Notes: generated by a model from the letters alone, not told the origin. Counted from the first letter of the stretch, positions 1-64,000 are shown. The stretch is DNA of 64,000 bases from Bacteriovorax sp. BSW11_IV (GCF_000447755.1 NZ_AUNE01000045.1:62001-126000), one strand, 5' to 3'. Translations and numbers: made by a program.

Positions 1-1181
1 TACTTGCACCCAAACTCCACAGTATAATCTTTCCAAGAATCAATCGAATGTTTTTCCATTGGGACATTATAGGCCCTGCCATCTTTTAAATCGCGGAATG
101 TATCTTTACGATTAATATATGTTTCCCCGCGATTAATCGAGGCCGCGAAATAAAATACACCATTTTTCGTTGTGGCCACATTAATTGTTTCTTTTGGTTC
201 AATAGGCAATAGACCTACGGCGAGCCATTCATTATCTGTATTTTTATAGTAGTAGGCCGTGTAGATACGCTTGTTGCATTTATTTTTTATAAAAAGGTCG
301 ATAACCTTATCATGTTTATGCTCAATTGAAGTCCATTGTTCTTCAAATTTCTCGGGAGAAAATTGATTAGTGATAATGGACTTTATAATTTGATGGCGCT
401 CTTTTGTGAGGAATGATCCACCATTTGAAAAACGTCCATGAGATGAAATAACGCCCATCACGTAATGAAATCCATGCTCTTTAGAGAACATTAAAATGGG
501 GCCACCACTTTGACCACTGTAGATATCGCAATCGAGATTAAGCTCTTTGTTATCTACAATATGGGCAACACAATCTCTTTCATAGTATTGAGTACTTTCT
601 CTCAAATCACCCGGATAACCAATTGTTAGAACTGATCCTAGATCAAATTCTGCTCGTCCCCAATATGAGAGATAACCAAGGATTTCTCCTGCATGTTTTC
701 CGTCTTTATTGGATTCAAGCTCCATTACGGCCATATCATCGGCATCATTAACAATTTGTCTGTTGTTAGCATAATTTCTAACGAGATAGGACTTTTTAAT
801 TTTAAAACGACCAAATGGAATATCGTTCAGGCGTTTAACTCCAGGAATGAAGTAGGCATTTTCAATAGCTGGATTATCGGTTGCTGATGAAAAGACACAA
901 TGGGCCGCTGTTATAATAAAGTTCTTCGCGATTAAGCTCGCTGAACATCTTGTCTTTTTCTCCAGTCCAGAATCATCTGTATAGGTTGACTCTATTAGCC
1001 CAACTTTATTAGACATGATTTTGTCTAGGCTTCCATACTCACTGATAATTCTATTGTCCTGGCCAATGACCATAGCAGAGCTCTTAATTTGAGAGTTTGC
1101 GCTTTCTCCTACTTCTGTTTTACAGGCAGCTGCTAGAAATGTGAGAGAGAGACTAAGAACAAGTGTGTTTGTGTATTTCAT
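1..1181 (-). CDS. V8-like serine protease lipoprotein (3' end at or beyond the window edge)
   Basis: Reading left from ATG at 1181, the frame stays open for 393 codons to base 1. The last two bases (TA) could begin the stop codon, so the protein may be almost complete. The N-terminus is a signal peptide ending in Ala-Ala-Ala-Cys20, a slightly atypical lipobox, so it is probably a lipid-anchored envelope or secreted protein. The chymotrypsin-fold triad is visible: His94 in ITAAHC, Asp149 in DDMAVMEL and Ser225 in GQSGGP, as in V8/glutamyl endopeptidases. Residues after about 300 form a separate beta-rich tail that resembles DUF1036-type domains (NKC...W..G...I.P). An AAGGG ribosome site lies upstream of the start. 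The fold is well supported; substrate specificity is not known. Confidence 0.85.
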   Translation of the reverse strand, partial: MKYTNTLVLSLSLTFLAAACKTEVGESANSQIKSSAMVIGQDNRIISEYGSLDKIMSNKVGLIESTYTDDSGLEKKTRCSASLIAKNFIITAAHCVFSSATDNPAIENAYFIPGVKRLNDIPFGRFKIKKSYLVRNYANNRQIVNDADDMAVMELESNKDGKHAGEILGYLSYWGRAEFDLGSVLTIGYPGDLRESTQYYERDCVAHIVDNKELNLDCDIYSGQSGGPILMFSKEHGFHYVMGVISSHGRFSNGGSFLTKERHQIIKSIITNQFSPEKFEEQWTSIEHKHDKVIDLFIKNKCNKRIYTAYYYKNTDNEWLAVGLLPIEPKETINVATTKNGVFYFAASINRGETYINRKDTFRDLKDGRAYNVPMEKHSIDSWKDYTVEFGCK

Positions 1182-1275
1182 AAAAAACCCTTAGATACTG
1201 ATTTCTTTTATTCTAAATAAAATAATCATTACTAGGGTCAAATATTGAAAAATATTCAGGTGTGTAAAGAAAGCG

Positions 1276-1292
1276 AACACTTTTTAAGTGTT
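1276..1292 (-). terminator. Hairpin just past the LtaS-like gene
   Basis: A perfect 7-bp stem (AACACTT / AAGTGTT, 3-nt loop) starts 6 nt beyond the stop codon of the leftward gene at 1298. The bases that follow on the minus strand are pyrimidine-rich (CGCTTTCTTT) but not a clean T run, so terminator activity is likely rather than certain. Confidence 0.45.
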
Positions 1293-1297
1293 TGAAA

Positions 1298-3088
1298 TTA
1301 TTGAAGATTTTCTTCGTTAAAGTGAAACAAATCGCGTACTTTTAGTGAGGTGTTGGAAGGGACCACTTGAGGCCTTTTTTCAAAAGGGTCATTGCCTAAG
1401 TCATACATTAGAGTTTCATCATATCTTTTGGACCAGACATATTTTTTTGGCCATTCGATGGCGCCAATATATTGTCCATCGTAAGGTTGAAGAACTGGTG
1501 CGAATGATTCTGTTGCGCTCAACATAGATTGGCCCATAACTCGCGCATCGCCGTTGAAGTGAATCAACTCGTAAATTGTTGGAGCAATATCAATTTGTGA
1601 AAAGGCGAGATGATCAATCTTTTTGGGTTCAATTTTCCCTTTCCAAATAGCAATAAAAGGAACTTTGAAATTTTCTTCAAAGCTTCCCATTTCATTTGAG
1701 TAATAATCATGTTCACCAGCAGGAAAGCTGTGATCACCCGTTATAATAATTAAGCTATTTTCGTAAAGATTTTTTTCCTTCAAAAGAGAGATGAACTCCC
1801 CAAGATATTTGTCGCTTAAGTGAAGAGAGTTTAAAAATCTTTCCTTTCTTCCTTCTCCTTTTTCCCCTGGAAATAGGAATCGTTGAGACACAGGGATGCG
1901 ATTGAATTTCATGTGATGACTAATGGTCGCCATCATAGAAAAAAGAGGCCGATCAGATTTTTTAATGAGTTCTAAGGACTCATCAATGAATTGTTTATAG
2001 CTAAAATTGTCTTGAATTCCCCAGCCCCAGATATTTTCGATTCTTTGAGCTTCTGTTAATAGGTAAGGTGAGGCGCTTTTAATATTTTTAAAGCCCATCA
2101 TCTCCATAAAGTTTTGAGTGTTATCAAAACCAAGATTCCCAAAGCTTTGGAAGAAGAAATTTTGATAGCCATTGCTTTCAAGAGTTTTGGGCAGACAATC
2201 GACTTTGTCTGTACTCACTTTATAAGAGGCTTTTCCTTGGATGAGGGGAAGTCTTGAGCAAAGAATACTAAAGTGACCCTTCACCGTCTGAATTGAATTG
2301 CCATAGAAGTGTTCAATATAAAGACCTTCATTAATGAGTTCATTTATTATTGGGGTCACAAACTTATCTTCAACTTTCTTATTAATATACAGACCATTAA
2401 ACGATTCAAGGGCCACAAGGAAAATGTGTGGTTTTTGATCTTTGTTGTCGCTAGTGAATGTGGTTAGAAATGGATTTTCTTTTTTACTCAGTTCACTATA
2501 AAGCGCACCTTTTTCAGTCGGTTTGAAATGATAATCAAGTGCAGTCTTAACTGTATATGAAATCTTCTCATACAGATAAGGAGAGTTAAATACTGCTGTG
2601 ATATAAAGAGCAATCAGAACGACACCGAAACGTAAGCTTCTATGTTCAAAATTTTTAGAAAATATTTTTTTCCAAAGTTCGAGAATAATTAAAGCAGGGA
2701 TGGCGTAAGCGGCCATGAGTAGGTCTTTAACTTTAAATGTGTCCAGAATGACATTCGCACTTTCAGGGTTGAATGCATCTCGAATATTATTTATGAAAGT
2801 TGCGTAATCAAATCCACTTGTGGTGCGGTAGTGATACTTAAAGCCAAAGTAATAAAGGATAATCAAAAAGATTCCCCAAAATGTTCTACTAATTCTACTT
2901 TTGCACGTATGGTTAAAAGTTTCGCTAAGAAGAAAGAGGCTAATAAAACCAAGACCTACAAGAATCAAATCTTTAGGGGCGAGAGAAATTGTTTGGATGT
3001 CGCCGCGGCTCTGAAAATACAGAATAACCATCACATAAAGTGACCATAAGACTTTTGTTGTAAACCAAGTTTTGTTTAGATTGAACAT
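1298..3088 (-). CDS. LtaS/MdoB-type membrane sulfatase-fold transferase (phosphoglycerol transferase family)
   Basis: A 596-residue protein with about five hydrophobic segments in the first 190 residues, then an extracytoplasmic alkaline-phosphatase/sulfatase domain. Landmarks are the start of the domain (PHIFLVALESF), a conserved Thr in NSIQTVKGHFS at the place of the LtaS nucleophile, and the metal-binding ITGDHSFPAGEHDY. LtaS makes lipoteichoic acid in Firmicutes. Gram-negative relatives (MdoB/OpgB and phosphoethanolamine transferases) decorate periplasmic glucans or lipid A. The layout here is closer to LtaS/MdoB than to EptA. It lies divergently from a polyprenol-phosphate sugar transferase, consistent with envelope glycan work, but the exact acceptor is unknown. 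Confidence 0.8.
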   Translation of the reverse strand: MFNLNKTWFTTKVLWSLYVMVILYFQSRGDIQTISLAPKDLILVGLGFISLFLLSETFNHTCKSRISRTFWGIFLIILYYFGFKYHYRTTSGFDYATFINNIRDAFNPESANVILDTFKVKDLLMAAYAIPALIILELWKKIFSKNFEHRSLRFGVVLIALYITAVFNSPYLYEKISYTVKTALDYHFKPTEKGALYSELSKKENPFLTTFTSDNKDQKPHIFLVALESFNGLYINKKVEDKFVTPIINELINEGLYIEHFYGNSIQTVKGHFSILCSRLPLIQGKASYKVSTDKVDCLPKTLESNGYQNFFFQSFGNLGFDNTQNFMEMMGFKNIKSASPYLLTEAQRIENIWGWGIQDNFSYKQFIDESLELIKKSDRPLFSMMATISHHMKFNRIPVSQRFLFPGEKGEGRKERFLNSLHLSDKYLGEFISLLKEKNLYENSLIIITGDHSFPAGEHDYYSNEMGSFEENFKVPFIAIWKGKIEPKKIDHLAFSQIDIAPTIYELIHFNGDARVMGQSMLSATESFAPVLQPYDGQYIGAIEWPKKYVWSKRYDETLMYDLGNDPFEKRPQVVPSNTSLKVRDLFHFNEENLQ

Positions 3089-3169
3089 TTGGAAAAGCTA
3101 GCATAAAAAGGTAGAATTGACAGTAGCTTTGTGCAATCCTTGGCCGAAAAACAATAGAGTGAGATATAT

Positions 3170-3901
3170 ATGACATTACCCTTTAATAAATCATTAATCA
3201 TTATTCCTACTTATAATGAAATCGATAATATCGACAAAATGATTAAGACAGTTTTCGGACTTTATCCGCAGATACATCTTCTTATTATTGAGGATGGCTC
3301 TCCAGATGGAACTGCAGAAGTTGTTAAAAAACATATGGAGACTAATAAAAATCTTCATATTATTGAGAGAAAAGGGAAGCTTGGACTTGGGACTGCTTAT
3401 TTAACAGGTTTTAAATGGGCCCTTGAAAGAGAGTTTGATTTTGTCTTTGAAATGGACTGTGATTTCTCACATGATCCAGCACAGGTGAAAGACCTACTTG
3501 AAGCTGCTCAAAATGCAGAACTCGTTATTGGATCTCGCTATATTGATGGAATAAGAATTATCAACTGGCCATTTAGAAGACTGCTTCTTTCATATTGCGC
3601 TTCTATCTATACTCGTTTTGTTACAGGTATTCCTGTCTTTGATACAACTGGTGGCTTTAAATGTTTTACGAGAAAGGCCCTTGAATCTATTAATCTTTCA
3701 AACGTCATCTCTAACGGATACATCTTCCAATTAGAGCTAAATTACAAGGTTTGGTCTAAGGGACTTCGTGTTACTGAAGTGCCAATCATTTTCTATGAGA
3801 GAAGAGACGGGCAATCGAAAATGGGTAAAGGTATTATCTTTGAAGCATTTTTCAACGTTCTCAAGTTGCGCTTTCATAAGATGATGGGCAAATTAAATTA
3901 G
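3170..3901 (+). CDS. Polyprenol-phosphate mannosyltransferase (DPM1-like, GT2)
   Basis: A 243-residue family-2 glycosyltransferase of the dolichyl/polyprenyl-phosphate mannose synthase type, which moves a sugar from a nucleotide donor to a lipid phosphate on the inner face of the cytoplasmic membrane. Seen in sequence: IIPTYNEIDNI at the N-terminus, EDGSPDGT near residue 42, the metal-binding MDCDFSHDP near 95, GSRYIDG near 123, and the C-terminal YERRDGQSKM motif of this subfamily. There are no C-terminal membrane spans, so it is the short soluble form. Its stop overlaps the stop of the converging gene by 4 bp (TTAG). The donor sugar is inferred from family resemblance only. Confidence 0.85.
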   Translation: MTLPFNKSLIIIPTYNEIDNIDKMIKTVFGLYPQIHLLIIEDGSPDGTAEVVKKHMETNKNLHIIERKGKLGLGTAYLTGFKWALEREFDFVFEMDCDFSHDPAQVKDLLEAAQNAELVIGSRYIDGIRIINWPFRRLLLSYCASIYTRFVTGIPVFDTTGGFKCFTRKALESINLSNVISNGYIFQLELNYKVWSKGLRVTEVPIIFYERRDGQSKMGKGIIFEAFFNVLKLRFHKMMGKLN

Positions 3902-4458
3902 AATCTTGCCGAAAATCCAAGAGTCGGTCGATACTCTCTATCGCTGCCTCTTGGTCTACCTGTAAAGACTACAGTCATTCCCGCATTCACTCGAATTCTA
4001 TTATTTAAATTTATCCCTAGACCAGCTCCAGCATAAGGAGAAAGATAAACAGCAGGTTTTTTTGTCGTTGTAACACCGGCCTCAGTTCTTTCAATTTCTG
4101 ATTGGCGGGCATGTCCACCAGCGCGAAGGTAAAAGCTCACGATTTTTCCAAGTCTGAATGATGATCTAATACCAAGCATTCCTGTATTGGAAGTCTCTTT
4201 AATCGTAAGATCTCTATCTACAAATGTTTCTGTATCTTTTGCTTGCGTGGCCTCTGCTTCTAGTGACAGAAGAGGGACCCCAAATCTTACTCGAACTCCA
4301 TAAGTTAATCGGTCTTTTGAGTGCGCCGTGGGTTCAAACTTCATCACGCGCTCATATCCAACGATAGGCTCGATTTCGACTAGGCCCCTCAAAGAAGATT
4401 GTTGGGCCAAGGTTTGTAATGAGAGAAATGTTAGGAAAATCGTTATTAGAGTTTTCAT
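3898..4458 (-). CDS. Small outer-membrane beta-barrel protein
   Basis: The 186-residue product starts with a clear signal peptide (MKTLITIFLTFLSLQTLAQ). I chose ATG at 4458 rather than an in-frame ATG 15 bases upstream because the shorter form begins directly with the signal peptide and has a GGA-type ribosome site. The mature part shows alternating hydrophobic and polar strands (GVRVRFGVPLLSLEAEA, FYLRAGG, AGAGLGINLNNRIRVNAGM) and ends in Phe (LGFSARF), the usual end of an outer-membrane barrel. The size fits an 8-strand OmpW/OmpX-like barrel. No specific function can be given. Confidence 0.7.
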   Translation of the reverse strand: MKTLITIFLTFLSLQTLAQQSSLRGLVEIEPIVGYERVMKFEPTAHSKDRLTYGVRVRFGVPLLSLEAEATQAKDTETFVDRDLTIKETSNTGMLGIRSSFRLGKIVSFYLRAGGHARQSEIERTEAGVTTTKKPAVYLSPYAGAGLGINLNNRIRVNAGMTVVFTGRPRGSDREYRPTLGFSARF

Positions 4459-4613
4459 AAGTCCATTTTGCAAGATTTATGGGGCAAAGAGAAGCGTGCA
4501 AACTATTCCCGTTATCGTACTAATCTATGGATATGACTTGGGTGGAAGTGACTGCCGATTGAATTTAAAAATAAGAGTGATTTAATAATAGAAAGAGTGC
4601 GAGGACAGAGGTT

Positions 4614-5246
4614 GTGGCCGACAAAAAAACTCAAATTAAAGAATTTGAAGAGATCAAAAAAGAATTAAAGAACTACGTTCGAACGAAGCGTTTTTTTACT
4701 ATTTTCAAAGGTGACGAGAAATTCTCATGTCATTTTGAGAGCACTTCGGACTCGGATTTTACAGTGAAGATGTCAACTCTTCTGGCCAAAAAGGCCTTTG
4801 ATGAAAATGCATCTTATAAGTTCACTGGTGGAAAGAATGGAATTTTTGTTTCATTCCAAGCAAAGTGCTTAGAGGTGGGTCCTTATGCATTTCGATTTCA
4901 AAATCCACGTGAGATTGAAGTCGTACAAAAAAGAATGCATCCAAGGATTCACACACTAGATATGCTCTATCCCTTTGTTGTAGTTGATATTGATGGTGAA
5001 CATTACACTTTTAAAATGTTTGATCTATCGCAAGGGGGATTGGCCTTCTTGGTTCCAAAAGAAATTAAGGGACTTTTTATGGAAGGGCAGCATTTGTTTT
5101 TCAAAAAAATTGGGCGTCAAGATTTCAATCCACATCTTGAAGCAAAGATAACGCATATTTCAGAATACCCATTTGAAGGGAAGGCATTTTATAAATTAGG
5201 GGTACAGTTTATTCGTGTACCAGATCAAATCTCGGTCAAAATATGA
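4614..5246 (+). CDS. PilZ-domain c-di-GMP-binding protein
   Basis: A 210-residue soluble protein beginning at GTG (4614) after an AGAGG ribosome site. The C-terminal half is a PilZ domain, with the arginine motif KRMHPR near residue 103 and DLSQGGLAF near 140, which together form the cyclic-di-GMP site. The N-terminal 100 residues look like the flagellar-brake type domain of YcgR proteins. The next gene, a secreted metalloprotease, starts inside its stop codon (ATGA, 4-bp overlap), so the two are translationally coupled. That suggests, but does not prove, that c-di-GMP signalling affects the same process. Confidence 0.85.
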   Translation: MADKKTQIKEFEEIKKELKNYVRTKRFFTIFKGDEKFSCHFESTSDSDFTVKMSTLLAKKAFDENASYKFTGGKNGIFVSFQAKCLEVGPYAFRFQNPREIEVVQKRMHPRIHTLDMLYPFVVVDIDGEHYTFKMFDLSQGGLAFLVPKEIKGLFMEGQHLFFKKIGRQDFNPHLEAKITHISEYPFEGKAFYKLGVQFIRVPDQISVKI

Positions 5247-7147
5247 AAATAACCTTAGTGCTTCTAACATTACTTTCTTCCCATGTATACGCTAGTTCTG
5301 TTTTTGATTTCTTTCATGAGCTCGAAAATGGATTCGAAAATCCTAGAGTGTTGTGTGATCCGAAATATTATGAGAATCAGAAAAAAGATGAGAAGCTGTT
5401 CCAGCAATGCGCAGTTTCCCTTTGTGGAGATGTTGATCCTAATAGATCAGCAGTTCTTTCTGATCATAATTTTGATAAGTATCTTGATGTGAGAAAAATG
5501 CAAAAATTCGAAGAGTTTGTTCCAACTATTAAGGACAAGCTTGCACGCACAAAAAAGTATTTTATCGATGCTGCAAAGAAACTTGGATCAGAAAAAGAGA
5601 TGGCAGACTTTATCAAAGAAGATCATCCTGAGCTAGAATTCACTGTTTATCCGCAATACACTTCAATCGAGATTGATCACAGTAAGCCAATCGAAAAAAG
5701 AATCCGATATGTAACTAAAAAAATAAAAGATAAAGAGCTACAGGCCGGAATTGATGATTATATAAAAAGGCAAACTAAACTAATGTATTCATCTAAGTCA
5801 ATGCTTCATTCTATTGGAGCTTATACTAAAGATGAACTCGTAGGAGTTTTAGAAGAGCTTTATAGTAAATATAAGTCTCTTCCTCAAATGAATCGTTTTG
5901 AGGAGGAAGAAGGATATAATGACAATAGCATTGAAGACTTTTATGAAGAAGCACTCAGAGATCCAAGTGATACTTTTGCTGTAAGTAAAGTCCTTGCTGA
6001 ATTAGAAAACGCCATCATCGTGAATAAGCAGGAAGAAGATGGTTTTCTTCAAGAGAGTCCATTTAGTAAATATGATTGTGGAAGTTCATCTCTTTGTAAA
6101 AAAGGAATTAGGGCCCACTTGAAAAAACTTCCTTTTAAAGAAGCAAGTAAAGAATACTTAAGCAGATTAAATGATAAGGGACTAGAGTCCAAAATTATTG
6201 CTGATTGTCGCTCAAGCTATGCTTCAACTCTTATGAAAAGAGAGGAAGAGAATAATTTTGAAGAAAATATAAAAGAAGTGAAAAAGCGTTTTGGAAAAAA
6301 TGTTTTAGGTAAGTTAAGTCAAAAATCTAGAAACGAGTTTATGAATTATTTGAATAATAAACTTAATTTTAGCGTGAAATACTCTAAAGAATCTGAAGCT
6401 GAACAATTTGAAGCAGATCTTCAATATAGTGATTATGATGCCTACAATGGAAAATCTGAAGCGAGTGATGCTGTAAGTATCTTATTGAGCATGACTCAAT
6501 ATAATAAAAGAAAACACGACCCAACTCCAATGCTAAATGTTTGTTCAGTTGGTAGTCCATATCTTGTTTGGGATATGTTTCTTGTTCGCGGTTCGGAACT
6601 CTACAATGATGTCGGTAGTACAGACATGTCATATGAAAAAGACAATATTATCGTTTCAGAGTATTCTTGCTCTCACTTTCATCATGGAGAAGGTGTTGTT
6701 GCTCACGAAATTGGACATGCTCTTGCACACCAATTTAAATCAGGAGATCTTAGTTCCGAAAGTAAAAAGAAGTATTTAAAACTAAGACAATGTGCCAATG
6801 CAAATTATAGTTTTTATAATCTAGATGAAATACAAGCATTTGGAGATGGATTTCCCGGTGATAAGCTTAGAACTGAAGAAGATGCAGCAGATTTAATCTC
6901 ATTTAGTTATCTTGGAAAGAAAGGGAAGAATGATTCATTGTATTCATGCTCTCTTATTGATCCTAGCAAAGATTCCACAAGATATGCTGATCTTGAAGTT
7001 GATAATATTGGATCTGGAGATTCTCACTCATCTGGCTTTTTTAGATTAATTAAAGAGGCCGTAGCACGAGATGTGAAGCTATCTAGTGCTTGTGAGAGCG
7101 TTATCAAAAAATATAAATATTACGGATTTAAAAAATGCGATTTATAA
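5243..7147 (+). CDS. Secreted gluzincin-type zinc metalloprotease
   Basis: A 634-residue protein with a cleavable signal peptide (MKITLVLLTLLSSHVYA). The zinc motif VVAHEIGHALAH is near residue 490. About 65 residues later comes EEDAADLISF, which fits the third-ligand ExxAD motif of gluzincins such as the M13 peptidases. The first 300 residues are charged and helical, with several Cys pairs, and look like a pro- or substrate-domain. The overall architecture does not match a named family I recognise. It is coupled to the PilZ gene upstream and to a small secreted gene downstream, whose ATG lies inside its last codons. A role in degrading extracellular or prey protein is inference. Confidence 0.75.
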   Translation: MKITLVLLTLLSSHVYASSVFDFFHELENGFENPRVLCDPKYYENQKKDEKLFQQCAVSLCGDVDPNRSAVLSDHNFDKYLDVRKMQKFEEFVPTIKDKLARTKKYFIDAAKKLGSEKEMADFIKEDHPELEFTVYPQYTSIEIDHSKPIEKRIRYVTKKIKDKELQAGIDDYIKRQTKLMYSSKSMLHSIGAYTKDELVGVLEELYSKYKSLPQMNRFEEEEGYNDNSIEDFYEEALRDPSDTFAVSKVLAELENAIIVNKQEEDGFLQESPFSKYDCGSSSLCKKGIRAHLKKLPFKEASKEYLSRLNDKGLESKIIADCRSSYASTLMKREEENNFEENIKEVKKRFGKNVLGKLSQKSRNEFMNYLNNKLNFSVKYSKESEAEQFEADLQYSDYDAYNGKSEASDAVSILLSMTQYNKRKHDPTPMLNVCSVGSPYLVWDMFLVRGSELYNDVGSTDMSYEKDNIIVSEYSCSHFHHGEGVVAHEIGHALAHQFKSGDLSSESKKKYLKLRQCANANYSFYNLDEIQAFGDGFPGDKLRTEEDAADLISFSYLGKKGKNDSLYSCSLIDPSKDSTRYADLEVDNIGSGDSHSSGFFRLIKEAVARDVKLSSACESVIKKYKYYGFKKCDL

Positions 7148-7509
7148 TTTTAGTATTATTGATGTCTTCGAATTCTTATTCATTTGAAGTGGAAATTAAG
7201 AAAGGGCTTCCTTGGAATAAGATTTCTGTTAATAAAGATATGGCCCATATCAAGGGTGCTGAAGTCAATATGAAAATCGATAGCACAGATTGTTCTCGAG
7301 ATCTGGTAGAGGAATTTGAGGGGAAACTAGAAAGTAGCTTTCAAAATTCCCCGAAAGTTTTGGCAACAAAAGAGGCAGAGATTATTTATGTGATTGAAGG
7401 CAAAGAATATCAGGCCACAAGAAAATCACCTCTAGGCCAATTTCTTATTCAACAACCAAGAATATTTCAAAGCATGAAAGTAAAAGAAAAATTCCGTAAA
7501 TGTCTTTAA
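7135..7509 (+). CDS. Small secreted protein of unknown function
   Basis: A 124-residue product with a short signal peptide (MRFIILVLLMSSNSYSF). Its start codon overlaps the last 13 bases of the metalloprotease gene, so it is almost certainly translated from the same mRNA. The mature protein is about 107 residues with two Cys, one in STDCSRD and one near the C-terminus (RKCL), which may form a disulfide. I see no known domain. A chaperone or inhibitor of the upstream protease would fit the position, but this is only inference. Confidence 0.7.
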   Translation: MRFIILVLLMSSNSYSFEVEIKKGLPWNKISVNKDMAHIKGAEVNMKIDSTDCSRDLVEEFEGKLESSFQNSPKVLATKEAEIIYVIEGKEYQATRKSPLGQFLIQQPRIFQSMKVKEKFRKCL

Positions 7510-8267
7510 ATTTTCTTTTGATACTCAAGCTCTCTAATTTTTGTATATTTTAAAAATGCATAGAGAGCATTGATATAACAAATGATGAAGCCATAGCGTC
7601 CGTCTAAGAAGCCTCTTTTCAAAATATAATCTTTAAGAAATTTCAAGAAAGGGCGAGTGACAATTTTAAATGTACTCGATCTTTTTCCTTGATCAAATGC
7701 CGCCTTCGCTGCAATTGTCGTAAATCTATTCGTTTGATTGATATGATCAGTCACTGAATCGTAACTATAGTGAAGAATATCACCCTTCAAGTATTCAATT
7801 TTTGCACCCTCATTCATAATAATGAGATCATGCGGGTTTTCTCCGCCCCAACGCCCTTTGTGCTTATTAAGGAGTCTAAGCTTGCGATCGGGGTACCAGC
7901 CACTATAACGAACCCAGTGTCCAGCGTAATTGGTTAGTCTGTTAAAGAAGTACCCATCGGCCGAGAAATTCTCTTTCGCCTTGAGTATTTCGTTGCGAAG
8001 CGTTTCATCGAGGGCCTCATCGGCATCCAGTGATAAAACGATATCGTACTTTGTTTGCTCTAGTGCAAAGTTCTTTTGTTGAATATACCCACCAAAAGGG
8101 TTTTTGATGAAAACGACGTTGAATTTTGCGCATAGTTCCTCTGTTTTATCAGTGGAAAACGAATCAACAACAATGATTTCATCGACTATGCCTTCAAGAG
8201 ATGCAAGGCAACGCTCAATTTTGTCTTCTTCGTTAAATGTAATAATGGCCGCAGATATCTTCGTCAT
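7506..8267 (-). CDS. GT2 glycosyltransferase, WaaE/KdtX-like
   Basis: A 253-residue family-2 transferase close to the lipopolysaccharide core beta-1,4-glucosyltransferases WaaE/KdtX. Seen: ISAAIITFNEEDKIERCL at the N-terminus, VDSFSTDKT near residue 37, the metal-binding LSLDADEAL near 80, and the subfamily segment GWYPDRKLRLLNKHKGRWGG. It lies at the edge of a four-gene glycosyltransferase group and is transcribed away from the other three across a 56-bp gap. Its stop overlaps the stop of the converging small secreted gene by 4 bp (TTAA). The acceptor is inferred to be inner-core LPS. Confidence 0.85.
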   Translation of the reverse strand: MTKISAAIITFNEEDKIERCLASLEGIVDEIIVVDSFSTDKTEELCAKFNVVFIKNPFGGYIQQKNFALEQTKYDIVLSLDADEALDETLRNEILKAKENFSADGYFFNRLTNYAGHWVRYSGWYPDRKLRLLNKHKGRWGGENPHDLIIMNEGAKIEYLKGDILHYSYDSVTDHINQTNRFTTIAAKAAFDQGKRSSTFKIVTRPFLKFLKDYILKRGFLDGRYGFIICYINALYAFLKYTKIRELEYQKKI

Positions 8268-8323
8268 AAACTTAACCTATGTATTTTGGGTCGTTTTTGC
8301 TATTATAAAGGTCATAGGATTCA

Positions 8324-9367
8324 ATGGAAAATAAAAAAAAACTGATGGAAAAGAATATAAAAAACATTCTAATTGTCAAAAATCGGGCCATGGGTGATAG
8401 CATCATGGGCCTTTCCACTGTCTCTTATCTAAGAGGACTCTATCCTGAAAGCAAAATTTACTACGCTCTTCCGGGGTGGATTGCCAAGCTTTATAAAAAT
8501 GTAAAAACAGATGCCGACGAAGTCATTGCCTTTGATCTAAAAGGAATGAAAGACTGGTTTGCTAATTGGAAGAAATTAGATGGTCTTAATATCGACCTCG
8601 TTTATGAAATGCACCAGTCCGGACGAACGGCAAAGTTTTTTAAGTTCTATACATTTTGGAAGAGAATTCCTTATTTTTTTCACAACCATCATTTAAAATC
8701 TGGAACAAAGGTATTTGACCAAGGTGTTATCAAGGCCGTGATTCAACGAGACTTGGATGGTGTGTATACTTATCTTGGTAATGAAGATGGGTACCCAAAA
8801 TACTTAGATTTTGAGCCCTTGATGAAGCCTTTAAGTGGAGAGTGGATTCAGGAGAAGAAAATTATTTTTGGAGTTGTAGCTACTCGTGAAACAAAAATGT
8901 GGCCATTAAATTTCTACGTATCCTTGGCGCGTATGATTTATGAATACAATCCGAAAATAAAAATTGAAATACCACTTTCTCAATCGAGTGCTGATCTTAA
9001 AATCAAAGAACAACTCAATGAACTTGGCCTGCCAAATAATACACATATAGTTCATTATGGGCTTGATGTATTACCTGAAAAAATTGCTCAGGCCAAACTC
9101 TATATAGGAAATGATACAGGCATAAAGCATTTGGCCATTGCCACTGGTGTAAAGTCTTATACACTTTTTGGTCCAGAGCCTCCAAATGAATGGCATCCTT
9201 ACGATGAAATGAAGCATCCTTACTTTTATAGAGAGGGTTTAGAGTGTCGTACAAGAGATGCGCATTATTGTGGCCTTTCTACATGTGACAGTATGATCTG
9301 TCTCAATGAGATTCGACCAGAATTTGTATTTTCTACAATTAAAAGAGATTTAAATGAATTCAATTAA
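8324..9367 (+). CDS. GT9 glycosyltransferase (ADP-heptose:LPS heptosyltransferase family)
   Basis: A 347-residue GT-B enzyme of family 9. The N-terminal block ILIVKNRAMGDSIMGLSTVSYL and the C-terminal donor-binding block YIGNDTGIKHLAIATGVKSYTLFGP are typical of WaaC/WaaF/WaaQ heptosyltransferases. A Cys-rich C-terminus (LECRTRDAHYCGLSTCDSMICL) resembles that of RfaQ/OpsX-like members. The start has AGGATTC ribosome spacing. It begins a three-gene operon with the next two transferases, overlapping the following start codon by 14 bp. The probable role is transfer of heptose or another sugar to the LPS core at the inner membrane. Confidence 0.85.
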   Translation: MENKKKLMEKNIKNILIVKNRAMGDSIMGLSTVSYLRGLYPESKIYYALPGWIAKLYKNVKTDADEVIAFDLKGMKDWFANWKKLDGLNIDLVYEMHQSGRTAKFFKFYTFWKRIPYFFHNHHLKSGTKVFDQGVIKAVIQRDLDGVYTYLGNEDGYPKYLDFEPLMKPLSGEWIQEKKIIFGVVATRETKMWPLNFYVSLARMIYEYNPKIKIEIPLSQSSADLKIKEQLNELGLPNNTHIVHYGLDVLPEKIAQAKLYIGNDTGIKHLAIATGVKSYTLFGPEPPNEWHPYDEMKHPYFYREGLECRTRDAHYCGLSTCDSMICLNEIRPEFVFSTIKRDLNEFN

Positions 9368-10256
9368 TGAAAATATCCTAATTTCAGGAATCACATTTAT
9401 AAAAAATGGTCTTACTCTAGGTTATCCAATAAAAGAGAGTATCGAGAGTATCGATGCTCTTTGTGATGAGATCATTGTTAATGTTGGTTTTAATAATCCT
9501 GAGTGCACAGAAGATGATGGAACCTGGGATTATTTAACAAAAAATTTCACAGGACCAAAGTTTAAATTTTTAAAGTCATGGTGGAACCCTGATGTTATGA
9601 GTAAAGGCTTAATATTGTCTGAACAGACAAATATTGCGCTTGAAGCTGCAACTGGGAAATACTGTCAATATATTCAAGGTGACGAATGTCTCCATGAAGA
9701 CGATCTTGAATTGATTCGTAGTGAAGTTAAAAAACTTGATCAAGAAAAGGATGTCGATGGCCTTGTCTTTAAATATGTTCATTTTTATGGAAATACTAAT
9801 ATCCAAAAAGTAACAAAGAAAACATACCGTCAGGAAGTTCGTCTTATTCGCAATGGCGTTGGAATTAAATCTTGGTTAGATGCCCAAGGTTTTAGAAAGG
9901 CCGATGATTCTAAACTTCTTTGTAAAAAAATTAATGCAACAGTTTATCATTATGGATGGGCAAGGGCCGAGCAAGTAATGAATAAGAAGACTGAAGCTTT
10001 TAATAAGCTTTATCATGGAAAAGATTTTAAGTCTGAAGAAGTTCGTTATTCTCGCATTTGGGGGCTTCGTCCTTTTACCAAATCTCATCCTAAAGTAATG
10101 GCAAAGTGGATTGAAGATAATAAAAACGAAATTGATATTCTCTCTCTTCCCCTAGATTTTAAATGGGGTGATATTCGTTTGATGCTTTCTGATTCATTCG
10201 AACACATTAGTGGAATTCGCCTAGGTGAGTACAAAAATTTTAAATTGAAAGGTTAA
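9354..10256 (+). CDS. GT2-like glycosyltransferase, atypical
   Basis: A 300-residue protein that resembles family-2 transferases but has diverged motifs. The N-terminus ILISGITFIKNGLTLGYPIKESI and the segment YCQYIQGDECLHEDD (in the position of the DxD block) fit a GT-A fold acting on a nucleotide sugar. A later Trp/Arg-rich stretch (VRYSRIWGLRPF) is unlike the standard enzymes. Its start codon lies inside the end of the GT9 gene and the following GT4 gene begins 3 bp after its stop, so all three are cotranscribed. The call rests on the N-terminal half and the context; donor and acceptor are unknown. Confidence 0.65.
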   Translation: MNSINENILISGITFIKNGLTLGYPIKESIESIDALCDEIIVNVGFNNPECTEDDGTWDYLTKNFTGPKFKFLKSWWNPDVMSKGLILSEQTNIALEAATGKYCQYIQGDECLHEDDLELIRSEVKKLDQEKDVDGLVFKYVHFYGNTNIQKVTKKTYRQEVRLIRNGVGIKSWLDAQGFRKADDSKLLCKKINATVYHYGWARAEQVMNKKTEAFNKLYHGKDFKSEEVRYSRIWGLRPFTKSHPKVMAKWIEDNKNEIDILSLPLDFKWGDIRLMLSDSFEHISGIRLGEYKNFKLKG

Positions 10257-10258
10257 AT

Positions 10259-11233
10259 ATGAAAATTGTCTTTGTTCATATGGGAGTTCTTCCTGTTAAG
10301 ACTTATGGTGGAACTGAGCGAATTATGTTTTGGCATATGTGTGAACTTGCTAGGCTTGGACACGATGTCGTATTAATTGGAAATAAAGAGAGTGATGTTG
10401 AGCGCTTTGGCATTGAGCTAATTGCACTTGATAAGAGTGAAGAAAGCAAATGGCCAACTCTTGTTCCAAAAGACGCGGATATAGTTCACTTACAGTATAA
10501 TTGGAAAGAAAAGCTCTCTGTTCCTCATATCAATACGGTGCATGGAAATGGACAGCCCGGCGAAGTATTTTATAAAAATACTGTTTTTGTTTCAAAACGA
10601 CATGCCGAAATTCATAATGCAAAGGCCTTCATCCATAATGCTATTGCCCTTGAAGAATATCCCTATGAGCCGCCAAAGGAACAGAAATGGGAAAATTTTT
10701 TATTCTTGGCCAAAGCATCTTGGCGCGTAAAGAATGTTAAACATACAGTTAAAGTTTGTAAGAAGAATAAAAAGCACATTTATATTGCAGGTGGAAAGGT
10801 TTTTTCATTTTCCAAGTATGTTCATAATGAAGGAATGGTAGGCGGCGAGAAAAAAATGTCGCTGCTAAGAAGCACTGATGCATTAATATTTCCTGTTCGA
10901 TGGGAAGAGCCATTTGGAATAGCAATTATTGAGGCCATGAGCCAAGGACGTCCCGTTATTGGATCACCTTATGGCAGTTTGAAGGAGTTGATTACTCCTG
11001 AAACGGGAATTGTTTGTCATAATTATGATGAACTTGATAAGGCCATTTCTGGTTGGGAGAACAAGTTTAATCCTGACGTTATTAGAAAATATGTCGAAGA
11101 TAATTTCTCGGTTGTTGATTACACAAAAAAATATCTAGAATGCTATGAAAAGGTTATTTCTGGACAGGACATTAATGATTCACAACCATGCTTTAAGGGG
11201 CCAAAAAGAGCAGAGGATTTACTGCCCTTTTAA
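10259..11233 (+). CDS. GT4 glycosyltransferase
   Basis: A 324-residue GT-B transferase of family 4. The N-terminal GGTER loop (VKTYGGTERIMFWHMCELARLGHDV) is the acceptor-side signature, and EEPFGIAIIEAMSQGRPVIG near residue 215 carries the E-x7-E nucleotide-sugar motif. It is the last gene of the three-transferase operon, 3 bp behind its neighbour. Its stop shares a 4-bp TTAA overlap with the converging gene. Length is slightly short for the family but both Rossmann halves are present. The likely product is part of LPS core or another surface polysaccharide. Confidence 0.85.
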   Translation: MKIVFVHMGVLPVKTYGGTERIMFWHMCELARLGHDVVLIGNKESDVERFGIELIALDKSEESKWPTLVPKDADIVHLQYNWKEKLSVPHINTVHGNGQPGEVFYKNTVFVSKRHAEIHNAKAFIHNAIALEEYPYEPPKEQKWENFLFLAKASWRVKNVKHTVKVCKKNKKHIYIAGGKVFSFSKYVHNEGMVGGEKKMSLLRSTDALIFPVRWEEPFGIAIIEAMSQGRPVIGSPYGSLKELITPETGIVCHNYDELDKAISGWENKFNPDVIRKYVEDNFSVVDYTKKYLECYEKVISGQDINDSQPCFKGPKRAEDLLPF

Positions 11234-13314
11234 TTGTTTTTCAAAATGGTGTTTAAGTCATTAACTGCATAGCGCTTGAAAAATACGACACCTAGTTCTT
11301 TTGTCTTATTATCGAATTGATTGATGTTCGCATAAAATTTGCGAGCATCAAATTCTTCTTCAAGTTCATATTTGTCATCTTTGTAGCGAAATAATCTCAT
11401 GAGCTTTTCATCTTGAAGAAAGACAGCTTTAACTTCTGGATCTTGTCCATCGTATAAGGCTTCGTTTTCAAGTTTTCTATTAGGGACATTATAGTTCTTA
11501 ACTGAATTGTAGCTATCTAAACTTATTAGTGACGGCCCAGAGATACTTGTACTTGAACCAATAGTCCCACTGGCCGCCTTTGATGAGGTAGCGGCTTCTG
11601 CGCTTTTTTGAGTCTGGCCTTGCTTAACGGAAGCTGATGTCCTTTCATTTTTGACATTAGATTGGTCTATCATTTGTTCTTGATTAACATTGCTATCAGC
11701 AACTTGATTATTTTCACGAAATTCTGGAGTGTTTAAATCATAACTAGGAAAAGAGAATTTTGCTTCAGCGGTTGAACCCGGAGTCGTGTTGTAATTTGGT
11801 TCATAGCTGCTTTTTCCTTTCGAAGAGAAAAAATCATCGCGAGATTTCTTCTTCGAAAGACTACTAATCTTCTTATTAATATTAAAGCGATCTTTTGATG
11901 TAAGATTTGGATTTGTATTCAATTCCTTATTCAAACGAGCAATTTCATCTTGTTTTCTTTTAATCTCTTTTTTATAAATTGAGGCCTTAACTTTGTCCAA
12001 AAGATCTTTTTTACTGTCAGCAAAAAGATTGATTGAGTTGCCATACATTTTCTTCAATTTTGTTTCTATCGTTTTAATGCGGGCCTTGTCGTTTTCAGAT
12101 AGGTTGCCTGAGTCTATGATATCCTTTGCTTTGGATATAATGTCTTCAGCTTCTTTCTCTTCATTAGAATTGTGGGATATGACTATTTCAGTTTGTGTTA
12201 CATCTGGAGTAAAAATTTCAACTTCAGCAGATGTGGTTATTGCCTTATTATTTTCCGGGTATAAACAGCTGAGCTTTTTGATGTTTTCTTTGAAGTCTCG
12301 ATCTGCAACTGTGAATTCATTTTCAGCATTCAAGTAAAAATGCATTTTGTTTCCAATTTCACTTGTCGGATTACAAGAAAAACTTAGTTTCGCTGTGATT
12401 TCTGAACAAAGACGATTTTTACTTGGTATAGTTGGTTTTGCTTGTGCTAAAGATTTACTTTTAAATAGTTTGTCCATAATGGTTTGAATCAATGCACTCT
12501 TTGCAGCAATCTCATCAGAATTTTTACATCGCAAGTCTATCTCTGGAAAGTTTGCGGCAACATCAAATAGAAGTTGTCTGACTTCTAATGGATATGACGT
12601 CTTTACATCACAAATGCTTGTTATAATTTCATTTCGATAAGGAGTTTGTCCATCAGTATTAGCTAAGATAAAATCTGAAAATGAGTCGTGATTTTTTAAT
12701 ACATTTTCAATTCTTTGAAGGGAGTCTTCTTTTTTTGATTGAATATCTTTTCCATAATATTCTTGTTCTAGCTTATCTTCTGTGAAGTTTGAGCGTATGA
12801 TTTTGTCTTTGAACTGCTCGCCACAATATTCGAACTCAGAGAGATCGCATTGCGCATCTTTAAAGCTCATTAATGAAATAATGGCATTTTTGTTATAGAC
12901 ATCAAAATTATCTTTAAGTCTTTTATTAATTTGATCCTTATATTCATCCAGAATTCCATCAGTGCATATTTCTTTACGTGAACGGTTGGATTTTAGTTCG
13001 CAAATACATTCATTAGAAGGAAGAGGGCTGATATCGCTAACAATTGTATGTGTTTTAGTATTTATGGCCTTACAATAATCTCCAACAGACATGACTTGAA
13101 CTTTGTTGATAATCTTATCGACATCATTTGCCAAATCATCTTGGGTTGATTCTTCATTATTTGCCTTATCAACCGAACATACTCCTAGATTTAAGCCTCT
13201 ATATTCTTTCGTTTCTAAACCGCAGAAAAATTTATGGGCCTCATTATATTCAAGGGCATGAACATTTATAAATGTGAGAAAAGTGCCTAGAATGGCCAAT
13301 GATTTTGTTTTCAT
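11230..13314 (-). CDS. Large secreted coiled-coil protein, unknown function
   Basis: A 694-residue protein. I start it at ATG 13314, which opens directly with a signal peptide (MKTKSLAILGTFLTFINVHA); the longer frame would need a TTG. The N-terminal third has about 14 Cys, many spaced for disulfides. Residues around 385-500 are Lys/Glu-rich and probably coiled coil. They are followed by a Ser/Thr/Gln/Ala linker and a compact charged C-terminal domain. No known domain was recognised. It is a single-gene unit facing the glycosyltransferase operon. A surface or periplasmic structural role would fit, but I cannot support a function. Confidence 0.65.
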   Translation of the reverse strand: MKTKSLAILGTFLTFINVHALEYNEAHKFFCGLETKEYRGLNLGVCSVDKANNEESTQDDLANDVDKIINKVQVMSVGDYCKAINTKTHTIVSDISPLPSNECICELKSNRSRKEICTDGILDEYKDQINKRLKDNFDVYNKNAIISLMSFKDAQCDLSEFEYCGEQFKDKIIRSNFTEDKLEQEYYGKDIQSKKEDSLQRIENVLKNHDSFSDFILANTDGQTPYRNEIITSICDVKTSYPLEVRQLLFDVAANFPEIDLRCKNSDEIAAKSALIQTIMDKLFKSKSLAQAKPTIPSKNRLCSEITAKLSFSCNPTSEIGNKMHFYLNAENEFTVADRDFKENIKKLSCLYPENNKAITTSAEVEIFTPDVTQTEIVISHNSNEEKEAEDIISKAKDIIDSGNLSENDKARIKTIETKLKKMYGNSINLFADSKKDLLDKVKASIYKKEIKRKQDEIARLNKELNTNPNLTSKDRFNINKKISSLSKKKSRDDFFSSKGKSSYEPNYNTTPGSTAEAKFSFPSYDLNTPEFRENNQVADSNVNQEQMIDQSNVKNERTSASVKQGQTQKSAEAATSSKAASGTIGSSTSISGPSLISLDSYNSVKNYNVPNRKLENEALYDGQDPEVKAVFLQDEKLMRLFRYKDDKYELEEEFDARKFYANINQFDNKTKELGVVFFKRYAVNDLNTILKNN

Positions 13315-13365
13315 ACAAAGTTTTATCGACAAAACTCATTGATTACTTGAGATAAAAAATCTGTC

Positions 13366-13382
13366 TTGGCATGGAATGTGCT
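13366..13382 (+). promoter_or_regulatory. Orphan sigma-54-type promoter
   Basis: TTGGCATGGAATGTGCT matches the consensus YTGGCACGNNNNTTGCW at 14 or more positions, including GG at -24 and GC at -12 with correct spacing. No ORF follows within 150 bp. It could drive a non-coding RNA or a long leader of the protease gene. Confidence 0.45.
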
Positions 13383-13547
13383 GATAGATTATTGGATTGT
13401 ATTACCCTCGCAGGTGCAATTTATAAATGCAGTTAGTTAGGGTATCTTATTTTTAGACAGTGTTGAATAATTCATCATAAGTTGAGGTGTGTCGCTATTA
13501 TTATAGCGGATGTTCATATGATTATTGAGGCTTAGTGTTTCTACTTC

Positions 13548-13563
13548 TTGGCATAGAGTTTGT
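13548..13563 (+). promoter_or_regulatory. Sigma-54-type promoter of the first S1 protease
   Basis: TTGGCATAGAGTTTGT has the -24 element TTGGCA and the -12 element TTG at sigma-54 spacing (GT in place of GC). It begins exactly 55 bp before the start codon, the same distance as in the paralogous gene. The predicted leader is about 29 nt and carries the GGGGAAGGA ribosome site. Confidence 0.6.
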
Positions 13564-13602
13564 ATATATATTGGTATATCGAATCAATATGGGGAAGGAT
13601 TT

Positions 13603-14562
13603 ATGAAAAAGCAACTATTTACACTAATTACTCTTTTGACAGTGTTTAACTTTTCGACACTTGCTGGAGAATGCTCATTTCAAAGACCTTCTGTAGATAT
13701 CAATGATTCAATTATTGAAAACCTAAATCTTGCTGAAGTTGCTGTTTCACAATTTAGCAGACAAGATAATCTATACATTAATGGTGAAAGCGGTATTCAC
13801 CCTGAAGATAAAAGAGTGCAGAAAACTGCCAAATCTCCAAAGTTCCTAGATGCTGTTGGTAGATTAGAAATGAAGTTCGCAAACGGAAAGACGACATCAT
13901 GTACTGCAAATTTAACTGATACTGTTCCTGGAAGAGCATCAAGAGTATTAACTACAAATAGACACTGTGTTTTTGATAAGAAAACTGGTGAAGCGCCAAC
14001 TTCAATCAAGTGGACTACTAAATTGCAAGATGGTTCAACTATTACTAAAGTTGTTAAAGTTGAAATGCAAGATGAAACGACAGACGTTGCACTTTTATCA
14101 TTTGAAACAGCAATTCCTTTCTCAAAAATTCAACCACTACTTCTTGAGGCCGAAATGATGTTGTCTCCAACTGATATTGGTTATTATTCAAAAAATATCG
14201 TTGCTGCGGGATATTCTTCAGATAAAGAAATTGGTAAAAACGGTACAGTTTTAACGTATACTGATGGACTTCAGAGTCAAACTTTAAGAAATGGTGCCAA
14301 TCGTTCAATTGGTATTAATACTTTCTCTTTTGGTGGGGCCAGTGGTGGAGCGCTAATTGCTGATGCTGATTTGTCAGATGAAGACATTGAAAATCCACAC
14401 GGACAAAAATATATTTTAGGCACTCTTATCGGAGGATCTTCTGCCGCAAGTGTTAGATATAAAAGTTCTAACGGAGCAGAGGGATCAAACGCAAATCTTT
14501 TTTCAAGCTACGAAAACTTCTTCAAGCATGATGGAGAGGGGATTTTTAATCAATTGAACTAA
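13603..14562 (+). CDS. Secreted S1/trypsin-like serine protease, copy 1
   Basis: A 319-residue protein with a signal peptide (MKKQLFTLITLLTVFNFSTLA). Start chosen at 13603, behind a strong GGGGAAGGA ribosome site; an in-frame ATG 78 bases upstream overlaps the promoter and lacks such a site. The chymotrypsin-fold triad is complete: His121 in TTNRHC, Asp161 in TTDVALLSF and Ser247 in FGGASGGAL. About 80 residues before the catalytic domain may be a pro-segment. The next gene is a close paralog. Expression is probably under sigma-54 and an enhancer-binding activator, judged from the promoter. The substrate is unknown. Confidence 0.85.
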   Translation: MKKQLFTLITLLTVFNFSTLAGECSFQRPSVDINDSIIENLNLAEVAVSQFSRQDNLYINGESGIHPEDKRVQKTAKSPKFLDAVGRLEMKFANGKTTSCTANLTDTVPGRASRVLTTNRHCVFDKKTGEAPTSIKWTTKLQDGSTITKVVKVEMQDETTDVALLSFETAIPFSKIQPLLLEAEMMLSPTDIGYYSKNIVAAGYSSDKEIGKNGTVLTYTDGLQSQTLRNGANRSIGINTFSFGGASGGALIADADLSDEDIENPHGQKYILGTLIGGSSAASVRYKSSNGAEGSNANLFSSYENFFKHDGEGIFNQLN

Positions 14563-14567
14563 TTAAT

Positions 14568-14583
14568 TTGGCATAGAACTTGA
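14568..14583 (+). promoter_or_regulatory. Sigma-54-type promoter of the second S1 protease
   Basis: TTGGCATAGAACTTGA shares the first 10 bases and the TTG of the promoter before copy 1 and sits at the identical distance (55 bp) from the start codon, although the sequence between element and gene has diverged. Conserved elements in a diverged background suggest selection. Confidence 0.6.
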
Positions 14584-14622
14584 ATCATATTTAGTAATGA
14601 ATATAGATATGAGGGATGTTCT

Positions 14623-15591
14623 ATGAAAAAACAACTGTTTACAATAATTACATTTTTGACAGTGTTTAATCTTTCGACACTTGCTAATGATTGCTCATAT
14701 CAAAGGCCAAGTGTTGATATCGACAACTCAATCTATGACAATTTAGACCTCGCAGAAATTGCAGTCGCTCAATTTCGAAGAAGTGATAATCTTTATATTA
14801 AAAAAAGCTCAGGTGGAATTCATCCTGAGGATAAGAGAGTTGCAAAAACATCTCGATCACCAAAATTTTTAGATGCTGTCGGAAGATTAGAAGTAAAGTA
14901 TCCAAGTGGTAAGACATTTACTTGTACTGCAAATTTATCTGATACAGTTCCGGGGAGGGCCTCAAGAGTCCTCACAAGTAACAGACACTGCTTTTACAAT
15001 GCTGAAACAGGTGAGAAGGCAAGTTCAATAAAGTGGACGACTAAACTTCAGGATGGTTCTGTCATTACCAAGATGGCCAAACTTGAAGTTGAGGATGAGG
15101 CAACAGACACGGCCCTTTTATCTTTCGATGAACCAATTCCATTTTCAAAAATTAAACCACTTATTTTAGAAACTGAATTAACTCTTGATCCAGATGAAAT
15201 GAGTCTTTATTCTAAAAATATTCTTTCAGCTGGCTTTTCATCGGATAAAGAAATTGGCAAAAATGGTTATGTTTTAACTTATTCTGAAGGACTTGATGGT
15301 CGTAACTTTAAAAGAGGAGTGACCAATAGTGTTGTTATTAATGCCTTTACTTATGGTGGTGCAAGTGGCGGTGCCTTGATTGCTGATGCCGACTTATCTG
15401 AGGAAGATATAGAAAACCCTTACGACCAAAAGTATCTCCTAGGAACACTACGTGGTGGTTCATCTGGGGCGACTGTTGAGCACAGAAGTGGAAATGGTGT
15501 TGAGGGATCAAACTCAAGTATCTACTCTAGCTATTCGAGTTTCTTTAAGCATTATGGTGACACAATTTTTGAAAAACTAAATCACGAATAA
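14623..15591 (+). CDS. Secreted S1/trypsin-like serine protease, copy 2
   Basis: A 322-residue paralog of the preceding gene, very similar along its whole length from the signal peptide (MKKQLFTIITFLTVFNLSTLA) to the C-terminus. The triad is intact: His122 in TSNRHC, Asp162 in ATDTALLSF and Ser248 in YGGASGGAL. The two copies differ mainly in the pro-segment and in surface stretches, with a 1-residue insertion near residue 62, so this is a tandem duplication with both copies kept functional. It has its own promoter and a GAGGGA ribosome site. Different substrate preference or staged expression are possible reasons for keeping both. Confidence 0.85.
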   Translation: MKKQLFTIITFLTVFNLSTLANDCSYQRPSVDIDNSIYDNLDLAEIAVAQFRRSDNLYIKKSSGGIHPEDKRVAKTSRSPKFLDAVGRLEVKYPSGKTFTCTANLSDTVPGRASRVLTSNRHCFYNAETGEKASSIKWTTKLQDGSVITKMAKLEVEDEATDTALLSFDEPIPFSKIKPLILETELTLDPDEMSLYSKNILSAGFSSDKEIGKNGYVLTYSEGLDGRNFKRGVTNSVVINAFTYGGASGGALIADADLSEEDIENPYDQKYLLGTLRGGSSGATVEHRSGNGVEGSNSSIYSSYSSFFKHYGDTIFEKLNHE

Positions 15592-15618
15592 CCTGACCCA
15601 AATCATCTTTTTTGCCAA

Positions 15619-15641
15619 TTTCCCCCAAGACAAGGGGGAAA
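15619..15641 (+). promoter_or_regulatory. GC-rich hairpin in the leader of the PEP-type kinase gene
   Basis: TTTCCCCC and GGGGGAAA form a perfect 8-bp stem with a 7-nt loop, ending 21 bases before the start codon. No T run follows on either strand, so it is not a standard terminator. It may stabilise or control the leader mRNA or block read-through from the protease gene. Confidence 0.4.
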
Positions 15642-15662
15642 CAAAAAGAGTATAAATGCTCC

Positions 15663-17975
15663 ATGGCAATACTAAAATTTGAACACATTACAGAGTCGTC
15701 ATCTATTGGAGAAAAAGGGAAAAACCTTGGGCTTATGGCATCATGGGGTCTTCCTGTTCCAGATGGCATGGTTTTAACTTCACTTCCTACGCTTGAGGAA
15801 TGGCAATCCATTCTCAGATGGTGGCAAGAACACGAATATCACTTACTCGCAGTTCGCAGTAGTGCCTGTGGTGAAGACTCGGCCGAGTTCAGTTTTGCTG
15901 GTCAAAATAAGAGTTTTTTGAACGTTAAAGATGAAAAACAATTAAAAAAAGCGATTGAAGATTGTTTTGCTTCAGTTTATGGCGATTCAAGTATTGCTTA
16001 TCGTGAACACTTCATTGGTGGCAAATCTAAAATTGAGATGAACGTAGTTCTTCAATTGATGGTTGATCCAAAATTCTCGGGGGTTTTCTTTTCTAAAGAT
16101 CCACGAGGATTGAATAGCTCTTGGCTGTTAGAAGTTGTTGAAGGACTTGGGGAAGCTCTCGTTTCTGGACAAGTGACTCCTAAGAAAATTACCGAAGATA
16201 AAAAAGATTTTTTTGAAGGATGGGAAGAATCTTTTACTCAGAAAATTTCTCATGCAGGTATTAAGCTGCGCGAACAAATTGGTGCCGAGATTGATATGGA
16301 GTGGGCGATAGATCACTTTGGTCATTTTCATGCTCTTCAGGTTCGTCCTGTAACTGCAATGGGGGAAAATACAAAAGAACTTCTAGAAACAGAATTTAAG
16401 AGACTTAAAAAGCATAATCCAGAAGGAGCTGTTTGGGACGGTCAAAGTTTCGCAGAAGTTCCAGGATTACCAACGCCTTTAACTTTCTCTGTTTGGAAAA
16501 ATGCATTTGCACCAGGGAAGTCATTTCACAAAGCTCTCGTTGAACTCGGCTATTTAGGATTTGTGGATGAAGACTTCTCTCCTCATGATTCTGTTTTTGA
16601 GAGCGTTTTTGGTCGCGGATATATTAACCTTGAGAAGATGAATAGAATCTTTTTTGGTCCAATCCCGTATCGTCTAGACCCTCTACCTTCACCGCATTTG
16701 GTATTTGATGCTAAGAAGATTGATAGCACAACAGTTTTTCGCACTCCTGTGTCGCTTTACCACATGGTTAAAGTTGCTTTTGAAGTTTCGTCAAACCGTA
16801 AAAAATGGATTTCTAAAATTGAGAAAGATCTTCTTCAATTTCAAGAAAAAATGCAAAGACCTGAAAGTGGTGATCTTTATAAATCTTGGGACATTGAGAA
16901 GGTTAGAGATCGTCTTTCAAAAGAAGTTCAAATTTTTTCAGAGTATTCACTAACAAATACATTTGTTCTCATATTATTAATTCAAGCAACAATGGAATCT
17001 TTAAAGAAAGTTCTTGTTTCTATTTTTTCAGATAGAGAAAAGGCCGATAGAACTTTCAATCTTTGGTTGGCCAAAGGGCTTAAAACTGTAACTAGTGAGA
17101 TGGGGCTTTATTATATAAAGGCCTGTGAAGACTCAACTAAAATTCCATTTTATCTGTCACGTTACGGACATAGAGCACCAGGGGAGCTAGAGCTTCAGAA
17201 TCCACGCTTTTCTGAACTTGCTGATAAGGCCTTTAAGTCAACTGGTGGTAGTTCTTACGAAGATCATAAATCTAAAAAGCAATTTGATATAAATGCTGAG
17301 ATTGAATCAATTAAGAGTTTCAAAAAAGTCTTAATCAAAGAAGAATGGGATATTTTAAAATCACTACTTCAATTAAGAGAAAAATTGAAACTAGAAATCT
17401 TGCGCCCATACGCCCATATTCGCTACCTCGCACTTGCACTCGGAGAGAAAACTGGTTTAGGCGATGGTGTCTTCTGGCTTCATGCTCACGAGTTGTGTGA
17501 GGCCCATTTTGATATGGATATTGAACTTTTAAAAAATGTTGCCAATAAACGTAAAGCACAACACAAGGCCTTTGCGTCTTTATCACTACCTCTTATTTTA
17601 TCGCTTGATGAAATTGGCAACGTCGTTGAGGGCGATTCCAAAGATAGTGATGGAATACTTGTCGGAGATCCGATCTCTCCAGGTGTTGCCAAAGGTATTG
17701 TTAAAGTTATTCATGATGTTAAGGAGATTGATTTTGCAAATCTTCCCCAAGACCTCATTATTGTTACAGAGGCCACTGATCCGGGTTGGACTCCTGTGTT
17801 TACTAAAGCTCGTGGAATAATCGTGGAAAAAGGCGGAGTTCTTTCTCACTGTGCGATAGTCGCAAGGGAAATGAATATTCCTGCAGTTTCACAAGTTATG
17901 GGTTGTTACAAAAAATTAAAAGACGGTGACGTCGTATGGCTGGATGGAAATAATGGAAGAATTATCGTTAAATAG
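15663..17975 (+). CDS. PEP-synthase-like dikinase of rifampin phosphotransferase architecture
   Basis: About 770 residues. The N-terminal PPDK/PPS ATP-grasp domain runs to about residue 265 (EKGKNLGLM, RSSACGEDS...SFAGQNKSFLNV, and DMEWAIDHFGHFHALQVRPVT at its end). A long helical middle domain follows, then a C-terminal swivelling phosphohistidine domain with GGVLSHCAIVAREMNIPA. The TIM-barrel PEP/pyruvate domain of true PEP synthase is absent. This ATP-grasp/helical/His order is that of rifampin phosphotransferases (RPH) and related uncharacterised enzymes. I start it at ATG 15663, where homology to the family begins. It overlaps the next gene and should be cotranscribed with it. The acceptor substrate is unknown. 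Confidence 0.75.
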   Translation: MAILKFEHITESSSIGEKGKNLGLMASWGLPVPDGMVLTSLPTLEEWQSILRWWQEHEYHLLAVRSSACGEDSAEFSFAGQNKSFLNVKDEKQLKKAIEDCFASVYGDSSIAYREHFIGGKSKIEMNVVLQLMVDPKFSGVFFSKDPRGLNSSWLLEVVEGLGEALVSGQVTPKKITEDKKDFFEGWEESFTQKISHAGIKLREQIGAEIDMEWAIDHFGHFHALQVRPVTAMGENTKELLETEFKRLKKHNPEGAVWDGQSFAEVPGLPTPLTFSVWKNAFAPGKSFHKALVELGYLGFVDEDFSPHDSVFESVFGRGYINLEKMNRIFFGPIPYRLDPLPSPHLVFDAKKIDSTTVFRTPVSLYHMVKVAFEVSSNRKKWISKIEKDLLQFQEKMQRPESGDLYKSWDIEKVRDRLSKEVQIFSEYSLTNTFVLILLIQATMESLKKVLVSIFSDREKADRTFNLWLAKGLKTVTSEMGLYYIKACEDSTKIPFYLSRYGHRAPGELELQNPRFSELADKAFKSTGGSSYEDHKSKKQFDINAEIESIKSFKKVLIKEEWDILKSLLQLREKLKLEILRPYAHIRYLALALGEKTGLGDGVFWLHAHELCEAHFDMDIELLKNVANKRKAQHKAFASLSLPLILSLDEIGNVVEGDSKDSDGILVGDPISPGVAKGIVKVIHDVKEIDFANLPQDLIIVTEATDPGWTPVFTKARGIIVEKGGVLSHCAIVAREMNIPAVSQVMGCYKKLKDGDVVWLDGNNGRIIVK

Positions 17976-19359
17976 TGACGTTATATATTATGGGATTATC
18001 CCAACGGTTCTAATCCCACTGACGCTGGTAAGTTTCGTACTTAGTATGATTGCTTCATTTATTGCAGGTCTATTTGGGATTAAACTTAGTACAGAAGGCC
18101 CTCGAAAGCTTGTGGAGCTTGTGTTGAAACCTCGCTTTATTGCAATGGCGGTTGTGATAAATCTTGGTGTTTTTGGTGTTGTAAAGGCCTATGAATTTGT
18201 AGATAGAATTCCTACTAGCTTTCTGCGCATCAAGCTTATGAACAATGAATCACCATCTGAAATTGAATATAAAGATGCAAGCGTTTCAGATTTTAAATTT
18301 AAAAGAAATTTAAACGCAAGCTTTTCAGATTATAAAGTTCAAAAAGAAGTGAAATTTGACTCTGGAGCTTTCTATTCTCCTGTTGTTTCTGGCGATTCTC
18401 TTTTTATGGGAAGTGATGCCGGTGATTTCATGGAACTGGATAAAAAGACTCTCGAAAGAAAAAGAGTTCTTCACCTAAAGACTTTTTTATCTTCTGGAAC
18501 ATCAATCCATGATGGCTTTGCTTATTTTGGAGAAGGTGAGCATAAGACATATATGGCGAGAATTTTTAAAATTGATCTTAAAAACTTTTCAGTTAAAGAT
18601 TATTTTAAAACGAAAGGTCATACAGAAGGAACAGGAGCACGCTTAGGTGAATCGTTAATCTTTCCGGCGGGTGACGATGGGATTTATAGAATAGATCTTC
18701 ATACAATGAAGAAGATGTGGCATGCAAAAATCGGACACGTTGATTCAGAAGTTTCTTATGATGGAATTAATGCTTACGTTGGTACTGCACTCGATTCAAA
18801 GAGGGGAGGAGAGTACGCTAATGCTTTCGCTCTAGATTTGAAAACGGGTGAGATTATCTGGAAGAAAAACCTGATTGCATCGAGCTGGTTTAGACCACTG
18901 GTACTCGATGAAAAGGTATGTTTTGTTGTTGGTGAAATTTACTTCGAGTCTCAGATCGGTGGAATTGAATGCTTTAATAAAGCAAATGGAGATCTTGTTG
19001 GGAGTCTCAGATTAAGTGCTCCAGTAACTTCAATGATGATTCTAGTTGATTCGAATATTGTTTTTGCAAATAACAGTGGTGAAATCTGTTCTGTAGATTC
19101 TGTAACATTACAGAAAAATTGGTGCACAAAAACTGGTGATGATAAGTATTCATATAGTTCTGTGAATTACGATGGGAACAAAGACGCCTTAGTCTTGGCC
19201 TCTCGAAAACACGGATTCTTCGCAATTGATCCAGATGACGGCAAAGTTTTGCAACAAGTGAAGTTTGGAGAAAAAGAAAAGTTCTACGCGAGACCACTCG
19301 TAGATGAACAGAATCTTTACGTTGTTTCCTTAGATGGGATGGTGAGGATCCTTAATTAA
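17944..19359 (+). CDS. Membrane-anchored PQQ-type beta-propeller protein
   Basis: About 471 residues with two hydrophobic helices near the N-terminus (YYGIIPTVLIPLTLVSFVLSM and FIAMAVVINLGVFGVV), then a large exported part made of PQQ/BamB-like propeller blades such as AFALDLKTGEIIWKKNL and FAIDPDDGKVLQQV. The start is uncertain: ATG 17944 or ATG 17953, both inside the end of the kinase gene. No PQQ-enzyme catalytic residues were recognised, so it is more likely a scaffold or binding protein than a dehydrogenase. It converges on the helicase gene with an 8-bp overlap. The functional link with the upstream kinase is unclear. Confidence 0.7.
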   Translation: MEIMEELSLNSDVIYYGIIPTVLIPLTLVSFVLSMIASFIAGLFGIKLSTEGPRKLVELVLKPRFIAMAVVINLGVFGVVKAYEFVDRIPTSFLRIKLMNNESPSEIEYKDASVSDFKFKRNLNASFSDYKVQKEVKFDSGAFYSPVVSGDSLFMGSDAGDFMELDKKTLERKRVLHLKTFLSSGTSIHDGFAYFGEGEHKTYMARIFKIDLKNFSVKDYFKTKGHTEGTGARLGESLIFPAGDDGIYRIDLHTMKKMWHAKIGHVDSEVSYDGINAYVGTALDSKRGGEYANAFALDLKTGEIIWKKNLIASSWFRPLVLDEKVCFVVGEIYFESQIGGIECFNKANGDLVGSLRLSAPVTSMMILVDSNIVFANNSGEICSVDSVTLQKNWCTKTGDDKYSYSSVNYDGNKDALVLASRKHGFFAIDPDDGKVLQQVKFGEKEKFYARPLVDEQNLYVVSLDGMVRILN

Positions 19360-22300
19360 AAAGATCCTCGAAGTCTTTCATAGATAGCTTACCAGTAAAT
19401 AAGCTCTCATCATTATCTGGAAGGAGTTCGTTAAAGAGCTCCTTTTTCATTTCTTGTAGCTTTAGAACTTTCTCTTCTACCGAGTTTTTAATCAAAGGTC
19501 TATAAACAGTGAGATTGTTCTTTTGACCAATTCTATGGGCCCTATCAATGGCCTGGCTCTCAACAGCAGGGTTCCACCAAGGGTCCATGATGAAAACGTA
19601 ACTTGCCGCAGTTAAGTTTAGTCCAACACCCCCGGCCTTAAGGGAAATAAGAAAAACAGAAGTTTTTCCGGCCTGAAACTCTTCAACTTGAGTTTGACGT
19701 TTTTTAATAGACTGTGTCCCATCAATTCTTGAATTTTTCCAGTGCTTATCCCTGATAGCACTTTCAATAATATCTAGGTAAGTCGTAAATTGTGAGAAGA
19801 CAATGGCCTGATGACCCTCTTCAATAATTTGCTCTAGTTGTTCAAGTAGAAATTCAATTTTTGTTGATTCAAGATGTTTATAATGAATGGACTGCATACT
19901 GTTATGGTTTTGCCATAGACAGCTTTGACGTAGCTCTAATAGACCTTTAAGGATTTCACCATATTTTTTCTTAGAAGGAGAAGTTTGAATTCTTTTTCTA
20001 ATATTAGAAAGTGTTGTTTCGTAAAAGTCTTTTTCACCATCATTAAAATTAAGATAAACATTATTCTCAATTTTCGGTGGGAGTTCTGTGAGAACTTGCC
20101 CTTTAGTACGTCTTAAAATGAACGGACTGGCGGTTTTTCTTGCCACCAATCTCGATTTTTGAGTTGATGTTGTTCTAATGAACTGCAGATCTCCCCAAAC
20201 CCCAGGAATGGCAAGATCGAGAATATTATAAAATTCGGCCAAGTCATTTTCAACTGGAGTACCCGTTAGACACACTCTAAAGTCTGATTTAATTTTTCTG
20301 GCCGCATAGGCCCCAAGTGAGCGGATATTTTTCAAGTGCTGAACTTCATCTAGGATAAGAATATCGAATTCTTTTCCAGCAAACGCACCATCAATTTCTC
20401 TTTTTAGAACACCATAACTTGTAAGAATGATTTTTGTATCGTCTGGAAAGTTTCTCTCTCCTCCGTGATAGATATAAAGGTCCATATCGGAGAATTTCTT
20501 AATCTCTTGTTCCCAGTTTAGTAGAATCGAAACAGGACAAGCGATCATTACTCGATTAACTTTATGATAGACACTTTTTACAAATGTAATAGTTTGAAGT
20601 GTCTTACCAAGACCCATATCATCAGCAAGACAGGCACCTAATTTGTTTTCATAAAGAAAACGCAACCAATTATAACCAGTCTTTTGATAAGGTCTTAGGA
20701 TTCCTTGTAAATTCTCTGGAACTTCATACTCTGGCATTTTATCCAGTGTTTGTAGTCTGTCGCAAAGATCGAGCTCTTCTTTAGTCAAGGCCCCATCAAT
20801 CCCAAGTCTTCTTAGTTCAAATAACTCAAAAATTCTTGCGCGATTAAATGGTAATACAAATTTCTTAATACCTGTTTCTGTAACATTCTCTTCAGTGGAT
20901 TCGTACTTTGTGTACTTTTTCATGAACTTTAAGAGGTCTTTTTGTTCATTTGTTAAAAGTACAAGCCCCTTTTTAGTGAGAGCAATATTATTGTCGAGAT
21001 CGGCATTTTCAATAACATATAAATCTTCGTTATCAACATTTAATTCGAGATCAAACCATTGGTTAGAAGAAAGTCTTCTTTCGAATCTAATACGTGACGA
21101 CCAGTTTGCTATCTCATGACGATCATAGAAAATTGTGATTCCATGAATGGCCAATGATTTGTAAAATTCATTGAGTCCAGTGAAGAGATTGCTCTTAGCG
21201 ATTTGAAAGACTAGTTCTTTTCTATCTTTCATATAATCAGCATATCTAAAGAACATTTCTCCAAAGTTTTGATACAGAGAACATAGAATCTTGATTAGAA
21301 CATAATTGTCATAGTGGCAGATCTCTTTAGTCTTATGATCGTACACCAGTGTTTCTTTAGTCTCTTTCATATAATTAATAAGATCGAGCCACTGTTCTCT
21401 TTTAGATGAAGTGAGCAGTGTTCTCTTATAATTTTCAGAGTCTATGGTGAATGAATCAGTTAGCTGTTCGATAAATGTATAGGCGTCTTTTTTCTTCTTA
21501 AAACTTGTTAGATCACCGCCCAAGAAAGTAAAAGAAGTTAGAAAATTTGGAGGATAGACTAAATTTTCATTCTTATCGAAGAAAACAAGTTTGAATTCAA
21601 CAAGTCCATTTCTTTCCCCTTGATTAAGGGTGATACGGCATTGGGGCTCAACACTTGCTATATCTTTTAGCTCAGTACCATCAATTTTGATAAGTGCTTC
21701 TTCATCTTTATCAATTGATTTGATGAATTTGATAAGTTCATTAATTGAAAGCTTGTTATAGCTATATCTAATTTTTTGAACAAGTGCTCTTAGATTTCCA
21801 CCAAGATTAATGGCCTTACCATTTTTCCAGTTGAATATATAAAGGTTTTCAAAGATAGAGATTTCTTGGAAGTGTTGACCATCTTGATCAATATAACTAA
21901 ATTTTAGAATTGGATTTTCTGCAATTTCTAATTCTTCATCTTGAAAACGAGTCGAGGTCGCAATATTAATGACCAGCTTTCCTTCAAATTTTTCAGGAGT
22001 AGGAAAGTTTACAACTTTCTTGTCATGAAGAAGGTATTGAAAGGCAGAGTAACTCATATTGGGGTTTGCACCTTCAAGTTGGTGCGTTCCCGCAATAATA
22101 GTTCCGTACTCACTAACTGTAACACCAACAGCACTGCTAAGAGCGATGGGAGGCAATGGGGTGTCGGGATTATTTTCTACAAATTTTTCATGTTCTATTT
22201 GTAGGAGATAGCAAATATAGAGAGCGCAAGTATGTTCACAGATGCCTTTTTCCTGCCATTCAAAACAATCACAATTCGAAGTTAGTGGCGGCTCTTCTGT

Positions 22301-22522
22301 TCCTACAAGTCTACTTTTGAAAACGACTTTACACTCATGCGATCTATCATCTCTTACGATACCAGAGGTGATAAAATAAGTTTCAGGACTTCCTTTTGTG
22401 AAAGAGATAGAAACTTTAGATGAACGGATGTACCTCAGTGCTTTTTGCACTGTTGGTTTTGAGAAGTAATTCTCAGATAAATCTACAATTGACTGAGGCA
22501 ATTGGTTACTTGGTGTAGTCAT
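19352..22522 (-). CDS. SWIM zinc-finger SNF2-family helicase
   Basis: A 1056-residue protein. The N-terminal SWIM zinc finger is visible as CDCFEWQEKGICEHT near residue 80. The C-terminal 460 residues are a SNF2/RapA-like ATPase: Walker A DDMGLGKTLQT, motif II LILDEVQHLKN, motif III LTGTPVEN, and motif VI QAIDRAHRIGQ. Bacterial SWIM-SNF2 proteins are DNA translocases that probably remodel DNA or RNA polymerase complexes. It is a single gene with an AGCGGAA ribosome site; no restriction or defence partners are next to it, so I do not call it a defence helicase. Confidence 0.9.
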   Translation of the reverse strand: MTTPSNQLPQSIVDLSENYFSKPTVQKALRYIRSSKVSISFTKGSPETYFITSGIVRDDRSHECKVVFKSRLVGTEEPPLTSNCDCFEWQEKGICEHTCALYICYLLQIEHEKFVENNPDTPLPPIALSSAVGVTVSEYGTIIAGTHQLEGANPNMSYSAFQYLLHDKKVVNFPTPEKFEGKLVINIATSTRFQDEELEIAENPILKFSYIDQDGQHFQEISIFENLYIFNWKNGKAINLGGNLRALVQKIRYSYNKLSINELIKFIKSIDKDEEALIKIDGTELKDIASVEPQCRITLNQGERNGLVEFKLVFFDKNENLVYPPNFLTSFTFLGGDLTSFKKKKDAYTFIEQLTDSFTIDSENYKRTLLTSSKREQWLDLINYMKETKETLVYDHKTKEICHYDNYVLIKILCSLYQNFGEMFFRYADYMKDRKELVFQIAKSNLFTGLNEFYKSLAIHGITIFYDRHEIANWSSRIRFERRLSSNQWFDLELNVDNEDLYVIENADLDNNIALTKKGLVLLTNEQKDLLKFMKKYTKYESTEENVTETGIKKFVLPFNRARIFELFELRRLGIDGALTKEELDLCDRLQTLDKMPEYEVPENLQGILRPYQKTGYNWLRFLYENKLGACLADDMGLGKTLQTITFVKSVYHKVNRVMIACPVSILLNWEQEIKKFSDMDLYIYHGGERNFPDDTKIILTSYGVLKREIDGAFAGKEFDILILDEVQHLKNIRSLGAYAARKIKSDFRVCLTGTPVENDLAEFYNILDLAIPGVWGDLQFIRTTSTQKSRLVARKTASPFILRRTKGQVLTELPPKIENNVYLNFNDGEKDFYETTLSNIRKRIQTSPSKKKYGEILKGLLELRQSCLWQNHNSMQSIHYKHLESTKIEFLLEQLEQIIEEGHQAIVFSQFTTYLDIIESAIRDKHWKNSRIDGTQSIKKRQTQVEEFQAGKTSVFLISLKAGGVGLNLTAASYVFIMDPWWNPAVESQAIDRAHRIGQKNNLTVYRPLIKNSVEEKVLKLQEMKKELFNELLPDNDESLFTGKLSMKDFEDLFN

Positions 22523-22610
22523 AATTATTCCGCTCTATGAACGTATAATTATACAATATATTCCTAGAATAAATAGGGTAGGCAATGGCTTGCTAAAATG
22601 GTTATACTAT

Positions 22611-23267
22611 CTAGTTTACCCCGCCAAATTGACCAAATTGGTCGGAGAATAAATAGGCCACATAAAATCTAATGTCGTAAGATGTTATTTTTTTTGCCGG
22701 TCTATTGATGATTATAGACTCAGTAATAAATGTTTTGTAGATCACCTCGTGCATGACTAGCGCGGCCTTATGTAATTCAGAGAGCTTTTCCCAATAGCGC
22801 TTATTAAATATAAATTCTTTCATCCCAATAGGGGGTGTGACCCATTGAATCGCCCCTTGCTCAAGTTCACAATGAGAAGGGATAAAGACATTTCCTTGAT
22901 CGTGGGTTTTGATAAACACATGATTTGGCAACAGCTCTGAATTGCGTCTCATTCTCTCGTAATAGCTCTTAAGTCGAAGGCCATCTCTCATTCCTATCAT
23001 CATCACTTTATTGATAGTGAGGTTGATGATTTGCTTATAGTTAAGACTCTTGTTTGTAAGATCGGGGTCTAGGCGAAAGTACCAGACATTTCTACCTTCA
23101 AAGAGATCGAGAACTTCATAAGTCATTTCACCATTATTATCGCAAACGATGACATTACCGCCATTACCTCTGTTAAATCCTGAGCCCTCATCGTCTGTTG
23201 GACGAGTTTCCTGGGCGCAAGTATTAAGTGAGATATAAAGCATTGTAATAAAAATTAAAAATTTCAT
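22611..23267 (-). CDS. Secreted protein with GNGG motif and HEVIY segment
   Basis: A 218-residue protein with a signal peptide (MKFLIFITMLYISLNTCA). The mature protein begins with FNRGNGGNVIVC, a pattern I associate with a family expanded in Bdellovibrio relatives, and has AALVMHEVIYKTF near residue 165. HExxY is close to, but not, a standard HExxH zinc site, so protease activity is uncertain. It begins 1 bp after the stop of the TIGR02147 regulator, with GGGGGT as ribosome site, so the two are cotranscribed. The regulator-secreted-protein pairing recurs at 32.4 kb. Confidence 0.65.
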   Translation of the reverse strand: MKFLIFITMLYISLNTCAQETRPTDDEGSGFNRGNGGNVIVCDNNGEMTYEVLDLFEGRNVWYFRLDPDLTNKSLNYKQIINLTINKVMMIGMRDGLRLKSYYERMRRNSELLPNHVFIKTHDQGNVFIPSHCELEQGAIQWVTPPIGMKEFIFNKRYWEKLSELHKAALVMHEVIYKTFITESIIINRPAKKITSYDIRFYVAYLFSDQFGQFGGVN

Positions 23268-23268
23268 T

Positions 23269-24069
23269 TTAGACCCCCAAATTCGTTACTGGCACGAGTT
23301 GGATATTTAAATTGTAGACCTCTGTGGCCTCGATCCCATTTAGTATTTTTGTCATACTTTTTTTGAAATCTTTAATCAAAAGCTTCGCTTCTCTTAGCTT
23401 TAGAGGGTCTGTTGGAATAGTAATAGAAGAGATATCCCTTTCTAAGATATGGATTGTCTCTAGCTTTTCTAGTGCTTGATAGATGCAATCAGCGTTGGCC
23501 TTTTTAATGATCTCTGAAGGGATATCATTAGAAGTTGTAAGGGATTTAAAATTTCCTATTAATTCACCTGAATGGGCATCTCTCGTGACGTAGCCCCAAT
23601 TGAGAAGACCATTTAGGACTTCAATTGTTCGCTCTTCAGAAATATTTAATTTTCTAGCAATCCATGTGGTGTCACTTTTAAAATTTTTTAATTTTAATAA
23701 TGCCAAAATTGAAAAGTATTCCCAGTCACCAATTAAAGAGAATTCTTTTTGAGACAAGACCTTTTGAAAGTTTTGCTTCTTTCTTCTTCTATCGACTTTT
23801 TGATCGTATTCGCGCTCAACCAAGCGAAGAAAGAAGTTTTTTTCTTCAGGATCGAGAAGCAAATTCGGAACAATTTCGATAGCGCGTTTTGGAGTAAGGG
23901 GAGCTGTTCCGTTGAAGATTTCTGTTAGTCTTCCGCTGGAGATGCCCAGCGTTCGGGCGTAAGATCTTTTTGAGAAGCGGCAGTTCTTTTGTCTGCGTTT
24001 TTCATAATCTTTCTTGAGTATTTCAATTGAACTAATGTTATTTATATTACTTTCCATGGGCCGGATCAT
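23269..24069 (-). CDS. TIGR02147-family (DUF4423) regulator
   Basis: A 266-residue protein. The N-terminal segment FSKRSYARTLGISSGRLTEIFNG is a helix-turn-helix and residues 120-260 match the DUF4423/TIGR02147 domain, ending in the typical YNLNIQLVPVT. The family is abundant in Fibrobacter and Bdellovibrio-type bacteria and is thought to be regulatory; no member's mechanism is known to me. The start may be ATG 24069 or ATG 24057; neither has a good ribosome site, and a promoter-like pair just upstream would make the shorter form almost leaderless. Two exact 13-bp repeats upstream could be its operator. Confidence 0.8.
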   Translation of the reverse strand: MIRPMESNINNISSIEILKKDYEKRRQKNCRFSKRSYARTLGISSGRLTEIFNGTAPLTPKRAIEIVPNLLLDPEEKNFFLRLVEREYDQKVDRRRKKQNFQKVLSQKEFSLIGDWEYFSILALLKLKNFKSDTTWIARKLNISEERTIEVLNGLLNWGYVTRDAHSGELIGNFKSLTTSNDIPSEIIKKANADCIYQALEKLETIHILERDISSITIPTDPLKLREAKLLIKDFKKSMTKILNGIEATEVYNLNIQLVPVTNLGV

Positions 24070-24094
24070 ATAAAAAAAAGTTACAAAGTGACAA
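24067..24094 (-). promoter_or_regulatory. Candidate sigma-70 promoter of the TIGR02147 gene
   Basis: On the minus strand TTGTCA (24094-24089) and TATATG (24072-24067) are separated by 16 bp. Transcription would start near 24060, leaving about 3 nt before ATG 24057. It is a fair match only. Confidence 0.35.
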
Positions 24095-24108
24095 TGTTTA
24101 ATGGGGAG

Positions 24109-24121
24109 AAATGCTCCGAAA
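24109..24121. repeat. 13-bp direct repeat, copy 1 (AAATGCTCCGAAA)
   Basis: Identical to the copy at 24174-24186, 65 bp away in the same orientation. It lies 15 bp upstream of the candidate -35 element of the TIGR02147 gene, a usual place for an activator or autoregulatory site. Confidence 0.6.
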
Positions 24122-24173
24122 TACTTTCGTAAATTCGAGGAGTTGCCTAGCTAGTAGCAATGGTTTTTAATTT

Positions 24174-24186
24174 AAATGCTCCGAAA
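24174..24186. repeat. 13-bp direct repeat, copy 2 (AAATGCTCCGAAA)
   Basis: Second exact copy. It lies between the rpoD terminator and the TIGR02147 promoter, so it most likely serves the TIGR02147 gene. Confidence 0.6.
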
Positions 24187-24215
24187 AGGAGATATGTCTT
24201 GGGGATTTTTGGAAA

Positions 24216-24242
24216 TAAAAAAAGGCCCGAAACTCGGGCCTT
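24216..24242 (-). terminator. Rho-independent terminator of the dnaG-rpoD operon
   Basis: Perfect 9-bp stem (AAGGCCCGA / TCGGGCCTT, 3-nt loop) followed on the minus strand by seven T. It lies 8 bp after the rpoD stop and insulates the TIGR02147 gene from rpoD transcription. Confidence 0.9.
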
Positions 24243-24249
24243 CTTATTT

Positions 24250-26040
24250 TTAAGCGTCGTTGTTATTTCCGCCTTGGTTGCCTGTAGTCCAGTCACCATT
24301 CTGGTACGCTTTAAGCATTTTAGCGCGTGAAGGATGACGGAGTTTTCTCAGGGCCTTAGCTTCAATTTGACGGATACGCTCTCTTGTTACGAAGAAGTCT
24401 TGTCCAACCTCTTCAAGAGTGTGATCCGATTTCTCACCAATACCAAAACGCATACGAAGAACTTTTTCTTCTCTTGGAGTTAGAGTCGCAAGGACTTTTC
24501 TCGTTTGTTCAGAAAGAGTAATACTCATTACAGCGTCTGCTGGAGAGATGATTTTTGTATCTTCAATGAAATCCCCAAGAGATGAATCTTCTTCCTCACC
24601 AATTGGTGTTTCAAGAGAGATTGGCTCTTTCGAGATTTTTTGAACTTTTTTAACTTTATCAACTGGAAGTTCCATTTTCTCAGCAATTTCTTCAGGAGTT
24701 GGTTCACGACCAAGTTCTTGAATAAGTTGTCTTTGAGTACGAACCATCTTGTTGATAGTTTCAATCATGTGAACTGGAATACGGATCGTTCTTGCTTGGT
24801 CAGCAATGGCACGAGTAATGGCCTGACGAATCCACCAAGTTGCATATGTAGAGAATTTGTATCCACGACGGTACTCGAATTTATCAACGGCCTTCATAAG
24901 ACCGATGTTTCCTTCTTGAATAAGGTCAAGGAACTGAAGACCACGGTTAGTGTACTTCTTAGCAATCGAAACAACGAGACGAAGGTTGGCTTCAACTAGT
25001 TGTGACTTCGCTCTATCGGCCTTCTCTTCACCTTTTAGAATGATATTGTAAACATCTTGGATATCTTCAAAGCTCATTCCACAGTCAAGACTTAGACGAC
25101 GAAGTTTTCTTAGGTTGTCCTCTTGATTTCTGATTAGTTGTTCAATCTTAGCATCAGTAGTGAAAAGATCTTTAGCAAGACGACGCTTGAAAGAATCATC
25201 TTCCATTACTTTGTCATAGATTTTTTTGTAATCTTCAATATCGTTTACTTCAAGGAACTTGAAGATACGATCTTGTTGCTCATAAAGCTCAGAGAATTGA
25301 AGGTAGTACTTCTTAACTGGCTCAACGAAGCTGTTGATGATCTTTCTGTTGAAAGTTAGATCAGCAAGTGTTTGAGAGATGTCGTTCATCTCTTTTTGTT
25401 GCTTCTGATTGAATCTCGCTAGAGTTCCATCCTCTTGCTCACATTCTTTAAGAAGTTTGTCGATCTTGTCACAAACTGCGCAAATTTCATCTTTTGTTTT
25501 CTTAATATCTGCTTGTGTCGATTCATCATCAAGACCACGTACAAGTTCTTTAACGAACTCACTTTGGTTTTCAGCAGTATCAATTCTCTCAGAAAGTTTT
25601 GCGATTTCTTTGAGGGCGTGAGTAGATTTTAAACATGAAAGGATAATCTCTCTTTCACCTTCTTCAATTTCTTTTGCAATTACAACTTCACCTTCTCTTG
25701 TAAGAAGGGCAACTGAACCCATTCTCTTAAGGTAAAGCTTAACTGGATCAGTTGAAGCTGAACGAAGTTCTGCTCTTTCTTCTTTTGAAAGAGTTTCTTC
25801 GATAACTTCCGTACCGTCTAGACGGATTCCATCTTCTTCTTCCTCTTCAGCAGAGTCTTCTTGAATGTCGATACGAGCTTCTTGAAGCTTTAGCATGATT
25901 TCGTCGAGAGTTTCAAAGTCGACGATGCTTGCTGGAATACAATCGTTAATTTCTTCAGCTGTTAGGTAAGACTGATCTTTACCTTTTACAAGAAGACGAG
26001 AGAATTCCTTTGAGTTTAAAAATACAGATAAAATTGACAT
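24250..26040 (-). CDS. rpoD: RNA polymerase primary sigma factor (sigma-70)
   Basis: A 596-residue primary sigma factor. Region 1.1 is at the N-terminus, an acidic stretch lies near residue 62, region 1.2 is [21 protein letters not shown], regions 2.1-2.4 include [26 protein letters not shown] and [15 protein letters not shown], region 3 begins RTIRIPVHM, and region 4.2 contains [20 protein letters not shown]. Length is normal. It sits 10 bp behind dnaG with an AGGGAG ribosome site, the classical macromolecular synthesis operon without rpsU, and ends at a strong terminator. Confidence 0.97.
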
Positions 26041-26050
26041 TAAGTTCTCC

Positions 26051-27964
26051 CTAGACTTTAAGTTTAGGTTTGTGGGATTTAAGTTTTAATAACTCTTTAT
26101 CTACTTCAATCACTTCCAACATTAGGGCGTTCATCTCTTCGTTTGTTTGACATAAGTCTTTTCTTTCGAGGATGATTTGCCTTTTCTGATTCAGTTGATT
26201 GATTTTCAATCTGTGTTCGAGGTCTAGCAAAATTTTATCTGCTGTCACATCGTTAATCGGGATCTTTCTGTATCGTGAAAGCGCCCCTTCAATTACACTC
26301 ACAAGTGAATTGGAATAGTGCTCTTTTTTTAGCAGCGAGTGGAGAATGGAAACATACTCGTTTTCATCAATCTCATAGATAATTTCTCGCAATCTTAAAA
26401 TATAACTTTTTACCTCATTTGTCCCTACAAAATCAAGCAGTTCAAGTGCTTTCTGACGTGTCACACACTCAGGGTGTTGGACTAATTCTTGCAATAGCTT
26501 TTCTTCAATCGCAGAGATTTTCACCTCCGTCACTTGTTCGAAATGCTCGAGACTATTGGTAAATTGTGATTCAAAATCTTCTTCCATCATCTCCACTTCG
26601 TGCATAAGTTCCTCTGATGGAGGTTCAGGTGCCCGAAATTTCTGGGAATTATCATTTGAAAGGAAATCTTCGTATCGCTTTATAATTTGTGCTGAATCAG
26701 ATTGTAATCCAATTCTCTTGGCCCATACAGCAAGGCGTTCAGTGGCCTGTAGTGAATTACCTAGCGGTGCGACAATATGGAAACACTCATCTAAAATAGC
26801 AAACTGGCGGTCAATTAAATTTGGGATGACCTTCGGAATAACTTGATCTGCGAGAGTATCAATAAAGGGCCTAGACTCATCAATGAGCTTTTGCATGGCC
26901 ACGATGCCTTCGTTTGTCAGATAATCATCGGGATCTTTATGAGGTTCAAAATTGAGATATTTAGGAATAATTCCCACTTTGAGACACTGTTCATTTACTC
27001 TCTTTGAAGCATTAAATCCGGCCGTGTCGCTATCGAGGGCCAAAATAAAATTTTTCGTAAGGGCCTGCAATACTTTTAGGGAATAATCACCCAGGGCAAC
27101 TCCTTGAATGGCCACTGTGTTTTTTAATCCTTTATTGAACATTGCAATTTGATCCATATTTCCTTCTACGAGAAGAACGAAGTCTTTCTCACGAATGGAT
27201 TGTTTTGCAAGATGAAGACCATAGAGGATATTTCTTTTGTTAAAAACAAAAGACTCTTTGGAATTCATGTACTTGGCCTTCTGATAGTCATAGACGGCAC
27301 GTGAGGTATAGCCAATAACAGTCCCAAACTGGTCCCAGATAGGGAAGGTTATTCTGTCTCTGAAGGTATCATAATAGGACTCGTTATTATTGAGATCGCG
27401 CTTTATGAGACCAATTTCTTCAGCAATCTCTAGAGCGAATTTACGATCATCTTCTTTAGGGATTGAGCTTAAATACTCTATCAAAGCATTGTGCTTTGGT
27501 GCGTATCCAAGAGAGTAGGTGTCTGCAACCTCTGTACTGAGTCCTCTTTTTTTAATGAACTCCATGTACATGGGAAACTTATTTGTTCTAGCGAGACGCT
27601 TATAGAGTTCACTGCTTTTTTGCAGAACTTTTTCTGCCATTACAAGCTTGGGAGATTTTTGTTTTCTCTCAATATAGTCTTCGAAATTTAGTCCATGGTG
27701 ATTTGCGATTTCTTTTAAGGCCTCAACGAATTCGATTTTCTTGTACTTCATCACGAAGTCGATGGCATTACCACCTTCACCACAAGCAAAACACTTGAAG
27801 ATCTTCTTGTCGTTATTTACGTGCATTGAAGGAGTTTTATCACCATGAAACGGACAAAGGGCGACACTGGCCGTGCCTTTACGAGAGACGTGAACATAAC
27901 CGCTGACAACGTCGGTCAGAGGAATCTCGTCCAGAATCCTTTGTTTTAAGTCGCTTAGTGACAT
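26051..27964 (-). CDS. dnaG: DNA primase
   Basis: A 637-residue primase of normal length. The N-terminal CHC2 zinc finger runs from [14 protein letters not shown] to [15 protein letters not shown], followed by the catalytic core with the Toprim motif [17 protein letters not shown] near residue 265 and the metal-binding [12 protein letters not shown] near 310. The C-terminal helicase-binding part is Gln/Glu/Lys-rich and diverged. It synthesises RNA primers for replication. It lies between trmB (7-bp gap) and rpoD (10-bp gap) on one transcript. Confidence 0.96.
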
Positions 27965-27971
27965 TTACTTC

Positions 27972-28667
27972 TTAGGCCTTTTTCTTAGAAACCAAAACGT
28001 ATGCTTTAATGTTTACCCCTTGTGAGATAAAAATCTTTTCAAACTTTGTTTGAAAGCTAGCAAGGAAATGATCAGGGTGAGTCACTCTCAAATCTCTAGT
28101 GGCAAGTTGAACATCAAAAAGGTCTTGATTGTTCATAACTTCTTCCATCCAATCTGCGTAACCTTCATGATCTGTTTTAACATAAAGAGTACCACCTGGC
28201 CTTAAAACCTTGTAGGCAGCTTGCAAAAATGGCAATTGAAAAAGACGCTTCTTGTTATGACGCGCCTTCGGCCATGGATCGGGAAAGAAGTAGAACATAC
28301 GATCAAGTTCGTTCTCTTCGAACATAAAGCTAATTCTTTCACCCTTTGCTCTCAAGTATTTGAAATTGCGGTTCGGGTGTAGACTTAGTTTTTTAGCAAG
28401 AGCGTATGATCTTTTGAATCGGTAATCGAGTCCAATAAAGTTCACATCTGGATTCTTTTCGCAGTATTCCATCATGAAATGCCCATACCCACTACCAATT
28501 TCTAGGCACAGAGGGGCTTCTCTATTGAAAATTGCCTGATTCCATTGACCTACATTTGTTTCGGCCTCGTGATCGCGAAGAACAAATTCTTCAAATTCCT
28601 TCAGTTTATCGTGATAAGGATTATCGTGAGTATATTTAAATGAATCAGTGAAGGCCTTATCAACCAT
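27972..28667 (-). CDS. trmB: tRNA (guanine-N7-)-methyltransferase
   Basis: A 231-residue SAM-dependent enzyme that methylates G46 of tRNA. Seen: LCLEIGSGYGHFMMEYCEKNP (SAM loop), NFIGLDYRFKR, and the diagnostic FFPDPWPKARHNKKR followed by GGTLYVKTDHEGYADWM. I start at ATG 28667, which has an AGGGG ribosome site and is where family similarity begins; an upstream in-frame ATG at 28733 adds 22 unconserved residues. First gene of the trmB-dnaG-rpoD transcript, divergent from a histidine kinase. Confidence 0.93.
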   Translation of the reverse strand: MVDKAFTDSFKYTHDNPYHDKLKEFEEFVLRDHEAETNVGQWNQAIFNREAPLCLEIGSGYGHFMMEYCEKNPDVNFIGLDYRFKRSYALAKKLSLHPNRNFKYLRAKGERISFMFEENELDRMFYFFPDPWPKARHNKKRLFQLPFLQAAYKVLRPGGTLYVKTDHEGYADWMEEVMNNQDLFDVQLATRDLRVTHPDHFLASFQTKFEKIFISQGVNIKAYVLVSKKKA

Positions 28668-28817
28668 TGAGGAACCCCTGCCGTAGCGAAAAACGTGAAA
28701 ATGAATCAGATATAGTGGGGCATTTTCTAGCAAATTCCCCTTTGAAATGCAACAGCGCGTGAATTAAACACTTAAGTTTTGGTAAAAAAATGACGTTAAT
28801 GTACATGCGGTCACTTT

Positions 28818-30050
28818 ATGAATAAACTAAAATCCATCGACTTCAACGAACATTATCCCTATTTCGGTCCTTTGCTTTTGACTGAAAACATTCTCTATTT
28901 AATTTGGGGACCCCTAATTAATATTCTTTATCCAAATTATATTGATCCATGGTGGGCGAGGGCCTTATACGTTCTTTTTTTTGGAGTAGTGGTTTATTTT
29001 AATAAAGTGAAGCCAGCAGCAGTGAACAGACATTTTTATGTCGTTCTTTTTATGTTTTTGATTGCTCTGCATTTGCCGATTCTGGGCATGATCAATAACG
29101 ACATCGTTCTCTATAATTTAATTCTCATTCCCTGTGCCATTTTGATGGGGACAATCACATTTGATTTACGAGCAGTTGTTCTGTGGTGTTTATTCGCAAA
29201 TTTAATTATGGGAGTCTCTCTCTACGTAAATTACTCTGTGAATGGAATTATTATCTTTCTATACCTAATTACGGCTTCAATTATTGCGGTCATTATTTGT
29301 ATAAATCGAAGAGAAATTCTCTTTTCTATTATGGAAAAAAATAGAGAGCTGAGTGAGCAAAGAGCACTTGCTGTTTATGCCACAAAGATGAGTACGATTG
29401 GAGAAATTGCAACAGGGGTTGCGCACGAGATTAATAATCCATTGACCATAATAAATGGACACGTTGATAAGCTGAGTAAAAATTTAGAAGAAGATTTTGA
29501 TAGAGATTTATTTGTGAAATCTCTTTCAAAAATCAAAAAGGCCATTCAGCGATCGAAAAATATCGTCGATTCCTTGGGGACGTTTGCCAAAAATACGGCC
29601 CAAGAAAAGTCTGATAAAGTAGATGCCAATACAATTATTAATGAGTCTTTGGCACTTGCTAAAACTAAAATCTATTCTTCAAATATAAAATTAGAAGTTT
29701 CAAAAATAGAGCATGCAGTTTATGTGGATGTTAACGTAATTGATATGTCTCAAGTCCTTCTAAATCTTTTGGTAAATGCGTTTGATGCTGTTTGTGACCT
29801 TGATCATCCGTGGATTAAAATTAATGTCTATTCATATAATGAGAGTGTTTTTATTCGTGTTACAGATTGTGGGCGAGGAATTGAACAAGAAGTTATTGAT
29901 CAAATGATGAATCCATTCTTTTCTACAAAAGTAGGTACTGGTCTGGGACTTAGCACATCGAAAAATATCGTTGAAAAATACAAAGGCACGCTCTCATACG
30001 TGCCTTTGGACGGTCATACATCTTTTATAGTTGAGTTACCCAAAGCGTGA
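28818..30050 (+). CDS. Membrane sensor histidine kinase
   Basis: 410 residues. About six hydrophobic helices fill the first 165 residues with almost no periplasmic loop, followed by a HisKA domain with the phosphoaccepting His in VAHEINNPLTIINGH near residue 203. The HATPase domain has VLLNLLVNAFDA (N box), VTDCGRGIEQE (G1) and GTGLGLSTSKNI (G2). There is no receiver domain and no response-regulator gene next to it, so its partner lies elsewhere. The 3' end of this coding sequence contains a perfect inverted repeat that acts as a terminator for the converging gene. Confidence 0.88.
   Translation: MNKLKSIDFNEHYPYFGPLLLTENILYLIWGPLINILYPNYIDPWWARALYVLFFGVVVYFNKVKPAAVNRHFYVVLFMFLIALHLPILGMINNDIVLYNLILIPCAILMGTITFDLRAVVLWCLFANLIMGVSLYVNYSVNGIIIFLYLITASIIAVIICINRREILFSIMEKNRELSEQRALAVYATKMSTIGEIATGVAHEINNPLTIINGHVDKLSKNLEEDFDRDLFVKSLSKIKKAIQRSKNIVDSLGTFAKNTAQEKSDKVDANTIINESLALAKTKIYSSNIKLEVSKIEHAVYVDVNVIDMSQVLLNLLVNAFDAVCDLDHPWIKINVYSYNESVFIRVTDCGRGIEQEVIDQMMNPFFSTKVGTGLGLSTSKNIVEKYKGTLSYVPLDGHTSFIVELPKA
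29974..30008 (-). terminator. Terminator of the converging gene, embedded in the histidine kinase CDS
   Basis: A perfect 10-bp stem (CAAAGGCACG / CGTGCCTTTG, 8-nt loop) followed on the minus strand by TATTTTT. It lies 42 nt beyond the stop of the leftward gene ending at 30051, inside codons of the kinase G2 region. Confidence 0.75.
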
Positions 30051-31130
30051 TTATTGTCTCACGACCATAATTTGATTAATTTTCGCCTTACCAAATTGAG
30101 AGATAAGCTCAATACTTGAAGCGTAATCCTCTACTGTAACGATATAGCTTGGGTCTCTACCTGGAACATAGATCGAACCTTTAATATCTCCATTAATCAT
30201 GACCTCAAATTTGGCATCATTTCTAACACCTTCAGCTGTGATGATTAATTTTTTTACATAACTTGGATTTGGAATGAGAATCGATTTCGTTGTTCCAGCT
30301 TCAAGAATAATAGATCTACTTAAAAGTGAAACAGTTGTTGTGTAATCATCATTTGTATTGTCATGACGAGAAGAGAAATCCGAAGGGCATCTCCAAGAGT
30401 TGTTCACAACTTCAGCGGCCTGGGCGTAGAAACTTCTGAAAGCTAGGGCCTCATTTGGGTATCTATTTGTTTCAATATCAGTTGCAAGTTCCTCTAGAGC
30501 AATAATTTTACAAGAGTAAAATTGTGCAAGGATACTTTCTTTAAGGTCTGCAGCAGCATTTAAGCTTGTCATCTTAAGTCCTGTTGTAAAAGTATTAACA
30601 GAACCTTTTGGATAAACCATACCACCGTGATTAATTGCAAAAGCATCTAAGATCATTTGAACTTGTTTAAAAGCAAAACGAGTGAACAATCTCTCAAATT
30701 TTTCAGTCGTAGCTCTACAGTATCCACAACGAGTATTCTCAAAGAATGGAATGTCTAGATTGTTTGCGACTTCAATAATAAATTCATAATAAGCATTCAA
30801 AAAATAGTTTAGTGCTCTCAGATGATTCTTATCTGTTGATGTTGCTAGCTTTACAGAAGTTGCAATATCAGCGCCTCTTTTAATCGCCTTAATAGTTAAA
30901 GGAAGAGATTGAAATTTTTGAGTATTTTCTGTCGCAACTTTTAGACCTTCTTCAAGTAGATTGATACTTCCTTGAATGTCATTGCTTAAGTAGAACATAA
31001 GAGCTTGAGACTTCGCTTTTTGCAATTGAGTAAGTTTATCCTTACACCAAATGTCGAAATTTTCTTCCGAATGAGCAGCTTGTGAGAATGTCAAAAAAAC
31101 AAGTGTGATAAAAAAAACTATCTTTTTCAT
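30051..31130 (-). CDS. Secreted helical Cys-motif protein (family member A)
   Basis: 359 residues with a signal peptide (MKKIVFFITLVFLTFSQAAHS). Residues 25-260 are helical, with conserved IWC, RCGYCRATTEKFERLFTRFA, a VYPKG turn and YSCKI. The same pattern is found in the protein starting at 33319 and, without the Cys, in the one starting at 35059. The C-terminal 90 residues are a separate beta domain (SIILEAGTTKSILIPNPSYVKK onward). No known domain was recognised. It lies on the leftward arm of a divergent secreted gene cluster and ends opposite the kinase gene. Confidence 0.7.
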   Translation of the reverse strand: MKKIVFFITLVFLTFSQAAHSEENFDIWCKDKLTQLQKAKSQALMFYLSNDIQGSINLLEEGLKVATENTQKFQSLPLTIKAIKRGADIATSVKLATSTDKNHLRALNYFLNAYYEFIIEVANNLDIPFFENTRCGYCRATTEKFERLFTRFAFKQVQMILDAFAINHGGMVYPKGSVNTFTTGLKMTSLNAAADLKESILAQFYSCKIIALEELATDIETNRYPNEALAFRSFYAQAAEVVNNSWRCPSDFSSRHDNTNDDYTTTVSLLSRSIILEAGTTKSILIPNPSYVKKLIITAEGVRNDAKFEVMINGDIKGSIYVPGRDPSYIVTVEDYASSIELISQFGKAKINQIMVVRQ

Positions 31131-31235
31131 AGGCCCTCCCTAAGTGACTTATTGTTTTGTTGGAGAGTTTTTAGAAAAAAAAAGAAGAAGTCTCAAGAGG
31201 GAGCAATGCGATAACGCTGACAAAGAGTCAGCAGG

Positions 31236-32213
31236 TTAAAATTTAAAGAGGACATTTGTCCAAAGTGAATCAGTTACTTCATTGATATCATTAGTTATTT
31301 TGAAAGGTGTCTCTCTTTTTATCCAGAATGAGAGAAGACTTTTTGTTTCTAAATTCATTCCCAATTGTTTGTTGATAAAAAATACACTGTAGGGATGAAT
31401 TCCTATTGTTTGAATTTCTGAGATTGAAGTGATTTCTTTTTGCTTAATGGTAGAAGGAATTAGATAATAACTGTCATCCAATTCACCATCGACAATATTG
31501 TAGCTATTAATAACTCTTGATAGATTAAAGTAGATAAAAGAATTAGAGAAATTCTTGCATTGAATTTTATCTACTGTAATGGATTGGAGAATTTTGTCGA
31601 TTAGTAAAATTCCTGAGAGAGATTCCTTATTCGTAATTAATTTCCAAAAAAGATCTTTATTTCCACATTGTCTTGTTAGGTAGTGGAAATATAAAAAATG
31701 TTGCCCATAGAGAGGGCGATCTACATCTGTGAATGTATATTCAGAGAAAAAATAAGCATTAGAGTTAAAACTCGCAGATACATTGGTTGTATTATAGCGA
31801 TTGAATAAATAATACTCAAAAAGTTGAGCTAGGCCTTCTTTTATCCAGCTCTTCTCGTTGGGATTAAACTCATTGTGAATTGCATGAAAAATCTCATGAG
31901 CTAAAACTTGTTCAAACTCAGATGAATGAATAAGTTTGTTACTTAACAGAATTATCTTTTGATCTTCGTTACTAACAAAAAGACCATCAATTTGTTTTGT
32001 GTCAGTAATTTTAATCTTAAATTTCTGCTCGTGATCTTTTAAAGGAGAATTTTCTAAGAACGCATTTAGCTTATTTTGAAGCGCAATAGTTCGCTTGCTA
32101 ATTTCTTTTACGTAATTTTGATTTTCATTTTGAAGGATTTCTATATGCAACTTTGCCACACTTTGCAGTGAGAATAAGCTTAATAAAAAAAGTATTAGTA
32201 GTTTTGTGCACAT
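31236..32213 (-). CDS. Secreted gluzincin-like metallopeptidase
   Basis: 325 residues with a signal peptide (MCTKLLILFLLSLFSLQSVA). The zinc motif VLAHEIFHAIHNEF is near residue 105, and WIKEGLAQLFEYYLF about 20 residues later supplies the Glu ligand, the pattern of the peptidase MA-like superfamily (HExxH plus EGLAQ). The C-terminal half has little recognisable. It is first on the leftward arm and divergent from the second TIGR02147 gene, with a 205-bp region between them. A small hairpin (GCTGAC/GTCAGC, 31216-31232) follows it but has no T run. Confidence 0.75.
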   Translation of the reverse strand: MCTKLLILFLLSLFSLQSVAKLHIEILQNENQNYVKEISKRTIALQNKLNAFLENSPLKDHEQKFKIKITDTKQIDGLFVSNEDQKIILLSNKLIHSSEFEQVLAHEIFHAIHNEFNPNEKSWIKEGLAQLFEYYLFNRYNTTNVSASFNSNAYFFSEYTFTDVDRPLYGQHFLYFHYLTRQCGNKDLFWKLITNKESLSGILLIDKILQSITVDKIQCKNFSNSFIYFNLSRVINSYNIVDGELDDSYYLIPSTIKQKEITSISEIQTIGIHPYSVFFINKQLGMNLETKSLLSFWIKRETPFKITNDINEVTDSLWTNVLFKF

Positions 32214-32418
32214 GTTGACTGGCTTTTAGCAAATTATGGGGCGAAATAAAGAGAAAATTGTCATCAATCTGAGTTAAGTGATTAAAAAGAGATGAGAACT
32301 GTAATAAATACATGTTTTTGAGTGCTGACTGTGAGTCTGCGGAAAAAGACCATGCTTACTTGCACAGTATTCAAAAGTGATTTAGAAGTGCACAAATTTT
32401 AAATGTGGACGACTACTA
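32214..32418. promoter_or_regulatory. Divergent control region of the secreted cluster
   Basis: 205 bp between the metallopeptidase and TIGR02147 start codons, with promoters expected in both directions. TGCACA occurs at 32361-32366 and 32389-32394 (28 bp apart), and again overlapping the metallopeptidase start codon within the palindrome TGTGCACA (32205-32212). These may be operator half-sites; no convincing -35/-10 pair was identified. Confidence 0.4.
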
Positions 32419-33315
32419 ATGATTAATCATGAAGCTGTGACAGATATTTCTCAAAAACAAACCAAACCTTTGGTGTTTGATTTTGTTAACTATAGAGAGT
32501 TTCTACATGCCTCGTATATTTATCTCAATACTCTTAATCCGAGTTTTTCGGAAACGGCGTTTATTAGAAAGGCCGGCTATGGGGCAAATAGCAGAGGTTA
32601 CTTCAAGCTCATAGTTTCTGGAAAAAGAAACTTATCAAGTTCGGCCATCCTTGGATTTGGACAAGCTTTAAAGCTATCAGTTAAAGAACTAGAGTATTTT
32701 GAGAACCTTGTTCTATTTAATCAAGGCAAGAATCAAAAAGATAAGGCCTATTATTTTGAAAAGCTTTCTTCTAAAATTAAAGGAAAAGAGACCGAGGCCT
32801 ATAGCATTCTAAAGTCTCAGTACAACTATCTTTCAAAATGGTATCTCATCGCAATACGTGAAATGGTTTCATTAAAAGAATTTAAAAATGACTATGAATG
32901 GATTTCTAAAAAACTTAGAAATGATGTTTCTCCAGTACAAGTTAAAGAAGCAGTTGAAGATTTATTAAAACTAGGTCTTCTTGAGTTGAATAAGGGCAAA
33001 CTGTCACAGGTAGATAAACTTCTTCATTTCTCTGACTCTTCTTTGAATTACACCGTTGTGAATAATATTCATTCTCAAATGCTAGAGAAAACAAATCAAC
33101 TCCTCGATAGAGATGATTACAATTACAGAAGTGCAAGCTCTGTCACACTTTCTTGCAAAAAAGAAGATTTTGCAAAGATTAGACAAGAAATCGCTAAATT
33201 TAGAGAAGATATTCTCAACAAATATGGAACAGAAATTAATGGTCTCGATACTGTCCTTCATTTAGGTGTTCAATTGATTCATCTAACTGAACCAGTGAAG
33301 AGCAAGGGAGAATAA
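32419..33315 (+). CDS. TIGR02147-family (DUF4423) regulator
   Basis: 298 residues. The N-terminal part (FDFVNYREFLHASYIYLN...RKAGYGANSRGYFKLIVSGKRNLS) is the helix-turn-helix of this family. The rest matches DUF4423, with the C-terminal TVLHLGVQLIHLT. It is clearly a paralog of the protein at 23269-24069 but not a close one. It is the first gene of a four-gene rightward operon whose other products are all secreted, 3 bp from the next gene. It probably controls this cluster and perhaps the divergent arm; this is inferred from position. Confidence 0.85.
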   Translation: MINHEAVTDISQKQTKPLVFDFVNYREFLHASYIYLNTLNPSFSETAFIRKAGYGANSRGYFKLIVSGKRNLSSSAILGFGQALKLSVKELEYFENLVLFNQGKNQKDKAYYFEKLSSKIKGKETEAYSILKSQYNYLSKWYLIAIREMVSLKEFKNDYEWISKKLRNDVSPVQVKEAVEDLLKLGLLELNKGKLSQVDKLLHFSDSSLNYTVVNNIHSQMLEKTNQLLDRDDYNYRSASSVTLSCKKEDFAKIRQEIAKFREDILNKYGTEINGLDTVLHLGVQLIHLTEPVKSKGE

Positions 33316-33318
33316 TAT

Positions 33319-34251
33319 ATGAAGTGGCTAGTGGTGTTTGCTGTTGCTTTCACTCAATTTTCTTATGCAAATGAAGAGAGTAAGAAAGAAATTACTTCTA
33401 TTGAAGAATTGATTCAAATTATGAATGATTCACGAAAAGTTGAAGAGGTTGTTCGCGTTGAAGAGCAAATTTTAAGTAGAGTCGAATCTGGCACGAATAT
33501 TGGCGGCGGTTTTGCGACAAGTGACGATCTGAGTATTTGGTGTAATACGAGCAATATGATTCTTGAAACATATTACACTGAGGCCAAATTCCAAGGGAAA
33601 AACTTCTTTGAGGCCAATAAGTTATTAAGTAAAGGTTTATACTTGGCCCATGGCAAGATTGCGAATGAGAATAACTCAACATTTACACTCAAGGCGCTTG
33701 CAAGAGGTTTAGAACTTGTAAATCTAATTGGTGCCATTGATCCAATGAGTAGCAAAGAGTCATTAGAGTCTGCCAATAATGTGCTCAATCATTACTATGA
33801 TTTTATTTTAAGTGCAGTTACTAAGTCACTTGATCTTTCAGCTGTGATTCCTTTGTTATCGGACTTAGAAAGTTGTTCTGATTGCAGAGTCGATTTCGAG
33901 AAATTCGAATACCGATTTGTTGAATACGCGAAAATGCAGTTGAAATTCATTTCGATCGCTACTTTAGGAAAGAAAAATGGTGTTTTTTATCCAGTAGGAA
34001 ACTCTGAACATTTTTTAAGAGCACTTGAGTTGTTTTCAGAAAAAACAAAAGAAGATCTGAGAAACTCACTTTGGAAAGAGCGTTTTTCATGTGCAATTGC
34101 TGAACTAGATGTTCTTTATATGCAATTGACTCTTTTCAATCAAGGAAGTCGCTCAATGTATAGAGGTCGAATTGAAATGGCCGTTCAAGGTTTTGCACAA
34201 AAAATGAACACAATTATAAATGAATTAAATAACGAAGAAAGTTGTAAATAA
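33319..34251 (+). CDS. Secreted helical Cys-motif protein (family member B)
   Basis: 310 residues with a signal peptide (MKWLVVFAVAFTQFSYA). From residue 70 on it aligns with member A: SIWCN, then LKALARGLELVNLI, then CSDCRVDFEKFEYRFVEYAKMQLKFI, FYPVGN and FSCAIAEL. It lacks the beta C-terminal domain of A and has instead a short N-terminal linker. The four conserved Cys suggest two disulfides or a metal site. Second gene of the TIGR02147 operon. Function unknown. Confidence 0.7.
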   Translation: MKWLVVFAVAFTQFSYANEESKKEITSIEELIQIMNDSRKVEEVVRVEEQILSRVESGTNIGGGFATSDDLSIWCNTSNMILETYYTEAKFQGKNFFEANKLLSKGLYLAHGKIANENNSTFTLKALARGLELVNLIGAIDPMSSKESLESANNVLNHYYDFILSAVTKSLDLSAVIPLLSDLESCSDCRVDFEKFEYRFVEYAKMQLKFISIATLGKKNGVFYPVGNSEHFLRALELFSEKTKEDLRNSLWKERFSCAIAELDVLYMQLTLFNQGSRSMYRGRIEMAVQGFAQKMNTIINELNNEESCK

Positions 34252-34265
34252 ACAGGGGAAATCTT

Positions 34266-35048
34266 ATGAAAATGTTTCTGGTAATTTCTCTTTCAATTCT
34301 GACAAGTATGACAAATGCTTGGGAATTTAAAGAAGGGACCTATGAGTCTACAATTAGTAAGTCGAGCTCTCAGAGTGCTTATCTAATGCTAAAACAAGTG
34401 AGTGGAAGAAAGGGGAGTTTTATTGCTGCTTTGATTCTCGCTGATAAAAAAGAACAAACAAAAGATGCCTATCTTTATTTGATGGATGCACAAAGGGGAG
34501 GGTCTTACTCTCTTACTCCATTGAGTGTTGTCGATAAGGGCGAAGTTGGTATCGACGATGATAATCCGTCTTTAGTAATCATCAAAGATGGAAAAGAGAA
34601 TAACTTTAAAGTTACTTCAAGCCAATCTGGTAATGTCCTTGGGTATAACGGATCAATTTCTTTCGAAGAGGGGATGAGTCAAAGATATTCTTGGCAACTA
34701 TCAAAAAATGGTGACTACAGCAGAACGGGTCAAGAAGAAGAGAAGGCCATGATTTCAATTGCGGTGAGCTCTCATGACATTGAAAATGATGCAGTCTTTG
34801 AAATTCCTAATGATATTGTTGGAATTTTTAAAATTAGACAGAAGATGCCTTTTGTTTACTCAATCAACTCTAACAAGCTGCTTGCTACTGGTTATGAGAG
34901 AGAGGAAGTTCCAGCTAGATTAGCTATTTATGTGCAAGAGAATCGCAAAAAAGGTTTTTCTAAAAAATGGGTTAAGAAACAAGATCTAATCTTATTGATC
35001 TCTCCAAAAGGAAAAGATCACTTTAGACCACTAGTACGTAAGCAGTAG
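34266..35048 (+). CDS. Secreted beta-rich protein of unknown function
   Basis: 260 residues with a signal peptide (MKMFLVISLSILTSMTNA). The mature part is mostly beta (YESTISKSSSQSAYLMLKQ, GSFIAALILADKK, YSWQLSKNGDYSR) with a basic C-terminus (KKGFSKKWVKKQ...RPLVRKQ). No Cys in the mature part and no recognised domain. It lies 14 bp after the Cys-motif gene and 10 bp before the next, so it belongs to the same operon. It could be a periplasmic partner of its neighbours; not established. Confidence 0.65.
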   Translation: MKMFLVISLSILTSMTNAWEFKEGTYESTISKSSSQSAYLMLKQVSGRKGSFIAALILADKKEQTKDAYLYLMDAQRGGSYSLTPLSVVDKGEVGIDDDNPSLVIIKDGKENNFKVTSSQSGNVLGYNGSISFEEGMSQRYSWQLSKNGDYSRTGQEEEKAMISIAVSSHDIENDAVFEIPNDIVGIFKIRQKMPFVYSINSNKLLATGYEREEVPARLAIYVQENRKKGFSKKWVKKQDLILLISPKGKDHFRPLVRKQ

Positions 35049-35058
35049 GGAGTAAGAA

Positions 35059-36540
35059 ATGAAACTTAGATATACATTTTTATTAGTAATTTTATCAGTA
35101 ATTTTTAATATTTCAGTTACTCATGCAGAAGAGGATATTTCAACGCCTACATCTGTACTAAATGAAGGACTTGAAACTCAACTCACAGATGAGCAGATTG
35201 AATCAATTCTTCCTTGGGCGAATAACTCGAAAATATACATTGAAGATCTAATCTCTTTGATTAAATCAATGACTTTTGAGCAAGCATTAATGGAACTAGA
35301 AAGAGGGTATACTGATGTAGTTTTAAGTAGCGCACCAGATAATGCTCAAGTTCTACTAAGATTCTCGCTAAATAGAGCTCTAGAATATTCTAAAATTCTT
35401 TCGGCAGAAGTTGAAAAAGATGCAGTTGGTATTGTTGATATTAAAACACGTTTTTTAAAAGTTGCTGCAGACTTGGCCCTAGAGCACTTTCAAAGTGATA
35501 TTCTTCTTTTAGAGAAGAAGACGGATAATATTGTTGATTTAAAGTTTAAGTACGCCATCTTTGGTATCAGTTTTGCTGATAAGTTCCTACATGTTGCAAG
35601 ATCTATCGTCGATGCGAGTGCTCAACACCGTATTTATCTAACTACTTTAAAGTTTCTTCAGTTGGATTTATATAGAGATTTAGATCGTAATAGATTTGCA
35701 GTTGAAATTAGAAAAATTCAAAATTTAGTTAGAACTTTGGAATTATCAAAACCAAGTTCTGATTTCGACATAGTTGATGATGTTAGACAAATGAAATCTT
35801 TGATCAAAAGTCTTAGATTAAGTAATCTGCTGACTGAACTTAATGATGAGAAAGCGAGAATTTTACAAGAGATCGTTACTCAAAGAAACAGTGAAATTGA
35901 AAGACAAAAGTTAGAAGAGTTAAAAAAGAATAAAAAAGTTTTTGCTAAGTATATTCAAAGTTTAACTGGGAAAGCATTTGAATCTCCAACTCGTGATTTC
36001 TATAGAGGTGAGGATGTCGGTTATTTAGAAAGTGAACAAAAATTTATTGAAGGTAAGTTTGTTCAAAATGTTTCTGATAAAGAAGTGTTGCTGCTAATTA
36101 ATGGTTCTCCTTTGAAAGTTAATAAAAACATGGTTGTTCATAAAAATATTTGTACTCTGGGATTTTGCACTGGAGATAAAGCTTACTCGGTCAAAATGGT
36201 GAATGAATATAACTATAGCTATAGAAGATACTTTGAAACTGCAAGAATTTATTCTGGTGAAGTTGTAGGTGGTTCTATTGATGATGATATTCTTCTTAAA
36301 AGCGTTAATGGAGAAAGTGTTACGTATCAGTTCTTGTCTATCAAGGATAGTCGTTACTATGTCGTTGGTTGTTCTGGTCCAGCCTGCGTTGGCGATGCTG
36401 TTTATGTTTTGAATAAAGAATATAAGTCTAGTAAGATCGTAGGAATTGACGGAGAAGGTAAATATTTGATTGAAGCCGTAAATTCAAATGATTCTGTAGT
36501 AATGGATGCTTACTCAGAAAGTGATATTATTAAATTATAA
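35059..36540 (+). CDS. Secreted two-part protein: helical family domain plus SH3-like beta repeats (member C)
   Basis: 493 residues with a signal peptide (MKLRYTFLLVILSVIFNISVTHA). Residues 50-260 are helical and follow the same order of helices as members A and B (for example FKYAIFGISFADKFLHVARSIVDA and HRIYLTTLKFLQLDLYRDL) but without the Cys. A coiled-coil segment (EIERQKLEELKKNKK) joins this to three or so beta segments with LINGSPLKVNKN, YYVVGCSGPACVGDAVYVLN and similar, which look like SH3-type or TonB-box-free wall-binding modules. Last gene of the operon, followed by a terminator. Confidence 0.65.
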   Translation: MKLRYTFLLVILSVIFNISVTHAEEDISTPTSVLNEGLETQLTDEQIESILPWANNSKIYIEDLISLIKSMTFEQALMELERGYTDVVLSSAPDNAQVLLRFSLNRALEYSKILSAEVEKDAVGIVDIKTRFLKVAADLALEHFQSDILLLEKKTDNIVDLKFKYAIFGISFADKFLHVARSIVDASAQHRIYLTTLKFLQLDLYRDLDRNRFAVEIRKIQNLVRTLELSKPSSDFDIVDDVRQMKSLIKSLRLSNLLTELNDEKARILQEIVTQRNSEIERQKLEELKKNKKVFAKYIQSLTGKAFESPTRDFYRGEDVGYLESEQKFIEGKFVQNVSDKEVLLLINGSPLKVNKNMVVHKNICTLGFCTGDKAYSVKMVNEYNYSYRRYFETARIYSGEVVGGSIDDDILLKSVNGESVTYQFLSIKDSRYYVVGCSGPACVGDAVYVLNKEYKSSKIVGIDGEGKYLIEAVNSNDSVVMDAYSESDIIKL

Positions 36541-36545
36541 AAAAT

Positions 36546-36575
36546 AAAGGCCTCTTTTACGAGGCCTTTTTATTT
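36546..36575 (+). terminator. Bidirectional rho-independent terminator
   Basis: AAAGGCCTC / GAGGCCTTT stem of 9 bp with a 6-nt loop, followed by TTATTTGATTTT on the plus strand and by TTATTTTTTAT on the minus strand. It ends the TIGR02147 operon and overlaps the last codons of the converging small gene. Confidence 0.85.
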
Positions 36576-36814
36576 GATTTTTCTTCTAGCATTTTAGAAA
36601 TTATCAGCGCAGCTTTCTTGGTCATTTCTGGGTCGTGTAATTTATCTTCAATTAGCTTTTTGTATTGTTCAATCTGTGCCTTATCTCTGATATTTTGTTG
36701 CACATCTCGTTTATTCTTTTCTACTTCTTCAATAGAAGTGGCATTCTGAGCAGCTTTTTTAGTCTCAGTTTTTGAAGAGAGGAAAAGATCTTTTAATTTG
36801 CTAAGACCACCCAT
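36557..36814 (-). CDS. Small Lys/Glu-rich helical protein
   Basis: 85 residues, no signal peptide, almost entirely helical and charged (KNKRDVQQNIRDKAQIEQYKK). The N-terminus (MGGLSKLKDLFL) is amphipathic. It follows a second small gene after 17 bp and shares its transcript. No domain recognised; it could be a small structural or adaptor protein. Confidence 0.6.
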   Translation of the reverse strand: MGGLSKLKDLFLSSKTETKKAAQNATSIEEVEKNKRDVQQNIRDKAQIEQYKKLIEDKLHDPEMTKKAALIISKMLEEKSNKKAS

Positions 36815-36831
36815 ATAAACCTCGTCGTCAA

Positions 36832-37053
36832 TTATGCTGCAGCTTCTGCGTTTCTTCTTTTTTGGTAAGAAGTAACTCTTTTCATGTGATCTTCGATCAC
36901 TTCATATAGCTCAAGCTTAGTTGTTCTTGGGTCCATACCTTCTGGAAGAGTTGAGTAGATCATCTCGTTTTCAACTTCAGCAAAAATGTACCAAGTGTTA
37001 CCAAGTTTTTGGAAAAGAAATTCTGTGTCTTTAATTGTTTGTGTCATTGTCAT
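36832..37053 (-). CDS. Small cytoplasmic protein of unknown function
   Basis: 73 residues, starting behind a strong AGGAGGGG ribosome site that implies high translation. The sequence has a compact alpha/beta look (TEFLFQKLGNTWYIFAEVENEMIYSTLPEGM...) and an Ala-rich end. No known family recognised. It begins a two-gene transcript with the helical protein downstream. Confidence 0.7.
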   Translation of the reverse strand: MTMTQTIKDTEFLFQKLGNTWYIFAEVENEMIYSTLPEGMDPRTTKLELYEVIEDHMKRVTSYQKRRNAEAAA

Positions 37054-37229
37054 GGTGCCCCTCCTAGGATTTTATCATTGATCGATACCTGGTCTTCGTC
37101 CTAAAGTCCTTTTGGTATTTCTATATAACTTATCGGGGCAATTTGTAGAAACTTTAGACATTTTTTGAGGGGCAAAGTGTTGAAAATATAGACAATGAAT
37201 AAGAAAAATAAGGGGAGTTTTTTGGTCAA

Positions 37230-38219
37230 CTAAAAGTTGCCAATAACTCCCGCAAACATACTGAAGTTTGTTGTGAGATCTACAGCAATAGTGTCATTAG
37301 TTTCATTCCAATAGCTAGGGATTTGCGCCTCTGTAGATGTTGTCATAGTAAAGGGAAACTTCATTGAAACATCTGCACCAACTGAAACAAAGTACTGATC
37401 ACTTGGAAGAAGTTTTTTTAATTGAAGAATAGTTCCAATATTTGAAGAGAAAGAAATACCATGGAAAAGTCTCTCTTCTTCACCGAGATCACCATCTTGT
37501 CTTACAAGATGCCTGTTGTATCCAACCTTGAGTCCGCCACGAATTCCCCATGAGTATTTTTCATTACGATAAAAATCATAGTTCAGGACAGGACCAAAAT
37601 TAATTTCGGTATGAGATTCTTTCACATAGCGATTATCACTTAATAAGAATTCACTTTCTTGGGAAAGAATTCCACCTTCGAATCCAAAGTAAAAGCGATT
37701 AGTCTTATCAAAGTTTGCTTTTTTAGCATAAAAACCAGTCAATCCGAATTGAGAAGAGAAGTTCTCTTTATTCAATTTTAAATTGTGCTGGTAGTGTTGT
37801 TTGAATGAACTTCCGTAGTGAAAGTTGAATGAGGCCAGTAGAGATTTTTCACTAGCAATGGGATAATTTCTCGGTAGCGGCTCTTCTAATCTATAGTCAG
37901 TAGGATCATTATTTAAAGCAATCATTGGTTCATCAAGCTCATTAAGATTGTTATGAACAACTTTAACGAACTTTATTGGAATATAGGCATCGGAGCCGTC
38001 CCTCGTTACCGTTTTAAAGAAACCCTGATCTTTTTCATAACCACTAAATTCTCTCCCATGTAAATAGATCACTTGTCCTCTTCTGAGTATTTGAAGTACA
38101 GAGGCTTCTTCAGAGGGGGATTGGTAAAGTGGTGCTTCCAAGACTACGACCATTGCTTTTGGTTTTGCAAAAGTTGTTATTGAAAATACTAGCATGGTCA
38201 CAGTTAAGGCTTTTTTCAT
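37230..38219 (-). CDS. Secreted protein with SH3-like domain and outer-membrane barrel
   Basis: 329 residues with a signal peptide (MKKALTVTMLVFSITTFA). Residues 22-90 resemble a bacterial SH3 domain (VVLEAPLYQSPSEEASVLQILRRGQVIYLHG...GFFKTVTRDGSDAYIP), of the kind that binds peptidoglycan or peptides. The rest alternates beta strands ending in Phe (SMFAGVIGNF), typical of a barrel. Its start overlaps the stop of the upstream barrel gene by 4 bp, so the two barrels are made together. Confidence 0.7.
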   Translation of the reverse strand: MKKALTVTMLVFSITTFAKPKAMVVVLEAPLYQSPSEEASVLQILRRGQVIYLHGREFSGYEKDQGFFKTVTRDGSDAYIPIKFVKVVHNNLNELDEPMIALNNDPTDYRLEEPLPRNYPIASEKSLLASFNFHYGSSFKQHYQHNLKLNKENFSSQFGLTGFYAKKANFDKTNRFYFGFEGGILSQESEFLLSDNRYVKESHTEINFGPVLNYDFYRNEKYSWGIRGGLKVGYNRHLVRQDGDLGEEERLFHGISFSSNIGTILQLKKLLPSDQYFVSVGADVSMKFPFTMTTSTEAQIPSYWNETNDTIAVDLTTNFSMFAGVIGNF

Positions 38220-39301
38220 ATTTCTAACTCAAATTTATAACCAAATACAATTCCTGTGGATGTATTTGATGTTTTTTGTGAATCAAAGTTTAAATCCATA
38301 TCATCAAAGTTTTTTACGCTTGATCGATAATTAGTATAATTTAATCCCGCAAAGAAAATACCATATGAAGATCGATATTCTGCATCTAGCTCTAAGGTCC
38401 AAAATGTTGTTGATAGATCATATGTTGAAGTTTCTGATGACGATTTAATTTGTAAGCTGTCATAGAGACTTCTACCGGCCTCTATACTTGGAGTTAGTGT
38501 CCATTTGTTATTGATTTCAAATGGCAACTTCGCAGTTATTCCATAGAACAAGCTATTCCAAGAAGCATCTGTTTCATTAAACTCATTACCCTGAATCGCG
38601 ATTGTCGCTCCAATTTTTAGCGGTATCGTCGTATCCACATATGTTTTATATTTCAAAGTTCTAGCGTTAACACTTGTATCTTGAAGATTTGAAATATTGT
38701 TTGCGAAATAGCCAATATCCTTATTTTCAAAGGAAACCTGCACGTGATGATCAGTGTTGAAAAAATAGTTACTGGCAATTGGTGCTTTATTTTTACTATG
38801 ATCAATAGTGTATCTGTTTTCTGGTTTTAATTTTATGACCTCTTCAATTGAGTTCAAATTACTTGTGAGTGTGAAGTACTTTTTATCGCCATTAGCATCT
38901 AAAATGTATGAATAGGGACTTTCTGGACCTGAAAGGATGGCCTTTACGTAAACTGCTTTTTGAATTGTGAAAACGTTATCATCACTAATACGCTGAAGGC
39001 GTGAGTTTTTTCTAATTACTGCTTGATAAGGTTTTATTGATTTTTGTGCGTCTTCGTAGTGGTATCTCACTTTAGTCTTCTGTGGAATTGGCTCACTACG
39101 ACGGTTGAATTTTTCAAGCTTTCGAATTTCTTCGAGACCTGATTGGGAAAGGCCACTCAAAGGCACAATTGGTTCTTCTTCAATAAATTCGTCGATCTTA
39201 TTGTCATCTAAATCTACAATGACTTCTCCATCTGGAAAAAGAACTTCGTCATAGGCGTGTGCTTGCACCACGATTGCCAGAAGGCATAACAATACTTTCA
39301 T
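38216..39301 (-). CDS. Secreted outer-membrane barrel protein
   Basis: 361 residues with a signal peptide (MKVLLCLLAIVVQAHA). I start at ATG 39301, inside the Nudix stop codon (ATGA), which places the signal peptide at the very N-terminus. After a charged linker, residues 180-361 have long amphipathic strands (WTLTPSIEAGRSLYD, FWTLELDAEYRSSYGIFFAGLNY) ending TGIVFGYKFELEI. It lies between the Nudix gene and another barrel gene with translational coupling on both sides. Function unknown. Confidence 0.7.
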   Translation of the reverse strand: MKVLLCLLAIVVQAHAYDEVLFPDGEVIVDLDDNKIDEFIEEEPIVPLSGLSQSGLEEIRKLEKFNRRSEPIPQKTKVRYHYEDAQKSIKPYQAVIRKNSRLQRISDDNVFTIQKAVYVKAILSGPESPYSYILDANGDKKYFTLTSNLNSIEEVIKLKPENRYTIDHSKNKAPIASNYFFNTDHHVQVSFENKDIGYFANNISNLQDTSVNARTLKYKTYVDTTIPLKIGATIAIQGNEFNETDASWNSLFYGITAKLPFEINNKWTLTPSIEAGRSLYDSLQIKSSSETSTYDLSTTFWTLELDAEYRSSYGIFFAGLNYTNYRSSVKNFDDMDLNFDSQKTSNTSTGIVFGYKFELEI

Positions 39302-39702
39302 GGTAAATCCTTCGTGAGACAAAAGGCTTCATAGTTTGAAGAATAGTGAAAGTGCTCTTGTTGAATTTCTTCAATAGGTATCCACTTAAAGTTTGCATGT
39401 TCTTCACTCAATCTAACCTGCGGTGTATTTTCAAGATTTACATAAAAAACTTTTTCGATAACATTTTTTTGCCAACGATCAAAAAATTTATACTCAATTT
39501 GAGTTTCAATTGGAGTCGCCACAATTCCTGTTTCCTCGAAGAGCTCTCTTTTAGCGCCATCGAAAAAGGATTCGCCAGCATCGACTGATCCTGTGACATT
39601 TTGCCAAATATGGTTTCTTTCTCCACTTGTTTGTAAGAGGAGGAGGTGTTTTTTGTTTTGATGCCTTGCGTATACAATTACCTGTGCTTTCATCTTTTCC
39701 AT
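39298..39702 (-). CDS. Nudix hydrolase, NudB-like
   Basis: 134 residues with a perfect Nudix box: Gly, five residues, Glu, seven residues, RELFEETGI (starts at GSVDAGESFFDGAK). The preceding WQNVTGSV matches the dihydroneopterin triphosphate pyrophosphatase NudB, which acts in folate synthesis, so that is the best guess. It could start at ATG 39702 or three codons later. Its stop overlaps the start of a secreted barrel gene (ATGA), an odd partner for a cytosolic housekeeping enzyme. Confidence 0.8.
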   Translation of the reverse strand: MEKMKAQVIVYARHQNKKHLLLLQTSGERNHIWQNVTGSVDAGESFFDGAKRELFEETGIVATPIETQIEYKFFDRWQKNVIEKVFYVNLENTPQVRLSEEHANFKWIPIEEIQQEHFHYSSNYEAFCLTKDLP

Positions 39703-39811
39703 GACTTAAATTATAGCTGATTTTAAAAGACATAAAAGGTGAGGACAGGATTTCGTTTTGCACTGCGTTTTCTTTTGCCACATAATGTCCAAAATGGTAT
39801 GAATTTTCTCT

Positions 39812-40477
39812 ATGGATTTTTCAGCAGCACTACAAAAAATAGCTATTTTTCTACCAGGATTTCTTTTGGCCGTGGTTTTCCACGAAGTGGCACATGGGCT
39901 CATGGCCTTGAAATTTGGAGATGAAACAGCAAAACATGAAGGCAGGTTAACTTTAAACCCGGCCGCTCACTTTGATTCAGTGGGATCACTTCTCGTTCCT
40001 ATGGTTCTATTTGTGACTACGGGATTTTTATTTGGATGGGCAAAACCAGTTCCAGTTAATCCTATGAGATTTAAAAAATTTCGTGAAGGAATGTTCTGGG
40101 TAAGCTTTGCAGGACCATTAACGAATTTTATACTAGCAATTTTGTCGGCCTTGATCTGCGCATTGCTATTAGTTTTTGTTGATCCATCTTTTTATTTATT
40201 CGAACCATTTGTAAAAATGTTAACGTTTTCAGCTTCTATTAATATGGCCTTGGGAATTTTTAATTTAATTCCTCTGCCCCCATTGGATGGGTCAAAAATG
40301 GTTCAAGCATTTTTGGATTACAACCAATCACGTAAATTTGAAGAACTAGGACGATATTCGTTCTTTATTTTAATTGCTTTAATGATGACGGGTGGACTTT
40401 CTTATATTTTCACTCCAGGACAAGTATTAATTAATAAACTTTTGTATTTTTTTATTTATCTGTTTGGACAGGCTTAG
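39812..40477 (+). CDS. M50-family intramembrane zinc protease (site-2 type)
   Basis: 221 residues with about six hydrophobic helices. The zinc motif VVFHEVAHGLMALKFGD is in the first helix region and the second site LIPLPPLDGSKM near residue 148 supplies the Asp ligand. GRLTLNPAAHFD matches the short YwhC/Rip3-like M50 subfamily without PDZ domains. It lies 13 bp before scpA, an arrangement seen in many bacteria. The substrate is unknown. Confidence 0.9.
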   Translation: MDFSAALQKIAIFLPGFLLAVVFHEVAHGLMALKFGDETAKHEGRLTLNPAAHFDSVGSLLVPMVLFVTTGFLFGWAKPVPVNPMRFKKFREGMFWVSFAGPLTNFILAILSALICALLLVFVDPSFYLFEPFVKMLTFSASINMALGIFNLIPLPPLDGSKMVQAFLDYNQSRKFEELGRYSFFILIALMMTGGLSYIFTPGQVLINKLLYFFIYLFGQA

Positions 40478-40490
40478 TAGGGAATAACAT

Positions 40491-41486
40491 ATGTTAGACA
40501 CAAGTATTCAGGTTAAAACTGATCACTTTGATGGACCGCTGTCACTGCTTCTTCTTCTTATTCAAAAAGAAGAAATGAATGTACGTGATTTGGATCTAAC
40601 AAAGATAACTAAGCAGTACCTAGATTATCTTGATCAAATGCGCGAGTTAAATTTCGATTTAGCAGGAGACTACCTATATTTGGCGGCCACTCTTGTTCTA
40701 TTGAAATCTAAAAACTGTATTACTGAAGAAGAAAATGATTCCATTAAACGTGAGCTTGAATCATCAGATGGCCTCAATATCACAACTCAAGCAGAGCTTA
40801 TTCGCAGGCTTGAAGAGCTTCAACATTTTCAAAAAATGGGTGAGAAATTGTGGCAAATGCCTCGTTTAAACCAAGATGTGTTTGTTAAGCCAAAAGTGAA
40901 TAGGAAAGAGATTGTAAATTCGATTCTAGTGCCAATGGATCTTGAGAAGCTTACTTTAACAATGGTTGATTTTCTATTTAGAGAAAATAGAAAATATACA
41001 ATCGTAAAAAGAGATAGACTCTCTATTAAAGAAAAGCTGCAGTTTATGAAAGACAACTTGCAGCTTGGTCAAAAAACAGACCTTGATTCTCTTTTAGATG
41101 CCGATGGTAAAGGAAAAAATATCGATAATATCGTTATCACTTTTATCTCTTTACTTGAATTAGCTAGATTGAAACGAATTACAATTTTCCAGAATGAAGA
41201 TCTCGGAAATATTTATGTTGATGTTGTTAAGTCACTAGAAGACTTCAACGTAGATCAAGCAGATGGGTTTGAAGAAGAGGGACAAGCAGAAGCGGACGCT
41301 TTGGATGCAGAGCTGACAAGTGTAATTAACGAGTCAATGGATGCAGTAGATAAGATCGCTTCAGCCGATGAGATTACTGAAGACGAAACATTTGAAGAAG
41401 AAGTTGAACAAGAACAGGAAATTCCTGAAGAGCTATTAAATATTGGCTCTGATAATAATGAAGACGAACCTGTAACAATCCAATAA
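40491..41486 (+). CDS. scpA: Segregation and condensation protein A
   Basis: 331 residues. The kleisin subunit of the SMC-ScpAB condensin: FDGPLSLLLLLIQKEEMNVRDLDL at the N-terminus and LVLLKSKNCI near residue 72 are typical. About 75 residues at the C-terminus are an Asp/Glu-rich tail (for example DGFEEEGQAEADALDAELT) not found in ordinary ScpA of about 250 residues. The last base of its stop is the first base of the scpB ATG, so the two are translationally coupled. Confidence 0.93.
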   Translation: MLDTSIQVKTDHFDGPLSLLLLLIQKEEMNVRDLDLTKITKQYLDYLDQMRELNFDLAGDYLYLAATLVLLKSKNCITEEENDSIKRELESSDGLNITTQAELIRRLEELQHFQKMGEKLWQMPRLNQDVFVKPKVNRKEIVNSILVPMDLEKLTLTMVDFLFRENRKYTIVKRDRLSIKEKLQFMKDNLQLGQKTDLDSLLDADGKGKNIDNIVITFISLLELARLKRITIFQNEDLGNIYVDVVKSLEDFNVDQADGFEEEGQAEADALDAELTSVINESMDAVDKIASADEITEDETFEEEVEQEQEIPEELLNIGSDNNEDEPVTIQ

Positions 41487-43153
41487 TGGAAGAGATTATG
41501 GAAGAGACAAATTCTACACACACAGAACAAATTAATGAATCAATTGAAATGATGGAAGAGACTGTTGTTTATCCAAATGAAGATGAACTTTCTTTTCCTG
41601 AAGTGGAAGTTGTCATGGCCCAAGTCGCAGAAGAACTTGCTGACTACGATGGAGAATCGGTTGCATCAAAAGACTTTTCTCTTGAGCTAAATTTTCTTGA
41701 TGACAAGAAACAAGAAGACAAAATTTGGCAAGCTCGTACAGGTTTAAATTTTGAAACACTATGTGGTGCTATTGAAACAATTATTTTCATGAGTGATAAG
41801 CCAATCTCTCTTGCTAAAATTAAATCATTCATAGATGAAGACCTACCATTGAGAGTCATTCACGAGGCGCTAGCAAGACTACAAGAAGACTATGAGCAGA
41901 AATTCCACGGGATTCGTCTTGCCGAGGTAGCTGAAGGTTATCAATTTAGAACTAAGGCGACTTACGCTAAATATATCCAAGATATTTTCAAAGTTACTGA
42001 ACTTGTTCTTTCTCCAACAGCTCTGGAAGTTCTGGCGATTATTGCTTACAAACAACCAGTTTCTAAAGTTGAAGTTGAAAAAATTAGAGGTGTCGATAGT
42101 TCTCATATTATTAGAGGTCTAATCGATAAGAGACTTGTTAAAGTTGCTGGTCGTTCTGAAGAAGTAGGTAAGCCAGTACTTTATGCAACAACGTCTGAAT
42201 TCTTAGAAGTGTTCAACATTAATGATCTTAGTGGTCTTCCTCCTGAGTATGAGCTTCAAGATATGGCCACTCAAAGTGTTGGAAAAATTGCAGATATTAA
42301 AACACTTGTACATGATGGTGATAAAAAGAGATTTTCTTTCGACGAACTTTCTGAACTTGATGAGCTTACAGAAAGCATTAAAAATATTAGTGCTGAAACA
42401 GACTTCATCAAATCACTTAGAGTTGAAGAGAAAAAACGCATCTCTGAAGTAGGAACTGTTGTTAAGACGGCATTTGATCTTCTTGAAGAGTTCGTAAATA
42501 GCTCACAAGTTGCAAAAATTAATATGGAAGCTGTTGCCTCTGAATTAATGACAGCTGGAATAGACCCACAAGTTATTAGTGATCTTTCGGCCGGTCCATT
42601 TAATACTCCAGAAGTATTTGATGAAGATGAAGACTTCCAGATGATTGATCTTGACACTGGTGAGACAATTCTATTTGACGATGAATTTGATATCGAAGTT
42701 GAACTTGAAGAAGATATGGAAGAAGAAGATCTCTTTGAAGATGATCTTTCTGAATACCCAACTGAAGATGCTGAAGATCTTGCAATGAAGGCAGCACTTA
42801 TTGCTGATGGAATGGGTGGTATCGATTCATATATTGGAGATGAAGAGTCTGAAGAAGAGGATTCTGATGAGATCCATGTTAAGGAAGAAAATACATTCAA
42901 TCTATTTAACGATGATGAAGATGCAGCAACTTCTTTGGCCCGAGCTCTTGATCAGGCCTTTGCAAAATTAACAGGTTCTACTCTTGATGACGATTCTGAC
43001 CTTGAGGAAACTCATAAGAATATAGCTGAAAAGGGTAATAATCTCGATAGTTTAACTGATGACGTAATCAGAAAAGGAAACGATCTTGATCTAGACCTTT
43101 CTTTTTTGAAGAGTAGTGAAAATTCTTCAGAAGACTCAATAGATTTAGACTAA
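41486..43153 (+). CDS. scpB: Segregation and condensation protein B with long acidic extensions
   Basis: 555 residues, far longer than the usual 180-250. The conserved winged-helix ScpB core occupies about residues 88-270 (LCGAIETIIFMSDKPISLAKI, ALEVLAIIAYKQPVSKVEVEKIRGVDS, KPVLYATTSEFLEVFN). About 87 acidic residues precede it and about 285 Asp/Glu-rich residues follow, with further conserved-looking helical segments. The frame is uninterrupted, so this is not a frameshift. ScpB regulates loading and ATPase of SMC; the tails are probably disordered and may control DNA contact. Confidence 0.92.
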   Translation: MEEIMEETNSTHTEQINESIEMMEETVVYPNEDELSFPEVEVVMAQVAEELADYDGESVASKDFSLELNFLDDKKQEDKIWQARTGLNFETLCGAIETIIFMSDKPISLAKIKSFIDEDLPLRVIHEALARLQEDYEQKFHGIRLAEVAEGYQFRTKATYAKYIQDIFKVTELVLSPTALEVLAIIAYKQPVSKVEVEKIRGVDSSHIIRGLIDKRLVKVAGRSEEVGKPVLYATTSEFLEVFNINDLSGLPPEYELQDMATQSVGKIADIKTLVHDGDKKRFSFDELSELDELTESIKNISAETDFIKSLRVEEKKRISEVGTVVKTAFDLLEEFVNSSQVAKINMEAVASELMTAGIDPQVISDLSAGPFNTPEVFDEDEDFQMIDLDTGETILFDDEFDIEVELEEDMEEEDLFEDDLSEYPTEDAEDLAMKAALIADGMGGIDSYIGDEESEEEDSDEIHVKEENTFNLFNDDEDAATSLARALDQAFAKLTGSTLDDDSDLEETHKNIAEKGNNLDSLTDDVIRKGNDLDLDLSFLKSSENSSEDSIDLD

Positions 43154-43166
43154 TCCATTGACTTCG

Positions 43167-43194
43167 GCGGGGTTATCGCTTATTTTAGCCCCGC
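43167..43194 (+). terminator. GC-rich hairpin after scpB
   Basis: GCGGGG / CCCCGC, 6 bp with a 16-nt loop, starts 14 nt past the scpB stop. No T run follows on the plus strand. A weak terminator or processing site between scpB and rluB. Confidence 0.4.
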
Positions 43195-43251
43195 ATAAAT
43201 CATGCAAAATTATTAACTTCTAAACGGCCGTGATGGCAGATTGGAGGACCG

Positions 43252-44283
43252 ATGGAAAACGGAATCCGCTTACAAAAATTTATTGCAGACTGTGGTATTA
43301 CTTCTAGACGTAAGGCCGAAGAGCTTATCGTTCAAGGACGTGTTACTATCAATGGTACAACAGTTACTCAACTAGGAACTAAAGTTAATCCTGCTAATGA
43401 TGCTGTTGTTGTTGATGGGCAAATTGCAGACTTAAATGCTGTTCAAAAAATATATGCAGTTGTTAATAAGCCTCGTGGTTATATGACAACTGTATCTGAT
43501 CCAGAAGGAAGAAAGACTGTATTAGATTTAGTACAAGAAATTTCTGAGAGGATTTATCCTGTAGGACGTCTGGATTATTTATCTGAAGGACTTCTAATCC
43601 TAACAAATGATGGTGAAGTGGCCAATATGATCATTCACCCTAGTAATGAAATTGAAAAAGTTTACGAAGTAAAAGTTTTCGGTGCCGTTAATGAGTTCCT
43701 ACTTAAGAAATTAAGAGCTGGAGTTCAACTAGAAGAAGGATTTGTTAAACCTATTTCTGTTCGTGTTATTAAGCAACTTCCAACAAAAACTTGGTTAGAG
43801 TTTAGACTTGGAGAAGGTAAGAACAGAGAGATTAGAAGAATTTGTGAAGCTTGTAACCTAACTGTTGATAAGCTAAAGCGTATTGCCATTGGCGGCCTTG
43901 TTGTTGAAGGTATCAGACCAGGTGGGGTACGTTATGTTACAAAAGGAAATCTTTTAAGAGCTATTGGTTTAAATTCTGATGGAACTAAATCAAAAGATTC
44001 AAAATCATATTTCTCTGCTAAGAAATCTATCGACCTTAAGAAAAAAGGTGCACAGGTAGGTTCAGCCGCCGACGATGAAGGATTCAAGAAGTTTAGAAAA
44101 GCAGATTACTTCAAAAACGTTAAAGAGCTAGAAGAGAAAAGAAAGCTAGAGGCCAAGAAAGAAAGAACTGAGGCCTATATGATTAAAGAAGAAGCACACC
44201 AGAAGAGAAAAGCTAAAAAAGCTTTTAGAGCTAAGAAAAAGTCTGAAGTTCAAAAAGGTGTTCACGCTAAAATTGTTGATTAA
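43252..44283 (+). CDS. rluB: 23S rRNA pseudouridine synthase, RluB type
   Basis: 343 residues. N-terminal S4 RNA-binding domain (RLQKFIADCGITSRRKAEELI), then the RsuA/RluB catalytic domain with the active Asp in VGRLDYLSEGLLILTNDG near residue 104 and GEGKNREIRRICEA. About 100 C-terminal residues are a Lys/Arg/Glu-rich tail of the kind seen in some RluB proteins (KKERTEAYMIKEEAHQKRKAKK). RBS GGAGGACC before the ATG. It completes the M50-scpA-scpB-rluB group conserved in many bacteria. Confidence 0.9.
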   Translation: MENGIRLQKFIADCGITSRRKAEELIVQGRVTINGTTVTQLGTKVNPANDAVVVDGQIADLNAVQKIYAVVNKPRGYMTTVSDPEGRKTVLDLVQEISERIYPVGRLDYLSEGLLILTNDGEVANMIIHPSNEIEKVYEVKVFGAVNEFLLKKLRAGVQLEEGFVKPISVRVIKQLPTKTWLEFRLGEGKNREIRRICEACNLTVDKLKRIAIGGLVVEGIRPGGVRYVTKGNLLRAIGLNSDGTKSKDSKSYFSAKKSIDLKKKGAQVGSAADDEGFKKFRKADYFKNVKELEEKRKLEAKKERTEAYMIKEEAHQKRKAKKAFRAKKKSEVQKGVHAKIVD

Positions 44284-44292
44284 TTTTCAAAG

Positions 44293-44315
44293 AGCTCTCC
44301 ACTAAGTGGAGAGCT
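44293..44315. terminator. Shared terminator hairpin between rluB and the converging kinase
   Basis: AGCTCTCCAC / GTGGAGAGCT, a perfect 10-bp stem with a 3-nt loop. On the plus strand TTCTGTTATTTTC follows; on the minus strand CTTTGAAAA follows. It overlaps the last codons of the leftward kinase gene. Confidence 0.7.
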
Positions 44316-45621
44316 TTCTGTTATTTTCTGAAATCGGAAAAATTATTTCAAAACATGTACCATTACTTGGTTTAGATGTTACTTCAACGCGTCCACCGTT
44401 AGCATTCACAATTTTATAGAGAATAGGCAAACCAAGACCACTACCTTTTTCATTCTTTGTTCCCAATGTAGTAGTATTCTTTTGAACCTCAAAAAGTTCA
44501 CTTATCTTTTTCTCGTCCATACCAACTCCTTGATCAGTGATACGGAAGATGAAGTTGTTGTTAAACTCTTCGAAGATTAATGTGACAGTTTGATTTTCAT
44601 GAGAGAACTTTAAAGCATTTGAAAGTAGATTTCCTAGAATAGAAGTGACGAGCTGATTTTTTGAGATAGTAAGTATGACTTCACTATCTAGTCTGTTAAA
44701 AATATAAAGTTGAACATTCTTTTCCACATAATTGTCTTCAAACTTATCTTTAACTTCTGCGAGAGCTTCGCTTACTAAAGTTAGTTCAGATGTTCTTGGG
44801 GGTGTATGCTCTAGTGTCTTAATGGTTTGAATTTCTTTTTGATATTCTCGCACTTGCTCTAGGCGCCTTTGCACTCGCTCAAGTTTGCTCTGATCCCCAC
44901 TTCTAATGGCCAAACGCAAACCATTTTCAATTATGTGAAGATCATTTTTAAGATCATGAGTAATGATATTGAAAAGATTATCGTTAAACCATTTTTGATC
45001 TTCAACTTCTTCTTTTAGTTTTTGCATTTGAGAAATGAATAAGAACGGAGTGGTGAGGGCAATCGCCATATAGGCGGCAACTGCACATGACCAACCCCAA
45101 AATTCAGACCCCGGCTCCATTCTATAAAATGCAAAAGTAAGGCAGTTTAAAAACGTATAGATCAAAATACCAAACATGATCCTATGAAAAACCGTAGATT
45201 TTTCATTGAGCATAATTTTGATCATTGTATCTGCAGCAGGAGAGAAAATTGTTATTGCAATAGGCAGTGTGTAGATAGTGAAATTATCTGTGAGGTTTGA
45301 GAGAATAAAATAAAGTAAGAGGCCTGTTCCAATAATTATGGAATGTTTTTTTACAGAGATCTTTTCATTTAATGTTTCTACAGCGTATTGAGATAGTAAA
45401 AACATAGGAACAGCATGGGCAACAAAGAAAAAGGAAATTAATCGAGGAGACTGTGGCGTTGAAAAATTAATAATGTATGCTAAAAGTACTGCAAACCAAT
45501 AAAACGTGATGATTTTTAGAGAAGGATTTTTTGCACTTTTGTGCAAAAAATAATTTAAGATCAAATTAACGAGAATTAGTCCTAATAAAATAAGATATAA
45601 AGTAATAATTGATGTTGGCAC
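44302..45621 (-). CDS. Membrane sensor histidine kinase with seven-helix N-terminus
   Basis: 439 residues. The first 220 residues form about seven membrane helices, resembling 7TM sensor kinases. Then comes a HisKA-like domain with FNIITHDLKNDLHIIENGL (phosphoaccepting His near 243) and a HATPase with NLLSNALKFSHENQ, FRITDQGVGMDE and GSGLGLPILYKI. It ends without a receiver domain. The downstream hairpin is shared with rluB. The signal and the partner response regulator are unknown. Confidence 0.87.
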   Translation of the reverse strand: MPTSIITLYLILLGLILVNLILNYFLHKSAKNPSLKIITFYWFAVLLAYIINFSTPQSPRLISFFFVAHAVPMFLLSQYAVETLNEKISVKKHSIIIGTGLLLYFILSNLTDNFTIYTLPIAITIFSPAADTMIKIMLNEKSTVFHRIMFGILIYTFLNCLTFAFYRMEPGSEFWGWSCAVAAYMAIALTTPFLFISQMQKLKEEVEDQKWFNDNLFNIITHDLKNDLHIIENGLRLAIRSGDQSKLERVQRRLEQVREYQKEIQTIKTLEHTPPRTSELTLVSEALAEVKDKFEDNYVEKNVQLYIFNRLDSEVILTISKNQLVTSILGNLLSNALKFSHENQTVTLIFEEFNNNFIFRITDQGVGMDEKKISELFEVQKNTTTLGTKNEKGSGLGLPILYKIVNANGGRVEVTSKPSNGTCFEIIFPISENNRKLST

Positions 45622-45657
45622 TCTAGAATTTTCTCTAAAGTCACAATAAAAGTAAAG

Positions 45658-45933
45658 TTATTGTTCTAAACGACAACCAAATCTTTCACCCTTAAATTCA
45701 GCAAAAGAAGTTTCAAAAAGAAAAGTCGCAAAGACTGATTTTTTACTTTTGTCCAAAACATAGCTAGATACTGGAACAACGTAAGTTGAGAATTCTTTAC
45801 ATTGTCCCTCTGGAAGTTGTTCTACAAATACACATGAGCAGAACTCTTTAACAAAACTCGACGTGACGGCTTTGCGTAGACCACAAGACGAAGTAAGAAG
45901 AACAATGGTCATTAGGCATAATATTTTTTTCAT
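45658..45933 (-). CDS. Small Cys-containing lipoprotein
   Basis: 91 residues. Signal peptide ending in LLTSSC, a good lipobox, so a lipid-anchored envelope protein. The mature part contains four further Cys (FCSC, GQC, FGC) that may pair. Its ATG overlaps the stop of the upstream hydrolase gene (TAATG), so the two are coupled. No domain recognised. Confidence 0.75.
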   Translation of the reverse strand: MKKILCLMTIVLLTSSCGLRKAVTSSFVKEFCSCVFVEQLPEGQCKEFSTYVVPVSSYVLDKSKKSVFATFLFETSFAEFKGERFGCRLEQ

Positions 45934-47012
45934 TACTTCTCCAAATATTTATCAGCGTAGAGTGCTTTGAAGATTTGATCGCGATCAAAATGACCGTCTT
46001 TATCAATTCCAGTTCTAACAAAAATTAAATTCTCTTCAGGAATAATCATCATAGACTGCCCATGATGGCCTAGGGCCATATAAAGACTTTCTGGTGCATG
46101 AGGATGCTTTTTGCCAACAGTATCTATTCTTTTGTTCAACCACCAGTGTGCACCGAAAGAATCGTCACGTCTTTCTTTTGGTTCCATGTTCTTTTGAGAG
46201 GGAGCTTCTGTTAGAGAGAAATTTATCCACTCTTGTGAAACGATAATTTTATCTTCCCATTTTCCTTTATTTAAAAATAGCTGACCGATTCGTGCGAGAT
46301 CTTCTGGTGATAGGTAAAGATAAGAAGATCCAATGAAGTTGTCGGAGTGGTCTCTCTCCCAAGTTGCAGTTGTTATTCCAATTGGAGTAAATAGTTTTTT
46401 CCAAGGAAAACTCTCGTAATCAGGTCTTGATATTTTTTTTTGTAAAATACTCATTAATAAATTCGTTTCACCGCTAGAGTATTTAAAATGCTCTCCAGGG
46501 GGATATTCTTGAGATTTATGGGCCACATAGCTTGCCATGTTTTTGTGACCTTTTATAAAGAGCATATTGAGAACATCGCTGTCTAATGGGTTATTCTCAT
46601 AGGTTTCGCTCCAAGTGAGACCAGAGCTCATATGAAGAAGATTTGCTATAGTTAGGAACTCGTTTGCATTTGGATAGTAGTTCTTTATCGCTTCATCTAC
46701 TTTTAATAATCCTTGCTGTTCGGCAATTCCTATAAGTATTCCAGCAACAGTCTTTGAAATAGACCAGAGTTTTTGAGGTTGTTTGGAACTAAAGCCTTCA
46801 GCACTTTTTTCATAGATAAGTTTTCCATCTTTAATGATAAGAAAACTTTTAGTGAAGTATTTGTGCTCTTTTGAAAAAAGGACATTTTCTAGATTGGTGA
46901 TTTGTTCTTTTGAGAACGGGGCAGTAGCGCTTTCCCACTTTTCTTTTGGAAGAGGAAGAGAGTAGGTTGTAGTACATATTAGAAATGAGAATAAGATAAT
47001 TAGTGTTTTCAT
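45933..47012 (-). CDS. Secreted beta-lactamase-family serine hydrolase (class C/PBP4* type)
   Basis: 359 residues from ATG 47012, which is preceded by GAGAG at good spacing and starts with the signal peptide MKTLIILFSFLICTTTYS; two in-frame upstream ATGs are possible. The active site is visible: Ser-x-x-Lys in LWSISKTVAGI near residue 80, and the Tyr motif HFKYSSGETN near 165. GHHGQSMMIIPE near 325 takes the place of the third motif. Such enzymes are esterases, D-peptidases or beta-lactamases; classical resistance activity cannot be assumed. Confidence 0.85.
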   Translation of the reverse strand: MKTLIILFSFLICTTTYSLPLPKEKWESATAPFSKEQITNLENVLFSKEHKYFTKSFLIIKDGKLIYEKSAEGFSSKQPQKLWSISKTVAGILIGIAEQQGLLKVDEAIKNYYPNANEFLTIANLLHMSSGLTWSETYENNPLDSDVLNMLFIKGHKNMASYVAHKSQEYPPGEHFKYSSGETNLLMSILQKKISRPDYESFPWKKLFTPIGITTATWERDHSDNFIGSSYLYLSPEDLARIGQLFLNKGKWEDKIIVSQEWINFSLTEAPSQKNMEPKERRDDSFGAHWWLNKRIDTVGKKHPHAPESLYMALGHHGQSMMIIPEENLIFVRTGIDKDGHFDRDQIFKALYADKYLEK

Positions 47013-47054
47013 ACTTTTCATTCTCTCAGAAACAAAAGCATGAGGCAAAAAGGC

Positions 47055-47079
47055 AAAAAAAAACGCCCTAATGGGCGTT
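47055..47079 (-). terminator. Rho-independent terminator of the 104-residue protein gene
   Basis: AACGCCC / GGGCGTT stem of 7 bp with a 4-nt loop; nine T follow on the minus strand. It starts 5 nt past the stop at 47084. Confidence 0.9.
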
Positions 47080-47083
47080 CTTA

Positions 47084-47398
47084 TTAATTATCGTAGTGAA
47101 CTACTTTTGAATTAGTGATGTGCTCAGTAAGCATATCCATTGAGTACTCTAGTGCTTGTTCTGCATAAGGAATACCATCGATACCTTTTAGGTTTTCAGC
47201 GAAATTGGCCTGCTTGATAAGTGAAGCGCACATTCTCATGAACTCAGCACTTCCTTCGAAAAAATCTTCTTCTGAATCCGTCGTAACGACGTTGGCCAGA
47301 ATTGCATTAATTGACTTAATAAGTCTTATTTGTTGAGTTGACAGCTCTGCAGCGTCTAATTCGATGAGTACTTTATTCTTTTTAAGTCCAAAGGCCAT
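47084..47398 (-). CDS. Small cytoplasmic protein of unknown function
   Basis: 104 residues from ATG 47398, chosen because of its AGAGAGG ribosome site; the longer frame to 47560 has no such site and overlaps the tRNA promoter. The sequence (MAFGLKKNKVLIELDAAELSTQQIRLIKSI...) is helical with a cluster of Met/Cys (FMRMCASLIKQA). No domain recognised. Single-gene unit with its own terminator. Confidence 0.65.
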   Translation of the reverse strand: MAFGLKKNKVLIELDAAELSTQQIRLIKSINAILANVVTTDSEEDFFEGSAEFMRMCASLIKQANFAENLKGIDGIPYAEQALEYSMDMLTEHITNSKVVHYDN

Positions 47399-47509
47399 GC
47401 TTACCTCTCTATGTTCGACCACTATCTGCTTTCTTATCGCAAGTTTTATTAACAATTTTAGAGATTTGTGTTGGAGTATTTTAGTTTTTTTACCAGACCT
47501 AAAAAGTTC

Positions 47510-47538
47510 TTTACTTTTCGAGGGTAGAGGACTAGTAT
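47510..47538 (+). promoter_or_regulatory. Candidate sigma-70 promoter of tRNA-fMet
   Basis: TTTACT and TAGTAT, each matching 4 of 6 consensus positions, with a 17-bp spacer. Transcription would begin about 30 nt before the tRNA. Confidence 0.5.
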
Positions 47539-47576
47539 TCATGAACAGAAGACAAATCAAGTTTTCGCATACTTAA

Positions 47577-47653
<77 letters not shown>

Positions 47654-47954
47654 ATTCCTTATACATTTATACTATCGTGAAGGGCCCTTCGAGGATCTTT
47701 TCAAATTCGTAGGTTCGCAGAAAGCTCTCGCTTTCAGTACTCCCGCAACCAATTTTCCCTTAAAATTCACATTCATTAAAAATTCTAATAGAAGAATTGC
47801 GTTTCTCTATAGCTTTAAATCATTAAAGTTGTTTATACGGCCCTACTCTAGATCATCTTTAGTGATGTGCTAGGCTGTTTTTGTTCCATAGTTTTCGACG
47901 CCTTAATTAGTTAAAATTAGTGATAAAATTTTAAATAATAATTGGGCAATTTTA
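47654..47954. other. 301-bp region between tRNA-fMet and the hybrid kinase
   Basis: No gene seen. It holds a 12-bp palindrome (GAAGGGCCCTTC, about 47678-47691), the partial tRNA copy at 47708-47754, and AT-rich sequence leading to the hybrid kinase gene. I saw no clean terminator for the tRNA. Confidence 0.5.
47708..47754 (+). repeat. Partial copy of the tRNA-fMet 3' end
   Basis: CGTAGGTTCG (T-arm start) at 47708-47717 and CTCCCGCAACCAATT (acceptor end plus CCA and 2 flanking bases) at 47740-47754 repeat tRNA positions 47625-47634 and 47642-47656. The 7 bases between them in the tRNA are replaced by 22 bases containing a small hairpin (GAAAGC/GCTTTC). Confidence 0.8.
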
Positions 47955-50900
47955 ATGAATCAAATCTACAAAAAAATAATAGCTGTGAGTTTTCTTATTC
48001 TAGTGAATATTTTTACTTTCATAGTTGCTCGCCATTTTGAAAATGAAATCATAAAAAGTGAAACCAGTGCACAGCTGAATTCTGCCATACTTAATATCGA
48101 AGATAATTTGCGTGAAAGCTCTCTTGCTTTACAAAGAATGGGGGAGCGTTGGGGTGCCAATGATGGAACATCTGAACTGGCGTGGAGAAAAGATGCAATG
48201 GCCTATTCTCACGATCTTATTGGGGTTGTAGGAACTGGTTATGCAGACGCAGAAGGGAAAATTCAATGGATCGAGCCTGAAGAGCAAAATAGGGCCGCCG
48301 TTGGATTTGTTTTGAAGTCTGAAGAGTCACGTTTAGATGCTATTAAAGAAGCGGAAAGAACGAAAATTCCTCAAATGACTAGGCCAATTGATTTGAAGCA
48401 AAATGGTCTTGGCCATCTCATTATTTATCCTGTTTATGTGAAAGGAAAATTGGATGGTTATGTATATCTTGTAGGTCGCTATAGTGAATACTTTCCAAAA
48501 ATATTACGAAATAAAGACTATATTTTCAGAATTTATTCTGGGAGCAAACTAATCTATAAGTCGCAGATAGATATTCCTCTTGAAAGTGAAAAATTTAAGG
48601 CGCTAAACTCGCAGATTAAATATACAAATAACTTTAAAATAGAAGTTTTTCCTACTCTTGCAAAAATTAAATCAATTCATGGAAGGATTACATTATGGGC
48701 AATGTTAGGTGCTTCCATTTTATCTTTCATGTTTTTGATCAGTTTAAACTTACTTGAGAAGTCTCGAATCTTAGCGAGAAAGAAAATTGAACAAGAAGCT
48801 TGGAAAGATGCAATATTAAATGGAACTGAACTTGCTGTTATATCGACTGATGTAAATGGTCTGGTTGTCTCGTTTAATTCTGCTGCTGAAAAACTTCTTG
48901 GTTATAAGCAAGAAGAAGTCGTAGGACTCCATACTCCAGCTCTTTGGCATGATATGCAAGAAATTGCTAATCGTGCAGTTGCTCTTTCTGAAGAATACAA
49001 AACACAAATTGATCCGGGCTTCGATGTCTTTGTCTATAAAGCGAAAAAAAATATCTTTGATAGAAATGTTTGGACCTATATTACAAAGATGGGAATTCGT
49101 AAGAAGGTCTTATTAACAGCACACCCATTGAAGGATGATGCTTCTGAGGTTATTGGATTTGTAGGAGTTATTGAAGAGCTTACAGATAAATATAAACTCA
49201 AAGAGCAGATACTAGAAAAAGAAAAGTCTATTGATAAGCTTATAGAAAATACTTTTGATGGATTTTGGGATTGGAATATAAAAAATGATTTTCAATATAT
49301 GTCTCCACGCTTTTGGCAAATGTTTGGTTATGACCCGAGTGAAATGAAGCATCATCCAAGTGAGTGGCGAAGTAAAATTTCAAAAGAAGGTCTAGATCTT
49401 GCGGATGAAAACTTTAAAAAGCATGTGGAAACAAAAGGAGAGCATCCTTACTATCAAGAGGTTTGTTATAAGCACAAAGATGGCCATGATGTTTGGGTAA
49501 TTTGTAAAGGTAAAGTGATTGAATGGGCCGAGGATGGGTCTCCTGTTAGGATGGTTGGAACGCACACCGATATTACCGAACTAAAAAAGAAGAATGAAAA
49601 AATAGAAGCCGCTAGAAAAGAGCTAATTGCAAGAGATGCAAAAATTTTAGAGCTTAAATCTCGAAATGAAGATTGGTTTCGAGTTATCACGAGTTCATTG
49701 CCACAATTGATGTGGACATGTACTCCCGATGGACCATGTGATTATTTAAGTGAACAATGGGTAAAATATACTGGAATCAGTGAAAAAGATCAGCTTGGTT
49801 ATGGGTGGCTCAATCAAATTCATCCTGATGATAAAGATCGGGTTGTAGCTGAGTGGAGTGAAAAAGTCGTATCACAAAAGACTTTTGTCATTAAATTCAG
49901 AATTAGAAGATTTGATGGCGTATATCATTGGTTTGATACCATGGCGATTCCTATTAAAGATGAAAGTGGTGAAGTCGTTCGTTGGCTAGGATCAAATTCA
50001 GATATTCAAGAACTATATGCAATCAAAGAAAACTTAGAAGAAAGTCAAACTCAACTCCAAAATGCTCAAGAGTTAGCAAAAATTGGCAGCTGGGAACTGG
50101 TATTGGAAAATGGTGAGACAACGTGGTCAAAGCAAATGTTTTCTATTTTTGAGATGCCAATTACGGACAAGAAAATTGAGCTAAAAAGCATAAAAGAAAA
50201 ATATCTAAAATCTTTGCCTAAAGAATTGAAGGAAAAAGTCGTCCTTTGTAGAACGCAGGGAATACCTTATTCAGGACTTTTTTCTATCAATATTAGCACA
50301 GGTCAAAAATGGATTAATGTTAGGGGGGAGCCTGTCTATAAAGATAATAAGATCATTAAACTGCGTGGGACATGTCAGGATGTAACCGAAGAAGTTAATA
50401 GTAATAAAGAATTAAATGAAGTTAAAACAAGATTGGTCGTCGCTCTTGAAGGTGCAAATATAGGTATTTGGGAGTGGGATATTGCCACTAACTTTCTTTC
50501 TTGGGATAAGCAGATGTTTACCATTTATGGAAAGAAAAAGGTCAATTTCAAGAACGCTTACGAAGATTGGAAGAATAGTGTTCATCCTGATGATTTTGAA
50601 AAAGCATGTATTGATTTAGAATATGCACTTAAAACAAACTCTGATTTTAATTCTGAATTTCGAATTATTGCTGAAGATGGTGCTATTCGCTACGTCTATG
50701 GAAGAGCGAAAGTTATTGTCGATGAGCAGAAGAAGCCAATTAAAATGATTGGTATCAATTGGGATATTACGAAGATCAAGTTGAATGAGCTTGACCTTAA
50801 AAGAACGAGAGCTGAGGCCCTTCAATCATCAGTGGCCAAAGCACAGTTTTTGGCCAATATGAGTCACGAAATACGTACACCTCTTAATGGTATTATCGGT

Positions 50901-51962
50901 ATGTCAAACCTCCTAGGTGGAACGAGTCTTGATGATCAGCAAAGAGAGTATTTGGAACATGTTATTCAATCCAGTAGTATGCTACTGGCCCTTGTAAATG
51001 ATATTTTAGACCTATCAAAGATTGAGTCTGGAAATATAGAGCTAGAGCATATTGATTTCAATTTAGAGCAAACTCTCGATTATATTATTAGCTCCCTTTC
51101 TTATACTGCAAAAAATAAGGGTATTGAGTTAACGTTGTCTTCTGAATTACCAGATCATTTATGGTTAAAAGGTGATCCATCTCGACTAAAGCAAGTCCTT
51201 TTAAACCTTACAAGTAATGCTATTAAATTTACTAATGAAGGCTCAGTGAAAATTGAGACTAAAGTTATTTCAAAAGGTGAAACGGACCTAAAAATCAGAA
51301 TCGAAGTAACAGATACTGGGATTGGAATTAGCGAGTCCCAGCAGGAAAGGTTATTTCAAAACTTCAGTCAGGCCGATGCTTCGACCCAAAGAAAATTTGG
51401 AGGAACGGGGCTTGGTCTTGCAATTTCAAAGCTTCTTGTTGAGAAAATGAAAGGTAATATCGGAATAATTAGTAAGCTGGGAGAAGGATCTACTTTTTGG
51501 ATTGAAATTGATTTTACTCTTGGAGTAGAGGGCGTAAATCACACAGATGAAGAACACTTAGATAATAAAGAAGCAAAGAATATCAAAATACTAGTGGCCG
51601 AAGATAATATCATTAATCAAAAGGTGGCCAAGGCGACACTCGCAAAAATGGGTTATGAGTGTCAGATAGTTGGTAATGGTATTGAAGCGATCCAAATCCT
51701 CCAAAATATTTCATTTGATCTTATACTAATGGATTGTCAGATGCCAGAAATGGATGGTTTAGAAGCAACTGCTGAAATCCGAAAATCGAGTAGTGGATTC
51801 TCTGATATTCCTATTGTAGCAATGACTGCCAATGCCATGAAAGAAGATAGGGAGCGCTGTTTAATGGCCGGGATGAATGACTATATAACTAAGCCAATTA
51901 TTTTCTCAGAGCTCTCTAAGGTTATTGAGAAGTGGATTAAGTATAAAAAATTAAAGTCTTAG
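47955..51962 (+). CDS. CHASE/multi-PAS hybrid sensor histidine kinase with receiver
   Basis: 1335 residues. A membrane helix at about 8-25, a periplasmic CHASE-like domain to about 245, a second helix (WAMLGASILSFMFLISLNLLE), then about five PAS/PAC domains in series (for example ILNGTELAVISTDVNGLVVSFN and WDWNIKNDFQYMSPRFWQMFGYDPSE). HisKA has FLANMSHEIRTPLNGIIGMSN, the HATPase has GGTGLGLAISKLLV, and the C-terminal receiver has VAEDNIINQKVAK and LILMDCQMPEMDG. It probably detects an external ligand plus internal signals. No output regulator lies next to it. Confidence 0.92.
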   Translation: MNQIYKKIIAVSFLILVNIFTFIVARHFENEIIKSETSAQLNSAILNIEDNLRESSLALQRMGERWGANDGTSELAWRKDAMAYSHDLIGVVGTGYADAEGKIQWIEPEEQNRAAVGFVLKSEESRLDAIKEAERTKIPQMTRPIDLKQNGLGHLIIYPVYVKGKLDGYVYLVGRYSEYFPKILRNKDYIFRIYSGSKLIYKSQIDIPLESEKFKALNSQIKYTNNFKIEVFPTLAKIKSIHGRITLWAMLGASILSFMFLISLNLLEKSRILARKKIEQEAWKDAILNGTELAVISTDVNGLVVSFNSAAEKLLGYKQEEVVGLHTPALWHDMQEIANRAVALSEEYKTQIDPGFDVFVYKAKKNIFDRNVWTYITKMGIRKKVLLTAHPLKDDASEVIGFVGVIEELTDKYKLKEQILEKEKSIDKLIENTFDGFWDWNIKNDFQYMSPRFWQMFGYDPSEMKHHPSEWRSKISKEGLDLADENFKKHVETKGEHPYYQEVCYKHKDGHDVWVICKGKVIEWAEDGSPVRMVGTHTDITELKKKNEKIEAARKELIARDAKILELKSRNEDWFRVITSSLPQLMWTCTPDGPCDYLSEQWVKYTGISEKDQLGYGWLNQIHPDDKDRVVAEWSEKVVSQKTFVIKFRIRRFDGVYHWFDTMAIPIKDESGEVVRWLGSNSDIQELYAIKENLEESQTQLQNAQELAKIGSWELVLENGETTWSKQMFSIFEMPITDKKIELKSIKEKYLKSLPKELKEKVVLCRTQGIPYSGLFSINISTGQKWINVRGEPVYKDNKIIKLRGTCQDVTEEVNSNKELNEVKTRLVVALEGANIGIWEWDIATNFLSWDKQMFTIYGKKKVNFKNAYEDWKNSVHPDDFEKACIDLEYALKTNSDFNSEFRIIAEDGAIRYVYGRAKVIVDEQKKPIKMIGINWDITKIKLNELDLKRTRAEALQSSVAKAQFLANMSHEIRTPLNGIIGMSNLLGGTSLDDQQREYLEHVIQSSSMLLALVNDILDLSKIESGNIELEHIDFNLEQTLDYIISSLSYTAKNKGIELTLSSELPDHLWLKGDPSRLKQVLLNLTSNAIKFTNEGSVKIETKVISKGETDLKIRIEVTDTGIGISESQQERLFQNFSQADASTQRKFGGTGLGLAISKLLVEKMKGNIGIISKLGEGSTFWIEIDFTLGVEGVNHTDEEHLDNKEAKNIKILVAEDNIINQKVAKATLAKMGYECQIVGNGIEAIQILQNISFDLILMDCQMPEMDGLEATAEIRKSSSGFSDIPIVAMTANAMKEDRERCLMAGMNDYITKPIIFSELSKVIEKWIKYKKLKS

Positions 51963-51965
51963 TGT

Positions 51966-52403
51966 TTAGGAATATAAATCTGATGCTAGAAAATCAATTT
52001 TGAGTTTTGTGATTTTTATAGCATCAATTTCTTTAATCTTTAACTTCTCATAAATATGATCACTAGAGAGGCCAAAGGGTTTAGCATCATCATTGTTGAA
52101 AGCGTAGTAGACTTCTTTAATATTAGTCATAAGAATTGCGGCCAAACACATTGGACAAGGATGACCACTCGCATAGATAACACAATCTTTCAAATCGAGC
52201 GTTTTTAGATTCTTACTGGCAAGTTTCATCGCTTCCATTTCTGCATGAGAGCTTGGGTCAATCTTTGTAAGCATATTGTTTGTTCCAGAAGCTATAATCT
52301 CATTATCTTTAGTTATAATAGCTCCAAAAGGTCTGCCACCATCTACTTTGTTTTGTAGGGCCAAATCAACTGCCATATTAAGAAATGTTTCATGTGTTTC
52401 CAT
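51966..52403 (-). CDS. Guanine deaminase-like zinc deaminase
   Basis: 145 residues of the cytidine/deoxycytidylate deaminase superfamily. Zinc and catalytic motifs are HAEMEA near residue 56 and GHPCPMCLAAI near residue 85. The N-terminus (HETFLNMAVDLALQN...GRPFGAII) and the following NNDDAKPFG...DHIYEKL match the bacterial GuaD type more than TadA. I start at ATG 52403, with an AGAGAG site. It follows the ankyrin gene after 13 bp. Substrate guanine is a best guess. Confidence 0.8.
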   Translation of the reverse strand: METHETFLNMAVDLALQNKVDGGRPFGAIITKDNEIIASGTNNMLTKIDPSSHAEMEAMKLASKNLKTLDLKDCVIYASGHPCPMCLAAILMTNIKEVYYAFNNDDAKPFGLSSDHIYEKLKIKEIDAIKITKLKIDFLASDLYS

Positions 52404-52416
52404 TATTCTCTCTTTT

Positions 52417-53067
52417 TTATTTCGCATTTACATTTTCTAAGAGTTTTACAATCTCTTTAAAATTTCTTTTCTTAGCATGTGTTAATGCTGTAACGCCGTT
52501 ACTATCAGGAATATTCACATCGGCCTTGGCCTTAATGAGTTCTGAAATAATATTTTGATGAACTACTCCACCATCTGAAAGGACAACTGCTTCCATGAGA
52601 GCTGTCCATCCCAGATTGTTGACATGATTGATATCGACACTAGTCGTGAGCAGATATTTGACTGTTTCGAGATGTCCTTTTTCGGCCGCAGGAATAAGTG
52701 TTGTTCCACCAAAACGATTGGTACTTTTTAGATCGGCCCCATTTTTAATTGTGTACTTTAGTATTTCTAATCGACCTTGAGCACCTGCATATAAGTACGC
52801 ACTGTCTTGAATATTATCTTTAAGATTTACATCAGCACCACTGTCTATGAGGAATTTAGCGATTTCAATATGATTAAGGTGAGTGGCAATTAGTAGTGGA
52901 GATCTACCATTATGATCTCGCTCATCTATTTTATGTTTTTTATCATTGATTAGATGTTGGACACTTCTAATGTCATTTCTTTTAACAGCGTCGTGAATTT
53001 CAGAGGCCATCGCTGAATTGCTCATAATCATTCCAATAAACATTGTGTAAAAGATAGTTTTCCACAT
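52417..53067 (-). CDS. Exported ankyrin-repeat protein
   Basis: 216 residues with a signal peptide (MWKTIFYTMFIGMIMSNSAMA). Five or so ankyrin repeats fill the mature protein: DHNGRSPLLIATHLNHIEIAKFL, the next with GADVNLKDN, FGGTTLIPAAEKGHLETVKYLL and LGWTALMEAV. It probably binds a protein partner in the periplasm or outside the cell. It is cotranscribed with a cytosolic deaminase and divergent from a LysR regulator. Confidence 0.88.
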   Translation of the reverse strand: MWKTIFYTMFIGMIMSNSAMASEIHDAVKRNDIRSVQHLINDKKHKIDERDHNGRSPLLIATHLNHIEIAKFLIDSGADVNLKDNIQDSAYLYAGAQGRLEILKYTIKNGADLKSTNRFGGTTLIPAAEKGHLETVKYLLTTSVDINHVNNLGWTALMEAVVLSDGGVVHQNIISELIKAKADVNIPDSNGVTALTHAKKRNFKEIVKLLENVNAK

Positions 53068-53165
53068 AATGATCTCGTTTTTTTGAGTTATTTTAGACGT
53101 AATCAGAGTTATTATAAAATTAAATTATTAACTTATAATCAGTGGAAAAATTAATAGGTGTTGAA

Positions 53166-54011
53166 ATGCTTGATCCTCATATTTTAAAGAGTTTTATTGC
53201 CGTGGCCGAAACAAAAAGTTTCACTCGTGCTTCAAGACTTGTTGGATTAACTCAATCTACGGTAAGTCAGCAGATTAAACGACTAGAAGAGCAAATGAGT
53301 TGTGAATTAATTCTTAGAAATGGAAAAGAGGCTTTACTCACAATCGAGGGAGAGAAACTTCTTATTTATGCTAAAAGAATTTGTAATCTTATCAACGAAG
53401 CGCATGATCAAATCAAATTTGATATGTCACATGGTTTGATTCGCATTGGACTTCCAGAAGATATTGCGGGGTCATTTATTGCACCTGCCTTGGCCAAAAT
53501 TAAGGCCAAATTTCCTAAAACACAGTTTTCTATAACCAGTGGTCTTAGTGCATTTTTATGGAGCAAGTTTAAAGAGGGGGATTTTGATATTGTTTTAATC
53601 AAACAACCAGAGGGTGAAACGACAGGAATCGCTAGCTGGGAAGAACCTCTTTGTTGGATTGATAATAAACAAATCCACAATTATAAATTAGATCCAGTAC
53701 CTTTAGTTGTTTTCCCCTCTGGAGCTCTATATAGAGGGGATATGATCCACTATATGGATAGCATTGATCTGAATTGGCGTATTTCCTATGAAAGCTCAAG
53801 TGTGGCCAGTATTTGTTCTGCTGTAGAAAATGGATTTGGAATAACACTATTACCGAAGAGATTAGTGAAAAAAGATCATAAAATATTGAATGCAAAAAAT
53901 GGATATAAGAGTCCAAGGCCATATGAGCTTGTTATGCATACACAAACAAGCTCTTCGTCCTTAGCAAGAGAGATTACTAAGGACTTGATTAGCGCTTTGA
54001 AGAAATACTAG
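53166..54011 (+). CDS. LysR-family transcriptional regulator
   Basis: 281 residues from ATG 53166 with a TAGGTG ribosome site. The N-terminal winged helix is typical: LKSFIAVAETKSFTRASRLVGLTQSTVSQQIKRLEEQM. The substrate domain follows (IRIGLPEDIAGSFIAPALAKIK). It faces the ankyrin-deaminase pair across about 100 bp of AT-rich DNA with TTATAA repeats and two TAATCAG copies, so it most likely controls that pair. Its stop overlaps that of the converging papain-like gene by 4 bp (CTAG). Confidence 0.9.
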   Translation: MLDPHILKSFIAVAETKSFTRASRLVGLTQSTVSQQIKRLEEQMSCELILRNGKEALLTIEGEKLLIYAKRICNLINEAHDQIKFDMSHGLIRIGLPEDIAGSFIAPALAKIKAKFPKTQFSITSGLSAFLWSKFKEGDFDIVLIKQPEGETTGIASWEEPLCWIDNKQIHNYKLDPVPLVVFPSGALYRGDMIHYMDSIDLNWRISYESSSVASICSAVENGFGITLLPKRLVKKDHKILNAKNGYKSPRPYELVMHTQTSSSSLAREITKDLISALKKY

Positions 54012-54844
54012 TCGTATAGCTCTCCAACAAAACGGTTGAACTGTAGAGAGTGTGGTTCGTAGGCAAAGTTTTCAATATAATCATATCCAATGACTCCATA
54101 TCCTTCTTGACCCCACTTAGGACCCCAGCTGTTCTTAAAAAGAAATTGTTTCTTAACGTCATCATACCCAACAAGTAAGATGGCGTGCCCAGCACAAAAG
54201 ATTTCACCACTTTCACATTTATCATCAATTTCTTTATCAAAGTGGGCAAGTCCTGTTTTATCATCCCAGTTTTCTGGATTTACTTTTGCTGTAATCACCA
54301 CAGGTCTTTGTTGTTGTAATCTGTCTTTAATAATTTCCACCTGAGTTTTAGAAGTCCAAAGTCTAGACATGTGATCGACTTCTAATCCAGAGTATCTTAC
54401 TGGTTTAAATTTACTAAGATCTTCTACTGGTAAATGAGCAAAGCAATATGCCGGAGCTTTCTCTGGTTCTTTTAAAAACTGCGCACATGGTCCACCGTCT
54501 TCAAAAAGAGATTTTTCATAGGGAACATCTTTTTCCATGAACTGAATAGAGTCGCTTTTTAATTGAAGAAGAATATCATAGGGGTCACCATGTTCTTCGC
54601 TTACTCGGTGAAGGTGATGCGCCTTCGAGCGATGAATAATGTACTGTTCAGAAAGTTCAATATAGCGATTGAATTTCGAAATGAATAAACTTTCTAATAG
54701 GGCCGTACATGAGAAGTAAGCGCAGGTATTTCTGTTACACTGGTCTTTTACACGTGTTTGGTATGGCCTTAGGTCAACATCCCAAGCAGAAGCTTGAGCG
54801 ATAAATAAAATAAAAAGAGCACTGATTTTAATAAATGATTTCAT
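54008..54844 (-). CDS. Secreted papain-like cysteine protease (C1 family)
   Basis: 278 residues with a signal peptide (MKSFIKISALFILFIAQASA). The oxyanion Gln35 and catalytic Cys41 (VKDQCNRNTCAYFSC) keep the papain spacing. The His is in CAGHAILLVGYDD and the Asn in FLFKNSWGPKWGQEGYG. There is no long pro-domain, so it may be made active or be inhibited by another protein. It lies next to the 880-residue secreted gene, both reading left. Confidence 0.9.
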   Translation of the reverse strand: MKSFIKISALFILFIAQASAWDVDLRPYQTRVKDQCNRNTCAYFSCTALLESLFISKFNRYIELSEQYIIHRSKAHHLHRVSEEHGDPYDILLQLKSDSIQFMEKDVPYEKSLFEDGGPCAQFLKEPEKAPAYCFAHLPVEDLSKFKPVRYSGLEVDHMSRLWTSKTQVEIIKDRLQQQRPVVITAKVNPENWDDKTGLAHFDKEIDDKCESGEIFCAGHAILLVGYDDVKKQFLFKNSWGPKWGQEGYGVIGYDYIENFAYEPHSLQFNRFVGELYD

Positions 54845-54940
54845 GCTCTATTTATAGTGGTTTATTGGGTGTTTGCTAAGGTTGCATGTAGAATATACTG
54901 GCGCTGTCTAAAGAATAAACGCCACTAAATATCTTTAATT

Positions 54941-57583
54941 TTAGAGGCTTATCCCAGCTTCCAAGGCGGCTTTATCGAAATCGGGAATAATAAGTTCAAG
55001 ATCATTTATATTAATATTTTTAATATTTTGCATCCCGCTTCCCGTGTCAGCGGCTTCAAAAACTCCCGTGCAATTTTTTTTACATTTTAAAAAGATAAAA
55101 CCATTATTATGACCGACATGGGCACCGCGATTTGTAGAGGAGAAGTAGCTACCGGCCGGTACGATACCATCCTGCATAGTTTCTTTAAAGCGTTCAAAGT
55201 CCACGGCCCTAATATTTCCTTCATCACCTAGTTGTTTTTTTATAGCGATATAGAACTTTTCAATTTTTTCACTAGGGATTTTATTCGCCTTAGCGAGTTC
55301 GGTGACTTCAATGAATTTATTTGTAATTGTCTCAATTGCTCTATAATGCTTCTGTTGCGCTGCTTGTTTGAATAGAGATAAATCTCTTTTAAGTTTTGGG
55401 GATACAGTAGCTCTAAGAGTACTAGCTTCTGATATCGTTCTTGTTGAAGATGCCGATGGACTTTTGGCATACTGCTCAAGCATTGACATGATTTCTTCAT
55501 CAGTTGAACCATCATCGACGAGATAGAATGAACCATCATCGTGAGGAAGTTTACCTGTAATCCCTTCTCTCATGAGTTCATCTATCTGTTTTTGAGAAAG
55601 GCCGGCTTCTTTTAATATCCTCGCCTTTTCACGAAGCTCTTGTTGTGTGTATTTGAAAATTCCACTATCGCCATGATTGTGGGCAGTGATGATTGCCGCT
55701 CTCTGTTTCGCCGTTAAGGAGTCAATTGTTGTTAATTTTAATGCCGCAGCTATTCTCTTTTCATCTGTCAAAGTTGAGTTTTTAAGAACTCGACTAACTC
55801 TTTGCAATTCAGCCTGAGTCGTAATTTCTTTACCAGTAAGAGTACGATAGATACTTGAAAGTTTTTCATTCTGTTGATTGAGTTTTACTTTGTTTACAAT
55901 CGCCGGAACAAATGGAAGAGCACCTAAAGCTGCAAAGGAAGAAGAAATAAGACATGATTTATAATCTTTTACTTTTTGTGCATTGGAATTGCTTGATGCA
56001 TTGGAGCAAGTGAGCTGGCTCCAGTTTTTTGAAAGTTGCTCAGAATTTGATGTTGTTGCAATTTCATAATCAGAGCAAACATGGGCAGCATCTTTAATTC
56101 CCTGAGCAAAGAAAAAGGAGTCAGCGCTTAGAATTGCCGCCTTTGAAATTGTGGCCACTCGAGTTGCCGTTAACCCAAGTCTTGTCGCTAACATTGTTCC
56201 AGTAAAAGCTCCACCAACCCCAGTGGTCGCAGTAAGGGCCCCTGTTGCAATCGTTAACCCTGCATTGATTGCGAGATCTTTTGTGAAATTAGAAGCATTA
56301 TCTTTGAGGCCGCGATACGAATCCATACACCAATGGAAAGTTGAAACATTTCTTATTCCAAGACCTTTGAGCTTTTCAGATTTTGCTGCATTTATATTTT
56401 CTTCGTGTGAATAGGCCTTAAATAAATCTGCCGATGGAGCATTTGAAATATGTTTTACAACTTCACTACAATCTCCTTCATTTCTGAGAAGACATGATTG
56501 ATCTGAATTATTTCTAGCTATTTCTTTTATGAGGTCATTCTTGTTTTCTGTAAGTTGGGCCTTGAGAGCTTTTTGGAAATCTGCTTTATTTCCTTTGTTA
56601 AGATAATTTTGAATCTTATCTCCCATCACAAAAGGATAAGTTGCTTTTATTAATTCTTCATATTGTTCGAGCTCTTTTTTTCTTTCGGAGGTCGTTGTTC
56701 TCTTTTTCTTTTCTGCTTTTAATGCCAGAAGGGGTTCAATTGCATTTTCATAGATCTCTTCTTCGAAGTTCTTTGCAGATGAGACTTGCTTACAATTATT
56801 TGCCATGGCCAAGCAATCTTCTTTCAGTCTTGGGATAGAGATGTCGCTACAGCTGATTCCATCTAAGGCCGAAGTGTCGAGTGTTGCATTGAGATAGGCT
56901 AATTCTTGTAAAAGGTTTTTTCCTTCACGCCCAATTCTTAGAAGTGATCCATATGTGTCAGCGACCAGTGCTTTTTGAAAAGTGTCTCTTCTTTGATTCT
57001 GATTTCCCGGAATCTTTGAAATTATGGAATCAGGATCTTCGCCTGGAAAGCATGATTTAAGAGAGCTCTTTGAAATAAAATTATGAGAAAGACCAAGTTT
57101 TGAGTACTCATTTTTTGATAGTCTTTCTTCTAGTTCTTCAGCATCGTTAAAATCGCCTAGGTTGTTCAGTGCCCATTGGCATTTATCCCAAGGGGAGCTC
57201 GCCTCAAGAGAGAGAAAACCCCAACCTTTTTCAAAGTCATCTGCTAATTGTTTACCTATGGAAGATGGACAGGATGTTTTTGATTCAAATTCATGACAAT
57301 TGAAAGTGAGTCTCGGGTTATTAAATTTAGAAACCTTGTCTTGTGATAACTCTAATGATGCTCCAAGAATATCTGATGTGAATTCTTCATCACATTTAGA
57401 AATGGCAATTGTATTTGTAAGTTCAATTTTTTGACCAGAGCTTTTACAAAGGCATTCTTTCTGATTAATAGGAGGGCAGCTCTGGGCACCACTATAAAAA
57501 CTAATGGTCCACAGAATTGTGAATATGATTAATGTGCCTACTCTCAAATCTTTCACCTCAATAGAATAATGTCTATTCGGCAT
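54941..57583 (-). CDS. Large secreted multi-domain protein, unknown function
   Basis: 880 residues. The signal sequence is TLIIFTILWTISFYSGAQS; a TTG at 57547 behind GAGGTGAAAGA may be the true start, giving a normal-length signal peptide. About 16 Cys occur in the first 540 residues. A Gly/Ala/Thr-rich hydrophobic stretch near residue 440-490 (ATGALTATTGVGGAFTGTML) could insert in or cross a membrane. A helical part (RAAIITAHNHGDSG, ELREKARILKEAG) and a small C-terminal domain with FIFLKCKKNCTGVF follow. The order (export signal, hydrophobic stretch, variable C-terminus) is like polymorphic toxins, but no toxin domain was recognised. Confidence 0.65.
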   Translation of the reverse strand: MPNRHYSIEVKDLRVGTLIIFTILWTISFYSGAQSCPPINQKECLCKSSGQKIELTNTIAISKCDEEFTSDILGASLELSQDKVSKFNNPRLTFNCHEFESKTSCPSSIGKQLADDFEKGWGFLSLEASSPWDKCQWALNNLGDFNDAEELEERLSKNEYSKLGLSHNFISKSSLKSCFPGEDPDSIISKIPGNQNQRRDTFQKALVADTYGSLLRIGREGKNLLQELAYLNATLDTSALDGISCSDISIPRLKEDCLAMANNCKQVSSAKNFEEEIYENAIEPLLALKAEKKKRTTTSERKKELEQYEELIKATYPFVMGDKIQNYLNKGNKADFQKALKAQLTENKNDLIKEIARNNSDQSCLLRNEGDCSEVVKHISNAPSADLFKAYSHEENINAAKSEKLKGLGIRNVSTFHWCMDSYRGLKDNASNFTKDLAINAGLTIATGALTATTGVGGAFTGTMLATRLGLTATRVATISKAAILSADSFFFAQGIKDAAHVCSDYEIATTSNSEQLSKNWSQLTCSNASSNSNAQKVKDYKSCLISSSFAALGALPFVPAIVNKVKLNQQNEKLSSIYRTLTGKEITTQAELQRVSRVLKNSTLTDEKRIAAALKLTTIDSLTAKQRAAIITAHNHGDSGIFKYTQQELREKARILKEAGLSQKQIDELMREGITGKLPHDDGSFYLVDDGSTDEEIMSMLEQYAKSPSASSTRTISEASTLRATVSPKLKRDLSLFKQAAQQKHYRAIETITNKFIEVTELAKANKIPSEKIEKFYIAIKKQLGDEGNIRAVDFERFKETMQDGIVPAGSYFSSTNRGAHVGHNNGFIFLKCKKNCTGVFEAADTGSGMQNIKNININDLELIIPDFDKAALEAGISL

Positions 57584-57639
57584 TTTTAGTTGAGATCTTT
57601 AGTAAACTATTGGACTTGCGATGGAATCATCAAGATTGC

Positions 57640-57659
57640 GTGCCCATGAAATTGGGCAC
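57640..57659 (-). terminator. Hairpin after the patatin-like gene
   Basis: GTGCCCA / TGGGCAC, a perfect 7-bp stem with a 6-nt loop, directly after the stop at 57660. No T run follows on the minus strand, so it may be weak or may protect the 3' end. Confidence 0.4.
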
Positions 57660-58442
57660 TTACAAGTAGTCTTTCGCGAGAATTACTTTTGTTTGTTCAT
57701 ATCCGGCCTTAACAAGTTCTTCGAAGTGAATGGCACTTGTTCTAGAGTACTTGAAAAGATCCAAATTTATCGCTAAGTCGGCATCTTCAATTTGATCGCG
57801 AGTTCGTTGATCAATGGCAATATCGAGGGCATTGGTGGCAACATCAATAATGCTGTCTGGTTTCATGTAGGAAAAACTTCCATTTAGATTCACGGCCATA
57901 ATAAAGCCTGATTCAAGTTTATGAAGAGCTGAGATTGGAACATTTTCGGTTAACCCGCCATCTACGAGAACTCTACCATCTATAATCTGTGGTGTATAAA
58001 TTCCAGGTACACAACAGGAGGCGAGTAGGGCCTCTTTAAGTCTGCCTTGGCTTAATACTATGGCTTCTCCTGTTTCAATATCTGTCGTATGAATGGCCAA
58101 AGGAATTTCGGCCTGTTCAATAAGTGCATTCTTGGGCAAATAAGTTTCGATAAGTTTTATCAGAGGTCCATTTTCAAAAACACCAAGTGCGCCAATTTTA
58201 ATTGAGCGTATATCAATGGGTCTTAATGTTTTAAGTGTTTTTTCTAGCTCATTAGGCTTCATTCCAAATGCATATAAAGCGGCGACGATGGCCCCTGCAC
58301 TCGTTCCAGCAATATTTCGAATATCGATACGATTTTCTTCTAAGACTCTTAGAACGCCAATATGGGCAGCTCCGCGGGCCCCGCCGCCACCTAGGGCAAG
58401 TCCGATATTTCTTTTTAACATTCTATCGATAAAGCTAATCAT
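57660..58442 (-). CDS. Patatin-like phospholipase (RssA type)
   Basis: 260 residues. Oxyanion loop GLALGGGGARGAAHIGVL near residue 14, nucleophile Ser48 in AGTSAGAI, and the catalytic Asp in VLVDGGLTENVP near 165. No signal peptide, so cytosolic or exported by another route. An AAGGAC ribosome site precedes the start. Patatin enzymes hydrolyse membrane lipids; in this kind of bacterium they may act on host or self lipids, which is inference. Divergent from trpS. Confidence 0.9.
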   Translation of the reverse strand: MISFIDRMLKRNIGLALGGGGARGAAHIGVLRVLEENRIDIRNIAGTSAGAIVAALYAFGMKPNELEKTLKTLRPIDIRSIKIGALGVFENGPLIKLIETYLPKNALIEQAEIPLAIHTTDIETGEAIVLSQGRLKEALLASCCVPGIYTPQIIDGRVLVDGGLTENVPISALHKLESGFIMAVNLNGSFSYMKPDSIIDVATNALDIAIDQRTRDQIEDADLAINLDLFKYSRTSAIHFEELVKAGYEQTKVILAKDYL

Positions 58443-58552
58443 TTTGAGTCCTTATTTTTAACCATCAATTGTCTCTGGCCGATGACAAAGGCGGGGGCAA
58501 TTGATATATTGCACTAAGCATCTAAAGTGATAATAGCGAAAGGACTTAAAAA

Positions 58553-59551
58553 ATGTCTAAGAAAATCAGCCTAACTGGTATAAAGCCTACAGGGGCTCCC
58601 CATTTTGGAAATTATATTGGCGCAGTAAGACCAGCTCTTGAAATGGCCAATAGTGATGAGTATGAAGGAATTTACTTTATTGCCGACTACCATTCACTAA
58701 CTTCGGTTCACGATCCAAAACTTTTAAACGAATACATATATGAAGTTGCAGCAACATGGCTTGCTTGTGGATTAAATCCAGACAAGACGACAATTTATCT
58801 TCAAAGTCAGGTTTCTGAAGTGATGGAATTCAATTGGATTCTTTCATGCTTTACTTCAAAAGGTTTAATGAATAGAGCGCATGCTTATAAAGCATTCGTG
58901 CAAAAAAATGAAGAGCTTGGTCGCGATGAAGACCAAGGTGTTAATATGGGATTGTATACATACCCAATCCTTATGGCCTGCGATATTCTTATTCATAAGG
59001 CAGATGTTGTGCCTGTGGGTGAAGATCAACTTCAGCACGTGGAAATTTCTAGAGACATTGCGAATGCATTTAATCACAACTATAAAAAAGAACTTTTTAA
59101 GCTTCCTGAAGGGATGGCAAGAAAAGGCGTAATGCTTCCTGGTCTTGATGGACGCAAAATGAGTAAGTCTTATAATAATCACATTCCATTATTTTTGGAT
59201 GAGAAAAAATTGCGTAAGACAGTCATGAAAATCACGACAGATTCAACTCCTCCAGAAGCACCAAAAGATCCTAATGCCTCTTTAGTTTTTGATCTCTTCA
59301 AATTCTTTGCAAATGAATCGCAACAAGCAGAACTTGCAGCTTGGTATAAAAGAGGGATTGGCTGGGGTGAAGCAAAAGATGAGTTATTCAAAGTGATGAA
59401 TAATGAAATCGGCGAAGCAAGAGAGAAGTATAATCACTATATGAGTAACAAGCATCTTATAGATGAAATTCTTCATGCAGGTGCAGCTAAACTTCGTCCA
59501 GGTATTCAAGAATATCTAAAAGAAGTGAAAGAAGTTATTGGAGTAAGATAA
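58553..59551 (+). CDS. trpS: Tryptophanyl-tRNA synthetase
   Basis: 332 residues, normal for the class I enzyme. HIGH-type motif PTGAPHFGNYIGA near residue 12, VPVGEDQLQHVEISRDIA near 149, and KMSKS in DGRKMSKSYNNH near 200. It charges tRNA-Trp in the cytoplasm. AAGGACT ribosome site. It is followed after 1 bp by an acyltransferase-type gene, so the two share an mRNA. Confidence 0.96.
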   Translation: MSKKISLTGIKPTGAPHFGNYIGAVRPALEMANSDEYEGIYFIADYHSLTSVHDPKLLNEYIYEVAATWLACGLNPDKTTIYLQSQVSEVMEFNWILSCFTSKGLMNRAHAYKAFVQKNEELGRDEDQGVNMGLYTYPILMACDILIHKADVVPVGEDQLQHVEISRDIANAFNHNYKKELFKLPEGMARKGVMLPGLDGRKMSKSYNNHIPLFLDEKKLRKTVMKITTDSTPPEAPKDPNASLVFDLFKFFANESQQAELAAWYKRGIGWGEAKDELFKVMNNEIGEAREKYNHYMSNKHLIDEILHAGAAKLRPGIQEYLKEVKEVIGVR

Positions 59552-59552
59552 A

Positions 59553-60392
59553 GTGGGGCGCATTAAACTTCGCCCTTACAAAAACCCTCCTCTCTTTAGA
59601 AAAGTTGCCATGGGAACATGGAGGACTGCTAAGGATCCCTCTGTCTATGGACTGCTAGAAATTGATATGAAAGCTGTCCTCGAACTTCTACCAGAATACG
59701 AAAAGAAACATAATATCAAAGTAACGGCTTCCCATCTTGTTGGGAAGGCCATTGCTTTTTGCATGAGTAAAAGACCAGAAATTAATGGTATGATTCGTGG
59801 TTCTAAACTCTACCTTCGCGAGAATATTACAGCGTTTTATCAAGTTAATGTTCCAGGTGCAAAAGATGAAATTGGCGGGGCCACTTTATCTGGGGCAACA
59901 ATTGAAAAAATGGAATTAAAGACTGTTGGTGAAATTGCAAAAGAATTAAATTCAAAGGCAAGGAGAGTTAAAGAAGATCAGGATGACGATATTTCTAAAA
60001 ATATGAGAATCTTTAAGTATCTTCCTTGGTGGTTGTGCTCAACCTATTTGAATATTTCATCATGGTTGGTTTACGGATTAAATATTAATCTAAAATTTTT
60101 AGGAATACCGAAAGACCCATTTGGTTCTGTGATGATAACCAATGTCGGAAGCCTCGGTATAGATATTGGTTTTGCTCCCTTATGCCCGTATACTCGGGTT
60201 CCCTTGATTTTATTAGTAGGAAGTATTCAAAAAATGCCATGGATAGTTGACGACGAAATTCAAGTAAGACCAATTCTAAAAGTTGGAGTTACCTTTGATC
60301 ATCGTTTTATCGATGGGATACACGCTTCACAGATGGCCCGAGACTTTAAGAAATGTTTTTCCCATCCGGAGCAATATCTATTAAATGATTAG
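59553..60392 (+). CDS. Stand-alone 2-oxoacid dehydrogenase acyltransferase (E2) catalytic domain
   Basis: 279 residues starting at GTG, 1 bp after trpS. The whole protein matches the CAT-like catalytic core of E2 enzymes: KVTASHLVGKAIAFCMSKRPEING, MITNVGSLGIDIGFAPLCPYTRVP and the active-site TFDHRFIDGIHAS near residue 250. Lipoyl and subunit-binding domains are absent, so it cannot work as a normal E2. An extra insert near residues 150-180 (KYLPWWLCSTYLNISSWLVYGLN) is hydrophobic and may touch the membrane. It could be an acyltransferase for another acceptor. Confidence 0.85.
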   Translation: MGRIKLRPYKNPPLFRKVAMGTWRTAKDPSVYGLLEIDMKAVLELLPEYEKKHNIKVTASHLVGKAIAFCMSKRPEINGMIRGSKLYLRENITAFYQVNVPGAKDEIGGATLSGATIEKMELKTVGEIAKELNSKARRVKEDQDDDISKNMRIFKYLPWWLCSTYLNISSWLVYGLNINLKFLGIPKDPFGSVMITNVGSLGIDIGFAPLCPYTRVPLILLVGSIQKMPWIVDDEIQVRPILKVGVTFDHRFIDGIHASQMARDFKKCFSHPEQYLLND

Positions 60393-60435
60393 AATTCTGG
60401 TAAAGGGCCGTTAAAAATATGACGATAAGCTCTTT

Positions 60436-61872
60436 ATGAAGAGTTTGAATGGTCTTATTTTATTATCATTAATTATTAATCCACTTTATGCGGATCAATT
60501 TCCAGTTGATGTTTCAATTCCTAAGTTACAAGGAAAAGATAGAGTAGATATCGCAAAAAATTTAATTAATGACCTAAGTCGTAGGGCCTCTTCATTAGAT
60601 ACAATTTTTGTTACAGTTCCAGATGAAGATTTAAATAAAATTGAAAATGAAATTTGTGTTGAGTGTGAAAGACTCACTCCTTTAGCATCTGAAATTAATG
60701 CTATCCTTAAAAAACAAGCACACAATCTTCCTGATTCAGACGAATTGAAACTAGAGACACAAAGTTTGGAAGGTATTATTTCTTACGTCAATATAGTTGA
60801 AAGTAATGGACAAACGAAATGCCATAAAATTGAAAATTTTGACACTACAGAAGAATTTCGAAGCATCAACAATGAAGAGTTAGTTTTTGTATTCAAAGAA
60901 GAAGTTGATGGTTTTAAAATGAGAACTGTAATGTTTTCAAATTCTGGAAACCAAACCGCCTATTTTCGTGGAAAAGGAAAGGATGCTGATAAACTTGTTC
61001 GTGTCGATATGGATGGACAGGGGAAGTCATACATTACTTACTACAGGATAAAAAACGTTAAAGACATTATTACTTATGCGGATGAAAAAAGAAAATTAGA
61101 ACAAGACTTGGCCCTTCCTTCATTAGGAGATGGAAAAGCTCAAAAAGAAAGAATTGGAAAAGGTGTTATCGATTCATCTTTGAATACTCATTGGACGGGT
61201 GAAAATGGACATGTTCGTGCTTCTATTGGTCCAAAAGTGGAATACAAAAACTTTCTTCCAAATAAAGTAACAGTTGTAGACTTTGATAATGAAATTCAGC
61301 TTACAAGTAAAACGACAATTAAAAGTGATGCCATGGTGACCTCATCTGGAACTAAGGCGACGGCGACTATTGAGGATGAGAATATTCCTGGGGCGAAGGT
61401 TAAAACATCATATACATTTGAACCAGATAAACAATCTGTTGGGATGTCTGTAAAAGCAAAAGACGGCCCAGGCATTGCAGGAAATGTTGAGATTATAGAT
61501 GAAAAAAGAAATGTTGATGTGAGACTTGTGAAAAAAGACGATAATCCTTATGTGTATATGAAGCTTAAAGATGAAGGGGATTATCTTGTGGGTCTTCCTT
61601 ATCAATTAGAGTCTGGAGACTACGGTATAGGTGGTGAGCTTCAATATCAAAATACCGGTGAGCGCAGAGTGAATATGAGTGTTATGCACCAAGGAAAGTC
61701 TGTAGTTGATACTTCATTGGCCGCGACTGAGACTTCACGCTCGATAGGTGTGTCTAAAAGCAAAACCTTCAAAGATAATTCAACGTTGAGTATTAAGTTT
61801 GAAAATACTCGCAACACAGTCTCAGATGCGAGTGATAATACCTTCTGGTTAAGTTATAAGAAACGCTTCTAA
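60436..61872 (+). CDS. Secreted protein with probable outer-membrane C-terminus
   Basis: 478 residues with a signal peptide (MKSLNGLILLSLIINPLYA). The first third is helical with a Cys pair (CVECE). From about residue 180 on, repeated beta strands appear (GHVRASIGPKVEYKNF, KATATIEDENIPGAKVKTSYTF, VGMSVKAKDG, TFWLSYKKRF), ending in Phe as outer-membrane barrels do. No family recognised. It is 43 bp downstream of the acyltransferase gene and may be cotranscribed. Confidence 0.65.
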   Translation: MKSLNGLILLSLIINPLYADQFPVDVSIPKLQGKDRVDIAKNLINDLSRRASSLDTIFVTVPDEDLNKIENEICVECERLTPLASEINAILKKQAHNLPDSDELKLETQSLEGIISYVNIVESNGQTKCHKIENFDTTEEFRSINNEELVFVFKEEVDGFKMRTVMFSNSGNQTAYFRGKGKDADKLVRVDMDGQGKSYITYYRIKNVKDIITYADEKRKLEQDLALPSLGDGKAQKERIGKGVIDSSLNTHWTGENGHVRASIGPKVEYKNFLPNKVTVVDFDNEIQLTSKTTIKSDAMVTSSGTKATATIEDENIPGAKVKTSYTFEPDKQSVGMSVKAKDGPGIAGNVEIIDEKRNVDVRLVKKDDNPYVYMKLKDEGDYLVGLPYQLESGDYGIGGELQYQNTGERRVNMSVMHQGKSVVDTSLAATETSRSIGVSKSKTFKDNSTLSIKFENTRNTVSDASDNTFWLSYKKRF

Positions 61873-61984
61873 AACAATGGATTTGAAAGAATTACTCATT
61901 CCAGGAGTGCCAAAGCTCTTGAATTTTCGTGATATTGTAATCATTTCCTAACCCCTTATGTTTATTTCTGGAAAAGATATGATT

Positions 61985-62004
61985 CCTCTCGAACGCTAGA
62001 GAGG
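61985..62004 (+). promoter_or_regulatory. Hairpin touching the ribosome site of the small secreted gene
   Basis: CCTCTC / GAGAGG, 6 bp with an 8-nt loop; the 3' arm runs into the GGGAGGGGG ribosome site. It could limit translation. Confidence 0.4.
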
Positions 62005-62013
62005 GAGGGGGAA

Positions 62014-62370
62014 ATGAAATTTTCAGTTATTTTTCTGGCCATGATTTTATCAATGCTTTCTCATGCAAATGAAAAGATGAGAATTACTGATCGAGAACTT
62101 CAAAGTGCAAATCTTTGCTCACTTTATGCCGTTTATAAAAATGGCAGTGAATTCAGTGAGGGGATCCCAAAAGTTGATTGCGATAATGGATCTTATATTC
62201 TGCCAATGACAGGAGTCATAATGGGCGGAGATCAAGATGCGGTACTTAGTGAAGTGAACATGAAAATGGAAACGGCCGGACTTTCTTATAAAGGCAAATT
62301 ACCAATTACGCCTACAGAGTCAGACATCGAGAAAGATCAAAAAGTCGTCCAGCATCTATTTATGCGTTAA
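62014..62370 (+). CDS. Small secreted protein of unknown function
   Basis: 118 residues with a signal peptide (MKFSVIFLAMILSMLSHA) and a very purine-rich ribosome site. The mature part has two Cys (NLCSLY, VDCDNG) and a Gly-rich turn (GVIMGGDQDA). No domain recognised. It converges on rlmH with 2 bp between the stops. Confidence 0.65.
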   Translation: MKFSVIFLAMILSMLSHANEKMRITDRELQSANLCSLYAVYKNGSEFSEGIPKVDCDNGSYILPMTGVIMGGDQDAVLSEVNMKMETAGLSYKGKLPITPTESDIEKDQKVVQHLFMR

Positions 62371-62372
62371 GA

Positions 62373-62834
62373 CTATTTGTGGTAAGGGTGGCCTTGATAA
62401 ATTGTCTGAGCACGATAAAGCTGCTCAATGAGAATTAGCCTGGCCATCTTATGTGGAAATGTTAACGGCGATAGCGAGAGTTTTGCGTTTGCCCTCTCGA
62501 TAACCTTAGGTCCATGCCCTGAAGCGCCACCAATGACCAATACGATTGTCTCACTACGATTTTCTATTAGATCGTAATACCATTTTGAAAATTGCGGACT
62601 ATCATAGATTTTGCCATTCTCTGCAAGAAGAATGACGTAGGCGCTGCCACCTTTACAAATGTCATCTATTCTTTTTAAAACCTCATCACCTTCAAGAGTG
62701 AGATTTTCTGCGTGTGATTTAACTTCGTGGAGTTTTAAAAGAGGATTCTTGAGGCGCTTTAAATAATCGGCCTCAAGAATATCTATATTTTTATCTTTGA
62801 TTTTTCCAACAGAGATAAGGTGAACTTCTTTCAT
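62373..62834 (-). CDS. rlmH: 23S rRNA pseudouridine-1915 N3-methyltransferase
   Basis: 153 residues, SPOUT class. Seen: FVIGGASGHGPK-type loop (as VIGGASGHGPKVIERANAKLSLSPLTFPHKMARLILIEQLYRA, of which the middle is diagnostic) and the end YQGHPYHK, which is invariant in the family. It methylates the H69 loop of the large subunit rRNA. It starts 3 bp after rsfS. Confidence 0.96.
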   Translation of the reverse strand: MKEVHLISVGKIKDKNIDILEADYLKRLKNPLLKLHEVKSHAENLTLEGDEVLKRIDDICKGGSAYVILLAENGKIYDSPQFSKWYYDLIENRSETIVLVIGGASGHGPKVIERANAKLSLSPLTFPHKMARLILIEQLYRAQTIYQGHPYHK

Positions 62835-62837
62835 TTA

Positions 62838-63299
62838 CTAAAAGTAGCCTCTATCATTGCTAGATGATGATGGGTTTTCATCAGAAGAGAAGTAGTATGA
62901 TTGTGGGATCTCAACAGTCGGAGCACCTGTCCATAGATTATCTAGGTCATAAACATCTCTAGATGATTCAAGGAATACGTGAACGATGATGTCACCAAAA
63001 TCGATAAGAATCCAATCAGCATCACTCATACCTTCTTTAGAAAGAACTTCGTGACCTCTTCTTCTCATTTGGAAACCAATTTCTTCTGCCATTGATTTTG
63101 CTTGAGTTAAGTTCGTAGCAGAACCTAAAACATAGTAATCAGCAAGAGAGCTTGTTTTAGAAACATCTAGGATTTTAAGATTAATCCCTTTGAAATTTCC
63201 TAGTACCCAAGCGGCCGATAGGGCCATATTTTTTGGGAAAGATAAATTTTTATCTTCAAAAATTTTATCAACTTCTTTTGTAATGAATTCTCTACTCAT
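62838..63299 (-). CDS. rsfS: Ribosomal silencing factor
   Basis: 153 residues. The RsfS/Iojap domain is clear: SSLADYYVLGSATNLTQAKSMAEEI, GMSDADWILIDFGDIIVHVF and SRDVYDLDNLW. It binds L14 and blocks subunit joining when nutrients are low. A Ser-rich tail follows. Genes on both sides are ribosome factors: obgE upstream (14-bp gap) and rlmH downstream. Confidence 0.95.
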   Translation of the reverse strand: MSREFITKEVDKIFEDKNLSFPKNMALSAAWVLGNFKGINLKILDVSKTSSLADYYVLGSATNLTQAKSMAEEIGFQMRRRGHEVLSKEGMSDADWILIDFGDIIVHVFLESSRDVYDLDNLWTGAPTVEIPQSYYFSSDENPSSSSNDRGYF

Positions 63300-63313
63300 A
63301 ATTAATTTTTTCC

Positions 63314-64000
63314 TTAACCGTTCAAGCTTGTAAGCATGAGGCCTTTGAGTATATCTATATTTCTTCCAGAACTAGATGAGATCGGAAGGACTTTTCTATC
63401 AATTTGTTCTTCGAAGAATTTTACAAATTTTTCAATTTCTTCTTCGGTCATAGCATCGATTTTTGTGAGGCAAACAATTTCACGCTTATTCAAAAGCTCT
63501 TCGTTATATTTTCCAAGCTCTTGTCTAATTATAACATATTGCTCAAACGCCTCAAATTCATCCAAACACCAAGAAACGTCTACTAAATGGACAAAGGCCT
63601 TAGTTCTTTCAATATGTTTTAAGAATTTAATTCCTAATCCTTTACCCTCAGAAGCATCTTCAATCAAGCCCGGAATATCGGCCACAACATAAGAAACTTC
63701 CTCGTCCATTTTAACAACCCCAAGATTTGGCTCTAGGGTAGTGAATGGATAGTCTGCGATTTTAGGCTTCGCCGCAGAAATTCTTGAGATTAGAGTTGAT
63801 TTACCTGCATTTGGTAGACCGATAAGAGCGATATCAGCAAGAAGCTTGAGTTCAAGTTCTAGTTCAAACGTTTCACCTTCTTTACCTTCTTGGGCATAAC
63901 GAGGGGCCTGGTTTGTAGAAGACTTGAAATTCATATTTCCTAAACCACCACGTCCACCTTGAGCGATAAGAACCTTCTCTTCGTGGGCCGTTAGGTCAGC
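63314..64000 (-). CDS. obgE: GTPase Obg/CgtA (5' end beyond the window)
   Basis: 228 residues are visible and the frame is open to the window edge. The end of the Obg glycine-rich fold (VLIAQGGRGGLGNMNFKSSTNQAPR) is followed by the G domain: G1 GLPNAGKST, switch I PFTTLEPN, G3 ADIPGLIEDASEGKGLG, G4 LTKIDA and G5 SSSSG. Obg is usually about 340 residues, so about 110 N-terminal residues are missing. It acts in large-subunit assembly and the stress response, and heads the obgE-rsfS-rlmH operon. Confidence 0.96.
   Translation of the reverse strand, partial: ADLTAHEEKVLIAQGGRGGLGNMNFKSSTNQAPRYAQEGKEGETFELELELKLLADIALIGLPNAGKSTLISRISAAKPKIADYPFTTLEPNLGVVKMDEEVSYVVADIPGLIEDASEGKGLGIKFLKHIERTKAFVHLVDVSWCLDEFEAFEQYVIIRQELGKYNEELLNKREIVCLTKIDAMTEEEIEKFVKFFEEQIDRKVLPISSSSGRNIDILKGLMLTSLNG

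Follow-up and report, generated by a model that had tools for sequence, protein, structure and literature searches.

A linked set of exported helical-core proteins with a TIGR02147 regulator and a system-confined palindrome in Bacteriovorax and other Bdellovibrionota

Six genes and two palindromes at positions 30051-36540 of Bacteriovorax sp. BSW11_IV make up one gene system of the phylum Bdellovibrionota, which is gained or lost as a unit. The unit is well supported, and its function is inferred. The window, which here means the whole stretch of DNA that was analyzed, is 64,000 nucleotides long (NZ_AUNE01000045.1:62001-126000), and positions are counted from its first letter. A first-pass annotation, made from the sequence alone, had proposed that this region holds one exported system around three members of an undescribed helical family. 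All of its ORFs were confirmed at their coordinates. It had left out the gene at 34266-35048 (P0004) as a member, as well as the shared DNA element. The unit is arranged in two divergent arms with the following features.

30051-31130, minus strand: P0001, putatively exported Cys-helical protein with a C-terminal CBM6/36-like beta-sandwich, assigned by homology to P0002, AlphaFold2 and Foldseek; helical core at residues 25-242, beta-sandwich at residues 264-359 (about 30054-30341)
31215-31233, minus strand: O2 palindrome TGCTGACTCTTTGTCAGCG, in the gap that separates the peptidase gene from P0001, on the upstream side of P0001
31236-32213, minus strand: P0005, putatively exported HExxH zinc peptidase, with ligands (H106, E107, H110, E126) invariant in relatives
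32323-32341, plus strand: O1 palindrome TGCTGACTGTGAGTCTGCG, lying where the peptidase and regulator genes diverge
32419-33315, plus strand: P0006, TIGR02147/DUF4423 regulator, assigned by NCBIfam and Pfam matches
33319-34251, plus strand: P0002, putatively exported Cys-helical protein, core only, assigned by family match
34266-35048, plus strand: P0004, putatively exported beta-rich protein (BETA family), with relatives in 20 of 33 Cys-helical loci
35059-36540, plus strand: P0003, putatively exported modular protein, assigned by profile-profile comparison, AlphaFold2 core and tail diversity; helical core at residues 44-252 (about 35188-35814), SH3-like variable tail at residues about 304-493
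36546-36569, no strand assigned: terminator-like hairpin closing the rightward operon

The rightward operon runs from P0006 through P0002 and P0004 to P0003, with 3, 14 and 10 bases separating successive genes; the leftward arm consists of P0005 followed by P0001. A signal-like N-terminal stretch is present on P0001-P0005, and P0006 is without one. No Pfam or NCBIfam family scored above cut-off for P0001-P0004, and the cores of their relatives likewise gave none.

P0001 and P0002 are homologous, with a BLASTP E-value of 3e-20 and 30% identity over 206 amino acids. Direct BLAST of P0003 against P0001 or P0002 showed no pairwise similarity, and the kinship of P0003 to this pair rests only on profiles and predicted helix order. 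A profile-profile comparison was performed with 33 relatives of P0002 and 24 relatives of P0003, two disjoint sets with no common member. The Cys-helical and modular cores matched with 97% probability (E=4.7e-11, 206 columns); a small one-family subset gave only a weak match (34.6%). AlphaFold2 predicted the helices of P0001 at residues 25-48, 52-66, 78-96, 101-131, 142-164, 178-198, 202-221 and 227-242, and those of P0003 at residues 44-68, 73-90, 99-117, 125-142 (with 144-151 and 155-162), 164-180, 186-206, 210-229 and 235-252. The two cores show the same eight-helix order with similar helix lengths, and most of each core is predicted with a pLDDT of about 90 or higher. The overall pLDDT of the P0001 model is 84. 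In the P0003 model the core is mostly above 90, and the SH3-like tail is of low confidence, mostly below 60. These results support the earlier claim of one helix order in three proteins, at the profile level and by the predicted helices of P0001 and P0003. Different predicted folds had been named as a refutation, and this was not borne out.

The Cys of IWC and the Cys of YSC/FSC were invariant in 19 of 19 relatives. The first-pass annotation had listed IWC, CxxCR and YSC/FSC positions for the first two proteins, which held for that pair; only the IWC and YSC/FSC Cys residues are features of the family. CxxCR was rejected as a family motif, being local to P0001 and P0002 in the window. The first-pass annotation had also described the core as joined to a beta domain in one protein, as standing alone in another and as followed by SH3-like modules in the third. 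The first two statements held for P0001 and P0002, and the third held in part, given the low-confidence tail of P0003. Foldseek found no solved relative of the helical core in the PDB, and for P0003 no PDB match at E<=0.001. The claim that the family is undescribed also held in our searches, which returned no Pfam model, solved structure or paper.

The C-terminal domain of P0001 resembles CBM6/CBM36/CBM35 jelly rolls (Foldseek against the PDB, E about 3e-4 to 1e-3, TMt about 0.5). It matched no Pfam family, CBM families included, even at E=10. This beta-sandwich is found again in further exported proteins of the phylum, which are about 230-270 residues long (L190, L191, L192, L193, L194, L195 and L160:12006-12719), often N-terminal ahead of a helical part and sometimes in tandem pairs, again without a Pfam family match.

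The core of the modular family carries exchangeable tails. In 56 core-bearing modular proteins, the tails formed about 26 clusters without mutual BLAST similarity. Recognized tails were FGE-sulfatase/C-type-lectin-like (5.6e-52), Laminin_G_3 lectin (1.8e-16), HEAT repeats (9.5e-13), beta-propeller (3.6e-6) and SH3/KOW-like modules; by eye, others were Cys-rich tandem repeats or long tails with outer-membrane-barrel-like ends. One modular protein with an FGE-sulfatase/C-type-lectin-like tail lies at L060:1617-3170. This fold is also used by diversity-generating retroelements. All recognized tails are binding folds, and ligand binding itself is inferred. The pattern would fit a constant carrier whose tip meets changing ligands.

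A constant domain with exchangeable tails could also point to effector delivery like that of polymorphic toxins, in which a constant trafficking domain would carry effector tails released by the peptidase. The constant N-terminal domain, the exchangeable C-termini in tandem and the exported peptidase at the locus favor this reading. However, no toxin family was found among the Pfam-scanned tails, and those recognized are binding folds. Modular genes directly succeed one another in the gene maps with no small immunity gene behind each, and the unit has no secretion genes. We consider effector delivery unlikely, though possible.

We then compared the locus across the phylum. The Cys-helical profile was found in 31 of 369 genomes of Bdellovibrionota, in 21 of 182 genera and about ten families. 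The modular profile was found in 26 genomes, 24 of them within the Cys-helical set. Hosts include Bacteriovorax, Bacteriovoracaceae MAGs and deltaproteobacterial MAGs such as GWA2_38_16. The recurring gene order is the divergent peptidase, the regulator, the Cys-helical gene, BETA and one to five modular genes. At 33 Cys-helical loci, on many truncated contigs, the regulator was present in 26, the peptidase in 25, a modular gene in 23 and BETA in 20, and all five families occurred together in 16. As a control, none of 69 other TIGR02147 loci, mostly from Fibrobacterota, had any of the partners. The distances of regulator, Cys-helical protein and peptidase were correlated (r=0.88-0.92), and 0 of 5000 permutations were as high. 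Such correlation is expected from joint or vertical inheritance and alone is no proof of interaction. Several lineages (L062, L063, L056) hold parts without the rest, and not every part is always needed nearby. Signal-like N-termini were found in 43/44 Cys-helical proteins, 24/24 BETA proteins, 49/54 modular proteins, 22/32 peptidases and 0/36 regulators, by a crude rule that 43% of neighboring ORFs also pass.

Scattered or unlinked genes in relatives would have refuted the proposal, and this was not borne out: the five families are linked in about ten families of the phylum. The claim of one exported system is largely supported and is still a genomic inference. Secreted genes are common in these genomes, so that unrelated ones might be neighbors by chance. 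The conserved linkage, the correlated distances, an empty site in a relative and a genome-unique palindrome common to the cluster promoters all but exclude this explanation, and it was rejected.

The empty site is in a same-genus genome, G001, which has identical flank order and one unrelated gene in place of 30051-36540. Its left flank holds primase, TrmB and a histidine kinase, and its right flank a small protein, a barrel-like pair, NUDIX, M50, ScpA and ScpB. Therefore, 30051-36540 marks the borders of the unit. In another genome, G014, the system is at a different location. Phage or plasmid origin is unsupported, as P0002 was absent from the plasmids, P0003 from the phages and P0006 from the viral contigs searched.

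The barrel-like pair adjoins the cluster at 37230-38219 and 38216-39322 (minus strand). It is a conserved outer-membrane-barrel-like pair, the first with an SH3b-like N-terminus, and it occupies the same place in relatives without the cluster. Between TrmB or the histidine kinase and this pair, each relative examined holds different genes (30051-36540 in the window; L233, L234, L235 and L236). The site has the look of a variable insertion site.

The palindromes connect the promoters of the cluster. The pattern TGCTGACTNNNNGTCNNCR (TGCTGAC-N5-GTCAGCA type) was defined with the use of O1 but not of O2. It had exactly two matches in the 3.65-Mb genome, both at the cluster promoters. In g14, g24 and g5 the regulator gene is preceded by a site homologous to O1. 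In six related genomes all TGCTGACTNNNNGTCNNCR sites were at system loci, and four relatives without the system had no TGCTGACTNNNNGTCNNCR site; the reversed pattern gave 4 matches in 11 genomes. In the genus g14, regulator, BETA and modular genes have TGCTGACTNCAGTAGGC...AAAAATTACA in common upstream. A genome scan with this element, allowing one mismatch, found promoters of the system families, including scattered modular genes. It exposed two orphan BETA genes (L215, L208) and a decayed copy (L198), and it also returned three sites (L207, L197, L203) with no gene of the system beside them. The reversed pattern, used as a control, matched 0-5 times per genome, which indicates moderate specificity only. 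The strict g14 motif had no match in the window's genome, whose own variant has a different right half. In G014 and G046, modular or BETA genes are scattered, most with the system's element. An exact copy of the g14 element lies at L207:1501-1517 in G014 upstream of no recognizable gene. The decayed copy, at L198:1644-2228, consists of regulator, peptidase and Cys-helical remnants fused behind an intact DNA element.

The form in g24 and g5 is TGCTGAC-N5-GTCAGCA-like, followed at several promoters by AGTCAGC about 47-48 bases on. In deeper clades, different palindromes occupy the corresponding position. One further family has TTACC-N4-GGTAA there, confined to system loci; in still other clades CGTTCC-N7-GGAACG and CGAAACA-N2-TGTTTCG were seen by eye. 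A palindrome that is constant within regulator clades and different between them has the appearance expected of an autoregulatory site, which is an inference made without binding data. The cis-elements are well supported. Binding by the regulator and control of transcription are inferred from indirect evidence, namely clade-specific palindromes at its promoters. The palindrome could instead serve a different regulator or act as an RNA hairpin: binding by P0006 is still inferred, and O2 could form a hairpin just past the peptidase stop codon. This alternative seems improbable, since both O1 and the sites homologous to it are found in divergent promoter regions, the sites are confined to genomes and loci with the system and the palindrome differs between regulator clades.

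P0006 was identified as TIGR02147 by the curated NCBIfam cut-off (194.7 bits against 50, residues 19-291) and matched Pfam DUF4423 at 8.7e-30, so that the regulator claimed as first on the right arm held. No described target, operator or partner was found for the TIGR02147/DUF4423 family. The literature searched, with bioRxiv and many subscription papers outside its scope, did not mention TIGR02147. DUF4423 appears in one paper, for Bd3700, which is listed there with predator proteins that are upregulated while the predator grows inside its prey (PMC12546842). The window's genome has about nine TIGR02147 members in all, including a second, diverged one at window positions 23269-24069 (minus strand).

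The HExxH metallopeptidase claimed for the left arm also held. HExxH and the downstream E were invariant in 16 of 16 peptidases, which meets the gluzincin-type criterion. P0005 itself gave weak matches to NCBIfam MXAN_6640_HExxH (7.5e-8) and to the neutral metalloprotease 7bb8 in the PDB (2.1e-6). Six sibling loci (L160, L161, L163, L166, L167, L168) hold other exported proteins flanked by a TIGR02147 regulator and an HExxH peptidase, as though the cargo had been swapped. Because the pair also occurs with other exported cargo, it may represent an older regulatory and processing chassis. The same loci favor a peptidase-centred reading, in which helical and BETA proteins would be substrates, propeptide-like inhibitors or carriers of the peptidase and recognition would be secondary. 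Against it, the same DNA element also precedes solitary modular and BETA genes that have no peptidase gene next to them; we hold this reading to be unlikely, though possible.

The linked parts, common helical-core family, exchangeable tails, system-confined palindrome and conserved zinc ligands are shown by sequence. The export site, regulator binding, peptidase substrates and ligand binding are inferred; there are no binding, expression, cleavage or localization data. The likeliest reading is an apparatus for recognition or adhesion at the cell surface, made conditionally and equipped with variable tips and its own peptidase, for which, as an inferred function, we see as much reason for doubt as for belief. 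The TIGR02147 regulator would bind the palindrome (of the TGCTGAC-N5-GTCAGCA type in the window's genome), control itself and every other part, and switch them together in response to a particular condition. In the periplasm or at the surface, the BETA protein and the exported proteins with a helical core would then form an assembly in which the core provides constant docking and the tails (lectin-like, propeller, SH3-like, HEAT, repeats) bind ligands. The zinc peptidase may mature, trim or release its partner proteins.

An envelope stress and repair unit remains a possible but less likely alternative. Here the regulator would sense envelope damage, the peptidase would process or remove exported proteins that had been damaged, and both helical and modular proteins would serve as periplasmic scaffolds binding wall or outer membrane. 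A conditional-looking single regulon with an exported peptidase favors it, and SH3-like and HEAT tails could be scaffolds. However, the distribution is patchy, and about 26 tail clusters are an unusual diversity for housekeeping repair.

Since the recognition or adhesion apparatus is patchy (31/369 genomes), it is not a core predation factor. A bolder form of this reading is a phylum-specific polymorphic recognition system for prey, kin or surfaces, in which a constant exported helical docking domain would present exchangeable tips in one to five tandem, sometimes scattered, copies, under one TIGR02147 regulator acting via a private palindrome and with a dedicated exported peptidase. We lean slightly against it at present. 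The phylum includes predatory bacteria whose prey-recognition tools remain incompletely known. The locus defines an unrecognized exported protein family with a constant core and many different binding modules. Both these bacteria and Fibrobacter have many TIGR02147 regulators, for one clade of which the locus provides a candidate operator.

No description of the system was found in the literature searched (bioRxiv and many subscription papers were outside its scope). We count it as a new kind, because no known kind tested fits; its function is unproven. Like polymorphic toxin systems (PMC3482391), the modular family has a constant N-domain, exchangeable C-domains and tandem paralogues, but no toxin, immunity or secretion genes were detected in the unit. 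The chimeric (MAT) fibre proteins of Bdellovibrio (PMC10769870) are likewise exported, variable at their ends, found in predatory-lineage bacteria and possibly involved in recognition. However, the constant part of the modular family is a helical core that no family or PDB match connects to them. The trimeric fibre stalk that marks MAT proteins is not met by the core, which is predicted as an eight-helix domain; this model does not address oligomeric state. The beta domain of P0001 resembles CBM6/CBM36/CBM35 in a tentatively predicted jelly-roll fold but has no sequence match to a Pfam family, and carbohydrate binding is no more than inferred.

ImmR/ImmA and DdrO/IrrE are pairs of a regulator and an HExxH peptidase. 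The cluster resembles them in its adjoining regulator and peptidase genes and in the weak similarity of P0005 to Pfam Peptidase_M78 (E=0.0019, 18.4 bits, below the cut-off of 22). In contrast to these pairs, P0005 has a signal-like N-terminus, and therefore should not meet a cytoplasmic regulator, and the cluster has several exported partners. An ImmA/ImmR-type pair was rejected because the peptidase appears exported and the M78 score is below cut-off. By the curated cut-off, P0006 belongs to the TIGR02147 (Fsuc_second)/DUF4423 regulators, but its clade differs in having exported partners and its own palindrome.
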